Source: a virus. From it: DNA of 53,367 bases. The position numbers and the translations under genes are program-made. Shown here piece after piece: positions 1 through 53,367 of this stretch. Under the pieces are notes generated by a model. The model worked only from the letters and a program-made list of their open reading frames with translations, did no database searches and was not told where the DNA came from. Location of the stretch: IMG/VR virus record IMGVR_UViG_3300003886_000006, positions 1 through 53,367 of that record; one strand, 5' to 3'. Every line of letters begins with the position of its first letter. Within the stretch, counting starts at the first letter, position 1.

Positions 1-91
1 AAACCGTTTCGACGTTCCGCAACGAAAATGTGGATTTTGCATCTGTACTTGTTGAGGAGGAACCTGGCCGGTTGTGTTGACCGTGTTGCAG
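1..91. repeat. Terminal direct repeat, left copy (circular contig overlap)
   Basis: The first 91 bases recur exactly at 53277-53367. A reading frame (the SWIM-domain gene) stays open across the join only when the two copies are collapsed into one, so the repeat is best read as the overlap of a circular or circularly permuted assembly rather than a true long terminal repeat. Confidence 0.9.
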
Positions 92-97
92 GTTTCA

Positions 98-793
98 TCA
101 GCCGCCCCCCATCCAATCTTCCCCGAACACCGCGACCCACGGTGCCATGAGCGTATCGATATGATGCTGTTCTAGGCCGTATTGACCTACCAGGTCAACT
201 ACAACTAGGGCTTGGGCAGCATCCCAGGCGGTGTTCCAGGTGGCTTCCCAAGTGGCGTCCCGGGTGTCGTCCCGGGTGTCGTCCCGGGCGGTGTTCCGGG
301 TGGCGTTCCAGGCGACACCCCGGGCGACACCCCGGGCGACACCCCGGGTGACTTCCCAAGTGGCGTCCCGGGCAGTACTTCTGGCGGCTCTATACATAAC
401 ATCTAGTTTTCGTAACTGTTGAGCGCTAGCCGATTCCAGCATCTCTAACATTTTCACAACTGCGGCCCCGTTCGGTCCGAAACTTAACGCCCGGTCCTCT
501 TCCCGCATCGGCCCGATCTGGCGAAACCCGAGCTTGTCATTCCCCTCAACAACCGGGTTCCCTTCGAACGACCACAACCGAAACGGCCACCTCACACCCC
601 ATCTGCTCGACGCGGCCATCTCCGGGGTGATGCAGGCATGTAAAACCGCGTCGCTGCACGTCTTGTACCTGTCCGCTTTCGTTCCCCGCCCCGGCCGATA
701 TATCCGCCCTTTCTTGTAGATAAACTTCGGATCATGCCAAGATCCGCCGTCCACCCTGGTCGTCTTGTAATATCTGGTTTTCATATCCGCCAT
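98..793 (-). CDS. Hypothetical protein with Arg/Trp/Ala tetrapeptide repeats
   Basis: A 231-residue protein. The N-terminal part (about 1-100) is a small globular domain rich in Trp, Tyr and Gly. Residues about 135-190 are a degenerate four-residue repeat of the form (T/A)(W/R)(E/G/N/D)(V/A/T/D), encoded by 12-nt units, followed by a short helical tail. The layout (globular N-domain, repetitive Ala/Trp/Arg helix, short C-tail) resembles the 276-residue protein at 37222-38052, whose repeat has period three, and recalls phage proteins of the DUF7666 type; the family name is a guess. It is translationally linked to both neighbours: its start overlaps the upstream gene and its TGA overlaps the ATG of the SWIM gene across the circular join (TGATG). 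Function unknown. Confidence 0.75.
   Translation of the reverse strand: MADMKTRYYKTTRVDGGSWHDPKFIYKKGRIYRPGRGTKADRYKTCSDAVLHACITPEMAASSRWGVRWPFRLWSFEGNPVVEGNDKLGFRQIGPMREEDRALSFGPNGAAVVKMLEMLESASAQQLRKLDVMYRAARSTARDATWEVTRGVARGVARGVAWNATRNTARDDTRDDTRDATWEATWNTAWDAAQALVVVDLVGQYGLEQHHIDTLMAPWVAVFGEDWMGGG
226..380. repeat. 12-nt coding tandem repeats
   Basis: About a dozen degenerate 12-bp units, such as the repeated GCGACACCCCGG, lie inside the 98-793 gene. Each unit keeps the reading frame, so copy number can change without breaking the protein. The plus strand of the same DNA has an open collagen-like frame that is only a shadow. Confidence 0.85.
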
Positions 794-1311
794 TTCCTCT
801 CAATCTCATCTTGTGTCAAATACTCTTCACCTGCTACCGCCGCGGCCGCGTTCTCCCGCAGCATCGCCGCTTGCTTCTCCAAACCTTCGGCGCGTCTCCC
901 CATCTGTTCAGCTTCGTATCGCCTTGCTTGCCGTTCGATCGTGTCCAGATTCGTTGCCATCTCGTTTTGTATCACGTCGCGGAAGTCGTCTATCACCGCG
1001 GCCGCATACCCATACGGTAAGTCTGTCGCCACATACGCGGGCACTCCAACACGGTGCAAATATCCACCGTACCAAGCCACAGACCATCCTTCACCTTCCG
1101 CCTTTTCACCTATACGTACCCGCCCGTATCCCCGCGTTTCAACCTTTTTCCCTTTCGGCGTGTACCCTTTCTCGGGTAGGTGAATCACTGCGTAATATTC
1201 CGGTGCAGGATCGTACGGTCTACCTGCCTGCCTTTCCGGATAGTCATGGTCGAAGATGATTTTGACTTCCGCGTCTCCACGTTGAACCTTGACTGTGTGT
1301 AGTTCTACCAT
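781..1311 (-). CDS. Hypothetical protein with charged helical C-terminus
   Basis: A 176-residue protein of unknown function. The N-terminal half is mixed beta-like sequence with many Tyr, Gly and charged residues. The C-terminal half (about 110-170) is a long charged, Glu/Arg/Ala-rich helix likely to form a coiled coil. An AGGGG stands eight bases before the ATG at 1311. It overlaps the next gene downstream by 13 bases, indicating translational coupling. The 161 bases upstream (1312-1472) are strongly purine-rich on the coding strand and hold no convincing gene; a 21-codon frame there starts by ATGA overlap with the previous stop but looks like low-complexity sequence. Confidence 0.75.
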   Translation of the reverse strand: MVELHTVKVQRGDAEVKIIFDHDYPERQAGRPYDPAPEYYAVIHLPEKGYTPKGKKVETRGYGRVRIGEKAEGEGWSVAWYGGYLHRVGVPAYVATDLPYGYAAAVIDDFRDVIQNEMATNLDTIERQARRYEAEQMGRRAEGLEKQAAMLRENAAAAVAGEEYLTQDEIERKWRI

Positions 1312-1472
1312 TGTGTCGTGCCCCTATGCTCGTGCCTGTTTTACCTGTCGCGTCTACGATGTGCTTTACCGTCTCTATCCTCTCTCTCCTCCCATCCCCC
1401 CCTGCTCCCCCTACCTTCTCGCTTCCCCTATCCCCCGCGCGCCGTCCACCTTCCCCCCTCCCCGCGCGCGCG

Positions 1473-1943
1473 TCATCTTGTCTCTTGCCCTACTACCCTC
1501 ATCAGATCCGACGCGTCCCACAGCCTCTCGTCTCTTGTCGCGTCATCATCAAACCGGGCAATCCGGCTTATCGCGTCCCGTATCCAATACAGTGTCGTCG
1601 TGTCATCATCGGCCATCATCCGGCCGGATAGTTCATGAAGGATGATGGCGAGAATATGCGGTGCTTGAACATTCCCCATGTCACGTATCTGTTCGTCTTG
1701 TTCTGTGGCAAGATCCTGCAACCCTGTCAGTTCTTTACATGCGAGAATGTTGATGCTTGTCGCTGTTGTTGACATGTTGTCAAGGCTGGCCTGTGCAGTT
1801 TCGATGTGGCTGCGAATGGAGAAGCTTTCCACCCTTTCGTCACCGATCTCTTCGAGGTGTTCGCGAATATTCACGATCTGTTTCGACAATTCTTCTGTCA
1901 TCTCTCTTAGCTTCTCGGCTGTATCGTGTCCGTCGTCTGGCAT
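1473..1943 (-). CDS. Hypothetical helical protein
   Basis: A 156-residue, mostly helical acidic protein with an N-terminal coiled-coil-like stretch (about 8-55). It has a perfect AGGAGG ribosome binding site before the ATG at 1943. It is the first gene after the regulatory element at 1980-2006 and so probably the start of a transcription unit running through 98 and across the circular join. No family recognised. Confidence 0.75.
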   Translation of the reverse strand: MPDDGHDTAEKLREMTEELSKQIVNIREHLEEIGDERVESFSIRSHIETAQASLDNMSTTATSINILACKELTGLQDLATEQDEQIRDMGNVQAPHILAIILHELSGRMMADDDTTTLYWIRDAISRIARFDDDATRDERLWDASDLMRVVGQETR

Positions 1944-1976
1944 AACTTGTCCTCCTACGCTTCCATGTCTCTAATC

Positions 1977-2010
1977 ATTGTAGCAGTTCTGCTACAGTTT
2001 ACCTAGTCAA
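1977..2010 (-). promoter_or_regulatory. Putative promoter/operator with 27-bp shared element
   Basis: On the minus strand there is a CTAGG box, six bases, then the palindrome GTAGCAGAACTGCTAC (1980-1995, 7-bp arms). The same arrangement with the same six-base gap lies at 5832-5858. A -35-like TTGACT (2005-2010) and a -10-like TACAAT (1977-1982) flank it, but the 22-base spacing is too long for ordinary sigma-70 use, so the start is uncertain. The palindrome overlaps the -10-like box, as expected of an operator. Confidence 0.55.
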
Positions 2011-2643
2011 CCTTTCTCATCTGTCTATCCCCCCCGGGATTTGACAGTTGCCTTAGCAACATTCCCCCCGGGATTCGCGGCCGCCTTAGACACCGAAAAC
2101 ACCTTGGCGGCTCCCAGGTTTTCCCATGGTCTTCCCATTTTCCAAAATCTGGAAACAGGTTGGAAGGATCGTTGGAAGAATCTGGGAATGCCAAAATCTG
2201 GGAATGGAAGGATCTGGGAATGGAAAGATCTGGAGACTGGAGTAAGGGTGGAAGATACTGGGAGCTGAGAGCGGTCGGGCTGGTCGGGCTGGTCGGCGCT
2301 TGATCGTTTTACCATCAGTCCTCTTTCTTCGTTTCCCACACCTATCCCCACATCTACACCTATCCGTCTATGTCTGCGTCTACCTGCCCGTAACAGACGT
2401 GTCGGTACCGGTCACTGCTACCGACTACACGCGACGGTAGAGGCGATTTGGTGGGGAGTAGTCGGTTCGGTTGGTTAGTCGTGTCGGTCGTGTCGGCCGT
2501 GCTTATCTCCAGTCGTCTCCTATTCGCCTACATCCGCGTCTACCGGCCCGCGGCTACCGGCCCGAGACCCAACATCATTATCGGGATCTCGGGCCGGTAG
2601 CGGACGGTAGGTGCGGAGTCGTGGAGTCGCGAACAGTCGCGAA
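2011..2643. other. Gene-free region with repeats and a large hairpin
   Basis: About 630 bases without a convincing gene. It holds short direct repeats (CCCCCCGGGATT twice near 2029 and 2064; several copies of ATCTGGGAATGG-like units at 2180-2240) and a strong hairpin at 2554-2600: a perfect 14-bp stem starting CTACCGGCCC, three more G-C pairs after one bulged base, and a 12-base loop. No T-run follows on either strand, so it is not a standard terminator. Reading frames of 60-108 codons here have repetitive, unlikely compositions. Confidence 0.6.
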
Positions 2644-2859
2644 TCACAGATAGACGCGTCGCGTATCGTCGCGTATTCCGTCGGTCTCGGTTTCGTCAAT
2701 CTCCAGGTAGCCGCGGTACGCGTCGTGTTCCGCCAACACTGCTTCGAGCAACATGGCGGTTCCGGCACGTTCACGCGTCAACTCGTTGACCGATTTGGCC
2801 AGTATCCGGTTTGCAGCTTCTAGTAGATCATCGATTTTGACTGTTTTCCGCCGCGTCAT
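2644..2859 (-). CDS. Small helical protein
   Basis: A 71-residue protein. A longer frame exists upstream, but the ATG at 2859 forms an ATGA overlap with the preceding gene's stop, which fixes the start by translational coupling. The basic N-terminus (MTRRKTVK) is followed by an amphipathic helix and an acidic C-terminal half. Function unknown. Confidence 0.65.
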   Translation of the reverse strand: MTRRKTVKIDDLLEAANRILAKSVNELTRERAGTAMLLEAVLAEHDAYRGYLEIDETETDGIRDDTRRVYL

Positions 2860-3206
2860 TGTTGTATCCACGCGGTCGCGTGCATACGATTCCCACCGTA
2901 TTGACTGCCACACATATGACATGCGTGCCATGAAAACCATGGTTCGCATGGGGCGCATCCGCCTGATTGATAGTCGGCGGTGCATTGTTCACAGTCGCCA
3001 CTATCGGCTAATGCTCCTAACGTCACATCGGTGTCTATCCCAATTTCGTGGGCGATCGCGGCCAGATATGCGACGTTGCCACATTCAGTCTCGGGCGCGT
3101 CGGGATACGGTGACCAGGTAGTATCGGGTAGGTCCCCATTGCCCACATGCATATAGCAATCAGTGCATATGGTTATTGTGGTTGGAGTTTCGTGTTCATG
3201 CGCCAT
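2856..3206 (-). CDS. Cysteine-rich small protein, probable zinc binder
   Basis: A 116-residue protein. The ATG at 3206 was chosen because GGGAG sits five bases upstream; longer frames have no such signal. The C-terminal half holds CEQC, CAPC and CHMC pairs plus several His residues, and an earlier CTDC pair stands near residue 15, so one or two structural zinc sites are likely. The 3' end overlaps the next ATG (ATGA). No family recognised. Confidence 0.7.
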   Translation of the reverse strand: MAHEHETPTTITICTDCYMHVGNGDLPDTTWSPYPDAPETECGNVAYLAAIAHEIGIDTDVTLGALADSGDCEQCTADYQSGGCAPCEPWFSWHACHMCGSQYGGNRMHATAWIQQ

Positions 3207-3229
3207 AGGTGCTCCCATCTGTTGCTGAT

Positions 3230-3282
3230 ACCTATGGGGGACGCGCGGAGGTTCGCAAATCTCCGCGCGTCGGCCGATAGGT
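3230..3282 (-). terminator. Strong GC-rich hairpin between genes (terminator or leader structure)
   Basis: An 11-bp perfect stem (GACGCGCGGAG at 3240-3250 with its complement at 3261-3271) with a 10-base loop, enclosed by an outer ACCTAT/ATAGGT pairing. It fills the 85-base gap between two minus-strand genes. There is no T-run, so intrinsic termination is uncertain; it could instead be an attenuator or an RNA-processing site. Confidence 0.4.
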
Positions 3283-3291
3283 GTCAACGTG

Positions 3292-3714
3292 TCAGCAATG
3301 GCACGCACAATCATCGTTGTCACAATCATCCACGCCGTCCACACCGCCACACCACGGACTTAAAAACAGCTCCCCATCGTGCCAGTGAAAAATCACATCT
3401 TGGGTTGTCCGCGCCTCGTTGAGCCATTGCTCACACGCGTCGGCCGCGTCGGCGAGGGTTTGAAAATCATCAACCCCGATGTGTGGCGTGACAGACGATC
3501 CCATTATTGATGCCATATCGCGTTCCGCGATTGCCGCGATATATGCTCTCTCATCTTTCGACTTTTCATCTTCGGCGCTATCGACCCATCCGTGTTCGAC
3601 CGCCATCTGCACTAGCCGCGCGGTCGCATATTGGCCCCACCAGCCGTCGATGTAACAGCCGACATCCGCCAGTCCGTATCGTTGGGTGTTCGTCTGGTTC
3701 GTCTGGTCGGTCAT
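3292..3714 (-). CDS. Hypothetical protein with Cys/Asp-rich tail
   Basis: A 140-residue protein. The start at 3714 makes an ATGA overlap with the upstream stop. The middle is helical; the C-terminus ends in a cluster of Asp and Cys with a final CACHC, possibly a metal-binding tail. A hairpin follows the gene. Function unknown. Confidence 0.7.
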   Translation of the reverse strand: MTDQTNQTNTQRYGLADVGCYIDGWWGQYATARLVQMAVEHGWVDSAEDEKSKDERAYIAAIAERDMASIMGSSVTPHIGVDDFQTLADAADACEQWLNEARTTQDVIFHWHDGELFLSPWCGGVDGVDDCDNDDCACHC

Positions 3715-4163
3715 GACAGTTCGCTTTCTTTCATCTTCGCTTCCATCTTCGCCTCCGATGACCAGTGAATGTATCTGCCCGGTACCGGCCCGCAGTCGCA
3801 CCACTCCGACGCGACAGACGGGTAGTAGACAGATCCGCGTCCGTAGTCGACCCAGTTACCGCCGTGTCGCGTGATTGCCCGGCCGGATGCGCGTATTTCC
3901 GCGTCGGGTACGTCAATCAGTAGGTAGGTGAAAAAGTCCCCGTGCGCGTGCCAACATGCGGCAGATATTCTCCGACCGGTTGTCGGGTTGATGCTTGCGC
4001 CTGCCGAACCCGAGTCAATCACTCCGAGTCGGACCCGATACGCGACAATCGTTTTGTAGCCGACCCGATCTAGTCGGGTAAGTCGAAGATTGTCTCTGTA
4101 GTGTCCGGTGGTGCGTTGGATCGCGTGTTCAATGTCGGCTTGTGTCGCGTTGCGAATTTCCAT
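3711..4163 (-). CDS. Hypothetical protein (TxxDIxHAI family)
   Basis: A 150-residue protein with a GGGAG ribosome binding site seven bases before the ATG at 4163. Its first residues (ATQADIEHAIQ) resemble the beginning of the next protein upstream (TTPDIHHAIGQ at 4174-4434), so the two may be diverged paralogues. The C-terminal region has Trp/Gly/Tyr-rich, beta-like sequence with one CDC pair. Function unknown. Confidence 0.7.
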   Translation of the reverse strand: MEIRNATQADIEHAIQRTTGHYRDNLRLTRLDRVGYKTIVAYRVRLGVIDSGSAGASINPTTGRRISAACWHAHGDFFTYLLIDVPDAEIRASGRAITRHGGNWVDYGRGSVYYPSVASEWCDCGPVPGRYIHWSSEAKMEAKMKESELS

Positions 4164-4173
4164 TGTCGTCTCC

Positions 4174-4434
4174 CTATCTGCTCTGTTTGGCCGGTACATG
4201 TCCGCTGACTGTCCCACGTTTTCTCTCCACTATGCGTTCCCGCGCTATCTCTCGCACAATCTCTCGCTCCCCAAACACAACCTGTTCATGTTTCCGGTCG
4301 CGATCCGCTACTTCCGCAACGATCCACAAACCGGTTGCGCGGTTGTGTATCCGCCGGATCGTTAGACCGCGTCTAGCCGCGATTTGGCCGATGGCATGAT
4401 GGATATCCGGTGTCGTCTGTCTCCACAATCCCAT
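4174..4434 (-). CDS. Small basic protein
   Basis: An 86-residue protein with GAGGAG before the ATG at 4434. The N-terminus (TTPDIHHAIGQ) resembles that of its downstream neighbour. The C-terminal half is an Arg/Glu-rich helix with a basic end. It could bind nucleic acid, but nothing specific is recognised. Confidence 0.65.
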   Translation of the reverse strand: MGLWRQTTPDIHHAIGQIAARRGLTIRRIHNRATGLWIVAEVADRDRKHEQVVFGEREIVREIARERIVERKRGTVSGHVPAKQSR

Positions 4435-4481
4435 TGTTTGTCTCCTCTTCGTTCGTCTGTTCTCAATTGTCGTTGGGTGTC

Positions 4482-4832
4482 TCAATCATCGCCGGGTGTC
4501 TCGATTGCCCAAGTCGGGTCGCCCGCGTTGTCGGCGATACTCCGACCGAGTCGGCTCCAGTCCTCCTCGTCACCGTCGCGTTTGAGTTCGTAGAGGGCGG
4601 CGCGAGCTTCCGTGTCGGTCGGGTCGGTCGGGTCGGCTACGGTGACGGTCCCAGGTTCGACCTCGGCGTCGACCCAATAGTCGATGTCGTACACATCGGT
4701 CGGGTCGTCTTCGGCGTGATACAGGATCGACGCCCACGTGTACCAGACGTCACCGTCTTGCTGATAAGAGAGGCCGGCTGTCCGGGTCTCTTCGAGTGAT
4801 CGACCGCTCGGGTCAGTTTTCGTTGTCGCCAT
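4482..4832 (-). CDS. Acidic hypothetical protein
   Basis: A 116-residue, strongly acidic protein with GAGGAG before the ATG at 4832; its start overlaps the end of the upstream gene by 20 bases. It contains a TDPTDTE-like low-complexity segment encoded by repeated GGGTCGGTC units. Function unknown. Acidic small early phage proteins often act as inhibitors or DNA mimics, but nothing here proves it. Confidence 0.65.
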   Translation of the reverse strand: MATTKTDPSGRSLEETRTAGLSYQQDGDVWYTWASILYHAEDDPTDVYDIDYWVDAEVEPGTVTVADPTDPTDTEARAALYELKRDGDEEDWSRLGRSIADNAGDPTWAIETPGDD

Positions 4833-5112
4833 TGTCTGTTGTGCTCCTCTGTTCGTCTGGTTCGGTAAAACTGATTGTCGCGGTGGTTGCTGTGGGGATC
4901 TGGTCGGCGGTCGCACCGTACTGTCGCGCCTGCGCGACCCAGTAGTGCCGCTGGTTGATTTCTGACTGTAAAGCGCCTAGGGCTCGCGCAATGTTCGTAT
5001 CGACCCAGTCGATCATGTTGAGACTCAATTTGCGTCGTTCCTGTTCGTCTATCGCCATGCGGTAAGTGTTGATCTTTCGGTCTGTTTTCCAATTTGGTTG
5101 TTCTGTCGCCAT
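4813..5112 (-). CDS. Small hypothetical protein
   Basis: A 99-residue protein with AGAGGAG before the ATG at 5112. The leader before the ATG nearly matches those of its neighbours, so leader sequences in this operon appear copied. The N-terminal 60 residues are charged and helical; the C-terminus is polar and acidic. Function unknown. Confidence 0.65.
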   Translation of the reverse strand: MATEQPNWKTDRKINTYRMAIDEQERRKLSLNMIDWVDTNIARALGALQSEINQRHYWVAQARQYGATADQIPTATTATISFTEPDEQRSTTDNGDNEN

Positions 5113-5188
5113 TGTCTGTCGTCTCCTCTAGTCGTCTGTTCTCTTCCCGTCTCTTCCCACGTCTCTTCTACCGCCCCCCACATCTCTT

Positions 5189-5281
5189 CTACCGTCGATG
5201 TCGTGTCCGGTCGATTAGGTACAGCAGTATCGGCCAGATGGCTAGTGCTGCGGCTGTGGCGAGGAGCGTTGTGGTGGTCAT
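5189..5281 (-). CDS. 30-residue single-pass membrane protein
   Basis: A short frame starting at the ATG at 5281, which overlaps the upstream stop as ATGA. Four Thr residues are followed by a hydrophobic stretch of about 18 residues (LLATAAALAIWPILLYLI), then a basic tail (DRTRHRR), as for a single membrane segment with the tail inside the cell. The coupling and the clear membrane topology support a real gene despite its size. It could be a small lysis, exclusion or membrane-modulating protein; the role is unknown. Confidence 0.6.
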   Translation of the reverse strand: MTTTTLLATAAALAIWPILLYLIDRTRHRR

Positions 5282-5472
5282 CGGCTGTTCGTCGTCCCGG
5301 TTTGTACGCGTACGACGAAGATCGGTCCCACCCAGTACAGATGGACCAGGTTGACGGTTCCCGGCAGCGCTATCCGTTCGAAGCGTCTGCCGGTTGGTCC
5401 GCGTTTCGCGTCGTCTTTGCGGCGACGGTAGATGGTGAAGGTGGAGTTGCGTAGGTGTGGATGTGGCCTCAT
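5278..5472 (-). CDS. Small basic protein
   Basis: A 64-residue protein, Arg/Lys-rich in the first half and hydrophobic, beta-like in the second. The ATG at 5472 has a full AGAGGAG ribosome binding site that is tandemly duplicated upstream. Its stop overlaps the start of the 30-residue membrane protein. Function unknown. Confidence 0.6.
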   Translation of the reverse strand: MRPHPHLRNSTFTIYRRRKDDAKRGPTGRRFERIALPGTVNLVHLYWVGPIFVVRVQTGTTNSR

Positions 5473-5512
5473 TGTTCGTCGTCTCCTCTGTATTGTTCGT
5501 CGTCTCCTCTGT
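5471..5512. repeat. Tandemly duplicated ribosome binding leader
   Basis: Two perfect 21-bp copies (5471-5491 and 5492-5512) of the leader containing the Shine-Dalgarno AGAGGAG. Only the inner copy is joined to an ATG; the outer copy has AAT followed by AC where the start would be. Confidence 0.8.
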
Positions 5513-5515
5513 CTG

Positions 5516-5773
5516 TCAGTATCCCATCTCCATCTCATGCATCATGATGTTGTAGTTGTCCCATTCCTCTTCGGTTGTGACGCGTTTACTGTGGCAATGA
5601 TCGCATGGATGATCATATGTACCGCTCATGTAGTTGTCGACGAAGTCAGATCCTTGTTCATCCATCTCGTCCGCGGTGTACGCGTATCCGTGGAGAGTTT
5701 GTGTGCCGCGTCCGTGACAGAGCGGGCAGACAATGTAGGGTCCGTGTTTGGTGTCGCCGGTCATGGTTTCCAT
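5516..5773 (-). CDS. DnaJ-type zinc-finger small protein
   Basis: An 85-residue protein with two cysteine pairs: CPLCHGRG near residues 16-23 and CDHCHSKR near 57-64. CxxCxGxG is the repeat of the DnaJ central zinc domain; the second motif lacks the glycines. GGGAG precedes the ATG at 5773. It is the first gene of the early block beside the origin/parS region and lies about 60 bases from the regulatory element at 5832-5858. A similar zinc motif occurs in the protein at 35448-35693. Confidence 0.75.
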   Translation of the reverse strand: METMTGDTKHGPYIVCPLCHGRGTQTLHGYAYTADEMDEQGSDFVDNYMSGTYDHPCDHCHSKRVTTEEEWDNYNIMMHEMEMGY

Positions 5774-5831
5774 ACTGTCTCCCTTGTTTGCGCGCGCGTG
5801 TTCTTCCGTGCGCGTCGGTCCGCCACCAACG

Positions 5832-5858
5832 GTAGCAAATCTGCTACACGATGCCTAG
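5832..5858 (-). promoter_or_regulatory. Operator-like element, second copy
   Basis: Minus-strand CTAGG, six bases, then GTAGCAGATTTGCTAC (6-bp arms), matching the element at 1980-2006 in sequence, spacing and orientation. It lies upstream of the early gene starting at 5773. A third, less perfect palindrome of the same type is at 51806-51821. Confidence 0.6.
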
Positions 5859-5917
5859 GGCCAATATCTGCCAGCCGCCACCAACAACCAGGTCTACACC
5901 ACCAACAACCAGACCAG

Positions 5918-6024
5918 ACATATCCGACCAGTCCCATTCCGCCACACACACATATCCGATAACCATATTCTGACTACACACACATATCCGATAGCCACAT
6001 TCTCACACACACACATATCCGATA
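5918..6024. repeat. Iteron array, 31-32 bp period
   Basis: The core ACATATCCGA occurs at 5918, 5950, 5982 and 6013, giving spacings of 32, 32 and 31 bases, about three DNA turns. The last three copies extend to ACACACACATATCCGATA and are followed by similar bases. Such phased repeats are typical binding sites of replication initiators or partition proteins. Confidence 0.75.
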
Positions 6025-6296
6025 TGTTGCCAATATCGCATACACATGTCTGATAGGTGGAGGCAGACAGACGTTAGATGACGGTTATGTGGGATATAGG
6101 TGGCGTGTCATGCGGACAGCAAAAACACATTAGGTTTACCGAATACTAGACACTGCTTTACTGCCACATATTGGAAGGGATTTGGTGGTGTGGGGTAGCT
6201 GATGGGTTGACGTGTTCGGGTTGGATCTGCCCGGTAAAGCTACTATCCATTCACTATTCGGCATCTAGCATCTGATGTTCGATACCTGATAGTTGA

Positions 6297-6312
6297 TGTT
6301 TCACGTGGAACA
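6297..6312. promoter_or_regulatory. parS: parS centromere site 1
   Basis: TGTTTCACGTGGAACA, whose reverse complement TGTTCCACGTGAAACA is the classic bacterial chromosomal parS sequence bound by ParB. The flanks extend the near-palindrome to 20 bases. An identical site lies 140 bases away. No parA or parB gene was found in the window. Confidence 0.9.
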
Positions 6313-6356
6313 TCGGCCGGCCATCTACGTTACGCGCCAGCCGTCATCGACCAGTA

Positions 6357-6385
6357 GATATTCGGTTAAGCGGATATTCGGTTAA
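6357..6385. repeat. Short direct repeat between the parS sites
   Basis: GATATTCGGTTAA occurs at 6357-6369 and 6373-6385 (period 16). A related box in inverted orientation, TTTACCGAATA, is at 6135-6145. Possible binding sites of an initiator protein. Confidence 0.6.
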
Positions 6386-6436
6386 CCAAATACATGCCCA
6401 TTTCTCTGTCACCAGCCGACACATGTTTCCGTCTGA

Positions 6437-6452
6437 TGTTTCACGTGGAACA
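6437..6452. promoter_or_regulatory. parS: parS centromere site 2
   Basis: A second perfect TGTTTCACGTGGAACA, in the same orientation as the first. Identity with site 1 covers 21 bases and stops just outside the palindrome, so selection appears to act on the site itself rather than on a longer duplication. Confidence 0.9.
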
Positions 6453-6855
6453 TCCGCCTGCTTGCCTATCTTTCCTCTATCTGACAGCAGCCGAAACGCT
6501 ATCTACTCTTACCCATCCTTACATGCTTCTAAATAACATCAACCTATGATCGTTAAACAATGTTATCTATCATCGAATATCACACATATCACTGTATAAA
6601 GATGGTAGAAAATCCCAACCCCGGCCCGAAAAGGCAGAATATGGGAGGACATGCCCCCCGCAAATTTTCACCCAAAACTACTGGCGGTTAAGAAAGATTA
6701 GATGGAGTAGAGGGGTGGAAGAGAAGAAGTAGAGAAGGAAGGTAGAGGAGTGGTGGAGTAGAAAGGTAAGGAACGGTGGGTAAAGGGTGAAACGACAGCG
6801 GGGTGGAAAGCAACCGCCTCCCCACCCCACCACCTCAACAACAACCTATCAACAA

Positions 6856-7236
6856 TCAGCTATCCGCCACATCCCCATACAACGGTGTGGCTGCAACCCC
6901 CAACATCCGTTCCGCCCACGGATATCTGCGACCCAGCCAACGCGCCGCGACATAATACAACGCGGACAGGCCATTCGACATTGCGATAATGACCGATGCG
7001 GAAGTCGAATCGGAGACGACAATGTTGAACTGGCGGGCCAGCAACGTTACCAGATAGCCGACTGCGATCGGAGTCAACGTGCGGATATGGCCGATAATGT
7101 AGTCGGATAGGACAGAACGCGGACGGGGGCTTTGCATAGAAGACACGTTGAGATTGAAACCCGAACCGGCCGGACCGTCTGCCGGACCGTCTGTCGAACT
7201 GTTTGAACTGTTCGGACCGTCACCTACAATTTCCAT
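6856..7236 (-). CDS. Putative holin
   Basis: A 126-residue protein with a Ser/Gly/Pro-rich N-terminus of about 40 residues, then two hydrophobic segments (about 55-70 around LTPIAVGYLVTLLA and 80-98 around SVIIAMSNGLSALYYVAA), and a C-terminus with Arg/Trp. It follows the endolysin by 28 bases and has an AAGGAGAGG ribosome binding site. Size, membrane topology and position fit a phage holin that releases the endolysin through the inner membrane. It is the last gene of the late block, next to the gene-free region. Confidence 0.65.
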   Translation of the reverse strand: MEIVGDGPNSSNSSTDGPADGPAGSGFNLNVSSMQSPRPRSVLSDYIIGHIRTLTPIAVGYLVTLLARQFNIVVSDSTSASVIIAMSNGLSALYYVAARWLGRRYPWAERMLGVAATPLYGDVADS

Positions 7237-7264
7237 AACATCCTCTCCTTACCTTCTTACTTCC

Positions 7265-8350
7265 TTACTTCCTTACCTTCTTCACCAAACTGTCCAGCCG
7301 TCCGCCGACCGCATTCAAATCGCGGGTGATCGACGACATAGCCACCTCGCAGCTAGACAAACCTGTCTTCAACTTGGCAATATCCGACCCGATCTGAGTC
7401 AAAATCGGATCAGATATGCGGCGCAGGTTACGGTCAAACGTCGCCCCCATCGTAACCTGCAACAGACTGGCGAACATTTTGCCGGTCACAATCGAACCGC
7501 GATCAGACGGGGCAGCACCCGGGATCTGGCCGACCGCGTCAGCCGTCCTATCCCCATACACGCCGTCCTCAACCAGACCGGTGTTATACACGTCGTTTAG
7601 TAGAGACTGGATCACCGCAACATCGGACCGTTTAAAGGCGCGAACCCCGGACCCGTCACCCCGTTTGATAGGTAGAAAAGGCATATCATCTCCTCCGATC
7701 GGACTGTTTGAAAAGTCAACCATACGATTCGTAACTAAACCTAGGAACTGTTCCCATTCGTTACTGTTGAAACCCGGATCGGTGCGGCGGGTAGGGTCCA
7801 GATTGGTGTGGCCGGTGAACCCGGCTAAACCCGAATCGACCTCAGCTTTCGTACGGAACACAACCGGAATCGAATACAACGACGCGACCTTCGCACATTC
7901 GATAGCCGCTGCCTCCAACAGGGCGGTTTTAAACCAGACAGGGACAGTCCCCCACTTGGCTGCCCGAGTCGCAATCTCAACACCCCAACCCCGCGTGTTG
8001 TAGCCGCGGACGTGAAACGCGACCGCAGTCGAAGGGAGCAGATGGACAGTCGAATCGGAATCGACAACCACATGGGCGGACGCAGGGCGGGCGTTACCGG
8101 TGAAATATTTGGCAACAGACTCCGCACCCGAATCGGGTGGGATAAAATCGGGGATGTTCTCCGCAGTATGAACAACGATAATGTCGGGGGCGCGGCCAGC
8201 CCGACGCGACGGGTAACCCCAAAAACGCAGCCCGTTAGACCTGACCGGCGCAAACCGGTTCTGATGGGTGAAAAGGAAATATGAAGCAGGGGGAGAAGGG
8301 GAAGCAGGGGAAATGGGGAAAGAAGGTTTAGCAGATTTGATATGTGACAT
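7265..8350 (-). CDS. Endolysin, N-acetylmuramoyl-L-alanine amidase
   Basis: A 361-residue peptidoglycan amidase of the Amidase_2/PGRP type, which cuts between muramic acid and the stem peptide. Visible zinc-site motifs are IIVVHTAEN (His near residue 61), SAHVVVD, and FTGHTNLDPTRRTDPG near residue 200, giving the usual His, His, Asp/Cys-like set. The C-terminal third holds an IQSLLNDVYNTG/DGVYGDRTADAV segment like peptidoglycan-binding domains, then a helical tail. The start at 8350 was preferred because AAAGGA lies eight bases upstream. Neighbours are a holin and a second membrane protein. Confidence 0.88.
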   Translation of the reverse strand: MSHIKSAKPSFPISPASPSPPASYFLFTHQNRFAPVRSNGLRFWGYPSRRAGRAPDIIVVHTAENIPDFIPPDSGAESVAKYFTGNARPASAHVVVDSDSTVHLLPSTAVAFHVRGYNTRGWGVEIATRAAKWGTVPVWFKTALLEAAAIECAKVASLYSIPVVFRTKAEVDSGLAGFTGHTNLDPTRRTDPGFNSNEWEQFLGLVTNRMVDFSNSPIGGDDMPFLPIKRGDGSGVRAFKRSDVAVIQSLLNDVYNTGLVEDGVYGDRTADAVGQIPGAAPSDRGSIVTGKMFASLLQVTMGATFDRNLRRISDPILTQIGSDIAKLKTGLSSCEVAMSSITRDLNAVGGRLDSLVKKVRK

Positions 8351-8525
8351 CGATGGCATCCTTTCCGAAATCTGAGGCAACGTCAAAGACGAAACCGTCG
8401 ACTAGCTGTTTAACCGACCAGCCGACCAGCTGTTTAACCGTTGACGACGATAGCAGAAGGGCAATCGACTACAGCACTGTCAGAGAATGGTAAACGGAAA
8501 CGTTGAATCATGTCAGATCCACATG

Positions 8526-9035
8526 TCAGATCCAGCCGAAAATGCGGAACAGACTCATCGACCCGATACCCGATCCGACGCCGACACCGACCGCGATCCA
8601 AATGATCCGATTCAGCCTGTATTCGAAACTGTCAAGACGGGCATGAAGCCGCTTGTCCCCCTCGACACGGAACCCACGCTCCTCATCAACCTGACCTTGA
8701 ATATCGTTTTGCCGGTGAACCATCCCCGGGTTACCCAACTCGTCGCCGGTCAACGCGGTACGAACATCCTCCATCAACGCGTTCATTGTCGAAACCGACT
8801 GGTCGAGATGGCCGATAGATACCCGCAAATCATCGTGGGCTTGAATCCTCGCCTCACGGGACTCTGCGACCATCGCGAAAATAGCAGCCGCAATATCAGT
8901 ATGCGGGATACTAGGCGGCGGCGAGGAAGGAGGGGAAGAAGGGGAAGAAGGGGAACGGGAAGGGGAAGGGGGTGAAGCAGACGGTGGTGGGGATGATGCA
9001 GGTGGCGGTGCAGACGGTGGTGCAGGTGGGGTCAT
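8526..9035 (-). CDS. XhlA-like holin accessory or membrane-anchored lysis protein
   Basis: A 169-residue protein with three parts: a Pro/Ser-rich N-terminus of about 45 residues, a charged coiled-coil region (about 60-135), and one C-terminal membrane segment (about 143-165, IIWIAVGVGVGSGIGSMSLF). The order, with RLDSFEYRLNRII before the membrane helix, is that of XhlA-type proteins that assist holins. It sits next to the endolysin. A structural spanin-like role is also possible. The 155 bases before it (9036-9190) hold only CAACCT and TTTCCACC repeats. Confidence 0.55.
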   Translation of the reverse strand: MTPPAPPSAPPPASSPPPSASPPSPSRSPSSPSSPPSSPPPSIPHTDIAAAIFAMVAESREARIQAHDDLRVSIGHLDQSVSTMNALMEDVRTALTGDELGNPGMVHRQNDIQGQVDEERGFRVEGDKRLHARLDSFEYRLNRIIWIAVGVGVGSGIGSMSLFRIFGWI

Positions 9036-9190
9036 CAGTAGGCTCGTTGGTAGAAGACGTTGAATACGGATATGTTAATAGACGATAGCGACGTTTAGCT
9101 AACGTTGCATCAACCTGTTAACACCAACGCCAACGCCAATCTCAACCTCAACCTCAACCTCAACCCTTTCCACCTTTCCACCTTTCCCCA

Positions 9191-11131
9191 TCAATATGTG
9201 CTCAACACTTCGGCGGTTATCTCAAACTCATCGAATGTGGCAAGCTGCGTCGACTGGACTTGACATCTAACCTGGATTGTTCCGGTAACCGCACCGGCCA
9301 CCCCATGACTGCGCATCAGCGACCCGTAATCCTCCGACGACATCGAGTCGCGTATCCACAGTGAGTTAGACCAGGTGGCTCCCCCGTCGAGTGAAATACC
9401 CATACGCATTTTCACCACCGACCCTGACGCAGCCCAATACGCGTATGTTGATGTGGAAGCTTTCACGAAAGCTTGGAAACGGGTCGTGGGCAGACCGGAG
9501 ATAGTAAGCGTGTAAGCCGTTTCGGTAGTGTTGATCGCCGCCAACGTGAGGGCGGTAGTGTTCTGACCGTTCCGCCCCACCGCCGTCATCAGCCGCCAAT
9601 CGTCCCATACGAGACCGTCAGTGGAATAACGGGTGTAGACACGGCTACCAGTCTTACCAGTGTGGATCTGTTTGATGCGCCAACCGGCACCGCCCGCACC
9701 GGAAATCCACGATTCGATCGTGCCGGAAGAATACGGGTAGGTGGCGTCACCGGACACTGACATGATCGAATATCCGGCAGGCCAAGACGCCACATTCGCA
9801 GTCGCGACCGGCGCGGTGAGAAGCTGCGGGACAGACGCGACGTGACCTTGAATCGTCCCGGTGCCGGACAGGATCACATTCTTGTCAACCGACACGATGA
9901 TATCGGCAGGGATATTCGGGGCTTGACGGTTATACACTGCGGTTCGTTTCGCGACACCCTGCGCGACACCGACCGGATTCACCCCTTCATGTCCAACAAC
10001 AACCTGTGTCGATCCGGTCTCATCCACATATTCGGACAGGTCGGTGTACACGCCGTCCTTGTCACGATAGTACAGCCCCATGCCCCGCTTCACCGGCCAG
10101 GTGCGGCCGACAGCGCGCAGGGCAGTCGGGAAGACGACACCACCCTCATATGGGATCTGGTTGGAAACGTCGACGAGCCGGGGGGGGAAATATACGAAAA
10201 CGGTGTCACCAACTTCGAAGTCCCCTTGAACATGAAAGTTTGCCAAGTCGAGGGTGATGAGCTGCTGAACGGTGGAAAGGTCAGTGAGAAGCTCCTGGGC
10301 ACGACTGTTAGCTTGCGACACGAACGTTGTCGGATCGTCCACAACAACCTGGGTCGGGTCGGCGTTTCCGAAAAAGTCTTTGTACGGGTTCGCCACTCCG
10401 ATGGCAGCCAAGTCGGCTGACCCCATAATGATCTGATCCGACCCGGCAGCCGCGTCGACTTTTCCCGCCAACAGCACCTTCTCAACCCACTGTGTCGCAT
10501 CCACCCCTGCGCTTAAACCCGGCGACGACGAAACTTTGAAGTTAGGGTCAAACGGGGTGCCACGATGCACTGCGAGGAAAGTCGCGACAGTCCAAGGGGC
10601 GACAGAAGTGACGAACAGGTCAAGCATCGAACCGGAATCGAACGTGCCGTCCGGATTGACCCGCCATTCACCGTTCACCGGTGGTGTCGGCCCGGCATGA
10701 TCCAAAGCAGCTTTCGCTGTCACCGCGAAATAGTCTGCAGTTACCGCACCCGGATTGTTTGTGACAGTGCCGACAGTCAACGTGGGGGGCAGAATCGCTG
10801 TGATGAAGTCGGACCATGGGGTTGCAGAAAACGATTTAGTGACATCGAAAATAACCCCACGGCCGTCCGCGTCACCGAGCCATCCGGCAAGTGAGTCCCC
10901 GCCGATCTGCACCCCCGTTTCACCAACAACACCATCAACTTTGCGCAACACACGGCCCGTGTAGACAGACAAGCTTTTCAAATCAGCGTCACTGTAACGT
11001 CGCGAATCGAAACGTGTCTCTGTGATGATGATATGTCCACGTTCGACAATGTTGTCGCGGACAGAAGCAGGTGTGAGGGGGGAAAGTGTCAGGTCCCACC
11101 GGCCCGGCTGCATCAGCTCTTCGGTAATCAT
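9191..11131 (-). CDS. Tail tip / tail fibre protein with pyocin-knob-like end
   Basis: A 646-residue protein counted from the ATG at 11131, eight bases after the stop of the upstream gene; longer frames lack support. The N-terminal half resembles baseplate or minor tail proteins of siphoviruses (mixed alpha/beta with a GDTVFVYFPP segment). Near residues 520-565 is a GGAGWRIKQIHT...WDDWRLM segment typical of receptor-binding pyocin-knob domains, followed by a beta-rich C-terminus. It is the last gene of the tail module before lysis, where adhesins usually lie. Confidence 0.7.
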   Translation of the reverse strand: MITEELMQPGRWDLTLSPLTPASVRDNIVERGHIIITETRFDSRRYSDADLKSLSVYTGRVLRKVDGVVGETGVQIGGDSLAGWLGDADGRGVIFDVTKSFSATPWSDFITAILPPTLTVGTVTNNPGAVTADYFAVTAKAALDHAGPTPPVNGEWRVNPDGTFDSGSMLDLFVTSVAPWTVATFLAVHRGTPFDPNFKVSSSPGLSAGVDATQWVEKVLLAGKVDAAAGSDQIIMGSADLAAIGVANPYKDFFGNADPTQVVVDDPTTFVSQANSRAQELLTDLSTVQQLITLDLANFHVQGDFEVGDTVFVYFPPRLVDVSNQIPYEGGVVFPTALRAVGRTWPVKRGMGLYYRDKDGVYTDLSEYVDETGSTQVVVGHEGVNPVGVAQGVAKRTAVYNRQAPNIPADIIVSVDKNVILSGTGTIQGHVASVPQLLTAPVATANVASWPAGYSIMSVSGDATYPYSSGTIESWISGAGGAGWRIKQIHTGKTGSRVYTRYSTDGLVWDDWRLMTAVGRNGQNTTALTLAAINTTETAYTLTISGLPTTRFQAFVKASTSTYAYWAASGSVVKMRMGISLDGGATWSNSLWIRDSMSSEDYGSLMRSHGVAGAVTGTIQVRCQVQSTQLATFDEFEITAEVLSTY

Positions 11132-11138
11132 GAAACAA

Positions 11139-12491
11139 TCACGGCAGCACACCACCCGGTACGATCGGTGCAACCTGCTCAGCAACATGGTAAAGGTACT
11201 GGTCCCCGAGGGCACGCGCCTGATTGTTAAGCACAACATTCAACGGGTCGATGATTTCGACACCTATGTGGAAATCAAATGTGGTGTCTAACCCAACCAC
11301 AGTTCGTTTCAGCTTACCGTTGACCAAATCGTCTATAGTCGTATGACGTGACCCGATGAACCATTTGTTTCCGTCAGCATCATTCGCCGCATCCTGTATA
11401 CCGTACATGGTTGAAACGGCAGCATCAGCCGCGGACCGTGCAATGGTCAAATCGTTAGCCAACCAGTATCCTTTATGCACCCAATAGCCACGGGCGAAAT
11501 ATGAGCTGCGGCGAATCGAAATGTCTAACGTCGCCCTGCCAGTTTCGAAGATAATCATCGAATCACCTTCCGAACCTATCAGCCGTATCGCCACCTCCTC
11601 CGGTGTGTTTCGCAACACAACAATATGGTTCCAAGGGGAAAAGTAGGCGGTTCCGTCAACTTCAAACTGGAATTGGGTGAGGGACGACCAGGCGGCTGTC
11701 GCCGGTGGCGGATACGGGTCCCAAACGGCAACTTCAATGTTGCGGTTAGTTAACGTGCCTCTAACCCGGATCAGCCCGTTGTCTATCTGCCAAGTGTCGG
11801 TGACAGTATCTGATAGTGGGATGCCGGGAACGAGTTGAGAGTCGAAATGGATTTTGCAAGCACCCTTGTAATAGTTCGCGGGGGCAACAGTCCACACTGG
11901 AATGTCGGGGGGGGTGATGCCGAAAAACAGTGGAACTTTACCCTCCTCCGTTTCACGAGCGTCGACACCTAAACCGGTCATTGGCCAAAACGAGGTGAAC
12001 CCGGCCGGAGCCGAAACGAACGCTTGACCTGCCACCAACCCTAAGTCGTTACTCAGCAACGTCCCTGACAGGATCGATTCGAACATGCGCGTATTCAAAT
12101 CGGTCAGCACTATCCGATATGGAAAAAACCCTCCGTTGCTCAACGCCCCCAAGCTGGCTGTCACCCCAACCGACGAGTCTTCCAAAATGTAAAACCCGTC
12201 AACAGTCGGATCTAGCACCGACGACACAGCCACAACCCCGTCGAACCCTGCCCGTTTCGTCTGCTGCAACAATGCGTCCCTCAGATGGATCGCGTCCGTC
12301 AACGTCGCAGTGTCTTTGATATGCCCCGAAATGGTCAGCTGCCTACCTTGGCTTGTCGACCGCCACGACATGTCGAACGGGTTCGCCAACGGCGTTTCGA
12401 TCCCGACCCGGCCTATCTGCAACATGTACAACCCTCCGACGACTGGAACCCCTGATCCGTAACCTGTGGAATACCCACCGATATATGCCAT
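11139..12491 (-). CDS. Minor tail protein (distal tail / baseplate)
   Basis: A 450-residue beta-rich protein. The early RQLTISGHIKDTATLTDAIHLRDAL segment looks like the Dit-type hub fold of siphovirus tails, and the central region resembles carbohydrate-binding beta-sandwich inserts. The ATG at 12491 lies one base after the stop of the tailspike gene (TGATATG). Probably part of the tail tip; the exact role is inferred from position. Confidence 0.6.
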   Translation of the reverse strand: MAYIGGYSTGYGSGVPVVGGLYMLQIGRVGIETPLANPFDMSWRSTSQGRQLTISGHIKDTATLTDAIHLRDALLQQTKRAGFDGVVAVSSVLDPTVDGFYILEDSSVGVTASLGALSNGGFFPYRIVLTDLNTRMFESILSGTLLSNDLGLVAGQAFVSAPAGFTSFWPMTGLGVDARETEEGKVPLFFGITPPDIPVWTVAPANYYKGACKIHFDSQLVPGIPLSDTVTDTWQIDNGLIRVRGTLTNRNIEVAVWDPYPPPATAAWSSLTQFQFEVDGTAYFSPWNHIVVLRNTPEEVAIRLIGSEGDSMIIFETGRATLDISIRRSSYFARGYWVHKGYWLANDLTIARSAADAAVSTMYGIQDAANDADGNKWFIGSRHTTIDDLVNGKLKRTVVGLDTTFDFHIGVEIIDPLNVVLNNQARALGDQYLYHVAEQVAPIVPGGVLP

Positions 12492-12492
12492 A

Positions 12493-14811
12493 TCATACCG
12501 CCGTTCCGTCCACCGTAGCCGACGCGCCGTTCAGCAAGTCAACGTCGGCTGTCGTCAACCATTTCGAATCCCGCAGCCGCGTATCGTTGATTCGGGCCAG
12601 CAACGCACCGTCGATTGTTATCAGCGACGCAAACTTGGCACTGTTGCCAAAATCGTTCCCTTCTAACAGTGGCATAGATTTGGCCCCCACCGGGGATTTG
12701 ATTCGAACCCCATACGCGTATCCGCCTGCGGCAGCCCCCGAGTCCCCTTCGAAATGGTTCTTCACAATCGTGACATGTTTCCCGTCGCCGCTAACCCCAA
12801 CCGTACCGTCAACGTCAACACCGGCGTCGAAAAATTGGATACGGTTACGCACCACATCCAGCTTGTTCGTTGTTCCCCCCACCCCAACCGAACCAACATC
12901 GAGTGTGTGCGAATCCCGTTGAATGTTGTTGTCGAGAATCTCCCAATCCGGATTGTTCCCCTCCAACCACACTCCGAACCGGACGTCTTGGATACGGTTG
13001 CGAACCACATGACCGTATTGGGTCGGCTGGCCGTTTGACGCAACCACAATTTTCACCCCGTAGCCTTGGTTCGCTTTCAAAAAGTTTTCAACTGAACAGT
13101 CTTTCATCGTCCAATCGTTGATCGCTTTCACCGTAATCGCCGTGTCGAATGTGGCACCACCGGCAGACATGTCCGTTACCGCAACCCCCATCATCCCGCC
13201 GCCACCCCACCGCGGATTCCCATCAGTCGAATCCCACAGTAAAACTGCGCTTCCCGCTGCGGTACCGTCGACGAAGATAACAACCGGCGCCCAAGTGGTC
13301 GTCCCTTCATGGCCCCGCCCCGACCCGGAAAACCCGTCAGCTATCAAACCTTGCGCATTGCCGAAACGGCAGCCAACAGTGAACCCGTCGTAAACAACTG
13401 TCGTGTCGATTAGCAGCCGAATGTTTTTACCAGCCGGAACGATCACATTCCCTGGACCGCCCAAAGCGGTCTGCGCGGCCCGTAACGCCGGTCCGGCGTC
13501 AACCCCACCGGAAAATAGGACACTCAAATCGCCGGTGTAATGCGTCCCGACATGTTCACCCCGCGACGCGACTTCTTTCCAACCGGACAGGTCAGCTTTC
13601 GGCGCCAAAATCGCATCGGTGCGTGTCGGGTTAGCCAAAGTTGTGCTCGTTCCACCACCGGTGCCGATCGTATAGTGAACGAGTGTTTCGTTACTGGTGC
13701 CAAGCTCCGGGCCGCACAGTAGATAAAACTTGTCGACGTTGCAGGTGATATGTTCATTCACCCGTGTCGTCTGCCCTAAAACCTTATCCGGATAGAACGG
13801 TCCGGCACCGGCAAACTTCTGATCCCACGTCTGCCCAACATCTTTCAAAAACACCATAATATAGTCGTTTATCACATCCGGGTTAGGGACCGTGTTGGTT
13901 GCCACCCCCGCCAACACCATGATGTTTTCTGCGGCGAAATCCATGTCACCTTGCGCGTTCGGCACCGGCGATGAGCCTTGCGGCCGGGTCACAAACGCAC
14001 CCGTGTTTGCTTTCACCATCGTTGTCGACGGTAACGCGCCGAGAGCCGCAGTGGACCAGCCCGTGACCGTATACCACAGTTCCCGGTCGTTATCGTTGTC
14101 ATCAACCCCGGAACCACGGTTCCTTATCGCATAGATCCGATCCTCCCACCGGTTGTAACGGATAGATTCGGTGTTGCCCCCCAAGATACCGTTCACCGGT
14201 GTCCAAGTGCCTTGTGTCGCCCCGATCGACGTGACCGTATCTACCTGACCTGACACCGGTGTCGGCTTCGTGTAAATCCGCACCGTGTCGTCCGCGTTCG
14301 CCCAAACAGCTAAATACCAGACGCCGCCGATGTTGACGAAGAAGATCCCTTCCGTGTCACCACCCCACGAGTCAGTCACCGTATATCTGGCGCGGCGTGT
14401 CGCGGTAGTCGGATTGTCCACATTGTCAACCTCATGGCACCAAACCCGGTACACACCGCCCGGCCCCTCAGTCGGATCATCAGCTACCGCATAGAAAAAC
14501 CGTGGATCGACCGGATCGAACGCCATACCCGACCCGGCGTCGAACACACCGAACGTTGTGTCGATCGTGTCTGCTGTGATAGAAGTCGCGGCGACAGTCG
14601 TCTCGTCTGTCGCCGGTTTCCACCTTCCGGCAGCAGCATCATATTTCAACGTCAACCCGTCACCTGAACCGGTCAAGTCAACGTCGGATAGGGAAGCGAG
14701 GTCACCGTTGAAGTTGAGCAGAGTGTTGTGGCGGGAGTGAAGCTCATTGTGGTCGTTGACATGATCCGGGTCGGAATCAACAACGGTGCGGTTTGTCGGC
14801 AGTGTTCCCAT
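12493..14811 (-). CDS. Tailspike-like protein with beta-helix
   Basis: A 772-residue protein. The N-terminal 60 residues (DPDHVNDHNELHSRHN) resemble tail-attachment peptides; residues 60-400 carry Trp/Gly/Asp-rich segments suggesting a beta-propeller; the C-terminal 300 residues show the regular pattern of a right-handed parallel beta-helix (repeats such as VVRNRIQDVRFGVWLEGN, VVRNRIQFFDAGVDV, IVKNHFEG), as in pectate-lyase-like phage depolymerases. It probably recognises or degrades a surface polysaccharide. It lies directly after the tape measure gene. Confidence 0.7.
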   Translation of the reverse strand: MGTLPTNRTVVDSDPDHVNDHNELHSRHNTLLNFNGDLASLSDVDLTGSGDGLTLKYDAAAGRWKPATDETTVAATSITADTIDTTFGVFDAGSGMAFDPVDPRFFYAVADDPTEGPGGVYRVWCHEVDNVDNPTTATRRARYTVTDSWGGDTEGIFFVNIGGVWYLAVWANADDTVRIYTKPTPVSGQVDTVTSIGATQGTWTPVNGILGGNTESIRYNRWEDRIYAIRNRGSGVDDNDNDRELWYTVTGWSTAALGALPSTTMVKANTGAFVTRPQGSSPVPNAQGDMDFAAENIMVLAGVATNTVPNPDVINDYIMVFLKDVGQTWDQKFAGAGPFYPDKVLGQTTRVNEHITCNVDKFYLLCGPELGTSNETLVHYTIGTGGGTSTTLANPTRTDAILAPKADLSGWKEVASRGEHVGTHYTGDLSVLFSGGVDAGPALRAAQTALGGPGNVIVPAGKNIRLLIDTTVVYDGFTVGCRFGNAQGLIADGFSGSGRGHEGTTTWAPVVIFVDGTAAGSAVLLWDSTDGNPRWGGGGMMGVAVTDMSAGGATFDTAITVKAINDWTMKDCSVENFLKANQGYGVKIVVASNGQPTQYGHVVRNRIQDVRFGVWLEGNNPDWEILDNNIQRDSHTLDVGSVGVGGTTNKLDVVRNRIQFFDAGVDVDGTVGVSGDGKHVTIVKNHFEGDSGAAAGGYAYGVRIKSPVGAKSMPLLEGNDFGNSAKFASLITIDGALLARINDTRLRDSKWLTTADVDLLNGASATVDGTAV

Positions 14812-14825
14812 CGTTAATCACCTAC

Positions 14826-14927
14826 CAGCTTACTTGCTTTGCTTGCTTTGCTTATCTTACTTGCTCTATCTACCTTACTTACCTTACTTACCTTACTTGC
14901 TCTACTTACCTCATCTACCTTTTTTCC
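14826..14927. repeat. Low-complexity tandem repeats between genes
   Basis: Two repeat families fill the gap between the tape measure and tailspike genes: TTGCTTTGC-like units and three copies of the 9-mer TTACCTTAC. They do not encode anything recognisable on the minus strand. Confidence 0.75.
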
Positions 14928-14938
14928 CCTATCCATCA

Positions 14939-17900
14939 TCAACCCATCCCGACTGTACGCGACCGTCGGTCATATTCCAGTTCGGTTCTCACCGCAACCA
15001 TAATCTTCTGCCATTCTTGCGGCCGGGTCGGGTCGAACACTCCGCGAACATTCAAATTCTGTATCGTCACCCCACCGCCACTATCCGCATTGTGCTGTTT
15101 GCGGCTTGTCGACGACGACGTGATCCTCTCCCCGCCGTGAGCCATAATCAGTTGCGGCTGTCCGACCATACCCGGAACGACCCCACCCAACGCGAATTGG
15201 AGAAGATCCCCGGCGAAGATCAGGTTCGGGTCTAACGTGCGGGAAATGCCGGTGATCGAATTAGTCACCGTCGCGTTAAGCGCCAACAGTTTCCCTAACG
15301 TCACCCCCAGGAACGCGGAGACGGCGCTCAGCGTGTCCCCAGCCTTCACCGTATACACATTCGATGCGGAAGTGCCCGAACCGGTTGTGCTGCCACCTCC
15401 GGCATCTGAGAGGGGTATGAGACCTCCGGTGGTGTTTTGATCCGCGGTGAACGCGTCCGAAGCGAAAAACCCTAAATCTATCAGGCTTTGAATCGCGTCT
15501 TTAGTCAACCCGACCTGCTGCGCCAAGTCACGGAAAATGTCAACCCCGTCCTTGCCGATGTCGTTGAAATCTTTACCCGACCTGACCAGCTCAACTTGCG
15601 CGTCGACCAGTCCAAGCTGCGCGTCGAGAAGGCTACTGTTCGCATCACTCAAATCTGAAACAATCCCGATTTGACGGTCGCGAAGGGTCGTTAAATCGTT
15701 CTCAGCTTGCCGCACCTCGTCAGTGTCGGCGGTAGCCGCAATCCGGGTGTTCGCCAAGTCACGTTCCGCAATAGACAGCTCCGTCTGAGTGATCCTGCCC
15801 TGGGCGAAAGCGAGCTGAGCGCGGGCCAGATTTTCCTCCGCGACTTGAATCGCCAACTGCTCATCTAACGTCACGTCGACCGCCCGGGACCGTGCCCGCC
15901 GCAGCCGCTCTTCGGCAGCCAAAATCTGGTCCGGTAAAGTCTTCTGCTCCCGACGCAAATCCAACAGCCCCTTCTCCGCGTCGGCCAAATCGCGGATTGC
16001 CCTGCGGAACCGTTGCGTCGCAGAAATCGCACCGGTGAACGCGTCGAGCTGCTCCCGGATCGTATCCATCGCCTTCCCCAACACGTCTTCGACAGCCGCC
16101 CCGACCGCACCGCCATCACTACTACCACCACCGCCGCCGCCGCCGCCGCCGCCGCCCCTAATCCCAACCCCCATCGCTTTCGCAACTTCTTTACCGATGT
16201 TGACAAAATCGCCGGATAGGCGTTTGAAACGCCGCGCAATCGCATTGACCGCGTCGAGCGCCACCCCGTCGAGTTGACTGGCCGCGTCTTCTTCACCTAT
16301 CAAATTAAGCACCTTCAACTTGCCTGGCTTGTTAATAGCCAAATCTAAAGCCAACGACAGTTGCGACGCGTTTTGGATCGTCCCCAGCATCGCCGCGTTC
16401 ATCCCCAACAGCAGATTGATGAACGCACCGATCGGCACCCCTGCGTTGGCCGCGACCGACCCGATCATGTCCAGATTGCCGCTGATGATCGCAGCGCCGG
16501 AACCGAACGACTGGGCGATAGGTTGAATTTGGAGCAGAATGTTGTAAAACTCGATGTACTGGTTTTCTGTCAACAACCCCATTTGACGCATCATGTTGAT
16601 CTGATCTATCGCAGGTTGTATCCCGTTTGGACCTAACTCGCGTGCCGCCTGCTCCACATTGTTCAACGCACGCTGATAGGCGACAAACTGGTCAATTGAC
16701 GGGTCGGTCGTGTCGTTAAGGTCAGCTTGGGCTTCCGCCAGTGAACGGACCGCGTCGACAAAATCGAGACTGGTACTGACCGCATCGTCTAAACCGTTCA
16801 TCGCGTCGGCCAACGCGTTGATCTGATCTTCACTCAAACTAGCTGCGTCCCCCATCTCAGATATCGCATCAGTCATACTACCGAGCGCCCGCATCCGCAT
16901 CCGCATAATCTCAGTGTCGTTGGCCTGCAACTTCGACTCTTGTTCCAGTTGAATCCGGGCCTGCTCAACCGCAGTCTTATACAGGTTGGTGCGTGAAGTG
17001 AGGAGCTGCATCAACGCGACCTGCTGCGTAGAGTCGACAATCGAATTGCCGGTCCGATCCTTCAACTTGTCATACTGGTCGGTGAGTAAACCCAACGCGA
17101 CAGTGTTGCCGGTGATCGCCTCCCCGAACACTTTCGGGGAGATTTCGAAGAAGCTGAGTAGCGCCCGTTCAGCGTCGTCTAAACTTTGAACAACAGCAGG
17201 TGAGGCGAGATCCTCCAAAGAGCTTTTCTGCTCTTTAATCGCCGTTGTCAAATCTTCCGTAATCGTCTGGTTCCGCTTCTGTTGGGCACCCCAACGTTGA
17301 AACGCGGATATGGCGAGGAAAATACCGGCTGTCAAACCGGCACCCATAGCGCTGCGAAGCATCACCGCCTGTATCCCAGTTTCTTTCATCGCGGCAGGCA
17401 GGAACACTCCGAACAGTTTCACCGCCCCTTTACCGGCAAGCGACGCGATGGTGATACCGATGGTTAACGCGGCGAACCCTTTAATCGCGACCCGGGTCGG
17501 CCCGTCGATCGCTTGGAAACCGGCCCCGACGTTGCCGAGAATGTTGGCCAACGCGCCGAGCTGCGGAATAACCGACTGGCCTATTTCGATCCCTAAATCG
17601 TTCATCTGGTTTTTAGCCAACGTCACTTGGGATGATGTCGTCGCGAACCGTTTATCTGCTTCTGCGTTCAACGCCAGGTTCTCTTGCCAAGCTTTCGACG
17701 ACAGGTTCAAAGCTCGGGTTAAACCGCCAGTGTTGTTCGCCAACGCGGTGATAGTCGAAAACGTTCTTGCAGCCCCCAAGCCGACCTCTTCAAGCATCGA
17801 CGAAACGTTCCCGCCTTCCCGGGCGACCCTCCCCACCCCTTCGATGAACAGGTTGAAAGCTTGCGCCGCGTCCCGTTTGAAAATGGTGGCAAATTCGCTT

Positions 17901-18694
17901 GTGGTTGTCCCCGCGATCTTCGCGAAGCTTTCCAACTCGGCACCGCCATAGTCGATCGCCTTCGTCATTTCGATAAACGCCCGCTGCACCGCCGTCCCGC
18001 CACGTTCCGCAGGGATACCGACTGTGGAGAACGCGGCGGCGAGAGCTAATACCTGATCGGCGGTTAAACCAACAGTTTTACCGACCGGGGCGATACGAAG
18101 CGCGAACGTTAAAATCTGATCTTCGGTTGTAGCCGAATTGTTTCCCAAGTCGACTAGGGCGGCACCCATCCGGTCGAAATCGTTTTCTGCGACTCCGAGA
18201 ACATTGCCGAGACGGGAAAACCCGAGGGCGGCCGCCTCAGTTGACAGTTCCGTTGCAACCCCGATTTTCGCAATCGTCTCAGTGAACGTTTCAATCCCGC
18301 CGATAGAAATGTCAAGCTGCCCGCCCAATTCAGCTATCCGATTCAACTCGTTGACGTTGATCGGGATCTCTTTCGACAGTTGCCTGATACCGTCTGCGAG
18401 CGACAGGAACTGGCCTTCCGTCGCGTTCAACGTTTTCCGCACCCCAGTGAAAGACGATTCGAAATCTATCGCAGCTTTCGCAGAGAGAGCTAACCCTCCG
18501 GCGACCCCTAATGTGACGATTTTACCGAACGTAGACGCGGCAGCCCCAAACGCCGCCATCCTCGCCTGAGCTACTTTCGCCGCCGCATCCATCTGACGGG
18601 CCGACGCCCCAACGGATCTGCCCACCGCAGCAAACTCGGCTTGTGCCTGACCGGTTTTAGCTGAGACGACGATTGTGATTAGCTGATTGGCCAC
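14939..18694 (-). CDS. Tail tape measure protein with LysM domain
   Basis: A 1251-residue protein, the longest in the genome, as expected for the ruler of a siphovirus tail. The N-terminal part has the TP901-type core (SLADGIRQLSKEIPI, ATELSTEAAALGFSRLGNVL); the middle has hydrophobic segments near 410-460; a run of eleven Gly residues stands near 850; coiled coils follow. A LysM peptidoglycan-binding domain lies near 1110-1165 (YTVKAGDTLSAVSAFLGVTL). Such domains may help the tail pass the cell wall at infection. Start is GTG with AAGGG seven bases before it. Confidence 0.9.
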   Translation of the reverse strand: MANQLITIVVSAKTGQAQAEFAAVGRSVGASARQMDAAAKVAQARMAAFGAAASTFGKIVTLGVAGGLALSAKAAIDFESSFTGVRKTLNATEGQFLSLADGIRQLSKEIPINVNELNRIAELGGQLDISIGGIETFTETIAKIGVATELSTEAAALGFSRLGNVLGVAENDFDRMGAALVDLGNNSATTEDQILTFALRIAPVGKTVGLTADQVLALAAAFSTVGIPAERGGTAVQRAFIEMTKAIDYGGAELESFAKIAGTTTSEFATIFKRDAAQAFNLFIEGVGRVAREGGNVSSMLEEVGLGAARTFSTITALANNTGGLTRALNLSSKAWQENLALNAEADKRFATTSSQVTLAKNQMNDLGIEIGQSVIPQLGALANILGNVGAGFQAIDGPTRVAIKGFAALTIGITIASLAGKGAVKLFGVFLPAAMKETGIQAVMLRSAMGAGLTAGIFLAISAFQRWGAQQKRNQTITEDLTTAIKEQKSSLEDLASPAVVQSLDDAERALLSFFEISPKVFGEAITGNTVALGLLTDQYDKLKDRTGNSIVDSTQQVALMQLLTSRTNLYKTAVEQARIQLEQESKLQANDTEIMRMRMRALGSMTDAISEMGDAASLSEDQINALADAMNGLDDAVSTSLDFVDAVRSLAEAQADLNDTTDPSIDQFVAYQRALNNVEQAARELGPNGIQPAIDQINMMRQMGLLTENQYIEFYNILLQIQPIAQSFGSGAAIISGNLDMIGSVAANAGVPIGAFINLLLGMNAAMLGTIQNASQLSLALDLAINKPGKLKVLNLIGEEDAASQLDGVALDAVNAIARRFKRLSGDFVNIGKEVAKAMGVGIRGGGGGGGGGGGSSDGGAVGAAVEDVLGKAMDTIREQLDAFTGAISATQRFRRAIRDLADAEKGLLDLRREQKTLPDQILAAEERLRRARSRAVDVTLDEQLAIQVAEENLARAQLAFAQGRITQTELSIAERDLANTRIAATADTDEVRQAENDLTTLRDRQIGIVSDLSDANSSLLDAQLGLVDAQVELVRSGKDFNDIGKDGVDIFRDLAQQVGLTKDAIQSLIDLGFFASDAFTADQNTTGGLIPLSDAGGGSTTGSGTSASNVYTVKAGDTLSAVSAFLGVTLGKLLALNATVTNSITGISRTLDPNLIFAGDLLQFALGGVVPGMVGQPQLIMAHGGERITSSSTSRKQHNADSGGGVTIQNLNVRGVFDPTRPQEWQKIMVAVRTELEYDRRSRTVGMG

Positions 18695-18719
18695 AGACAG
18701 CCCTTCTATAAACTCTCTA

Positions 18720-18779
18720 AACCCAACTGGTAACCCAACTGGTAACCCAACTGGTAACCCAACTGGTAACCCAACTGGC
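18720..18779. repeat. 12-bp tandem repeat, five copies
   Basis: Five head-to-tail copies of AACCCAACTGGT (the last ends in C) lie between the chaperone extension and the tape measure start. The unit is the same length as the coding repeats elsewhere in the genome, although this one is between genes. Confidence 0.9.
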
Positions 18780-18810
18780 CAACTGGCAACCTGGGTGAAG
18801 TTTCAGAAAC

Positions 18811-19733
18811 TCAGTTGGGTTTTCCTGGGAGAACTATAGGCTGAATCTGGTTTTCGGGACGTACAAGTCGGATTCGGACCCCACGCGGATTATGTTCATG
18901 CTGCCACGTCTCCATCTCAAATTCGATCCGTTCACAGCCGAGACATTTCTCCCCCTCCGCGACATACGCGGACGGATTGTCAACCCACTCGTCGGTTCTA
19001 GTACCGCAGCGGGGACATTCGGAAGCTTTCTCGATGCGCCATGCGACAATAATTTCCCGATCGTTCTCCGACCAGTAAGGCTCGTCGGGTGAACAAACCC
19101 GACCTAGGAAAACACTATAAGGGATACCGTTTTCGCAGCAGTAATCTACTTCGATTCGGTAGCGGGCGTCACGGCGGAGACGTTGCTGAATAAAGGGATA
19201 TCAGGTGATTCGGTGTTCGCCGCCTGGGCGGTGAGGAAAACTTTGATCAGCTCCGCGTTGTTCCAACTGTCAGAGTTGAACATCTCTTTAGCCTGATCGA
19301 GACTGATTTTCGGTTCAACCGACGCAGCCGCAACCAGTTCAGGTGGGAACGTTTTCGTGTTGAAAATCGACCCGTCCTTCTTATCTTCCTGATCCGGCTT
19401 GTTACGTCGAACCATCGACTCGAACGCGGGACGACCAATCGAACGGAACGAGAAAGTGACGATTGTGCCCTCAGCTTCAACCAGCAGCCGGTCCAGTTCA
19501 GCTTGAACATCCGGTTCCTTATCAGGCATGTTCGATCTGCGGTCCTCATGACGGACCTCAATCAGCCGCTTCTGCATCTCCTCTATTTTGACAGCCATCT
19601 CACCGTCAATTTGGATGCGGACAGTGTGGACGATTGCCTTCTTCGCCGCGAGGATCTCCGCCATCGTTGAATGCTGCTTGGTTTGCTTAGCCTGCTTGTT
19701 GATCTGCTTATCGCCGGTCTGCTCATCGAGCAT
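18811..19733 (-). CDS. Tail assembly chaperone, -1 frameshift fusion (G-T type)
   Basis: The first 181 residues are shared with the in-frame chaperone; a -1 shift at CCCTTTA (19191-19197) then joins a 126-residue extension that has no start codon of its own, giving about 307 residues. The extension is open from 19200 and ends at TGA 18811-18813. It reads RRDARYRIEVDYCCENGIPY and further on carries CPRC and CLGC pairs, a zinc-ribbon pattern seen in extensions of this kind. The position just before the tape measure gene is the classic place for this frameshift, which sets the ratio of two chaperones coating the tape measure. Confidence 0.8.
19146..19733 (-). CDS. Tail assembly chaperone, short form (G type)
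   Basis: A 195-residue helical, charged protein with the stop at 19146. The ATG at 19733 was chosen because GGAG sits six bases before it; an ATG two codons earlier has no gap to the ribosome binding site. It lies between the major tail protein and the tape measure, as gpG-like chaperones do. A fraction of ribosomes shift frame near its end to make the longer form. Confidence 0.8.
   Translation of the reverse strand: MLDEQTGDKQINKQAKQTKQHSTMAEILAAKKAIVHTVRIQIDGEMAVKIEEMQKRLIEVRHEDRRSNMPDKEPDVQAELDRLLVEAEGTIVTFSFRSIGRPAFESMVRRNKPDQEDKKDGSIFNTKTFPPELVAAASVEPKISLDQAKEMFNSDSWNNAELIKVFLTAQAANTESPDIPLFSNVSAVTPATESK
19191..19197 (-). promoter_or_regulatory. Programmed -1 frameshift slippery site
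   Basis: On the coding strand the heptamer is C CCT TTA in the zero frame, a canonical X XXY YYZ slippery sequence. It lies six bases after the last stop of the -1 frame (TGA at 19201-19203), so it is the only good heptamer in the permitted window before the zero-frame stop at 19146. Confidence 0.8.
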
Positions 19734-19783
19734 ATGCATCTCCTAGGTTTCTTAGCCCTTAGATTCTGAATGTTGAGAGGACA

Positions 19784-19813
19784 GCTAGACCCGTTAACCG
19801 TAACGGGTCTAGC
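19784..19813 (-). terminator. Perfect 13-bp hairpin after the major tail gene
   Basis: GCTAGACCCGTTA pairs with its complement at 19801-19813 around a four-base loop. It stands between the major tail protein and the chaperone genes, where partial termination would help keep the tail protein in excess. No T-run follows, so it could be a processing or attenuation signal. Nearby are direct repeats (ATGTTAAAC; GTTACAAC-like). Confidence 0.5.
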
Positions 19814-19884
19814 CGACATGTTAAACCATGTTAAACATCTGAGGAGCTGTTTGGTTGTTACGACTGTTACAACCGTTACAACTG

Positions 19885-20376
19885 TTATGCGACGACTGCG
19901 TTCAAAACCGGGTCGGCTTGCAACGCGTATGTGCAAACAAACCGCATCACATCGCCGCGGGCCAGACGGGTGTTGGACCGTTGCGACACCCGCACCTTCC
20001 ACACTTCCACCACATCAGCTACCGCAATCGCGTTTGACGCACCGGAACCGCCGAACCGGGCAATAACCAGATGGGTGTCTTTCAGACGGGGCTGGGCGGT
20101 CCAAGCCGTGTCGGCACCACCGGCTGTCGCATCATCCCGGTAATATTCACCGGTGACTGTCCCGCCGATCGTAGCCGGAACCGACTTGTCACGGGGCGAC
20201 GACAGGTCCGACGAATCAGCGTCGGTGCCTTCCTCCGGTGTGTCAATCCCTGCTGGGGTTAGAAACGGTGTCACTTCACTACCGGCAGTGATCTCAACTA
20301 GCGTCGGGGCGGCAGTGTTCGCGATCGTGTCAACAACATGGACTTTAGTAAATCCGTCGGGGGTGAGTCGGGCCAT
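19885..20376 (-). CDS. Major tail protein
   Basis: A 163-residue beta-rich protein with the common phage tail-tube pattern: a short N-terminus (MARLTPDGFTKVHVV), an insertion loop with SSDLSSPRDKSVPATIGG, a GTVTGEYYRD strand, and a C-terminal LARGDVMRFVCTYALQADPV. Position before the chaperones and tape measure supports the call. It has its own upstream promoter candidate (20450-20478), which suits a highly made protein. Confidence 0.85.
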   Translation of the reverse strand: MARLTPDGFTKVHVVDTIANTAAPTLVEITAGSEVTPFLTPAGIDTPEEGTDADSSDLSSPRDKSVPATIGGTVTGEYYRDDATAGGADTAWTAQPRLKDTHLVIARFGGSGASNAIAVADVVEVWKVRVSQRSNTRLARGDVMRFVCTYALQADPVLNAVVA

Positions 20377-20449
20377 TGGTTACTCCTCAGTGTCGGCTCT
20401 CAAACCACAGCATACTTGCATACTTGGAAGATGCTTGCATACGTGGAAG

Positions 20450-20478
20450 ATGATGGTACACCGTCGGTCGCGAGTCAA
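20450..20478 (-). promoter_or_regulatory. Putative promoter of the major tail gene
   Basis: Minus strand TTGACT (20473-20478), 17 bases, CATCAT (20450-20455), about 75 bases before the major tail start. The -35 box is the same TTGACT found at other promoter candidates here. The surrounding gap also holds TTGCATAC and GCACATCGTTT direct repeats. Confidence 0.5.
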
Positions 20479-20531
20479 GCATAGGTTTAGTTCACGACTG
20501 CACATCGTTTGCACATCGTTTCAAACCTTTT

Positions 20532-21047
20532 TCACGTTTTAGGCTTCTTCACCGGTTTCCCCCCAGCCGTCTTCCGCCCTTTCGCAGCCGCCTTCTGCGC
20601 TTCTATAGCCGCCTTCCGTGCTTCCCTCATCTCCCGTCGCCGCGTCTCACCAGGATCAAACATGACATTCGCAGCATCGTCCCGGTTGCGTGCTTCAACA
20701 AGTTCCCGCCGCCGCGTCTCACCAGGATCAAACATTACACTGTCCCTCATCGCCTCTTTCAACTCTGCCCGCCGTTTCACCCCAGGGTCATCTTCGACAG
20801 TCACAGTGCGGGGGATGTTCACCGGCTTGTCCACAATCCGCCAACCTTTCGACCCGTATAAAGTCTCGAACTCGTAACGTGTCACCAACGTCGGCACGGC
20901 TGCTTCAAGATCAGGATGGTTGACCCAAACCTCATCAGGTAGTGTTTCAGATAACCTTTCAGGCACCCCAGGCAGCGTTTCAATCAGCTCTTCCCGACTC
21001 GCCTTTCCACTGTCTTCACTGCTTCTACTGCTTCTACTGTTTCCCAT
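20532..21047 (-). CDS. Charged structural-region protein with duplicated motif
   Basis: A 171-residue hydrophilic protein in the head-tail joining region. A 14-residue motif is duplicated (VMFDPGETRRRELVEAR near 110 and VMFDPGETRRREMREAR near 130), followed by a Lys/Ala-rich basic tail ending KKPKT. The central part (RYEFETLYGSKGWRIV) looks like a short folded domain seen in small head-tail proteins. Function unknown. Confidence 0.65.
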   Translation of the reverse strand: MGNSRSSRSSEDSGKASREELIETLPGVPERLSETLPDEVWVNHPDLEAAVPTLVTRYEFETLYGSKGWRIVDKPVNIPRTVTVEDDPGVKRRAELKEAMRDSVMFDPGETRRRELVEARNRDDAANVMFDPGETRRREMREARKAAIEAQKAAAKGRKTAGGKPVKKPKT

Positions 21048-21062
21048 GTTTATCCCTATCTA

Positions 21063-21488
21063 CTATTCCGGTGTGGTTCTAATCAGATACTGGTCGAGGT
21101 TTGAAAATATCGGTTCCGGTATGCCACGCTGCTCCACCAGTCCGGGCCGTGACAGATTCAAATCGACACTGAGTATTTTCCGACCTGCCACACCTTCTGC
21201 GGTCAGGTTTGTGAAAGTCAACACTCCACGGGCCAGATCCAACATCATCATCGACTGCTCATCCGATACACCTATCGCGGTTACCTGTATCCGACTGTCC
21301 GCGTCGGCATCCGGGTCGGTCCATGGCCCTTCGAAGCTGCTCTGCCCACCGGTCGACACGATCAGATACGGTGGTGAACAGTCGGGTGCTTCACCGCGAC
21401 CCACCCCGACACCCACACCGCCAAGCTGAACAGTTTCCAACACGTTCACTATTGCTTGAAACAGGGGGTTTTGTAACGGTCTAGGCAT
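21063..21488 (-). CDS. Tail terminator / minor tail completion protein
   Basis: A 141-residue protein whose opening (NPLFQAIVNVLETV), central beta strands and size match the small tail-completion proteins that cap siphovirus tails. The ATG at 21488 follows GGAGAG by about eight bases and lies just after the stop of the gp10-like gene. The assignment rests on gene order plus general resemblance. Confidence 0.6.
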   Translation of the reverse strand: MPRPLQNPLFQAIVNVLETVQLGGVGVGVGRGEAPDCSPPYLIVSTGGQSSFEGPWTDPDADADSRIQVTAIGVSDEQSMMMLDLARGVLTFTNLTAEGVAGRKILSVDLNLSRPGLVEQRGIPEPIFSNLDQYLIRTTPE

Positions 21489-21489
21489 T

Positions 21490-22215
21490 TCACAACTCTC
21501 CAAATCCGTGGCCGACGGTGAAACCGGAGAACCGGTTCAAAATGCGTTGCCCCGAAGCGGCAAACGCAGTGTTCGGTCCCCGAACCACCGCTGACCTTTG
21601 CGCAGATAGCCTACCTGAAACCCACCGGCCGACAACTCTACGAAACACACGGGTCGTCAACGCGCTGCGCATGATGCTTTCCAAGTCGCCGGTGATTTTC
21701 GCACCTTGCAACGCTGCGCCACGCGCCTTGTTCATCCCACCGACACCAAGGATACGCACATCACCGACTGCTTTAGAGAACGAATATAGGGATGTGCGGA
21801 AAGTGCCGAGTGCGGCAGTCGAGTTTGCTATCGGGTTGGTGAAAACTCTCCGACGGCCCGCCACCTGCACAAGCTGCGTCATCGCGTCGGTGAACATCGG
21901 TTTGATCGCGTCGGCTGCGGGAATCATAAACGGATAGCGAATGAACCGGCCCGAGTTGACATGCAGAAACCCCCATTCGAGAAACAGCGCCTGTTGAGTC
22001 TCAACCCCAATTTCGACCGACCATTCACCGTATCCGCTTCTAAACACTGGACCTTTCCCACTCGGTCCGATCGAGTTGAATGTGGCACCGGTGAGGATGT
22101 GCGGCCGGTGGAACTCTTTAGCCAACCCGGCTAGATATTCGCCAGTGATTTGAACAATACCGCGCGAACCCATATCTAGCAGTGGCCCCATCGCAGCCCA
22201 ATGTTCCTGCACCAC
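21490..22215 (-). CDS. HK97 gp10-like head-tail component
   Basis: A protein of at least 241 residues with the pattern of HK97 gp10-type tail-completion proteins (TGATFNSIG, VEIGVETQQALFLEWG, RFIRYPFMIPAADAIKP). A GTG at 22215 with AAGG seven bases before it is the only usual start. Yet the same frame is open and protein-like (ALNRVATRLNPFNVTITVQ) for another 37 codons back to the TAG of the previous gene, without any ATG, GTG or TTG; an ATC at 22320 follows AGGGGG by five bases. Either the upstream stretch is untranslated, an unusual ATC start is used, or the TAG is read through. Confidence 0.75.
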   Translation of the reverse strand: MVQEHWAAMGPLLDMGSRGIVQITGEYLAGLAKEFHRPHILTGATFNSIGPSGKGPVFRSGYGEWSVEIGVETQQALFLEWGFLHVNSGRFIRYPFMIPAADAIKPMFTDAMTQLVQVAGRRRVFTNPIANSTAALGTFRTSLYSFSKAVGDVRILGVGGMNKARGAALQGAKITGDLESIMRSALTTRVFRRVVGRWVSGRLSAQRSAVVRGPNTAFAASGQRILNRFSGFTVGHGFGEL

Positions 22216-22329
22216 GTTGATGCCTTGGACCGTAATTGTGACGTTGAACGGGTTGAGTCGGGTCGCGACCCGGTTTAAAGCCGCCTGCGACGCGATAGGG
22301 AAAGACGATGGGGTTGCGATGTGAACCCC

Positions 22330-22788
22330 CTAACAGATGTTGTCTGAATCGTCAGATGTGTCGGTGAGGGTGATACGTCGCGCCGCCAACTCCGACTCGT
22401 ACATAACATCGGAGACGACGAGTTTACGGTTGGCGAAATACGGATCAGATGAGGTGATGATTTCAACCACATCGTCAATCCAGATTTTCGGGGCGTCATA
22501 GGGAAGTAGACAACGGTACTGTCGGATACGGACCGTTTCCCCACCGGCAATCTCCTGCCGGTCACGTCGGAACACGATCGGGGAAATAAACGCTGCACCC
22601 GTATAGATCACTTCCGGAATGGCGGCAGGGTATTGCAACGTCGCCGGGTCGATCACGCCACGTTGCGTATCGGTGAGACGTGTAATCGCGACAGTCGTCT
22701 TCGATGTCCCGAGCGCACCGGTACCGAAAAGCTGATCGAAGTCGGCGCGTAACCCGTCCAGTTCAAGCTGGGTGACTAAATCTGCCAT
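22330..22788 (-). CDS. Head-tail connector / head closure protein
   Basis: A 152-residue beta-rich protein (VEIITSSDPYFANRKLVVSDV) of the kind found between the adaptor and tail-completion genes of siphoviruses. Its ATG overlaps the end of the JAMM gene by 13 bases. Its TAG stop lies in the same frame as the gp10-like protein that follows. Confidence 0.6.
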   Translation of the reverse strand: MADLVTQLELDGLRADFDQLFGTGALGTSKTTVAITRLTDTQRGVIDPATLQYPAAIPEVIYTGAAFISPIVFRRDRQEIAGGETVRIRQYRCLLPYDAPKIWIDDVVEIITSSDPYFANRKLVVSDVMYESELAARRITLTDTSDDSDNIC

Positions 22789-23216
22789 CGGTCCACATCC
22801 AAAGTCGCGATTTCGACACTAGCCTTATCAACATCAACCCATATGAACGCGCCGATCCGGTCTGTCCCCAAAATGATAAACACTGTATCGTCGGCTTGAC
22901 ACATCATGTTGAAATCTGTTTCGGAAGGATCAGCGGACTGGTTCGGGTGGGAATGGAAAATCGCGACCGCCGACTCCCCCCGACTGTGGATCTCCTCTAA
23001 AGCTTCACGGATCAGAGTCAACGAAACCATGAACTGGTGGGGGGAACGCCGCTGGTTGATGAGAGGGCAGATACGGCCGGTGGATGAGATCAGACAGACA
23101 GACTCGTTGGGAAGATGGCTGATCGCGTATGAGACAAGATCCGGGGTTATCAGATTGAGGAGAGCAGTGTAGGTGGGGGAAAGGGACGAAGTGTGGGTGG
23201 GGGTGGCAACAGTCAA
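22776..23216 (-). CDS. JAMM/MPN-domain metalloprotease
   Basis: A 146-residue single-domain protein with the full zinc motif: HSHPNQSADPSETD (HxH-x7-S-x2-D) near residue 92, preceded by a helix carrying the candidate catalytic Glu (IREALEEIHS). JAMM proteins are zinc isopeptidases or peptidases; in lambda-like phages the domain occurs in the tail-tip protein gpK. Here it stands alone among head-tail connector genes, overlapping both neighbours, so it may process a virion protein. Substrate unknown. Confidence 0.8.
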   Translation of the reverse strand: MTVATPTHTSSLSPTYTALLNLITPDLVSYAISHLPNESVCLISSTGRICPLINQRRSPHQFMVSLTLIREALEEIHSRGESAVAIFHSHPNQSADPSETDFNMMCQADDTVFIILGTDRIGAFIWVDVDKASVEIATLDVDRWQI

Positions 23217-23593
23217 AACTCTGCCCCCGCACTGGCCACATCCTGCTGATAGTCACTGTTTATCGTATCGTTCACATGCTTCGCAGTGGTGTCAATCAGC
23301 AGCTCATATTCTTTCACCTGCCGGTTCAACTCCCGCATCCGCTGCCGACGGGACATGAGCGACCCGGCCGATGTGGCGTCAAACCCACGTTTCACATAGT
23401 CGTTACGGCGCAGCCGCCAACAGATCAGCGCGGTGCGGAGAACATTCAAATTGCCGCGAACCGTTGAGCTGTAAATGGTTTCCAAAGAACCAAGCTGGAT
23501 TGCGGAATCGTATGAAGCATCGTCGTCGGAAAAGTCGGGATCGCCACCGATCTCGTCACGGATCAAAGCGAGAGTGTCTGTGTTGAGCGCCAT
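23213..23593 (-). CDS. Head-tail adaptor protein
   Basis: A 126-residue helical protein. The opening (LALIRDEIGGDPDFSDDDASYDSAIQLGSLETI), with a helical middle and a Gln/Asp-rich end, matches the small adaptor proteins that bind the portal in siphoviruses. The 3' end overlaps the JAMM start (ATGA type). Confidence 0.65.
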   Translation of the reverse strand: MALNTDTLALIRDEIGGDPDFSDDDASYDSAIQLGSLETIYSSTVRGNLNVLRTALICWRLRRNDYVKRGFDATSAGSLMSRRQRMRELNRQVKEYELLIDTTAKHVNDTINSDYQQDVASAGAEF

Positions 23594-23632
23594 AATGGTT
23601 TCTCAGTTCCTCTCAGCTTCCCGGCTTCCAAG

Positions 23633-23690
23633 GTTACTTCGCGTAGGGTTACTTCGTGTAGGGCGTAGGGTTACTTCGTGTAGGTTCGTG
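23633..23690. repeat. GGGTTACTTCGTGTA tandem repeats
   Basis: Three imperfect copies of TTACTTCGTGTAGGG in the 165-base gap before the adaptor gene. No gene is seen in this gap. Confidence 0.75.
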
Positions 23691-23758
23691 AAACAGTCAC
23701 CTGTGTGCGACTGTTCGCAGTGTAGGTTCGCAAGCTTACCTCCTAAAGGTTACTGTTG

Positions 23759-24847
23759 TCATCCAACCCCGAGCATCAACAATCTCGCGTCCCACACGTA
23801 TTCCCATGCGGCCCCGTTGATTGTCCAGAGACGGCCGGTGACCCGATCGTTGAACTGTCCCGCAGCGACCTCGGCGGTGGTGAGGTTGGTGAGGTCGGCT
23901 TGGGCGACGATCGGACCTCCGATGTCGTCACGTACTTCTGCTAGAGAAATGTTGCCTATGAACGGATTCGCCACCCCGTTGGAATGCCCACCGACAGCAA
24001 GTACCCCCGATGCGGCCGGTACGATTGCTCTCGGTACCCACACTGCCGCACCGATCTCCACAGTGTTTTGTAACACTGCACCTCTACCTGTCGTTGCCAC
24101 GTATGTTCCACCCAACAAGGTCGACACATCCGCCCCCGCAGTAATAGCAGCGTTAACCGATTGAGTGCCGTCAACTTCCTGCACCACAAGGGTATACATG
24201 TTTGCGGCACCGTCCATATAGAGCAGATAGCCGCTGCCGCCGACACCGAAAGCGTCGATGAGCCTGGGAAGGTTCGGATTGATCCAGCTTGTAGGAACCG
24301 AAGCCGTGAACTGCATATCAACGTCACCGACGATCCGTAGCGACGGGACGAAAGTCGAGACGGCACCACTAGCAACCATCATCTTCGAGAGAGAAAACTT
24401 GTCTCCAGCAACCGCATCTGCTGCTGGGATCTCCACCCACAAAGTTTGAAGCGTGGTTCCTGTCGGGTTGAGCGACACTGAGATGACGCTTTCTCCTGGC
24501 GGTACCGATACGGTGTCGGCAACGCCTCCGATATCATCCCAAAGGCGAAGCTTGACGTTGAGATTAGCTAACGTCCTGTTCGTAAGCGTACATAGCATCG
24601 TGTGTGCGCCCGGCGTGATAGGGATCGTAAGCCCACCTCGGGTGAGCCTGGCTGCTGTTCCCGTCACTTGAACGGTTCCTGTCAACTGACCGAAACCGTC
24701 TGCCTGCGGACCGTCGTCTACAACTGTGAGCCACGACGAATTCCATGGGTTCGACTGTACGATATGTGCCGTGTCAGCATCCAACAAATTGACATCATCT
24801 GTCGACAGATAGTTGCCTGGTGTGCCGTCGAATGTCAGAAAGCCCAT
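23759..24847 (-). CDS. Structural protein with two beta-sandwich (LamG-like) domains
   Basis: A 362-residue beta-rich protein. The first half (LTPG-type strands with SVPPGESVISVSL) resembles a carbohydrate-binding sandwich; the second half ends in FIGNISLAEVRDDIG, the closing strand typical of LamG/concanavalin-like domains. It lies in the head module between the capsid and adaptor genes, so it may be a capsid-surface fibre or decoration that binds glycans. No catalytic site is visible. Confidence 0.6.
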   Translation of the reverse strand: MGFLTFDGTPGNYLSTDDVNLLDADTAHIVQSNPWNSSWLTVVDDGPQADGFGQLTGTVQVTGTAARLTRGGLTIPITPGAHTMLCTLTNRTLANLNVKLRLWDDIGGVADTVSVPPGESVISVSLNPTGTTLQTLWVEIPAADAVAGDKFSLSKMMVASGAVSTFVPSLRIVGDVDMQFTASVPTSWINPNLPRLIDAFGVGGSGYLLYMDGAANMYTLVVQEVDGTQSVNAAITAGADVSTLLGGTYVATTGRGAVLQNTVEIGAAVWVPRAIVPAASGVLAVGGHSNGVANPFIGNISLAEVRDDIGGPIVAQADLTNLTTAEVAAGQFNDRVTGRLWTINGAAWEYVWDARLLMLGVG

Positions 24848-24883
24848 ACGGTTCTACTTCCTTCCACTTCCCTCTATTCCCCT

Positions 24884-25213
24884 CTATTCTCCGGTGTCTT
24901 GAACAATCCGATATCTGGTCGCGACGAAAAACTTGCCAGCAGCCGATGTCGTATATGTCAAAGATTTCCCTGCGGCACATCGGAACAGTCCCGAATTGTC
25001 TGCCTCCCCACCAGCTTCAACAATCATGCCGCCGTTTGCCGGAATGTACTGCTCCCAGCGAAGATCCGCATTTCCCGATTCGAGCATCCCTGTCTGTGCC
25101 GTATCGGACGACATGTACACCATGTCGACAATGATTTGCTTGTCGGCTGCCGGGGCAGCAACCAGCTCCTTGTTGGTTTGTGCAACGGTTTGCCGTTCCC
25201 TGACGAAAGGCAT
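24884..25213 (-). CDS. Small beta-rich virion-type protein
   Basis: A 109-residue protein with a short N-terminus followed by alternating strands (IIVDMVYMSSDTAQTG, FFVATRYRIVQ), like small beta-sandwich decoration proteins. A GGAACC lies before the ATG. Its position in the head module suggests a minor virion part. Confidence 0.55.
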   Translation of the reverse strand: MPFVRERQTVAQTNKELVAAPAADKQIIVDMVYMSSDTAQTGMLESGNADLRWEQYIPANGGMIVEAGGEADNSGLFRCAAGKSLTYTTSAAGKFFVATRYRIVQDTGE

Positions 25214-25368
25214 AAGGTTCCTTTCCGGTTGTTACCTATTGTCTGATTGTCTAGTTTGTGAAACGTTGAAGGTTGAGGATTGTTGAAGATCATAGTAGTA
25301 GAGGGTGGGGGAAGTTGGTTGGTGGACACGGTTGACGCTACCCCAATCAACCTGGCATCATTCCAACA

Positions 25369-26010
25369 TCAACCTTTCTTCTCCAACTTCGGCACCAGCC
25401 CGCTCGCTTCCAACATCCGAATCATGTCGTCCCGTTTCGTCACCGCATCGATCACATCATCTTCCCAATCGGTGATGTCGCGGGCCAGCTTCTTCCACGC
25501 GGTCAACGTCCCATGTTTGCCTTTCCGCGGCGGGATCGCTTCGACAGGAACCTGACCGTCGACATCGACTTTCCCATAGCTGCCTCGACCCATCAGCTTG
25601 TCGGAAGCCATAATGTTGGCGTCTAAAGCTGCCTGGACGTATCGGGCAATTTCTGGTTCCCCCCGCGACTTGTAAAACTGGACCCGTCGGATCATTGCTC
25701 CACGGTCAAGGTTAGTTAGCTCAATCGACTCGACTTGCTCGACTTGCTCGACTTGCTCGACCTGCTCGACCTGCTCGACCTGCTCGACTTCCTGCTCAAC
25801 CTTTTCCTCTTCTTCGACTCCCGTTTCTGCATTTTCCTTCACTTCTTCCTTCACCTCTCCGACCAGTCCGGCCCATCCATGTCCGACCTGTCCGGCCTGT
25901 CTCTTCTGCTTCTTCATCAGCATCTCACTTTCTTCCATCTTTCCTGCTTCTTCCATCTTTCCGTCTCCCAAGTTGAAGGGTGGATAGGGGAGTGATGGGG
26001 GAGATGCCAT
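25369..26010 (-). CDS. Head-region protein with Val-Glu-Gln repeats
   Basis: A 213-residue protein just after the major capsid gene. Residues about 70-92 are a run of seven or so VEQ tripeptides encoded by 9-nt tandem repeats, inside a strongly acidic region. The C-terminal 110 residues are a separate folded part (TAWKKLARDITDWEDDVIDAV). The true start could be one of several Met residues in the first 30. Function unknown; a minor head protein is likely. Confidence 0.6.
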   Translation of the reverse strand: MASPPSLPYPPFNLGDGKMEEAGKMEESEMLMKKQKRQAGQVGHGWAGLVGEVKEEVKENAETGVEEEEKVEQEVEQVEQVEQVEQVEQVEQVESIELTNLDRGAMIRRVQFYKSRGEPEIARYVQAALDANIMASDKLMGRGSYGKVDVDGQVPVEAIPPRKGKHGTLTAWKKLARDITDWEDDVIDAVTKRDDMIRMLEASGLVPKLEKKG

Positions 26011-26094
26011 CCCACCGACCTTCCCCTATCCACTCTTCAACTTGGGAATCGACTAACCATCTTCCAATCATCTTCCAACTCTTCCAGATGTAAT

Positions 26095-26123
26095 GAGGGG
26101 GAGAGACTAGGTCTCTCCCCCTC
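26095..26123 (-). terminator. Perfect 13-bp hairpin after the capsid gene
   Basis: GAGGGGGAGAGAC pairs exactly with 26111-26123 around a TAG loop. It lies 23 bases beyond the major capsid stop, the usual place for a partial terminator that keeps capsid transcripts high. The usual T-run is missing. Confidence 0.55.
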
Positions 26124-26145
26124 AGGGTTTCAGCTTCCCAATCTT

Positions 26146-27405
26146 CTACTCGCCGGTGTTGAACACGGTCGGATCGACGTAGGCAGCGCCTGCACCAGTG
26201 TCCTGATACATGACGACTGCTGCGCCTCTCTGGCCGACACCCGCACCCATATATCCGTCGTAGACGGAATCGTAGAGCGGATAGTTCTGCCGGTTACCTT
26301 CGATCAGTCTCAGCCCTCTAGCACTCGGGTTGCTGTGGGCACGTAAACCCACCACATTCCGGGTGTCGAAAGGCCCACCGGCGACTGTCCCGAGGAAATA
26401 TCCGGTCGGGTTGTCGTTGTTTTGCACGATGGTCCAATCGTTGCACCATCCTTCGACGCGTAAACCACCTGCGCCTGCGGTCCTTTGCAACCCTGCGATC
26501 ACACCTGAACCGGTCAGCTCTTGGGGACGCTCACCGGTTTCGGCTGGGATGAAGTTGGCAAACGACCTGACAAGTGGCAGGTTGTCACGATGCACATGCA
26601 GGATGAACGTCGCGTCACCGAACTCACGGAATCCGTGGTGAACCAGATGTTCAGACATGGAGTCCAAATCACCTTGGGCGAATGCGACACCCGCCGACCA
26701 CAGATAATGGGTGTGGGTACCGGCGAAAGTCCACCGTTTGATCGTCGGTGGAACTTCACCGTCACCGTTGTACAGCCGCTTGACTGCGATCTGGTCTTTG
26801 TCCGTGTAGTTGGCTGAGCCATACAACGCGGCTAGAACCAGTTCACGTCGAAGCTGCGCCCAGGACGAAAAGACGGTCGCTTGGACGGCAAGGAGCTGCG
26901 CGCCGGTCGCTTCGTCAATGTATTCCTGAGTGTAGCCGTCGCCCAAGTCGAAATGTTCGAGCGGGAATCCGCGCGACACCTGCGTCATACGGATCTTCGA
27001 CGGGCGACCGAATTCGGTCGCGACTTGGAAACCAGGGTTCGTCGGAACCCCAATCTTCTCAGTCGGGTTGATAACACCGAACGTGAGGAACGCGGTGATC
27101 GCATCTGCGGAAGCGTTGAACGCTGCCAACATTGCGTGCATGTTGTTCCAAATGTCGTTGACGTTCTGTCCGTCGATGGTGACGCCACGCATCCCGGGGA
27201 TAGTTTCGATCACATCGCCGCGGCTGATAAACCCGGCCGGGGCCGCGCCTTCTTCCGCACCGAAAATGTGAAGCGGGGAACGCCCCTCCATCACACTGTC
27301 GAAATATTGACCCAAGTTGACTTGCTTGAACAGATGTTCGAGCGTCTCCAACGGTCGGTTCATGGCCGCGTCGAGGGCGGCACGGGTGAGTTTGAATGTA
27401 TTCAC
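26146..27405 (-). CDS. Major capsid protein
   Basis: A 419-residue protein with the feel of an HK97-fold capsid: N-arm with charged helix, GATGAQLLAVQ-type spine region, and a C-terminal DTRNVVGLRAHSNPSARGLRLIEGNRQNYPLYDS core. It lies between scaffold/decoration and connector genes. There is no N-terminal protease domain, and a separate scaffold is present. ATG start; 15 bases separate it from the decoration gene. Confidence 0.85.
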   Translation of the reverse strand: MNTFKLTRAALDAAMNRPLETLEHLFKQVNLGQYFDSVMEGRSPLHIFGAEEGAAPAGFISRGDVIETIPGMRGVTIDGQNVNDIWNNMHAMLAAFNASADAITAFLTFGVINPTEKIGVPTNPGFQVATEFGRPSKIRMTQVSRGFPLEHFDLGDGYTQEYIDEATGAQLLAVQATVFSSWAQLRRELVLAALYGSANYTDKDQIAVKRLYNGDGEVPPTIKRWTFAGTHTHYLWSAGVAFAQGDLDSMSEHLVHHGFREFGDATFILHVHRDNLPLVRSFANFIPAETGERPQELTGSGVIAGLQRTAGAGGLRVEGWCNDWTIVQNNDNPTGYFLGTVAGGPFDTRNVVGLRAHSNPSARGLRLIEGNRQNYPLYDSVYDGYMGAGVGQRGAAVVMYQDTGAGAAYVDPTVFNTGE

Positions 27406-27420
27406 TGTTTCCGTCCTTTC

Positions 27421-27867
27421 TTATGCGGCCGGGAGCAGACCGATATCAACGACGAGGCGTGAACCTGTACCGTTGAGATCAGCAGCAACATATCCGACGA
27501 ACTGGTCGCCTACAGCCATGCCTACGATCAGCACGTCACCGAGGGCGGTAGCGTAGATGAGGTCACCGTTGGTGAGGGTCGGAGACGATCCGACTTCACT
27601 TTCGACAAATTCGGCACGGCTGAACACCGTATATTTGCGGCCGCCGATCACATTCTTGTGAGCGGAGCCGGTGGCGGGCGTCTTGCGGCCTTCCGGTGTC
27701 CAAATGACACCGATCACATCGTTGTTTGTGGCGAGGATGATTTCACCTGCAGCGTTCAGCGCGACACACAACATGTCGCCGTCGCCCCAAGCTCCTGCCA
27801 CTCCATCGAGTGCAGCGGCCGCAGTCAGACGAACCTTCCCACCTTCGGGGGTTTGGTCTAGTCTCAC
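27421..27867 (-). CDS. Capsid decoration / stabilisation protein
   Basis: A 148-residue beta-rich protein directly upstream of the capsid gene. The pattern GDGDMLCVALNAAGEIILATN and later SPTLTNGDLIYATALGDVLIVG fits small trimeric head-decoration proteins. GTG at 27867 is preferred: AGAAGG lies upstream, and the longer frame reads through a repeat-rich gap containing three ATATCCGGCCA copies. Confidence 0.65.
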   Translation of the reverse strand: MRLDQTPEGGKVRLTAAAALDGVAGAWGDGDMLCVALNAAGEIILATNNDVIGVIWTPEGRKTPATGSAHKNVIGGRKYTVFSRAEFVESEVGSSPTLTNGDLIYATALGDVLIVGMAVGDQFVGYVAADLNGTGSRLVVDIGLLPAA

Positions 27868-28031
27868 TGTTGAAAAACCTTCTTTCTGCTTGTCAGGGTC
27901 GGGGAAAGTAGAGTTGGTTTGGTAACGGCTGGGCTGGTGGGGCTTGGGGCACCTGGCCCGCACACCTTCCCGATTCCACCATCATCAACTTCACTGTCCG
28001 GCCAATATCCGGCCAATATCCGGCCAGCTTT

Positions 28032-28832
28032 TCAGCTTCCCGGCATGGGCAGATATCCCTGTTCCTTCAACTTCTTGGCATAGTCGTCTTGGGTGGCTTT
28101 GATCTTGTCGGCTGGGGTGACAGGTTTCTTACCTGCCCCATCACCGGTTCCGCTCTTGGCGTCCCCAAGAAGATACGGTTTGGCTTTCGCCAACTTTTCG
28201 AGCTGCTTTTCGATTGATTTCGCCTCCGGGACTCCATCATCGAACACGATGTCGTCGAGCCGTAGCATCGCTTGCGCATCGGCAGGGTCAAGGAACCCGA
28301 TTTTAGCTGCCGCTTTGACGACGGCGAGCGTCAGGTTCGCGTTCCGCAACATAGCTTCCGCTTTGACGGCACGTTCGGTCGCTTCCTGAGCTTCCTTAGT
28401 GGCCCGTTCCGATTCGGACAGTTCCGCGTCGGCAATCTTCTTCAACTTCGCTTCGGCTTCTACCGCCCGCTTCTCAGCTTCCCGCGTCTTCATCCGATGT
28501 GCCGCGGACTCTTCGCGCAGCCCTTTGACATATTCGGCGTCGAACGTGGTAGCAGCCGACTCTTTCGCCTTGGCAGCAGCATCAGATGCTGCCTTGTCGG
28601 CAGCAACCTTTGCAGCTATCTCAGCTTCAACCGCGGCAGCATCCGCAGCTGCTTTCGCCGCCGCTTCAACCATCCCGCCATCTTCACCACCTTCGCCTTC
28701 CGCACCGACATAGGTGGAAGCTTTCACTTCACACCATGCACACCATGTTGATAGTGATCGGTTCGACAGGTCCGACAGATCCGACAGGTCCGATAGTCGC
28801 AGCTTCACATTTGGCATCTTTCTCGTCAACAC
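28032..28832 (-). CDS. Scaffolding protein
   Basis: A 266-residue, highly charged Ala/Lys/Glu-rich coiled-coil protein between portal and capsid genes, as expected for a scaffold around which the prohead forms. The middle (about 60-190) is almost continuous helix; the C-terminus (DDYAKKLKEQGYLP) is basic and probably contacts the capsid. The GTG at 28832 has a perfect AGGAGG six bases upstream. Near the N-terminus is an LSD tripeptide repeat encoded by 9-nt units. Confidence 0.8.
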   Translation of the reverse strand: MLTRKMPNVKLRLSDLSDLSDLSNRSLSTWCAWCEVKASTYVGAEGEGGEDGGMVEAAAKAAADAAAVEAEIAAKVAADKAASDAAAKAKESAATTFDAEYVKGLREESAAHRMKTREAEKRAVEAEAKLKKIADAELSESERATKEAQEATERAVKAEAMLRNANLTLAVVKAAAKIGFLDPADAQAMLRLDDIVFDDGVPEAKSIEKQLEKLAKAKPYLLGDAKSGTGDGAGKKPVTPADKIKATQDDYAKKLKEQGYLPMPGS

Positions 28833-29044
28833 CGGATACCTCCTGGGTTTCCTTCTAGGAATTAGGTGTCGACATGTAGCGTAGACGAAATTGGGTGAAT
28901 GTGGAAGCAAATGAGAACGAATCTCAAAACCTACACGCTGTTTAACGTTGCATGACGCCATGTGACTGCTACAAGCCTGTACGAGACGTTGCTTCCCGCT
29001 ACATCTCCCCGCTACGTCTTCCCGCTTCCCGCTACGTCTTTCTT

Positions 29045-30526
29045 CTACGGTCCGTCAATCGTCCCTCGTAGCTGCACCGCAGTCTCATATGTGGCTGCAA
29101 TCGTATCTTCACGGGCCTGTTCGGTAGCGATCTCTTCGTCTTTCAACCTGACGATCTCTTCAATCTCACTAGGTCGCAACCCGAGCTGCTTGACGATGTA
29201 ACGGAACGGTAAACCAATCTTAACCATCGCCTGTGCTTCTGCCAGGATTGCGAGACGATACTCGTATCTCGGATCTTTCCACAGCATGTCCCCGAGCCGC
29301 AACATGTCCGGTTCAACCCCGTCAACATAGACAGCCATCAGTCTGGCCACGTCAACCCACCGGTTCGCCAAAATCACCTGCTTGCGCGCCACCTTGTCGT
29401 TCAACGGTTTGTCTTCAATCTGCAACGAGTCGCCGCTGGGCGCGTCACCTCGCCCACCCCGATCCGATTTGAGGAAATATCGGACAGGGGTCCGCGATGT
29501 GAACGCGATATGTTGCAGCCACATTTCAATCACAGTGATATATGTGGAAGGGTCCGCGGCCTCAAACTGGCCGAACTGGCTGGGGACGACACGGTTATCT
29601 GCGTCAAAGGTCGGTTTGAAATGCCACGTCACCCCCGGCCCTGCGTTCCATCCGCCAACCGGTTCCGAAGCGATAGTCTCCACCCAACGCTGATTGAACG
29701 CTTGGAAACTTCCGGTCACCATCATGTCAACCAGCGTCTTGTTCAACGCGTCCTGCTGGCGGGTCGCGTCGGCAATCTCAGATCTGAACGACACGTTCGG
29801 AAATTCAACAACCGGAACTTGACCGAACCGGTGCGGCAACGGCCACGGTTCCCCAAGGACTTCACGTCGCGTCAACCCGTCAAGGCTACCGACCATCGAA
29901 GCAATCTCGTCGTACGCGTCGGTCGACGACGCTTTCAAACTCGCATCGCTGCCGTCCCGCACTTTGAACTTCCAAGCAGCCTTATCGGTGTAGACAGTGA
30001 CCAGCACATCGCCGTCTTCCGTCTCCCACCGTTTCACCGCCCACACTGCCCGTTTCCGATCATCATTCGAATATCGGACACGGATCAGAGACGCCGGTTG
30101 CCAGTCGAGTCGTGCCCCGCCACGTTCTTCATCCGGCCAAACTATCGCATACGCGGTTGATTCAACCAGCGTCCCTTGATGTAGATAAAACTGTTCCTCT
30201 TCGATCTCGTTGGCGCGAAACACATCCCACAGACGGTTGGCCGCATCCAGGTTCTCATCGTCGTCAGTTTTAATCCCGGTCAAAATCAGTTTGTCCAACA
30301 CGACATCGACTATCGGCCGCATCCAATTATCAGAGAACCCTTTGAACGCGGCCCCGAACGTGTCGGTGAAAGTTTTGGTTGAAAACGTTAACGGCTGGTC
30401 ACCGTCGAAGTAGCTGCGTAACCGTTGAAACTCGACTTCGTTGGCGGTTAAAGTCTCGAACTCTTTCCGCAAAATAGCTTCACGGATAAGGTTGGCGATA
30501 CCTGAGTCACCGAATGTTGTAGTCAT
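29045..30526 (-). CDS. Portal protein
   Basis: A 493-residue portal of the SPP1 gp6-like family: N-terminal helix, YFDGDQPL motif, FSDNWMRPIVDVVLDKL segment, the wing region, and the conserved stretch with RTPVRYFL and GDAPSGDSLQ. It forms the dodecameric ring for DNA entry. The ATG at 30526 follows GAGGG. A 212-base gap after it holds only CCCGCTACGTCTT repeats. Confidence 0.88.
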   Translation of the reverse strand: MTTTFGDSGIANLIREAILRKEFETLTANEVEFQRLRSYFDGDQPLTFSTKTFTDTFGAAFKGFSDNWMRPIVDVVLDKLILTGIKTDDDENLDAANRLWDVFRANEIEEEQFYLHQGTLVESTAYAIVWPDEERGGARLDWQPASLIRVRYSNDDRKRAVWAVKRWETEDGDVLVTVYTDKAAWKFKVRDGSDASLKASSTDAYDEIASMVGSLDGLTRREVLGEPWPLPHRFGQVPVVEFPNVSFRSEIADATRQQDALNKTLVDMMVTGSFQAFNQRWVETIASEPVGGWNAGPGVTWHFKPTFDADNRVVPSQFGQFEAADPSTYITVIEMWLQHIAFTSRTPVRYFLKSDRGGRGDAPSGDSLQIEDKPLNDKVARKQVILANRWVDVARLMAVYVDGVEPDMLRLGDMLWKDPRYEYRLAILAEAQAMVKIGLPFRYIVKQLGLRPSEIEEIVRLKDEEIATEQAREDTIAATYETAVQLRGTIDGP

Positions 30527-30589
30527 ATGGCTCAACCCTCATTCCGCATTCCGCATTCCGCATTCCGTGCCTTCATCGTTTCAAACATT

Positions 30590-30847
30590 TCAAACTTCAA
30601 CTCTCGGCATCAAATCATAGAGGTATCCGCGCAGGATAGAGTCTACATGTGGCCAGCATCGTCGGCATTCCAACACTGCCTCCCCGGTCCGGTCATCATA
30701 TCTCTCCGCGTAATACAGATGACCGTTGAGTTTACAGATGAGACGTTTACGGCGAATCTTGGCCAAATCCTGTCGGGTCAAAACAGGTCCATCAGTTGAC
30801 CCACCAGTCGATTCGCCAGTCAACCCGGCAACTAGTTCAATAGCCAA
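30590..30847 (-). CDS. Small zinc-finger-like protein between terminase and portal
   Basis: An 85-residue protein overlapping the end of the large terminase gene by 11 bases. The C-terminal half has one Cys-x-x-x-x-His group (CKLNGH) and a CRRC pair with a following His, consistent with a single structural zinc. The N-terminal part has Gly/Thr/Ser repeats. Function unknown. Confidence 0.6.
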   Translation of the reverse strand: MAIELVAGLTGESTGGSTDGPVLTRQDLAKIRRKRLICKLNGHLYYAERYDDRTGEAVLECRRCWPHVDSILRGYLYDLMPRVEV

Positions 30848-32441
30848 AATGCACCCCGGCGAGATGTTTCATCCGGTCCTGCTTCTCCTGCTGCCCTCTC
30901 CGCCCGGCACTTTCAACCCTCGTCACCGACCCGCCACTAGCCATCCGTGTTTCCCTAGTTAAACAGACGATCCCTTTAGACGCTGCATCCACCTGATCGT
31001 CATGGTCCCCTTCCGGGAAGGTACCACATTCGGCTAAGAAGTCTTCATTCCACGGTCCGCGCACAATATAGAAATGGCCGGTGTGAATCAGCGACGCTAA
31101 CCCTTTCGCATGTTGCTCCTTCGTTCCGGTGGCGAACAGGCCACGGACGGTGTAGCCGGGGAGGAGACTGTTTTTGTAGCGCCACACCAGCGACTTCCCG
31201 GCTGATCCGCGTTCCTGCTCAACCCATATCGGCACTCCGGCACCGTCGCGGCGTGCGTCACTTTTCACATTCATGTCGACAATCCCCGGGTTGTCACGGA
31301 ACCGGTTCATGTCGAACAGGTAGTAGTCGCGGATTGGCAAAATGTGTTCACCGGTGCGAGGATCGATCATCCGATGTCCACGCGCCAACGTACGCCCAAT
31401 CTTCGCCCCCGCAGTCCAGTCCGGGTTCGGGTTCAAATCGGTCTTTTTCGTTGCAGCGAAATCCCAATATCGGATAATGTTTTCGAACGTCGCCGCAGGT
31501 GGCACATCAGACCAGTCGACGATTTCGATCTGCTGCGGGTTGATGAAACCACCGGACGATGTTGCCGACCAGTCACCGTGACGTAGCTGATTGTAGGTGA
31601 CCGATTCGCCATCATCAGTAATCATCACTTTCAACGATTCGACATATTCTTCCCGGTCTATATGTGGGTTGTCGTCGAGGGTCGCGGAAAGGAACTTGCG
31701 GGTAACACTCTGCGGATACACCGGGCCGTGCGGCAGCTTCCACCGTTTCCTCACCCACTCGTGCCCCGGACCTCCCGGGTTCGACGCGGAACGCACCCGG
31801 GAAGGTATCGGGAAGTCTTTGAGGCGACGGATACGGGAATACAGGTAGAGGTATTGGTATTCGCGAAGTTGCGTCAACTCGTCGAAACAGACGATGTTGT
31901 ATTCGCCGCCCTGATAGTTCAGCTCGTCGCCTTCATGTTCCAAATACCCAAACTTGATGCTTGCACCTGACGGGAAAGTCCAGATGTTGTTGTTGCCATC
32001 CCAATGTGCTTTCGACCCGGAAAACCATTCATGGGAACGGTGAATCAAACCGCCCGGCTGGGAAAGCTGTTTGAATGTGCGACGGATAATCAGCGCCTGT
32101 GTCGGATATTCGTCAATGTCACGGGCAGCTTCCATGAGTAGAGCCGAAGATTTTCCAGGTCCGGCCGCGCCGCCAAATAGTACCTCTAACGTGTCGTAGA
32201 GAAGAAGGAACGCGTGCTGTTTAGGGTGCGGTATTTCCGGAATGAACTTCGACAACCTCAGCTTCAACGATCTCGAAATCGTCGCTATCTGAGCTTCTGT
32301 TAAGTTCTCCAAGTCCTCCGGCTTTAGGTTCACATCCAGACTCAGATTCGGACGGTCCGGGTTTGGTTCCGTCCCCGGTTCCGTCCCCGGTTCCAAGCTC
32401 GAAAGCTCCGGTCGATTTGAGGGCTGCAAGGATTTCTCCAA
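30837..32441 (-). CDS. terL: Terminase large subunit
   Basis: The DNA packaging motor. ATPase signals are the Walker A FGGAAGPGKSSALL near residues 89-100 and Walker B YNIVCFDELTQL near 180; the nuclease domain has RYWDFAATKK and, near the end, PEGDHDDQVDAAS. The start is unclear: the frame is open to a TTG at 32441, which would overlap the small terminase gene by 221 bases; a GTG at 32333 and TTG codons nearer 32260 are alternatives. The overlap carries a 12-nt repeat read as PGTE here and TGDG in the other frame. Confidence 0.9.
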   Translation of the reverse strand: MEKSLQPSNRPELSSLEPGTEPGTEPNPDRPNLSLDVNLKPEDLENLTEAQIATISRSLKLRLSKFIPEIPHPKQHAFLLLYDTLEVLFGGAAGPGKSSALLMEAARDIDEYPTQALIIRRTFKQLSQPGGLIHRSHEWFSGSKAHWDGNNNIWTFPSGASIKFGYLEHEGDELNYQGGEYNIVCFDELTQLREYQYLYLYSRIRRLKDFPIPSRVRSASNPGGPGHEWVRKRWKLPHGPVYPQSVTRKFLSATLDDNPHIDREEYVESLKVMITDDGESVTYNQLRHGDWSATSSGGFINPQQIEIVDWSDVPPAATFENIIRYWDFAATKKTDLNPNPDWTAGAKIGRTLARGHRMIDPRTGEHILPIRDYYLFDMNRFRDNPGIVDMNVKSDARRDGAGVPIWVEQERGSAGKSLVWRYKNSLLPGYTVRGLFATGTKEQHAKGLASLIHTGHFYIVRGPWNEDFLAECGTFPEGDHDDQVDAASKGIVCLTRETRMASGGSVTRVESAGRRGQQEKQDRMKHLAGVHFGY

Positions 32442-33105
32442 TAGCGCTAGGTTTCATCTCGTGGGTGTGAGTTATCTCACCTTGAATGTCCACAATCTCT
32501 GTCGGCATTCCCCGGGCGAGACGTTCCGCCGACATCAAACCCGGCATGTTTCGCGCCATCTTAGATGCAGTGTCGAGCAGTTTCACCGTATCCCGTTCAC
32601 TCAAATCTTCCAAAGTGTTCGGATCTACCTCCAGTTTCAGCTTGAGAGCTTGGAACGGTATCGACATGGCTTCGAGCGCTTCCACAATGATCGTACCGTG
32701 ACGTTCCGCCATTGCTTTGACCGCTTCGAGGCGGGCAAGCTGATAAACCCGATCTTCGGCTGTGTCCCACGCTTGGGCACGCATCGCCCATTCGAACCGT
32801 TTACTCCAAAGGTTGATGCTCGAAATGCTGTAACCGTGGTCACGTGCCACCATCATGTAGGTGCGTGACAGGCCAAGGTCACGGTAAGTACGGAAAGCGT
32901 TCCAGGCAAGATCAGTTTCGTCAGGGTACCGTTCCCACGGTTCACGGAACGCGGTGGAAAGGTTAGCCAAATCAACGTTTGGTATCTGGTCGAGACTGTC
33001 CGCGTCGACAACAGGCAGCTCATCGTCAGATACAGGTTCCGGGTGAAGGTTGAACGCGTCTTCGACGCGTTTCGCAGCCTCAGACATTTTCACGATTTCA
33101 CGCAT
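32221..33105 (-). CDS. terS: Terminase small subunit
   Basis: A 294-residue DNA-recognition subunit of the packaging enzyme, immediately upstream of the large subunit. A helix-turn-helix-like part lies near 60-110 (AWNAFRTYRDLGLSRTYMMVARDHGYSISSINLWSKRFEW), followed by a helical oligomerisation region (about 120-190) and a polar C-tail with TGDG repeats. Start is the ATG at 33105 or the ATG at 33087; neither has a strong ribosome binding site. Confidence 0.8.
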   Translation of the reverse strand: MREIVKMSEAAKRVEDAFNLHPEPVSDDELPVVDADSLDQIPNVDLANLSTAFREPWERYPDETDLAWNAFRTYRDLGLSRTYMMVARDHGYSISSINLWSKRFEWAMRAQAWDTAEDRVYQLARLEAVKAMAERHGTIIVEALEAMSIPFQALKLKLEVDPNTLEDLSERDTVKLLDTASKMARNMPGLMSAERLARGMPTEIVDIQGEITHTHEMKPSAIGEILAALKSTGAFELGTGDGTGDGTKPGPSESESGCEPKAGGLGELNRSSDSDDFEIVEAEVVEVHSGNTAP

Positions 33106-33190
33106 AGAAGATCACAAGAGAACCATAGAGGGTTACGAGGGGATGTTATACAAGACCGCATCTTCCCTTTCTTCACCTTCTTCACCTTCT

Positions 33191-33922
33191 TCACCCGACA
33201 ACATCTGGGTCAATATAGTCGTCGACAGTCATCTGATCTGGGTGAATGTCCGGTTTCCGCGTATCGTCAAATGTGAACAGGTATTCAAATCCGACACGTG
33301 CGTCCCTGTTTTCCCCATGTCGCATTCCACTAACCCCAATTACTTCGACAGCTACCAGCCGCCAGCCGACAGTTATCAGATAGTTCAAATGCCATTCCGC
33401 GACCCGTTGGATTTCCCCGCCACGGATATGGTTTTTCATGTTGAGAACAAACCGGCCCCCGGGCCGCACCACCCGCCGTATCTCACGCCACGCACGCCGG
33501 TGGAAAGCCCGATAGGCTGAACCCCACAGGAGTGTCCCCGAATTGTCAGGGTTGAGCTTGTGGGCGTTGTCGCCGGTGAGGGTTCGCATATCATGGGTGT
33601 AGGAGCGGCGTGTCGACGGGTCTTTCGCATTGTGATGGTCAGCGAACCGGTTGCCGAACGTCGGTGATGTGAGGACCGCGTCGAAAGATGAACTGGGGAA
33701 CGGCAGGTGAAGCGCGTTGCCAATAATCGTGTCTTTATGCGCTACCGCCCATTCCGGTTCCAATTCAACCCCGACTGTTACATTTGGCAGACTGTGGATA
33801 CGGCCGACACCGGCAAACGGGTCGAGGATGAGAGGGTAGGAAGCGGGGGGAAGATGCAGGGCGGCAGTGGCAAGGATCTGTTGCGGGAATTTGGCAGGGT
33901 GGAGAGGTTCAGCCGGTTCCAT
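33191..33922 (-). CDS. DNA adenine/cytosine-N4 methyltransferase
   Basis: A 243-residue methyltransferase. The SAM-binding motif DPFAGVGRI is near 33-41 and the catalytic motif TSPTFGNR (a variant of (S/T)PPY) near 85-92; RPGGRFVLNMKN follows. The order SAM motif then catalytic motif is that of the N6/N4 methylase family. It stands alone with no restriction endonuclease, so it probably modifies phage DNA against host restriction. It shares the transcript with the terminase genes. TTCTTCACC 9-mers fill the gap after it. Confidence 0.8.
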   Translation of the reverse strand: MEPAEPLHPAKFPQQILATAALHLPPASYPLILDPFAGVGRIHSLPNVTVGVELEPEWAVAHKDTIIGNALHLPFPSSSFDAVLTSPTFGNRFADHHNAKDPSTRRSYTHDMRTLTGDNAHKLNPDNSGTLLWGSAYRAFHRRAWREIRRVVRPGGRFVLNMKNHIRGGEIQRVAEWHLNYLITVGWRLVAVEVIGVSGMRHGENRDARVGFEYLFTFDDTRKPDIHPDQMTVDDYIDPDVVG

Positions 33923-33936
33923 CTTTCCCCCACCTT

Positions 33937-34188
33937 CTACTTCCCGACCCGTTTCTTCCCACCGTCCCCTAACCCGTCCAGATATCTGCCTAACGCTTCA
34001 ATCAGCACTTCGACCATCGTCCGGTCCTGGTTGGTCGCGGCCAGCTTCAAACGCTTCCACAAGGCCCGTGGCATCCCTTTGACGGTGATAGTGGTGAGCG
34101 TTGACTTGGCTGGCTTAGCTGCTGGCTTAGCTGCTGGCTTAGCTGGCTTGTTCGGTTTACTTGGCTTGGCTGCTACTGGCTTAGTCAC
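33937..34188 (-). CDS. Ribbon-helix-helix protein with Lys/Pro/Ala tail
   Basis: An 83-residue protein. Residues 1-30 are a KPAAKPAAKP-type basic tail like those of histone H1-like proteins; residues 31-75 form a ribbon-helix-helix DNA-binding domain (TTITVKGMPRALWKRLKLAA, then DRTMVEVLIEALGRYL). It is the first gene behind the promoter at 34231-34259, so it could autoregulate the late operon or act as a DNA-compacting protein. Confidence 0.75.
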   Translation of the reverse strand: MTKPVAAKPSKPNKPAKPAAKPAAKPAKSTLTTITVKGMPRALWKRLKLAATNQDRTMVEVLIEALGRYLDGLGDGGKKRVGK

Positions 34189-34230
34189 GAAACTACCCTT
34201 CTCTCTACATATGGATAAACGAGTACAATC

Positions 34231-34259
34231 AGTTTACCTAGCTAGTCTAGGGTTGGCAA
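34231..34259 (-). promoter_or_regulatory. Probable late promoter
   Basis: Minus strand TTGCCA (34254-34259), exactly 17 bases, TAAACT (34231-34236). The spacer contains overlapping CTAG boxes. It would start transcripts near 34224 running through the RHH, methyltransferase and terminase genes into the structural block. The same -10 hexamer appears at 40464. Confidence 0.7.
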
Positions 34260-34306
34260 GCGTTTCGGACGGACTGTTGAAAATAAGCTATCAGCAACAC
34301 CATCAG

Positions 34307-34915
34307 CTACAACAGTGGCGCTTTACACACCCACGACCCTGGCCCGTTTTTCGCCAACAGCCACGCGCCGACTGCAATGTTCGCGCGAGGATCAAAAATG
34401 CTGGCACCGTCCCATCCGGCCGCGGCACTTCGTTCCGACCAATAGCGGCTCAAGTGCTGCACGAGGCCAGATGCCCCGGACGACGCGTTGTATGCATTCG
34501 GATCGCCACCCGATTCGCATCTGATAATCGCCAACGCCCAATCGACCCGGTTCGGTGGAAAATACTGTTCGACAAGACTCCGCCACCGTTCAACGTTTGG
34601 TGGTAGCGGTGAAAGCTGCCGTGGAGGAGGTGGAGACAATGATGGCAGTGATAGTGCAGAATCCGTATGGGGATGGGAAACCCAATACGGCCCGTTCATT
34701 TCAACAAACCGTTCAACCCATCTCAACCGTTCAATTTCCGCTTCGGTTCTCATTTCAACCCGATACGTTTCAAGACCGGATCTCATTTCAACCGGCATCG
34801 GGTCGGGGAGGGTTTTAGCTTGCGCTGTGTAGCGGACGGCTGCTAACAGGATCACTGTTGCCACACCGATAACCAGAATCCAGTAGATCAATTCGATAAA
34901 CGACCAACGTTTCAA
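34307..34915 (-). CDS. Membrane-anchored lytic transglycosylase
   Basis: A 202-residue protein: one N-terminal membrane segment (about 8-30, LIYWILVIGVATVILLAAV), a Pro-rich linker near 95-105, and a C-terminal lysozyme-like domain with AIIRCESGGDPNAYN, where the Glu is the likely catalytic residue, and ASGLVQHLSRYW, NIAVGAWLLAKNG. This is the SLT/transglycosylase pattern that cuts glycan strands. It lies far from the lysis genes, at the end of the small-gene block. The TTG at 34915 was chosen because GGAGG lies five bases before it. Confidence 0.75.
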   Translation of the reverse strand: MKRWSFIELIYWILVIGVATVILLAAVRYTAQAKTLPDPMPVEMRSGLETYRVEMRTEAEIERLRWVERFVEMNGPYWVSHPHTDSALSLPSLSPPPPRQLSPLPPNVERWRSLVEQYFPPNRVDWALAIIRCESGGDPNAYNASSGASGLVQHLSRYWSERSAAAGWDGASIFDPRANIAVGAWLLAKNGPGSWVCKAPLL

Positions 34916-35007
34916 AGGAACCTCCAAAAGGAGACGATGGGGGATGGGGGGAAGTTAGTAGCGGAACAGGCTGAAACCAAGGATAAGGAAGGAGAAAGGA
35001 GGATGCG

Positions 35008-35049
35008 GTCTGATACAACCAGTCTGATACAACCAGTCTGATACGACCA
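35008..35049. repeat. 14-bp tandem repeat, three copies
   Basis: GTCTGATACAACCA occurs three times in a row (the last with one change), directly abutting the hairpin at 35048-35075. No gene is seen in the 229-base gap 34916-35144. Confidence 0.85.
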
Positions 35050-35075
35050 GCGGCCCCGAGCACGAGGGGCCGCTG
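35048..35075 (-). terminator. GC-rich hairpin, probable terminator
   Basis: CAGCGGCCCC pairs with GGGGCCGCTG around an eight-base loop, 70 bases after the last small gene (35145) and before the transglycosylase. A T-run is lacking, but stability and position fit a terminator of the small-gene operon. Confidence 0.5.
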
Positions 35076-35144
35076 ATCTGACGTGGGAGACAAGCCGCTC
35101 TATAGACGGGCCTCAACCTGACTGTAGCATCTGTAACACACTTT

Positions 35145-35441
35145 TCAAACCTCCTCCGAACGGGAATACATGGAATGTAGGGCACGGTCGGCGGCGACAG
35201 TGTGCAACCCTACCTGATCTGAAAGTGCCATCTCGTTCGTCACATAGGTCATCAGACTTCTACCCCCGTTTTCATCCATCCGTTCCACAACCATCACAAC
35301 CCGGGTAGGTACCCAACGGACCTCACCTTTAGCAACATCAGTCGCCCATTCGTCTATATGTGCAGCAGTGTCTAAAAGGATGTCGGTGACGGCTTCAAGG
35401 AAATCACCTGCGTCGCTGATGAAACCGGAAGGGATGTTCAT
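35145..35441 (-). CDS. Hypothetical protein
   Basis: A 98-residue acidic protein with a helical first half (AGDFLEAVTDILLDTAAHIDEWA) and a beta-like middle (VRWVPTRVVMVVERMD). It is the last gene of the small-gene operon. No family recognised. Confidence 0.65.
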   Translation of the reverse strand: MNIPSGFISDAGDFLEAVTDILLDTAAHIDEWATDVAKGEVRWVPTRVVMVVERMDENGGRSLMTYVTNEMALSDQVGLHTVAADRALHSMYSRSEEV

Positions 35442-35447
35442 AGTTGG

Positions 35448-35693
35448 TTAAACCTCCACGTCTGTTACATCTGTTACATCTGTTACATCTGTTACATCTG
35501 TCGTCTGACTGTCACAGTCGACAATTCCGTCACCTTCACAATCGGTACATCCTTTCCACATGTAGTAAAGCTCGTTTCCGGTCCCGTCGCATCGCCTACA
35601 CAGCATCAAAGTACTGTCATGCTGTATCACCAACACAGCTTCACGACGGTGTGCTTGGTCCATGTCTATGTTTATCGAACTACCCATCACCAT
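35448..35693 (-). CDS. DnaJ-type zinc-finger protein with Thr-Asp-Val repeat tail
   Basis: An 81-residue protein containing CRRCDGTG and, eleven residues on, CTDCEGDG: two CxxCxGxG motifs as in the DnaJ cysteine-rich domain. The C-terminus is a TDV tripeptide repeated five times, encoded by a 9-nt tandem repeat at 35459-35500. The ATG at 35693 follows the previous stop by three bases; another ATG two codons in is possible. It resembles the zinc protein at 5516-5773. Confidence 0.7.
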   Translation of the reverse strand: MVMGSSINIDMDQAHRREAVLVIQHDSTLMLCRRCDGTGNELYYMWKGCTDCEGDGIVDCDSQTTDVTDVTDVTDVTDVEV

Positions 35694-35696
35694 CAC

Positions 35697-36020
35697 CTAT
35701 CCCATCCATCCTGACCGTCTGGCAACATGTGGTTTGACTACACGCCCCGACACCCGGTCTTGGTCGATAACAACTCTGATCTGTGTGCCGCAGCCGCAGA
35801 CACATCTGAAAAGCATCTCCCTGTCCATGTCTACTGTCACCTGTTCAGATGTTGCCTGTTCGGGGTCTGACATGATACGTTCCACCCACCGGCACTGGCC
35901 GGATGCTTTAAACCCGGCTTTAAACACACAGTACCGCTCTTTGTCAGGGTCAATAATGGGATTCCCGCCGATCCGATCCCCACAGGTATGTGTCTCACAC
36001 CACCACAACTGTTCACTCAT
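35697..36020 (-). CDS. Cysteine-rich hypothetical protein
   Basis: A 107-residue protein with single Cys residues in the first half and a CVCGCGTQIRVVID segment in the second, suggesting a zinc ribbon. It lies in the small-gene operon, three bases before the next start. Function unknown. Confidence 0.65.
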   Translation of the reverse strand: MSEQLWWCETHTCGDRIGGNPIIDPDKERYCVFKAGFKASGQCRWVERIMSDPEQATSEQVTVDMDREMLFRCVCGCGTQIRVVIDQDRVSGRVVKPHVARRSGWMG

Positions 36021-36028
36021 CTTTGCCT

Positions 36029-36472
36029 CTACTCCCCTTTTCCCTTGTCAGGATATCGCACAAGCAGTTCATAGCCGGTACCGTAATACCCGCTACCATC
36101 ATCACCTGAGACTGCAAACAGGTTGATTCGTTTGTCTTCGGCTACAACGAATACACGATAAACGGTGTCGTAGGAGCCATCTTCAACCTTAACGCCCTCT
36201 TCAAATTCGACTGATGTGACAATGTTGTCACACCCGTTAAGGTCATCCAGTTGATAGTCGCCAGCAGCACAACATTCACCTCGATTTGGCACAACCTTGG
36301 CCACTGTCCCGTCGTCTAGACGTAGATGGTCGTCTGCGATCCGTTCGATTTTATGCCCGAGAAGCAGTTGGCGAATCTGCTTGTGGTCATCTTGATCGTA
36401 GCCTTTAAGGGATTCATCCAGATAGGAACTGTCCGCTGCAATCAGCTTGCTCCGTTTAGTGCCCATCATCAT
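36029..36472 (-). CDS. Hypothetical protein, DUF7448-like
   Basis: A 147-residue protein. The pattern (DGTVAKVVPNRGECCAAGDY, then NIVTSVEFEEG, then SGYYGTGYELLVRYP) resembles a conserved phage domain I know as DUF7448; the match is from memory. The two adjacent Cys and the GYYGTGY motif look functional. Its start lies inside the end of the previous gene, whose last codons GAT GAT GAT supply the ATGATG. Confidence 0.65.
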   Translation of the reverse strand: MMMGTKRSKLIAADSSYLDESLKGYDQDDHKQIRQLLLGHKIERIADDHLRLDDGTVAKVVPNRGECCAAGDYQLDDLNGCDNIVTSVEFEEGVKVEDGSYDTVYRVFVVAEDKRINLFAVSGDDGSGYYGTGYELLVRYPDKGKGE

Positions 36473-36728
36473 CTTCTGGCATAGATCCTCCCTGGCCGAT
36501 GTTGCCCCGTACCGGATAGGTGCGAATCACCCGGCCTCCTCTTGACACTGCAATCTCTAACACTATCGCGTCTTCCGGTGCGGAACAGTCAGCGTTTAAC
36601 ACCCGGACTCTGAGTATTGCCCGCCCGTCGATAGTCGCGAGACGATCCACGAAGATCATCGCCTCGGAATCTTTCGGATACCATGCCATCCCGTATTGGG
36701 TTGTGAATGTTCTTGGACGGTCACTCAT
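36456..36728 (-). CDS. Hypothetical protein
   Basis: A 90-residue beta-rich protein (ILRVRVLNADCSAPEDAIVLEIAVS). The ATG at 36728 lies in GGCAATGAGTGA at the end of the upstream gene, with GGAG just before, so it is translationally coupled. It ends PEDDDGH, whose codons hold the next start. Function unknown. Confidence 0.65.
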   Translation of the reverse strand: MSDRPRTFTTQYGMAWYPKDSEAMIFVDRLATIDGRAILRVRVLNADCSAPEDAIVLEIAVSRGGRVIRTYPVRGNIGQGGSMPEDDDGH

Positions 36729-36963
36729 TGCCGTCTCCTTCTGGAAAGCAGCCGTCATGAGGGTAAACCGCTGTTGGCTTACAGTCGTGACCCTGGTGAA
36801 CGAATCCTGAAATGTGCAAGTCACAGGAGAGCCGCCGTACTTGTGCCGCATTAATCCTGTCCGTGTGGGCACATGCAGATGAGTCGACGACCCATCCGGC
36901 GTCGTTTTCACAAGGCAGTCCATTTGCTCCACGGTAAGTCTGTGCATCACACTTCACCGTCAT
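36721..36963 (-). CDS. Zinc-ribbon-like small protein
   Basis: An 80-residue protein with spaced Cys/His: C near residue 5, PC near 16, then RLSCDLH and FVHQGHDC. The same arrangement occurs in the protein at 51423-51644 (AYRDSESGLIPC, WVVEP, RLSCNQH, FMHRGMDC), so the two are paralogues. It ends EGDGNE, encoded by the ribosome binding site and start of the next gene. Confidence 0.7.
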   Translation of the reverse strand: MTVKCDAQTYRGANGLPCENDAGWVVDSSACAHTDRINAAQVRRLSCDLHISGFVHQGHDCKPTAVYPHDGCFPEGDGNE

Positions 36964-37229
36964 CGCCCGTCTCCTGTCTCTACCCAATGCTTCGGCGGGT
37001 CTTCAACGCGGCAGGCTTGACAGTCGGCATCCAGACATCTCAGTCCCCCTTCGAAACGGTCATCATCGAAATACACCAGTTCAGCATTATGTGATGCACA
37101 CCACGGTATCGACTCCAACACAACCTTCGCACCACCGTCACACCAGTCATGCACCGTATCGCCAAAGTAGCTGTGACCGTCATGGTGATAGCCGTGTCCG
37201 CACCGGTCTCTTAATCTCCGTTCACTCAT
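36960..37229 (-). CDS. Cysteine/histidine-rich protein, paralogue of 38045-38329
   Basis: An 89-residue protein with HGYHHDGHS near the start, a PWCASH motif in the middle, a CLDADCQAC cluster, and the C-terminus RVEDPPKHWVETGDG, identical over this end to the protein at 38045-38329. A metal-binding fold is likely. The last 50 bases of coding sequence and spacer are an exact direct repeat of the paralogue's end. Confidence 0.7.
   Translation of the reverse strand: MSERRLRDRCGHGYHHDGHSYFGDTVHDWCDGGAKVVLESIPWCASHNAELVYFDDDRFEGGLRCLDADCQACRVEDPPKHWVETGDGR
36967..37016. repeat. 50-bp perfect direct repeat, copy A
   Basis: Identical to 38058-38107, same orientation, 1091 bases apart. It covers the shared 3' coding end of the two paralogous genes and the ribosome binding region of the gene that follows each. 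Confidence 0.95.
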
Positions 37230-38052
37230 CGCCGCCGTCTCCTTCCATAGCCCAGCCCAGCACGCCATCCTCGACGGGGACAGCTATTGCGAGGCCGTTG
37301 CGGTAGGCGTCGCGCAACCCGACAGTGAGTAGATCGGGCGGCGAATCGACGAAGCCTTGTAACGCCGCATATTGCACAGTCAAAGCGGCCCAAGCGGCCC
37401 GAGCGGCCCAAGCGGCCCGAGCGGCCCAAGCGTCCCAAGCGGCCCAAGCGGCCCGAGCGGCCTGAGCGGCCCAAGCGTCCTGAGCGGCCTGAGCATCCTG
37501 AGCGGCCTGAGCGGCCCAAGCGTCCTGAGCGGCCTGAGCATCCTGAGCGGCCTGATATTGTCGTGTCGACCAGGACAGCCCCCTCGCCTTCAACGCCGCT
37601 ACCAGCCCGGCCTCAACAGCCACCGCATCCCGCAACGGGCGACTCAACGCCTCCCGCCACGACAACACCGAGTCGACCATCACATCCACATGCGGACGTA
37701 ACGCTTCGTGTAGTTCACTGACGGCGGCCCGGTACTCGTCATCGGTCGCTTCACGTACCAGCATCAGCCGCGACACCCGACATTTCCCTCCGACCTCAGT
37801 CACTTTAACCTGTTGCGGCACGTCAACTTGGATGAGCCGCGACGGGTACCCGTCCGGCCACAGTCCGCCGATTCGCAATGCCTCATGTGGTGCGTAGGTG
37901 AAGTTCCACCCTTCGGCACACCGCCGATTGGATCGGTCGACTTTCACTGTTGGAAGTAGCACTTCTGGGGTGCCGTCCCAAATCGGATCGCCGCCGCGGA
38001 CTGGCGGCCGGTAGTCGCTGGTCAGTACTTTCCACCCGGTACGGTCACTCAT
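37222..38052 (-). CDS. Protein with Ala/Gln/Trp tripeptide-repeat helix (DUF7666-like N-domain)
   Basis: A 276-residue protein. Residues 1-110 form a globular domain (VLTSDYRPPVRGGDPIWDG, VDRSNRRCAEGWNF, EALRIGGLWPDGYPSRL) that resembles DUF7666 proteins of phages and actinobacteria. Residues about 168-225 are about nineteen tripeptides of the form (Q/W/R)(A/D)A, encoded by 9-nt repeats, predicted as one long alanine-rich helix. A short C-domain follows. It ends EGDGGDE, and its own start overlaps the preceding stop. Function unknown. Confidence 0.75.
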   Translation of the reverse strand: MSDRTGWKVLTSDYRPPVRGGDPIWDGTPEVLLPTVKVDRSNRRCAEGWNFTYAPHEALRIGGLWPDGYPSRLIQVDVPQQVKVTEVGGKCRVSRLMLVREATDDEYRAAVSELHEALRPHVDVMVDSVLSWREALSRPLRDAVAVEAGLVAALKARGLSWSTRQYQAAQDAQAAQDAWAAQAAQDAQAAQDAWAAQAARAAWAAWDAWAARAAWAARAAWAALTVQYAALQGFVDSPPDLLTVGLRDAYRNGLAIAVPVEDGVLGWAMEGDGGDE

Positions 38053-38329
38053 CGCCGCCGTCTCCTGTCTCTACCCAATGCTTCGGCGGGTCTTCAACGC
38101 GGCAGGCAGTTGCAGTCTCTATCCCCAATCCACAGCCATCATCTGCGGGATAGTATGTGGAGTCATGCACCACACACCATGGAACTGTATTCAACAGCAC
38201 CAGTTCGCCACCGAGGCAGGTCCAGGATATGGGGAACCCCACCGTATGGGGTTTGTAGTTTCCATGTTCGCATGGCCGATCAGGATCTCGCAATTCGCGA
38301 GATCCTGTTGCAGTTTCTGTTTCACTCAT
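38045..38329 (-). CDS. Cysteine-containing protein, paralogue of 36960-37229
   Basis: A 94-residue protein with a central VPWCVVHDS motif and the C-terminus CRVEDPPKHWVETGDGGDE shared with its paralogue. Other Cys residues near 20 and 38 may complete a metal site. The N-terminal halves of the two paralogues have diverged while the 3' ends are identical in DNA, so the copy is recent or is kept alike by recombination. Confidence 0.7.
   Translation of the reverse strand: MSETETATGSRELRDPDRPCEHGNYKPHTVGFPISWTCLGGELVLLNTVPWCVVHDSTYYPADDGCGLGIETATACRVEDPPKHWVETGDGGDE
38058..38107. repeat. 50-bp perfect direct repeat, copy B
   Basis: Exact copy of 36967-37016. Recombination between the two would remove 1091 bases (the tripeptide-repeat gene and parts of the two paralogues) and leave an in-frame hybrid gene. 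Confidence 0.95.
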
Positions 38330-38528
38330 CACCGTCGCCCCTTCCTGGAAAGCATCGTCTACACGGTTTGTAATCAGTGTGTGGCGGAACGATCACTTCA
38401 ACATGGTGGTTGAGGCAATCTGTCAACGGTCGATCGGAAAAGCTTCGGTAGATTCGGTGGGCATGACTTCCAGCCCGGGTGAACCCAACTTGGCTTCTAT
38501 CCCGACTGTACAGATCTTCACCACGCAT
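38322..38528 (-). CDS. Small basic protein
   Basis: A 68-residue basic protein ending in CRRC and a GRGDGDE tail; the tail is again encoded by the next gene's ribosome binding site and start. The ATG at 38528 overlaps the end of the upstream gene. Single Cys residues earlier could form a zinc site with CRRC. Confidence 0.6.
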   Translation of the reverse strand: MRGEDLYSRDRSQVGFTRAGSHAHRIYRSFSDRPLTDCLNHHVEVIVPPHTDYKPCRRCFPGRGDGDE

Positions 38529-38721
38529 CACTATCTCTCTCCTCGCCTTCCCATGGGAACACGAACCGGGAGTGCCTGTCGCTCCAGACAGGTGTTGGCA
38601 AGTCAAGTTCCTCGGCGAGCCTGGGAAGCTCGTCGTTAACGTCGCCCATGTTCTCACTCAGGGCGAGACCGACGAGTATGCACCTGATCTCTGTGTAGTC
38701 GATATCGACGTTATTAATCAT
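38518..38721 (-). CDS. Small acidic protein
   Basis: A 67-residue acidic protein; ATG at 38721 directly follows the stop of the upstream gene. Mostly helical with a Trp-rich end (FVFPWEGEERDSDAW). Function unknown. Confidence 0.6.
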   Translation of the reverse strand: MINNVDIDYTEIRCILVGLALSENMGDVNDELPRLAEELDLPTPVWSDRHSRFVFPWEGEERDSDAW

Positions 38722-38973
38722 TCAATCCTCTCCGTCCTCTCTCGCCAACAGCCCCGCAGCCATCGACTCCACCGTCGCCTTTATCCCCAATTCGTCAACA
38801 CTCCACACATGCCGCGTATTCACTTCCGAGTCGTTCCGTGCCGCCTCACAGCACCGGTCAAGACTGGAAGCCATCCAATCCGGTAATGCCCGATACAACG
38901 GCGGGAGTGACCGGCCACAGGTAGGGCACGGCACCGGTACAGCACATTCGGCAGTGCAATCGTCAAACATCAT
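38722..38973 (-). CDS. Zinc-finger-like small protein
   Basis: An 83-residue protein with Cys at positions 6 and 10 and a PCPTCGRSLPPLY motif near 16-28, followed by a DRCC segment; a zinc ribbon is likely. The ATG at 38973 shares its A with the TAA of the previous small gene, whose last codons hold GGAGG. Confidence 0.65.
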   Translation of the reverse strand: MMFDDCTAECAVPVPCPTCGRSLPPLYRALPDWMASSLDRCCEAARNDSEVNTRHVWSVDELGIKATVESMAAGLLAREDGED

Positions 38974-39113
38974 TACCTCCGTGTCTCATCACCCACTCCT
39001 CCTTCTACTTCCACAAACCGGGCCGGTCCAATGGGGCACCGGACGACCAGCCCGCAACAGTGTGTGTAATGCTTGCCGTCTAGCTGACCGGCCCGGTCTG
39101 CGGAAACCTTCAT
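38973..39113 (-). CDS. 46-residue protein with cysteine cluster
   Basis: A small frame beginning at the ATG at 39113 (ATGA overlap with the upstream stop) and ending in TAA at 38973-38975, which overlaps the next ATG. Its sequence has HYTHCCGLVVRCP in the middle, like one half of a zinc ribbon. The stretch also contains a 12-bp inverted repeat (ACCGGGCCGGTC at 39017 and its complement at 39086). Exact coupling at both ends supports a real gene. Confidence 0.65.
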   Translation of the reverse strand: MKVSADRAGQLDGKHYTHCCGLVVRCPIGPARFVEVEGGVGDETRR

Positions 39114-39385
39114 TCAACCGCCTCATATGTCGCCTTGAAAATCTCCGGTTTGCACGGGTAAAACTCGCCTGCGACACCTTTGATGATCCAGTCGCCAAGA
39201 TCAGCCCGCATCGTTCCTTCCAACGTATCGATCATCACAGCGACACCCGCCCGTCCGCTAGAAGCTTTCAATATCCACGCCGTCTCACCAATCCAGTCAA
39301 TCACATTCTTCCACGGAGGCTGCACTTCCATCGCTTCGATCACAACCGGCCGTTTCCGATATCTCATCGGTGTGTTCTTACCCAT
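39110..39385 (-). CDS. Conserved small phage protein (YRKRPVVIEAM family)
   Basis: A 91-residue protein with the pattern RYRKRPVVIEAMEV, then LEGTMRADLGDWIIKGVAGEFYPCKPEIF, then TYEAV. This arrangement is very widespread among phages of many hosts, though its function is not known to me. The ATG at 39385 shares a base with the previous stop (TGATG). Confidence 0.8.
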   Translation of the reverse strand: MGKNTPMRYRKRPVVIEAMEVQPPWKNVIDWIGETAWILKASSGRAGVAVMIDTLEGTMRADLGDWIIKGVAGEFYPCKPEIFKATYEAVE

Positions 39386-39741
39386 CACTGCCCCTTAAAT
39401 TTCTCTACTAGACGCTGATATTCGCCCCATTCAGGGTCGTCGGTGGGGGCGTCGCGAAGATCCGTCCAACCGTATCCCCATTTGCCGTTCCAGTCTCTCC
39501 GATATCCGTACACACGTTCCCAGTCGGATTTCCAATCCCCGATCGGGTAGCGGATAACCCAGTATCCTTCCGTGTTTGTTACGTCTATATGTTTCATGGA
39601 ATCTACAGCTTCGTCCTCGTCGAGGTAAAAACCGACAGGAGTCAAATGTCCACATTCCCCGCGCGGTTTCTCTTGAATGATGTAGACATATTCACTCTGC
39701 TGCCCCTGCTTGTCCTGTTTGCCTTGCTCTTCCCGACTCAT
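39385..39741 (-). CDS. Hypothetical protein, Trp/Tyr-rich
   Basis: A 118-residue protein with a Gln/Lys-rich N-terminus followed by a Tyr/Trp-rich folded part (YGYRRDWNGKWGYGWTDL). The ATG at 39741 overlaps the upstream stop as ATGA. Function unknown. Confidence 0.65.
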   Translation of the reverse strand: MSREEQGKQDKQGQQSEYVYIIQEKPRGECGHLTPVGFYLDEDEAVDSMKHIDVTNTEGYWVIRYPIGDWKSDWERVYGYRRDWNGKWGYGWTDLRDAPTDDPEWGEYQRLVEKFKGQ

Positions 39742-40154
39742 TGACACACCTTAACTTCCGTTTCCCCGGCCACTTCAACACTTGTCAACGTCTGCTCTGC
39801 TGACCCTTTCCCAACTGCACTCGCCCCGTCCATGTTCAACTGTAGGAACGTTCCGACTAGGCCCCACCGGAACTGCCGCCCTATCGGAATGTCGGTGAAA
39901 TTCACAACCGCCCCGTCCATCGTCCACGTCTCACCGGTCACAACCGATATCACGTCCGGGGACCAGTCCAACGTCAACGTCAGACAGACCGCTTCGACTG
40001 GTGTTGGTGGTGGTGTTTCAACGGTCTCAACGGTCTCAACGGTCGCTACTTTGGTTGACACGCCACCGTCTATCGCTACATCCCAAATCTCTGCGGTTCC
40101 GGTCTGGCCGATTGAGATAGCTACAGCCAGCATCATCATCAACAGTTTCATCAT
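39738..40154 (-). CDS. Predicted secreted protein with Val-Glu-Thr repeats
   Basis: A 138-residue protein with a clear signal peptide: two Lys/Met residues, a hydrophobic core (LLMMMLAVAISIG) and a polar region with a likely cleavage near GTAEI. After a VET tripeptide repeat and a Pro-rich linker comes a beta-rich domain of about 85 residues with only two Cys, one near its start and one at the penultimate position, probably a disulphide. An exported phage protein in an early-type operon suggests action at the cell surface. SD GGAG precedes ATG 40154. Confidence 0.7.
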   Translation of the reverse strand: MMKLLMMMLAVAISIGQTGTAEIWDVAIDGGVSTKVATVETVETVETPPPTPVEAVCLTLTLDWSPDVISVVTGETWTMDGAVVNFTDIPIGRQFRWGLVGTFLQLNMDGASAVGKGSAEQTLTSVEVAGETEVKVCQ

Positions 40155-40178
40155 GCCTTCATCTCCTGTTTCTTTCCG

Positions 40179-40418
40179 TCACTGTAAAGCTTTCGTCCGT
40201 AACAGTTCCATCCGCTGTTCCTGTTGCCCTTGTTGTTGCACTGCGACTAGCGCCAAGGTGGCGTGTATCTGCGCGGCCAGCAACAGATCGGTGTGCGGCG
40301 TGTAGGTGTATTCTTGGATGAGTCGTTGCGCCCGGAAGCGATGTTCCGCGACCTGGTCTGTGTGCGGTCCGTATACGAGTCCTTCGTTCAGAATCACGTT
40401 GTCGCTAGGTTTCATCAT
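40179..40418 (-). CDS. Small helical protein
   Basis: A 79-residue protein, the first gene after the promoter at 40464-40492. The N-terminal part is mixed; the rest is helical and Gln-rich (LALVAVQQQGQQEQR). Function unknown. Confidence 0.65.
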   Translation of the reverse strand: MMKPSDNVILNEGLVYGPHTDQVAEHRFRAQRLIQEYTYTPHTDLLLAAQIHATLALVAVQQQGQQEQRMELLRTKALQ

Positions 40419-40463
40419 CTGTTTCTGTCCCCTTTCATCCTTCGCCTTTTCCTCATCTAACCT

Positions 40464-40492
40464 AGTTTAAACCATCTGGCTTACCGAGTCAA
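40464..40492 (-). promoter_or_regulatory. Probable promoter of the small-gene operon
   Basis: Minus strand TTGACT (40487-40492), 17 bases, TAAACT (40464-40469), in the 87-base gap after whiB and about 46 bases before the first gene. Both hexamers match those of other promoter candidates in this genome. Confidence 0.7.
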
Positions 40493-40505
40493 ACGTTCTT
40501 ACCCT

Positions 40506-40826
40506 TTACCCCATCACCCCTCTACCCCTCTCCCTTTCCCTTCCTTCCCCTTCCCCTTCCATCCTCATCTTTTTAACCTGATACCGGTCCCGTCGTAACA
40601 TCCCACCCCACATCCCTCGAAGCTGGTTGGTGGTGATCGCATAGTTGAGGCAGTCGGCCCGCACTAAACACCTTCCACATATTTTCCGTGCTTGAACTGT
40701 CGATTTGCCTTGAAGTGGGAAGAAAATGTCGGTGTCCATACCGGTACATGCCGCCTCTTCACGCCACTCGTTGGCTGCACCCCAAATGTTGCGGCTGGGT
40801 GACATGTCTGTTCTTTTCACTGTCAC
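40506..40826 (-). CDS. whiB: WhiB-family transcriptional regulator
   Basis: A 106-residue protein with the four Fe-S cysteines (C near 27, then CGRC and a further Cys in CGRCLVRADC near 50-58) and the GMWGG beta-turn, followed by a basic DNA-contact tail. WhiB proteins bind the principal sigma factor and are found only in Actinobacteria and their phages, so this is the best host clue. GTG at 40826 overlaps the upstream stop, with AAGGTG before it. The C-terminus is an odd Gly/Glu/Arg-rich repeat encoded by purine-rich DNA. Confidence 0.9.
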   Translation of the reverse strand: MTVKRTDMSPSRNIWGAANEWREEAACTGMDTDIFFPLQGKSTVQARKICGRCLVRADCLNYAITTNQLRGMWGGMLRRDRYQVKKMRMEGEGEGRERERGRGVMG

Positions 40827-41752
40827 AGCATCACCTTGCCACCCAGTTCGGTTTTGACCAGATGGATCGCAGCCAGATCCTCTCCCCGCATCCGGTTCCT
40901 CATCTCACCTGCCAACCCGATTTTCACCAACTCCACCATCGTGTAACGCGGTAACCGTCTGATCTTTTGCGGCATCCCCACATTTTCGTCCCGCGCCACC
41001 ACAATCACATCCTGTAACTTCCCGGACCACATTTTCGCCCATCCTTGACTGTCGAGTCGTTTCCGTAACGCGGCCCCCGGTTCTTCGGCAAAATCTAGTG
41101 TCGCCGGATCAATCTTCGGCCAGCCCAAATCCCCGTTGGCTATCAGCAAAGCTAACGTCAACACCCGTTCCAGCTTGTATTTCAACGCATGGTTACGGAT
41201 CAGATATGCCGGGTGGAACGCCGGTATCCAAATTCGACCGTGCGCCCAAACTGCGACGCCTTCAACGTCACCGAACCGGCCGGTTAGTTTCCCAATCACA
41301 GCCTCATATGCGGATTTCCCTAGCAGCACTCCGACTGTTGCTTTAGCCAATTTGAGCTGCGCGTCGAGATTCACACGACACGCTTCCACTTCCACCTTCT
41401 CCGGTGTCCGATTGTTAGGTGGTCGGCAACACACTGCGTTCAACACCATCACATTCTCACGTGCCGTCCCCACCTTCTCTAAGCTCCTGTCCAACAGCCG
41501 TCCTGAGGCCCCCACAAACGGTTCCCCCTGTTCATCTTCGTTCCTCCCCGGCCCTTCCCCGACGATAACCAGACTGCTACTTGTTGGACCGTTCCACGGG
41601 ACCGGCGCGGCACATGTGGTGTGCAAATCGCAAACATCACAGTTGATGATCGCGTCACGGATCTTCTGCTCACGGTACAGTCGGGTGAAGCGGCGACGGG
41701 ACTGCGCGGTACGCGCGTTGCGGGCCGCGGCGAGATAGTTGGGATGTGACAT
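40823..41752 (-). CDS. Uracil-DNA glycosylase, family 4-like, with C-terminal extension
   Basis: A 309-residue protein. Residues about 35-220 are a family-4/5 uracil-DNA glycosylase: CDVCDLHTTC at the start of the Fe-S site, VGEGPGRNEDEQGEPFVG, LNAVCCRPPNNRTP, and IPAFHPAYLIRN; the fourth Fe-S Cys is in VEACRVNL. It removes uracil from DNA. The C-terminal 100 residues are unrelated to the usual short enzyme and end with a helical, basic region. The ATG at 41752 lies two bases after the previous stop. It shares an operon with RtcB and nucleases. Confidence 0.85.
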   Translation of the reverse strand: MSHPNYLAAARNARTAQSRRRFTRLYREQKIRDAIINCDVCDLHTTCAAPVPWNGPTSSSLVIVGEGPGRNEDEQGEPFVGASGRLLDRSLEKVGTARENVMVLNAVCCRPPNNRTPEKVEVEACRVNLDAQLKLAKATVGVLLGKSAYEAVIGKLTGRFGDVEGVAVWAHGRIWIPAFHPAYLIRNHALKYKLERVLTLALLIANGDLGWPKIDPATLDFAEEPGAALRKRLDSQGWAKMWSGKLQDVIVVARDENVGMPQKIRRLPRYTMVELVKIGLAGEMRNRMRGEDLAAIHLVKTELGGKVML

Positions 41753-41754
41753 AG

Positions 41755-42123
41755 CTACGGCCGAGGTTCGCAAGTGTGATCCCAATGATGGCGACTGTTA
41801 CCGACGTAACGTGATCCACGAACTTCGACACGAAGGGTAAGCAAGTCGTGGGCGAGCCGATTAACGAACAACGCATCAGCCTTTAACTGCTTAGCCATAT
41901 CAGTTGTCACGGCTATTCCAGTTTCCTTCGCCATGTCGGCTTCGGTTTCGAAGTCACAGCCGATACGCATCAGCTCATATATTCGCCTCTTACCTGGGGT
42001 CAACTTCGCAATTCGATTCAACCGATCCTGCAACTTTCGTTCCTGCTTCGTCGTCGTTCGAATTCGTCGCGTAATGTTTGCAGCGTCAGCAATACCCGTA
42101 GCATCTACAGCAGTATCCATCAT
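41755..42123 (-). CDS. Hypothetical protein downstream of RtcB
   Basis: A 122-residue protein whose ATG overlaps the RtcB stop (ATGA), so it is made with the ligase. The N-terminal half is basic and helical (TRRIRTTTKQERKLQDRLNRIAKL), a likely nucleic-acid-binding face; the rest includes MAKETGIAVTTDMAKQLKA, which could be a helix-turn-helix. A partner or RNA adaptor of RtcB is possible but unproven. Confidence 0.6.
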   Translation of the reverse strand: MMDTAVDATGIADAANITRRIRTTTKQERKLQDRLNRIAKLTPGKRRIYELMRIGCDFETEADMAKETGIAVTTDMAKQLKADALFVNRLAHDLLTLRVEVRGSRYVGNSRHHWDHTCEPRP

Positions 42124-43331
42124 GTTCCCTTGTAGTTGAGGATTTGTCTAAGCTCGACTTTGATTTCAACGAGATCAGCTTGAAGTGCCATGACACGATT
42201 GATGTCTTTATAGGATCGCGGGTCTTCGTCGATAAGCAATGCAGCCTTGTCCTTCAACCACGTTTTGCCTTTCATCAAATCGGTGAGTTCGTCTGCGGTG
42301 AACTGTCTCTTCGCGGCTTTCCGCGACATTCGTCTCCCTGCCCCATGTGCCGATGATTGGAAAGACGCTTTGTTGCCTTTACCTTTCACAATGAAGCTGT
42401 TGGTGCCCATCGACCCTGGCACAACTCCCCAATCACCCACGCGGGCGCGGATAGCTCCTTTACGGGTGATCCACAGGTTCCGCCCCATGTGATTTTCAAG
42501 GGCGATATAGTTGTGATGACAGTTGATGCGGCGACGTTCTGAGATGCTATCAAGCTTCTCTTTGGAGACAGCAACTGCTATCGCGTCAAGTACTGCATCC
42601 ATCATCGCTTCCCGGTTAGCTAAAGCATATCTCTGCGCCCACATGAGGTCTTCGATGTAGTGGGTGAACTCCTCAGTATCTTCAACGAAATAGGCCAGGT
42701 CCGGATCATCAAGCTGAATGAACCGACGCTTCATATCTCCCTTAGCTGTCTCGATATGCTTCCGAGCCAAAATATTGCCCACACCGCGAGAGCCGGAATG
42801 TAACACAACCCAAACACCCGGATCGGAGCCAGACGTGGCAACAAGATTTTCCTCATAGAGGGCTTCGACAAGACAGATTTCAACAAAGTGGTTGCCGGAA
42901 CCTAGAGATCCGAACTGGTTGACGGTGCGTTGCTCCAAACCGCATTCTTCCACCGACTCGTTCGGATTGGCACGTATCCACGCATCCCCCATATTGGAAT
43001 GTTGATGGCCTTTACCAACACCGGCCGGAACTGTCTGCTCAATATGTGACAGGAGTGGTCCTAAATCGTCGGGCAGATCGGAAGCGTCGAGGGTGGTTTC
43101 TACTGCAATCATGCCACAACCGATATCTACCCCTACTGCGGCAGGCATGATGGCCCCTCGGGTCGGGATCACCGACCCTATTGTTGCTCCCATGCCAAGA
43201 TGAGCATCAGGCATGAGAGCGACATGGGGCGACACGAAAGGCATGTCACCACTACGGGTTGCCTGTTCGACCACATTGTCTTCAAGATTGTCGGCCCACG
43301 ATAAAACATGGGGGGTGAGTCTCTTAGGCAT
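42120..43331 (-). CDS. rtcB: RtcB-type RNA-splicing ligase
   Basis: A 403-residue RNA ligase that joins 2',3'-cyclic phosphate and 5'-OH ends. Family motifs are all visible: PDAHLGMGATIGSV near 41, VGVDIGCGM near 66-74 (metal Asp and Cys), LGSGNHFVEI near 150, LHSGSRGVGN near 183, HNYIALENH, and SSAHGAGRRMSR near 340, containing the His that carries GMP. RtcB repairs tRNAs cut by anticodon nucleases, so in a phage it could undo abortive-infection tRNA cleavage. It is slightly shorter than cellular forms. Confidence 0.92.
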   Translation of the reverse strand: MPKRLTPHVLSWADNLEDNVVEQATRSGDMPFVSPHVALMPDAHLGMGATIGSVIPTRGAIMPAAVGVDIGCGMIAVETTLDASDLPDDLGPLLSHIEQTVPAGVGKGHQHSNMGDAWIRANPNESVEECGLEQRTVNQFGSLGSGNHFVEICLVEALYEENLVATSGSDPGVWVVLHSGSRGVGNILARKHIETAKGDMKRRFIQLDDPDLAYFVEDTEEFTHYIEDLMWAQRYALANREAMMDAVLDAIAVAVSKEKLDSISERRRINCHHNYIALENHMGRNLWITRKGAIRARVGDWGVVPGSMGTNSFIVKGKGNKASFQSSAHGAGRRMSRKAAKRQFTADELTDLMKGKTWLKDKAALLIDEDPRSYKDINRVMALQADLVEIKVELRQILNYKGT

Positions 43332-43512
43332 CTTCCCCTCCTGTAGGCTTCATAGCCCTTTTACCCTCATACATATATTCAGCTAGTTCCTCCGCGTATT
43401 CAATCAGCTCTTTCGCGGTCGGCGGCCGATCAGTTTGACTTCTCGGCTTCAACATTGATGCAGCCAGCTTCAACCCGTTGTATCTCCGCTCACCCATCGA
43501 CAGTACACTCAC
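43324..43512 (-). CDS. Small helical protein
   Basis: A 62-residue protein with a GTG start that overlaps the upstream stop and lies four bases after AGGAGG. It is charged and helical (TAKELIEYAEELAEYMYEGKR). Its 3' end overlaps the RtcB start by eight bases. Function unknown. Confidence 0.6.
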   Translation of the reverse strand: MSVLSMGERRYNGLKLAASMLKPRSQTDRPPTAKELIEYAEELAEYMYEGKRAMKPTGGEDA

Positions 43513-44180
43513 AGCGCCTCCTGTAGCCTTTCAGCAGTCTTCTTCCCGATCCCGTCTATCGCCAACATTTCCTCATATGTCATGGTCCATGTCATCGGCA
43601 CCATCCCGCCGTTCGCATCCAACATTTTCTTCGCCATGTCCGGTCCGATACCGGGGAACGATTGCAACACATGCAACCCGAATCCTTGATCCCCGACTTT
43701 CCCCCACGAATTTCTGGTCGGCCCTGGCCGCCGTTTCAAACTGGTGTGTTTCCCTTTCTTCACCCATTTCTCTAACGACCTGATCAGGTCGGCTGTTTCT
43801 GTCAACCCTCGCACCCACAGCACCGGCACACCGAATTCGAACATGAGGGTGAAGAACAGGCCGTGGAGTTGATGCAATGTGAGCCGCGACCAGCTATCCC
43901 CTAGTAGCACCCCGTCGCTGGTCCACTCCCCGTAGCCTTCTAACACCAGCAGCACCTGCTTCAACCCGCCCATCATTTGCAACTGTTGATATAGCCGTCC
44001 GTCGTCTAAAGAGTTGAGCAGGTCGTTTGGGAACTGTTTGCGTTGTATCCCGATCCGGTGTTTCCCGGCGAGCACTAGAAAGTCACAGCCGTGCCGTTCC
44101 GGCTCAGACGATGTTGAACCGATATCGTCTAGCTGCTGTCGTAGCTGTTGAGGTTCGGTGGGGGAGATAAGAACACTCAT
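43509..44180 (-). CDS. ERCC4-type nuclease with helix-hairpin-helix
   Basis: A 223-residue protein with an XPF/ERCC4-type nuclease domain (CDFLVLAGKHRIGIQRKQFPNDLLNSL, then DGRLYQQLQMM) and a C-terminal tandem helix-hairpin-helix region (LQSFPGIGPDMAKKMLDANGG and MLAIDGIGKKTAERLQ). Classical members have ERKxxxD; here it is QRKxxxxD, a variant I believe occurs in phage relatives. Expected to cut branched or flap DNA in recombination or repair. Confidence 0.8.
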   Translation of the reverse strand: MSVLISPTEPQQLRQQLDDIGSTSSEPERHGCDFLVLAGKHRIGIQRKQFPNDLLNSLDDGRLYQQLQMMGGLKQVLLVLEGYGEWTSDGVLLGDSWSRLTLHQLHGLFFTLMFEFGVPVLWVRGLTETADLIRSLEKWVKKGKHTSLKRRPGPTRNSWGKVGDQGFGLHVLQSFPGIGPDMAKKMLDANGGMVPMTWTMTYEEMLAIDGIGKKTAERLQEAL

Positions 44181-44193
44181 CGTCTATCCTCTC

Positions 44194-45075
44194 TCACTTT
44201 TCACTCTTCACCCTTCGCTTCTTCTGCTTCCTTTGCCTTATCTCCCAGCCGCCTATCCGCCTCAAATACTGTTTCACATACGCATTTTGTGGCATGTCCC
44301 CAATGTCTATTGTCCTACTCCCCACCTTCTCTTCCCACACGTCTTCCCTCGTCCGGTCCCCTACCATCACCATCTGTCGGCTCCCGTCGGCCCGTTTCAG
44401 CATCCTCGTGATCGTGTCGTAGCGATGTCCGATGCCTTTCTGACCTACCGGGGCCATCGAATTCGCAATCTTGTACCGTTTGATCTGGTCCGATGTGCCG
44501 CCCCGGTTCACATCGATTTTCCGTTCTGTTGTAACCCCGATCGTGTGCGCCCTCGTTTTCATCGTCAACGGCAGTTCGAACTGCTTATACACTTTGGTGA
44601 TGAAAATCCAGTCCATGCCTTCCTGGCCGCCGAACTGCGCCTTGTGGCCTTTACCGGCCGCTTCGGCCTTTTTCACTTCGGCTCGCATCGCCAAAAAGTA
44701 GTCTTCCGGTTCGTCCCCCATCACTTCACGGACGTAGAAATATTGGGCTTCCTCCCACGCCCAATCCAACATGTCGACAACGATCAGGTCACCTTTTTTG
44801 CTTGCCCGACTGATTTCCCGGGCGATTGTCAACGCGTCGCGGAAATCGTATGGCTGGGCGACTTCAACCAGTCCGCTTTTCTCCACTTTCGGGAACCACA
44901 GGTCAGCCATCTTGTCCCACGTATGGTCCGTGTCGATGATGCGAATAGTGCCGTCATATCCCCATTTGATAGCGTTCGCGATGAAATCAGCCCAACAGGT
45001 TGATTTCCCTACCTTCTCCGCACCGTAGATCAGATGTCGTTCCGGTGCGTTCCGATCCGGATGTGGCTGCAACAT
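44194..45075 (-). CDS. RecA-like ATPase (Sak4-type recombinase)
   Basis: A 293-residue P-loop ATPase: Walker A IYGAEKVGKST near residues 16-26 and Walker B DLIVVDMLDW near 96-105, with a basic C-terminal tail (RQKQKKRR). Size and motifs fit Sak4-type single-strand annealing/recombinase proteins, commonly encoded next to an exonuclease and a ssDNA-binding protein, as here. A helicase-loader role is an alternative. Confidence 0.75.
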   Translation of the reverse strand: MLQPHPDRNAPERHLIYGAEKVGKSTCWADFIANAIKWGYDGTIRIIDTDHTWDKMADLWFPKVEKSGLVEVAQPYDFRDALTIAREISRASKKGDLIVVDMLDWAWEEAQYFYVREVMGDEPEDYFLAMRAEVKKAEAAGKGHKAQFGGQEGMDWIFITKVYKQFELPLTMKTRAHTIGVTTERKIDVNRGGTSDQIKRYKIANSMAPVGQKGIGHRYDTITRMLKRADGSRQMVMVGDRTREDVWEEKVGSRTIDIGDMPQNAYVKQYLRRIGGWEIRQRKQKKRRVKSEK

Positions 45076-45076
45076 C

Positions 45077-46093
45077 TCAACCTACTTTCTTCACCGACGG
45101 GTACCGGTACTCTTTCTTATCTTTGCACTGCTCGATCGTCTCTTTCAACTTCACTTCTTCCATCTTCAACTTTTCAGCCAGCTTCCCCACATTCAGATAC
45201 CCACGCGACCCGCCTTGGCCTTTGATTTGCCAACCGCCGACGATCCGCACTGTCCCTTTCGCGACGATCTCATTGATCCTCTTGTTCACATCCCGGCGTT
45301 CCTCTTCCGCCATTTTCCCTCGCGCCATCACTTTGCTCAGCTCACTGTGATGTTCAGCTAAGCCGACTAGCACCGCGTTGGTCACATCGTCGATCGGGTC
45401 ACTACCGACATCATCTTCCACACCGAACGGGTTGTCGTCGTCGTGCAGATACGGGTATGGGCAGAAGAACTTTTCGCTGGCTTCCACGTCGCACGGTGGC
45501 AGCTCGTTCTTCTTCCGCCACTTTTCCGCTTCGATAATCCGTCGCCGGATCTGTTTCCAACTGACCGGTGGCGTCGAAACATGTTGAATGTTCATCTCGC
45601 CGCTGTCGCGACATTTCACCACATATTCGGCTTCAAGCCCATAGTGATGCATTTCGATACTGATCTGATACCCGTATTTGACAAACTCGGGGGACATGAG
45701 GGCGGTGGTCGCGTCGGTGAAACTCAACCATTTCTTGTACCGCGCTTTCGACATCGTTTTGATTTCAATCACCCGATCTTTGCGGGCACGCGGCGGTCGA
45801 CCCAGCCCGTCGGGGTGGAAACGGATGAAGACGCGGGGGATGATTTTCACGTCAACCTGATCCTGTTGACTGTGGATCTTCCAGCCTGCTTCCCGTAACG
45901 CTTCGATAATCACCGGCTCATGCATGACCCCTTCGGCTGCGGCGGTGTTCATTATCCGGTCGGCAAATTGGGAACGGTTCTCCGCGTATCCTTGCATCGC
46001 GGCGACTATCGCACGGACACAAGTGCCGGAACCGGAAGCTCGGTAGATGGAAGTGTCGTTTTCGCGGTAGCCGATTGGCCGATTGTCACTCAC
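45077..46093 (-). CDS. PD-(D/E)XK exonuclease (Cas4/RecB-like)
   Basis: A 338-residue nuclease. The core is RFHPDGLG with a following DRVIEIKTM (the D...ExK motif) near 100-125 and a later YGYQISIEMHHYG helix (QxxxY-like region). Cys residues near the N-terminus (GTCVRA) and in FFCPYPY could hold an Fe-S cluster as in Cas4/AddB-type enzymes. GTG at 46093 is preferred because AAGGAGAC lies upstream. Together with the Sak4-like ATPase it likely forms a recombination pair. Confidence 0.75.
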   Translation of the reverse strand: MSDNRPIGYRENDTSIYRASGSGTCVRAIVAAMQGYAENRSQFADRIMNTAAAEGVMHEPVIIEALREAGWKIHSQQDQVDVKIIPRVFIRFHPDGLGRPPRARKDRVIEIKTMSKARYKKWLSFTDATTALMSPEFVKYGYQISIEMHHYGLEAEYVVKCRDSGEMNIQHVSTPPVSWKQIRRRIIEAEKWRKKNELPPCDVEASEKFFCPYPYLHDDDNPFGVEDDVGSDPIDDVTNAVLVGLAEHHSELSKVMARGKMAEEERRDVNKRINEIVAKGTVRIVGGWQIKGQGGSRGYLNVGKLAEKLKMEEVKLKETIEQCKDKKEYRYPSVKKVG

Positions 46094-46115
46094 GTCGCAG
46101 TCTCCTTCTATGTTC

Positions 46116-46178
46116 GGAACTGTGGGGTCGAACAAGCGTGGAAGACACACGCAGCCGGATATTTAACCCCACAGTTCC
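46116..46178 (-). promoter_or_regulatory. Structured leader: long-stem hairpin upstream of the exonuclease
   Basis: GGAACTGTGGGGT (46116-46128) pairs perfectly with 46166-46178; inside the 37-base loop GCGTG (46136-46140) pairs with CACGC (46148-46152). The structure ends about 20 bases before the exonuclease ribosome binding site. It could be an autoregulatory target, an RNA-processing site, or a terminator for the upstream gene. No other gene lies in the gap 46094-46237. Confidence 0.55.
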
Positions 46179-46237
46179 TATATGCTTCCCTAGCCTCCGG
46201 TATCTGGGCTTCGGGAAGCTGACCTTACCAACCTTGC

Positions 46238-46564
46238 TTACTTCGCCGCTGACCGTCCACGCGCTTCAACGATTATGGTCCGTTCGAGCACGTCAATAAC
46301 GCCACCGATCGGGTCACCTTCGGTCAACCCTTCCTCGTCCATCAGGTTTATCAGCATGTTGAGGAACGTCCCCGGCTTGGTGGATCTGGTACGCCGGTTG
46401 GTGGGGGATACGGCTGCGGTTCCCCTGGCCCGCGCCTTACCTGTTGGCTTACCTGCCTTGCCTGCCCCCGACTTTCCACTGGGCTTGACGTTTCCCTTGA
46501 CGTTTCCCTTGACGTTTCCCTTGACGTTTCCTGTAGCGCTGGTCGGTTCGTTTGTTTCAGCCAT
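46238..46564 (-). CDS. Basic protein with Gly-Asn-Val-Lys repeats
   Basis: A 108-residue protein. The first 55 residues are disordered and basic, with four GNVK tetrapeptides (12-nt repeats at 46485-46535) and further Lys/Gly/Arg stretches, as in nucleoid-associated or RNA-binding tails. The C-terminal part is a small folded helix pair (FLNMLINLMDEEGLTEGDP). Its position between the ssDNA-binding candidate and the exonuclease suggests a DNA-binding helper. Confidence 0.6.
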   Translation of the reverse strand: MAETNEPTSATGNVKGNVKGNVKGNVKPSGKSGAGKAGKPTGKARARGTAAVSPTNRRTRSTKPGTFLNMLINLMDEEGLTEGDPIGGVIDVLERTIIVEARGRSAAK

Positions 46565-46678
46565 CAGCATCTCTCTCTCTATTTTCGGCTGGTGGGCCGG
46601 GGCAGGTGTGTTGGGAACTTCGGGAACTTTCGGGGGGCTTCCCGTAAGCTTCCTGTCTCACCTGAATCGCCGGATGGT

Positions 46679-46709
46679 TTTATCTCACCAAGGGGGGGGA
46701 GTGAGTCAA
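46679..46709 (-). promoter_or_regulatory. Weak promoter candidate
   Basis: Minus strand TTGACT (46704-46709), 19 bases including an eight-base C run, GATAAA (46679-46684). It lies in the 226-base gap upstream of the GNVK-repeat gene. The same -35 and a 19-base gap recur at 49991-50021. The rest of the gap holds nothing recognisable. Confidence 0.35.
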
Positions 46710-46790
46710 CCTTTCCGCTTTCCCCGGCCCACCAATTCTCATTGTAGTCGCAGCCGTTTCTACCTATCCTCTACCTGTCCCCTACCCCCT

Positions 46791-47516
46791 CTACCCGTTG
46801 CTGAAAATCCCGTCTTCGTCCAACAGGTCGGCGTGCAGGTCGTCGAAGTCTTCCACCTCAGGGTACGCTTCGAGTGCTGCGTCTACGAACTCGTCGAAGT
46901 CTTCATAGTCGTCTGCGAGCTTTAGGAGCTTCCGCCGCAACGCCTTTTCGCTGACGTCAGCTTTGGGCTTGCTCGAACTCGAAGCCTTCGCATGTCCCTT
47001 ACCCTTGCCCTTACCCTTCGCCTTGCCTTTACCTTTCACCTTGCTCTTCGTCGCGACGATGCTGGTTGGGAGCGGCATTTCCCACACGATCTCGTCACCA
47101 TCGTCGTTCTTCCATTTGCTGACGACACGGCGTTCGAAGTGGATTGTCAACCCGTCGAACACTTTCGCCTCATATGGTGCCCCGCGCGACCCGAGCAGTT
47201 CGGCAACATCGTCGCCTAGCCCTACAGCCGTATCGATCAGTCTGCCGACGCCGCTGCTTCGGATGAACTTGTTCCTTCCGGAGCCGTGTTCTACTGCGGC
47301 CCCTTCGTCAACAACTTCCCAGCCTTTGCCGGTGCCGAACCTTTCGCTGTACTCTTCGTCGATCTCTTCGCCGTCCTGATATGCGGGGCCGCTCAGGAAC
47401 AGGAAGATCTTCTCCTGGTTGTCGCTTTCCTCGTCGGGACCGTACCAGGCGTTTTTGACTTTCAAATCGAAGTCGTCGAGCAACCCGGAGGTAGTTCCCC
47501 AGTCATCTACTGACAT
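46791..47516 (-). CDS. Putative ssDNA-binding protein
   Basis: A 241-residue protein with a beta-rich N-domain (WYGPDEESDNQEKIFLFLSG, then FDGLTIHFERRVVSKW), a basic linker of GKGKAKGKGKGKG repeats near 165-180, and a strongly acidic C-terminal tail (about 200-241). A beta-barrel-like domain with an acidic tail, next to an exonuclease and a Sak4-type ATPase, is how phage ssDNA-binding proteins appear. No definite family match is claimed. Confidence 0.55.
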   Translation of the reverse strand: MSVDDWGTTSGLLDDFDLKVKNAWYGPDEESDNQEKIFLFLSGPAYQDGEEIDEEYSERFGTGKGWEVVDEGAAVEHGSGRNKFIRSSGVGRLIDTAVGLGDDVAELLGSRGAPYEAKVFDGLTIHFERRVVSKWKNDDGDEIVWEMPLPTSIVATKSKVKGKGKAKGKGKGKGHAKASSSSKPKADVSEKALRRKLLKLADDYEDFDEFVDAALEAYPEVEDFDDLHADLLDEDGIFSNG

Positions 47517-47573
47517 TGTATATATGTCCTTTCATCATCATGACATTTGCAATGATGGCTGTTACCCCTGCCA

Positions 47574-47726
47574 TCATGGGGAATTACTCATGCACCTCCC
47601 ACGTTCTTGTTGCATCTCCTGTACATCTCCCACGCATCTCCCGTCACCTTCACCGGTCCTGAACGCACCTAGCGAAGGGATACTAAGCATAGCAGACACA
47701 TCACGCATTGTGAAGCTATATCGCAT
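47574..47726 (-). CDS. Small helix-turn-helix-like protein
   Basis: A 50-residue frame starting at the ATG at 47726, overlapping the helicase stop by 11 bases. The segment FTMRDVSAMLSIPSLGAFR looks like a MerR-type helix-turn-helix. The 3' end overlaps an 8-bp hairpin (47552-47577, ATGATGGC stem). Weak support beyond overlap and motif. Confidence 0.4.
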   Translation of the reverse strand: MRYSFTMRDVSAMLSIPSLGAFRTGEGDGRCVGDVQEMQQERGRCMSNSP

Positions 47727-49935
47727 GTTTGTTCCGATTCTTTCTCCTAGCCTCGGCAGCTTTAACCAATGGTTTGGATTTCGGATTGTTCTTCGACAAC
47801 ACCAACGCCTCTTTCCACCATTTGGGAAACAGATGCTGACTGTCGCGGTACAGTCGGAGGAAAGACTGGTCAAGAATATACGTGTCACACCAGTCGTCTT
47901 TGCTTCTCATTCCCCGACCGGTCATTTGCACTATGGCACGGATAGTTTGAACCGCATACCATGTCTTGCCACCGCGCGCATACATTCGCGCCTTCACCAT
48001 CTTGTCCCCCAGATACGGGTATGGCACTTTCGCGATCACGATCACTTCACATTCGTCACCCGGCAGGTCAATGCCACGTTCAAACGATGGGGCCAGCATC
48101 ACACTGTCTTTACCTTCCAGGAACCGGGCTAAAGCCGCATCCCGTTCCTTCGCGTTCCAATATGTCATCACACGACTGTTGTCAAGACTGTTGTACAGGT
48201 ATCGTGTCAACTCGTAGCTGATAGTGTGGATCAGTATCCGCGCGTTCAAATTCGCATCTAATACCTCTCCGATCTGTTCCGCCAGAATCGGATACGCCTT
48301 GTCTTTCGTCTTCATCGTCACCCGGGTCTTCCCGACGTTAAACACGGGTCGGCTGGCCGCGGGGAAGGTGGATGCCATTTCGACATGCGCCCATTCGTGG
48401 TTTTCCAATCCAAGATCCTGCGCCATCTGCTGCGGGGAGATCAGTGTGGCGGACATCAGCAGGAACCTTTTTCCGGTTCGCCACAGCACATCGTTTGCGA
48501 CGTCATCAACCCGAATCGGTTTCCACACTAGCACCGCGTCGCTGTCCCTTTCGGCCCGCTCATAGCCGGTTAGCACCCATGAGCCGTCCAGCCCGTCTTC
48601 CCCTTCTTGACGGTCCAACATTTGACGTATCTGCCCTTTGAGCCGCCCTAACCGTTTCCTTTCCCGCCCTGTCTTCACCGCGCTGCCGAACATGGACGGT
48701 TGCCGTCTCATCTCGTCTTGCCGTTCAGTGATGGCAGGCAACATTTCGTCAACTAGCCACCGTGCCCAATCGGTCGCGACAGTCTTTTTCGGAATCGTGC
48801 CAACCCCGAGCTGTCTGCGAACATGCGGTCCGATCACCACTTCAACATGCCCCATCAGTTGCTGCTCGATCGTGTCAGCTTCGTCGACTATCACCAGGTC
48901 ACGACCGACGAACTGTGACACAACATTACGTGTCTCATACAGATAGTATGCGGTGTTTAAAACCCCTAGCAGCGCCCTCGCCGCCCGGTCTTTAGCAACC
49001 TGATACGGGCAGCTATGCATCGACGGACACCATGAGCACGATGTTGGCCCTTCACTCCACGACCCGTCGCAATCTTCTGTGGATAGGTCAGGTCGCAGTT
49101 CCGTCGGATAGTTCCCGCGGCCCTTCACCATTTCACTGTACGGGAAATCATCGGCTATCTGGTTTTGCAACGATTTGGTGGTGCAAACAAACGGGGTGGG
49201 GCGATTACCGGTTTGTAGCCTTCGCACCATTTCACTGATAATCGTCTTCCCTGATCCTGTAGGCGCGGACAGGAACACGACTTTACGCCCATCGTTGTAA
49301 TGGCCGATGATTTCCCGTATCGCCTGCCACTGGCCGTCGCGAAACTCGGTGAACTGTGGCGGCATCGGGATGTTGCCGAACATCGGATGGGACAGGGACG
49401 GCGGGTCGACAGGAAGGTTGTTGAGGAGTTTGGAGGTAGATGAGAGAGAAGGGGGGGAGGATGATGCGGACAGGCTCTTTTCCTTATCCCTTTTCTCGCC
49501 TTCCTCCTCGCCGCGTCGTATCTCTAAAAACTGTTGCCCTTTCCCCTGCTCCTTTTTCTCCCCACCTTTACCTTTTCCCTTACCTTTTCCCTTACCCTTC
49601 CCCTCATCTTCCCCCTCACCTTCCCCCTTCCCCCTATCTTCCCAATAGTCCATTTTGCCGCGGCGACACAGCACTACAGCTAACACATGGCTGCACATGC
49701 TTTTTCGTCTCGTCTCCCCGTAGCTACTGGTATGGCAGCTACATCGGTATTTCGTTTCCCCGTCACGCATCTCAACATGGTATTGGGGGTACGAGTCGCC
49801 TAGCTTCTTGTCCCCTTCTATCTGCCATTGGGAGTCACCCAAGTTCACGACGCGACGCCTCTTAGCCCGTTTAGTCAGCGATGCGCGTGCTTTTACCGGG
49901 GTTGAGCTGACGGTCGCCCACTGGTCTCTACTCAA
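47716..49935 (-). CDS. XPD/DinG-type helicase with SWIM zinc finger
   Basis: A 739-residue superfamily-2 helicase. Residues about 62-92 are a SWIM zinc finger (CSC, then CSH), a domain for DNA or protein contacts. After a low-complexity Lys/Gly/Glu linker, the helicase begins with SAPTGSGKT near 224-232, an Fe-S-type cysteine set (CSWCPSMHSC) near 300, and VIVDEADTIEQQ near 345; RGIDLP and QMTGRGMRS motifs close the second RecA domain. It probably unwinds forked DNA in replication or repair. Start is a TTG with GGAA nearby; another start is possible. Confidence 0.85.
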   Translation of the reverse strand: MSRDQWATVSSTPVKARASLTKRAKRRRVVNLGDSQWQIEGDKKLGDSYPQYHVEMRDGETKYRCSCHTSSYGETRRKSMCSHVLAVVLCRRGKMDYWEDRGKGEGEGEDEGKGKGKGKGKGKGGEKKEQGKGQQFLEIRRGEEEGEKRDKEKSLSASSSPPSLSSTSKLLNNLPVDPPSLSHPMFGNIPMPPQFTEFRDGQWQAIREIIGHYNDGRKVVFLSAPTGSGKTIISEMVRRLQTGNRPTPFVCTTKSLQNQIADDFPYSEMVKGRGNYPTELRPDLSTEDCDGSWSEGPTSCSWCPSMHSCPYQVAKDRAARALLGVLNTAYYLYETRNVVSQFVGRDLVIVDEADTIEQQLMGHVEVVIGPHVRRQLGVGTIPKKTVATDWARWLVDEMLPAITERQDEMRRQPSMFGSAVKTGRERKRLGRLKGQIRQMLDRQEGEDGLDGSWVLTGYERAERDSDAVLVWKPIRVDDVANDVLWRTGKRFLLMSATLISPQQMAQDLGLENHEWAHVEMASTFPAASRPVFNVGKTRVTMKTKDKAYPILAEQIGEVLDANLNARILIHTISYELTRYLYNSLDNSRVMTYWNAKERDAALARFLEGKDSVMLAPSFERGIDLPGDECEVIVIAKVPYPYLGDKMVKARMYARGGKTWYAVQTIRAIVQMTGRGMRSKDDWCDTYILDQSFLRLYRDSQHLFPKWWKEALVLSKNNPKSKPLVKAAEARRKNRNKHAI

Positions 49936-49990
49936 AACAGTTCCACATGTTTACGTCTCCACGTCTCCACAATCTCCACGTCCAAGATAG

Positions 49991-50021
49991 ATAATAGTGG
50001 CAGTATAGCAGGGGTAGTCAA
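49991..50021 (-). promoter_or_regulatory. Promoter candidate of the helicase gene
   Basis: Minus strand TTGACT (50016-50021), 19 bases, TATTAT (49991-49996), about 55 bases before the helicase start. The spacer contains a TATACT that could serve as an alternative box. The rest of the 137-base gap is pyrimidine-rich. Confidence 0.5.
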
Positions 50022-50072
50022 GAAAACTTACCCCCCCTTACCCCCCTTACCCTTCCCCTTCCCCTTCCCCTT

Positions 50073-50765
50073 CTATTCCCTTACCCGTTTCCTTCCCCGA
50101 TTGATCTTCTTCCGATAGTCTCTGATAATGTCTTCCAGTTCGCCGCTGTACGGGTTCGGGATCGAGTCGACTACCGCGTCTTTATCTGCCAGATATTTCC
50201 GTAGTGCAGCCCATTCGCGTCTTTGCCATAGCCGTTCCACGTTGGTTCGAACCGCGGCGATATACGACTCAGCTTCGTCTTCTTTCGCCATGAGCTGCAA
50301 CTCGTCGGCCATCAACATTGCCATATCCACAGCTTCTTCCAACTCGTCATCGTCGATGGCCCGTGAAATCTGTTTGATCCGGTGGTAGAACGCGTCTCGG
50401 GCGATGTCTTCAATTGTCCGGTATTGCGGTATCCGTCCGGTTTGGATCAGTGCCCCTGCGGCCCCGGCGAGGGGTTTCGGCAGGTTGACTCGCAGATGGA
50501 AACTGTGACCTTTCTTATCTTGACTGTGGGTGTAGAAATGGTGCGGGTCGTAGCTCACATCATCATCTACAGTGTCCCAGGCGGCCCCTCCGGCCCCTTC
50601 TTGCCGTTCCCTATATTCGGCTAGTGCAGTCAGATAGATGGACGATTTCGATGCGTTTAGTCGTAAAGATTCCTGCTCGACCCATTCCCGCCAGTATTCG
50701 TTGATGATGAACGATGTACGGGAAGTTTGCGGCTTTGGGGATTCGTCGCCTGAGACTACATGCAC
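50073..50765 (-). CDS. Protein with two ribbon-helix-helix-like regions
   Basis: A 230-residue protein. Residues 15-55 (TSFIINEYWREWVEQESLRL, then ASKSSIYLTALAEYRER) and residues 90-135 (SFHLRVNLPKPLAGAAGAL, then TIEDIARDAFYHRI) both look like ribbon-helix-helix units; the remainder is charged and helical with a basic end (KINRGRKRVRE). It could be a regulator or a DNA-organising protein. GTG at 50765 has AGGAG five bases upstream, and a promoter with TTGACA lies 55 bases before. Confidence 0.65.
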   Translation of the reverse strand: MHVVSGDESPKPQTSRTSFIINEYWREWVEQESLRLNASKSSIYLTALAEYRERQEGAGGAAWDTVDDDVSYDPHHFYTHSQDKKGHSFHLRVNLPKPLAGAAGALIQTGRIPQYRTIEDIARDAFYHRIKQISRAIDDDELEEAVDMAMLMADELQLMAKEDEAESYIAAVRTNVERLWQRREWAALRKYLADKDAVVDSIPNPYSGELEDIIRDYRKKINRGRKRVRE

Positions 50766-50794
50766 GGTTGCTCCTAATCACGTCGGATGTGGAT

Positions 50795-50825
50795 GTTACA
50801 CGGTTGCGCGACGGTTGGGTGTCAA
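50795..50825 (-). promoter_or_regulatory. Promoter candidate of the tandem RHH gene
   Basis: Minus strand TTGACA (50820-50825, consensus), 19 bases, TGTAAC (50795-50800), 30 bases before the GTG start at 50765. Confidence 0.5.
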
Positions 50826-51065
50826 CCACCTTAGCGAGTCCCGTCTTACGGTCCCCCTTTTTCCCCCGGGTTTTTCACCCACCATTAGCCGCTGCATTAG
50901 CCGCTGCATTAGCTACCACATTAGCTACTACATCAGCCACCATCTTGACTTCTGCAACTGTTCTGACTTCTTCAACCGGCCGGGCCTGTTCGAACCTTCA
51001 ACACTTTTCGACTACCCTCTTTTCCAGTCTTCCATATTCTCCCTCCATTCAGAAAGGTTACTCCT
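50826..51065. repeat. Intergenic region with five 12-bp tandem repeats (50883-50942)
   Basis: Between the divergent genes at 50765 and 51066. Five consecutive 12-mers of the form CATTAGC-YRCYR occupy 50883-50942 (CATTAGCCGCTG twice, then three variants). The rest has no clear plus-strand promoter: TTGACT near 50956 lacks a good -10 box at the right distance. Confidence 0.75.
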
Positions 51066-51419
51066 ATGGCTTACGCCCTTCTTTCCACTCCGACTGCACT
51101 CAGCCAGGCTGGGGTGGTCAACCCAACGTTTCAGGTCGCGGTTGTCGGCGGTCACATGTTCGCCAACGACGGCCGTGTGTTTCTCGAAATCAGAAACGAT
51201 GATGCGGCAGCAAAAACGATCACGATTCCGACCGGTGAAGTGTTGCAGGGGGATCTTGCAGTTGGTGACCGGACGATGGTTATCCCTGCCGGTCAGGTTG
51301 GCTACATCGGACCGTTTCCGCAGAAACCGTACAATCAGGTTTCGGGGGCGGACGCGGGGAACGTGTACATCGATTACAGCGCGGTGACTGCGGTGACGAT
51401 TAAAGCGTTCCGTGTGTAG
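51066..51419 (+). CDS. Beta-rich structural-type protein, the only plus-strand gene
   Basis: A 117-residue protein preceded by AGAAAGG eight bases before the ATG. Its alternating strands (DGRVFLEIRNDDAAAKTITI, then DRTMVIPAGQVGYIGPFP, then VYIDYSAVTAVTI) resemble the small beta-sandwich decoration or adhesion proteins encoded in phage head modules. Here it lies alone among DNA-metabolism genes, opposite in strand to everything else and ending four bases from the convergent gene at 51423. It may be a moron-like insertion with its own promoter, or a virion protein needed at another time. Confidence 0.75.
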   Translation: MAYALLSTPTALSQAGVVNPTFQVAVVGGHMFANDGRVFLEIRNDDAAAKTITIPTGEVLQGDLAVGDRTMVIPAGQVGYIGPFPQKPYNQVSGADAGNVYIDYSAVTAVTIKAFRV

Positions 51420-51422
51420 CAG

Positions 51423-51644
51423 TCAGAGCAGATGGACCCACGATCCGGTGCAGTCCATTCCTCGATGCATGAAGTAGTAGAGGTGTTGGTTGCATGACAG
51501 TCGTGGTTCCGCGTCTTGGTGGCAGCCGTCTGGCATCGGTTCAACTACCCATCTGGCTTTCTTCACGCAAGGTATGAGGCCAGATTCACTATCCCGGTAG
51601 GCCATGCATCGGTCTCTGTTCGTCTCATTCATCGTGTCACCCAT
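51423..51644 (-). CDS. Zinc-ribbon-like small protein, paralogue of 36721-36963
   Basis: A 73-residue protein with GLIPC, WVVEP, RLSCNQH and FMHRGMDC in the same order as the protein at 36721-36963, suggesting one Cys/His metal site and a common origin. AGGAG lies nine bases before the ATG at 51644. It converges on the plus-strand gene. Confidence 0.7.
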   Translation of the reverse strand: MGDTMNETNRDRCMAYRDSESGLIPCVKKARWVVEPMPDGCHQDAEPRLSCNQHLYYFMHRGMDCTGSWVHLL

Positions 51645-52007
51645 GTCATTGTTCTCCTGTCTCGATCCGCTGCTTCTCTAGCCTTCTCCCAGCTTTTACC
51701 CAACCCTCTTCCAACCCTCCACCAACCCTCACCAATATTACTTCTATGCCAACTCCACCTACCCTTTTCTCGTTTTTGCCGACACCGCGTCGGTATTACG
51801 ATCTTGTAGCAACTCTACTACGATTTCGAAAACACGCGCACTCTCATGCCATCACTTTCCTAAAACGTATTACTCGCAACCCCCTGACCAGGGGTATTAC
51901 TCTTATGCCATCATGCCAGGAGCTTACTAAGGCGCGTCGTGGTGCCGTCATGCCATGGTGAAAACACCTGGCATTACAGCGCGCGCGATATAGGGATATA
52001 GAAGGGT
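51645..52007. other. Gene-free region with palindromes
   Basis: About 360 bases with no credible gene. It contains the palindrome GTAGCAACTCTACTAC (51806-51821, a looser copy of the operators at 1980 and 5832), two GTATTACTC direct repeats flanking a CCCCTGACCAGGGG hairpin (near 51880), several ATGCCATCA copies, and a hairpin TGCCATGGTG / CACCTGGCA with AAAA loop near 51951-51973, followed by a GCGCGCGC run. It may be a second control or replication locus. Confidence 0.5.
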
Positions 52008-52259
52008 TCATTCGTATCCGCATTCCTCAACCCGGCCGCACCTTTCACATTCAAACACCACCCCGTATCTGTCAACCAGCCGGACAGTCGGCAGCCCACC
52101 ACCTACTTCCCTTTCTCCCCCACCACTATCCACCCCACCATCGTCACATTCGCAAACAGTTGGTGTGGGCGGATCGTCAGATACTGCGTCGAGGAAGCTG
52201 GGCGGTTGGCTGTCACATATCAATCGTCCTTCTCCCCTCTCATCTTCCCTTCTCATCAT
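52008..52259 (-). CDS. Small acidic protein with zinc-ribbon end
   Basis: An 83-residue protein: acidic and Gly-rich in the middle (CECDDGG, SGGGERE), ending in VVFECERCGRVEECGYE, which looks like a zinc ribbon. It overlaps the end of the membrane protein gene by 20 bases. Function unknown. Confidence 0.6.
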   Translation of the reverse strand: MMRREDERGEGRLICDSQPPSFLDAVSDDPPTPTVCECDDGGVDSGGGEREVGGGLPTVRLVDRYGVVFECERCGRVEECGYE

Positions 52260-52497
52260 CTTCCCCTCTCATCCAACCGTTTTTCCCTTTCGCCCGATCT
52301 CTAGCTTCAACTTCTGTTAGTAACCGTTCCAGCCATCGTTCAACTCTGCCCATGATCGGTAGCACGATTAGGAGCGCCAATCCGATTAGGGCACTGATTT
52401 CAACTGAGGCCGGTAGTAGCCCTCGGGTGATGCTTGCCTGTTCGGTCACTACCCCGATCACTATCCCCCCGCCGATCACTATCCCCCCACCGATCAC
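52240..52497 (-). CDS. Small membrane protein with Gly/Ile repeats
   Basis: An 85-residue protein. The first 15 residues repeat GGGIVI, encoded by two 18-nt units; a membrane segment follows near 33-50 (ISALIGLALLIVLPIMG), then a charged amphipathic helix and a polar tail. The GTG at 52497 overlaps the previous stop (GTGA). A small membrane-active early protein is plausible. Confidence 0.6.
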   Translation of the reverse strand: MIGGGIVIGGGIVIGVVTEQASITRGLLPASVEISALIGLALLIVLPIMGRVERWLERLLTEVEARDRAKGKNGWMRGEDDEKGR

Positions 52498-52838
52498 TCC
52501 CTTGCCCCTTCCCCTATCCCCTTCTCCCGCGCCTCTATCGCCTCTATAACCTCTGCTAGCCGCTCAGGGATCATTTTCCCTTCCCTCTCGGCATACCATC
52601 GCACAATCACCCAGGCGCGCCACAGGGGTCGTCTGGTGGGGCCTACAGTCGTATCAGGGTCGGGTAGGGTTTGCGTCGGCCGGTTCTGCCCGTTTCTCCG
52701 TCGGAAATCCCACTGTGCCGGGGTTCGAGGTTTCAAATCAGTTTGCGGCCAGACGGTGCAGATCAGCTCGGCCATGTCTGCGGTTGTAACCCAACGGGTT
52801 AGCAGATCGTGAATCTGGTTCTGTTCCCTACCCATCAT
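52494..52838 (-). CDS. Winged helix / excisionase-like DNA-binding protein
   Basis: A 114-residue protein with a MerR/excisionase-like helix-turn-helix at residues 14-75: WVTTADMAELICTVWP, then RTPAQWDFRRRNGQNRPTQT, then GPTRRPLWRAWVIVRW. Such proteins act as phage regulators or directionality factors. The start overlaps the end of the SWIM gene by four bases. No integrase is present, so a regulatory role is more likely. It is a candidate binder of the GTAGCAG palindromes. Confidence 0.7.
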   Translation of the reverse strand: MMGREQNQIHDLLTRWVTTADMAELICTVWPQTDLKPRTPAQWDFRRRNGQNRPTQTLPDPDTTVGPTRRPLWRAWVIVRWYAEREGKMIPERLAEVIEAIEAREKGIGEGARE

Positions 52839-53367
52839 CCCTCCCCCCTGCTTTCATTCCCCAACCGGCACAACTTCACAACCGCAACCTGATGTTTACA
52901 CGCTACGGTAGGGTTTGTTTTCGCAGCCATACAGGTGCAGACGTTCGCTAACCCTTTATCCTGCGGCACTGTCACCGTGTAAATATCCCGTTCACCTTTC
53001 ACCCGAAACATTCGGCCGGGGATTTCGCGAACATCAACAGGGGAGATCATGTCCCCTTTAAACGTTGAACGTTCATCAGCTTCCGGCGTCGTCTGGCTGT
53101 CGAACTGTAGAAACCAGATGCGTTGACAGTGTTTGCATACAGGTTCACGCGGCCGGACCTCATCCGGTATTCTCATCCACATGTCTCTGCCATGTTCGAG
53201 GGGACATAGCCAACCCGAATTGTTCAATCTGACCGGTTTGTCCAATCTGACCGGTCCCCGAATCCCGCACAGTGCGAAACCGTTTCGACGTTCCGCAACG
53301 AAAATGTGGATTTTGCATCTGTACTTGTTGAGGAGGAACCTGGCCGGTTGTGTTGACCGTGTTGCAG
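52835..53367 (-). CDS. SWIM zinc-finger protein, 5' end across the circular join
   Basis: A protein of about 179 residues once the contig is closed: the frame runs past 53277 into the repeated 91 bases and reaches an ATG at position 98, which overlaps the stop of the gene at 98-793 (TGATG). Within the window its 5' end is therefore cut. N-terminal cysteines (KYRC, LCG, WLCPLEH, CKHC) suggest one or two zinc sites; near the C-terminus lies a SWIM finger (VCTCMAAKTNPTVACKHQVAVVKL). A second SWIM finger is in the helicase at 47716-49935. A shorter TTG start at 53245 would also be possible. Confidence 0.8.
   Translation of the reverse strand, partial: ATRSTQPARFLLNKYRCKIHIFVAERRNGFALCGIRGPVRLDKPVRLNNSGWLCPLEHGRDMWMRIPDEVRPREPVCKHCQRIWFLQFDSQTTPEADERSTFKGDMISPVDVREIPGRMFRVKGERDIYTVTVPQDKGLANVCTCMAAKTNPTVACKHQVAVVKLCRLGNESRGEG
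53277..53367. repeat. Terminal direct repeat, right copy
   Basis: Exact copy of bases 1-91; see the left copy. Collapsing the two gives a circle of 53,276 bases. Confidence 0.9.

Follow-up and report, generated by a model that had tools for sequence, protein, structure and literature searches.

Two chromosomal-type parS sites in a gene-free region of a tailed actinophage: a possible means of borrowing the host ParB

Why would a phage without recognisable partition genes carry two perfect copies of the target of a bacterial chromosomal ParB? The question is raised by the viral record IMGVR_UViG_3300003886_000006, which was analysed here over its whole length of 53,367 nt (hereafter the window). 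The original prediction, made from the DNA letters, had proposed that TGTTTCACGTGGAACA occurs there twice and nowhere else, that both copies are placed next to iterons and an AT-rich tract in the largest gene-free region, and that the phage may load the ParB of its host.

The parS-type pair and its surroundings

The window corresponds to the full record and carries a 91-bp direct terminal repeat, so that the genome is about 53.3 kb and circular or terminally redundant. Searches with Pfam and PHROGs recognised structural and lysis genes (terminase, portal, scaffold, major capsid, tape measure, endolysin) together with DNA- and RNA-related genes (a Cas4/RecE-like exonuclease, a Sak4/RecA-like protein, an ERCC4 nuclease, a DEAD-type helicase, a uracil-DNA glycosylase, RtcB and WhiB), every one of them on the minus strand, and the window represents the complete genome of a tailed actinophage. 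An actinobacterial host is very probable, because the genome encodes WhiB, reported to be confined to Actinobacteria (PMC8612146), and because the capsid relatives are phages of Microbacterium, Gordonia and Mycobacterium. The WhiB gene and the features around the sites are as follows.

5516-5773, minus strand: small hypothetical protein without a confident family, the nearest gene on the left
5774-6855, no strand: largest gene-free region, putative control/origin region, with no ORF of at least 60 aa within 5963-6786
5944-6068, plus strand: iteron-like direct repeats, four copies with 31-32-bp spacing, from a repeat search
6297-6312, plus strand: parS-type site 1, exact TGTTTCACGTGGAACA, core of a 20-bp near-palindrome at 6295-6314
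6357-6388, plus strand: two tandem 16-bp repeats between the parS sites, with core TATTCGGTTAA at 6359 and 6375
6437-6452, plus strand: parS-type site 2, exact TGTTTCACGTGGAACA, core of a 20-bp near-palindrome at 6435-6454, 140 bp from site 1
6856-7236, minus strand: small protein phrog_10742, the nearest gene on the right, adjoining the endolysin (holin-like position)
7265-8386, minus strand: endolysin (amidase), end of the late operon
40506-40826, minus strand: WhiB-type transcription factor (phrog_472, E=9e-22; Pfam Whib, 1.3e-19)

Coordinates and letters of the two perfect copies were exactly as predicted, and both match the 16-bp palindrome pattern TGTTYCACGTGRAACA. Identity between the copies exceeds 16 bp and covers a 20-bp imperfect palindrome, GATGTTTCACGTGGAACATC, plus the T that flanks it on the 5' side. 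Outside this shared palindrome the flanks differ (15% and 42% identity over 40 bp), and the pair is therefore not a recent long duplication. The statement that the window holds no further copy proved correct even when up to 3 mismatches were allowed; in dinucleotide shuffles the mean was 0.58 matches at <=3 mismatches, and none of the 100 shuffles reached 4. Genome-wide, 1.7e-5 exact matches are expected from base composition and ~5e-5 from a third-order Markov model of both strands, or about 3e-5 overall, against the two observed. The pair is real and beyond chance, as had been claimed.

Among palindromic hexamers, CACGTG is below expectation, with 6 copies against 10.7 expected in the window and 2 against 9.2 in the nearest complete relative, IMGVR_UViG_3300028840_005521. 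Several others are absent altogether, such as GGATCC (0 in the window against 17.0 expected), a scarcity suggesting restriction avoidance.

The ORF scan also bore out the placement of the sites in the largest gene-free region, which, from the gene order, appears to separate the lysis or late-gene end from the small genes that head the next leftward early operon. The iterons reported nearby are genuine repeats: their core, CATATCCGATA, has three exact copies at 5951, 5983 and 6014 and is absent from the rest of the genome. Additional repeats lie around as well as between the parS-type sites, among them the TATTCGGTTAA copies and, at 6135, their inverted relative TTTACCGAATA. The description of the tract as AT-rich was right in relative terms only, with a GC content of 49% at 6001-7000 and about 55% elsewhere. 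No DnaA box was found in 5701-6900 with one mismatch allowed.

Partition genes, host chromosomes and phage relatives

Six-frame searches of the window found no ParB_N domain and no HTH_ParB domain, with control genomes positive in both cases, and a phage-encoded ParB was rejected on these grounds. An autonomous ParABS cassette of phage or plasmid type, with parA and parB beside parS, was rejected as well, given the lack of ParB domains in the window and of a ParA family among the scanned ORFs. The window ORFs scanned with Pfam and PHROGs included no ParA, integrase or replication initiator, which is consistent with dependence on host functions, nor did the scans recognise a gene for lysogeny or plasmid maintenance. 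What the window presents is parS on a genome without a phage ParB, and the phi29 control shows the same pattern.

On bacterial chromosomes, TGTTTCACGTGGAACA was found as 36 sites in 29 of 296 Actinomycetota genomes, with 0 for the reversed-pattern control, and at most of the 10 chromosomal loci inspected it has other parS copies, in several variant forms, as neighbours at up to about 1 kb. These counts and the neighbouring copies argue that TGTTTCACGTGGAACA is a real actinobacterial form of parS; judged by its distribution it is genuine but in the minority in Actinomycetota, and in a sample of mostly Mycobacteriales it was present in 2 of 19 genomes. The chromosomal type assigned to the phage sites is upheld by the occurrence of the same variant with an empty control. 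Loading of the host ParB is probable, as had been proposed, and is supported by the chromosomal variant, the ParB-less phage and the precedent of phi29 with the same 16-mer.

Single-protein searches (terminase, a 682-aa protein, helicase) gave no close relatives of the phage, but family alignments did. The nearest complete relative, IMGVR_UViG_3300028840_005521, is 52,386 bp long, with identities of 77% for the capsid, 68% for the portal and 67% for the terminase, and contains no parS with two mismatches allowed. There, too, a non-coding stretch that is richer in AT and has repeats of its own (about 19.46-20.17 kb) lies ahead of the early operon, but no DNA similarity to the window is left in it. 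The two genomes are distinguished by an inversion of the structural and lysis module with respect to the early module; where the window has an all-minus gene order, the relative has a divergent one. The RtcB RNA ligase of the window (42120-43331; Pfam E=2e-116) has no tblastn match there.

Among capsid-relative records, 49 of 50 had no site and the remaining one had a single site with one mismatch; none of these 49, nor the nearest complete relative, keeps the DNA of the window region, and the nearer relatives, which are fragments (62% and 53% capsid identity), do not span the parS region. No parS was found in the three named capsid relatives examined, Indlulamithi, Tedro and LittleFella, and the parS region has no DNA similarity to named phages. 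Conservation of the sites in relatives, suggested earlier as a check, was thus not seen. Absence of the sites from close relatives that keep the region had been named as grounds for refutation; the sites are indeed absent, but the nearest complete relative is also without this stretch of DNA, so that the prediction is not strictly refuted on this count. We consider that the pair is probably a recent, lineage-specific gain, given this distribution, with loss in the relatives as an admissible alternative. A recent gain favours adaptation to a particular host over a core function, and the absence of the pair from relatives indicates that this phage group can do without it.

What the sites may do for the phage

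The best explanation appears to be a functional parS that recruits the host chromosomal ParB and so retains or segregates the phage DNA, a reading that we hold to be moderately likely as a whole. Its first part, binding of the host ParB at the two sites, is likely; retention or segregation as the main benefit is only slightly favoured. By analogy with phi29 and SGI1, we infer that the host ParB would load, spread from the sites, and couple the phage DNA to ParA/SMC. ParB-CTP clamps of the actinobacterial host would load onto the two near-palindromes and extend from there over the adjacent putative origin/control region, and host ParA (possibly SMC or polar anchors) would then treat the phage DNA as a small piece of chromosome. 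The phage DNA would be kept with the origin region of the cell and handed to daughter cells, or to spores if the host sporulates, and might in this way be retained while infection is delayed or while the genome is extrachromosomal. Against this explanation stand the absence of the pair from the closest complete relative and from 49 of the 50 capsid-relative records, the minority status of the exact variant (2 of the 19 mostly Mycobacteriales genomes), and the failure to recognise any gene for lysogeny or plasmid maintenance that would back a long-lived extrachromosomal state.

The main rival retains the binding of the host ParB and places the benefit in the lytic phase, where ParB/SMC would position or compact the phage origin, or modulate replication or early transcription, with no role in inheritance. 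The location of the sites in the presumed control/origin region, next to the iterons and where the leftward early operon starts, would suit such placement or regulation, as would the lack of lysogeny genes among the scanned ORFs. However, the sites of phi29 are scattered, so origin placement is no general rule, and no effect on transcription or replication can be read from the DNA; we regard lytic placement or regulation as rather unlikely.

It is improbable that the sites serve as operators of a different DNA-binding protein, either a phage ribbon-helix-helix (RHH) protein or other regulator or a host factor, with a coincidental match to parS. The window does encode a ribbon-helix-helix protein (Pfam RHH_10, E=2.5e-5), and palindromes are common among phage operators, but a full 16-bp match to a ParB target, present twice, far exceeds a generic operator resemblance, and the same sequence is found in unrelated phages of Firmicutes, Actinobacteria and Alphaproteobacteria without a known common regulator. 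Improbable, too, is a decoy, by which the replicating phage would titrate the ParB of the host and stop its chromosome from segregating, so as to favour itself or oust competing elements. The parS mimics of SGI1 do destabilise its helper plasmid (PMC10954446), but with only two sites per genome the window has fewer than one would look for in a decoy, some large viral contigs having 16-25. Least credible is a neutral passenger in the form of recently captured origin-proximal host DNA, for although the absence in relatives fits a recent arrival, the stretch common to both copies does not exceed about 20-28 bp, and two perfect sites persist while CACGTG is otherwise scarce in the genome and its relative.

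Orphan parS in other viruses and known systems

Most single 16-mer matches in viral contigs fall inside long ORFs and may be chance, and therefore multi-copy or spaced-pair matches were used as evidence. Two parS sites 125-155 bp apart were present in 43 viral contigs, where by our estimate essentially none would be expected by chance. The 37 pair-bearing records examined have 1-25 sites each, with 0 for the reversed-pattern control in all 37; one terminase family was matched in 7 of the 37, the window included, and some of the records may be other elements or chromosomal fragments. A ParB_N domain was detected at E <= 1e-3 in 5 of the 43 contigs (2 above the family cut-off) and not in the other 38, many of which are fragments.

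Named complete phages were picked because they match parS, so that their counts are not frequencies: phi29 has four copies (exact TGTTTCACGTGGAACA), the Gordonia phages Woes and Orchid two each, Lactobacillus Lpa804, Butyrivibrio Bo-Finn and Ruegeria RpAliso three each (two of those in RpAliso with one mismatch), and several Microbacterium, Arthrobacter and Clavibacter phages a single one. Paschalis alone among the named parS phages checked also encodes ParB_N. In the circular genome of Butyrivibrio virus Bo-Finn (MN882552.2), which has no ParB_N, the parS-type site at 7380-7395 overlaps an annotated predicted promoter.

Chromosomal-type parS also occurs in small single-stranded DNA phages (bajarodino virus 6, PQ006149.1, and Microviridae records), and one 5.9-kb inovirus has six exact sites. 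Three high-GC viral contigs of 104-117 kb carry at least 12 and up to 25 exact parS (IMGVR_UViG_3300044694_000082, with 25; IMGVR_UViG_3300036852_000353, with 16; and IMGVR_UViG_3300037518_000322). Unlike the pair in the window, these are dense arrays with many sites inside ORFs, and they have no ParB_N match.

We tentatively suggest that borrowing of the host chromosomal ParB through orphan parS may be a widespread and repeatedly gained viral strategy of which the window is one instance, extending perhaps to tailed phages of Actinobacteria, Firmicutes and Alphaproteobacteria and to gut microviruses and inoviruses. This broader recurrence is a more interesting lead than the single pair. If the host ParB loads here, phages without partition genes would be segregated by the chromosome's own machinery, which would account for the possible survival, across divisions of the host, of some phages that have neither integrase nor ParAB, and would allow such behaviour to be predicted from a signature in the sequence. 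With the scattered orphan sites, phi29 changes from the single described example into a member of a class that can be tested, and the exact parS variant may help host prediction for uncultivated phages.

In the openly accessible literature, phi29 was the only described phage found to use the host ParB via parS; a study cited in PMC9437464 (Meijer et al. 2005) reports that its genome is entrapped in spores in a Spo0J-dependent way. It resembles the window in the identical 16-mer, present in several copies, and in having no ParB of its own. Its four sites are scattered (10.4, 15.9, 17.2 and 18.8 kb) and its host is a sporulating Firmicute, whereas the window is an actinophage whose two sites lie within a single non-coding region, separated by 140 bp. 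By that report phi29 is known to exploit the host chromosomal ParB (Spo0J), a use that for the window is predicted from sequence, and the novelty implied by the original prediction is accordingly smaller.

Woes and Orchid are likewise actinobacterial phages without ParB_N and with two exact parS, near one genome end, but their sites are the perfect palindrome TGTTTCACGTGAAACA, spaced 421 and 965 bp apart, and they have no DNA similarity to the window region. In SGI1, two parS mimics bind the ParB of the IncC helper plasmid and stabilise SGI1 (PMC10954446), so that here too the partition system of one replicon is put to use by another, a mobile element that has parS in two copies; that ParB is of plasmid and not chromosomal origin, and the borrowing is proven by experiment where that of the window is predicted. 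Cluster A mycobacteriophages such as RedRock are also actinophages that use ParB/parS, for extrachromosomal maintenance, but they have ParA and ParB genes of their own, and in RedRock every parS locus is made up of eight 8-bp direct repeats (PMC7157519), neither of which the window has. Phage exploitation of a cellular ParB was thus already known, and what is new is the setting, an actinobacterial phage with a compact pair of parS sites.
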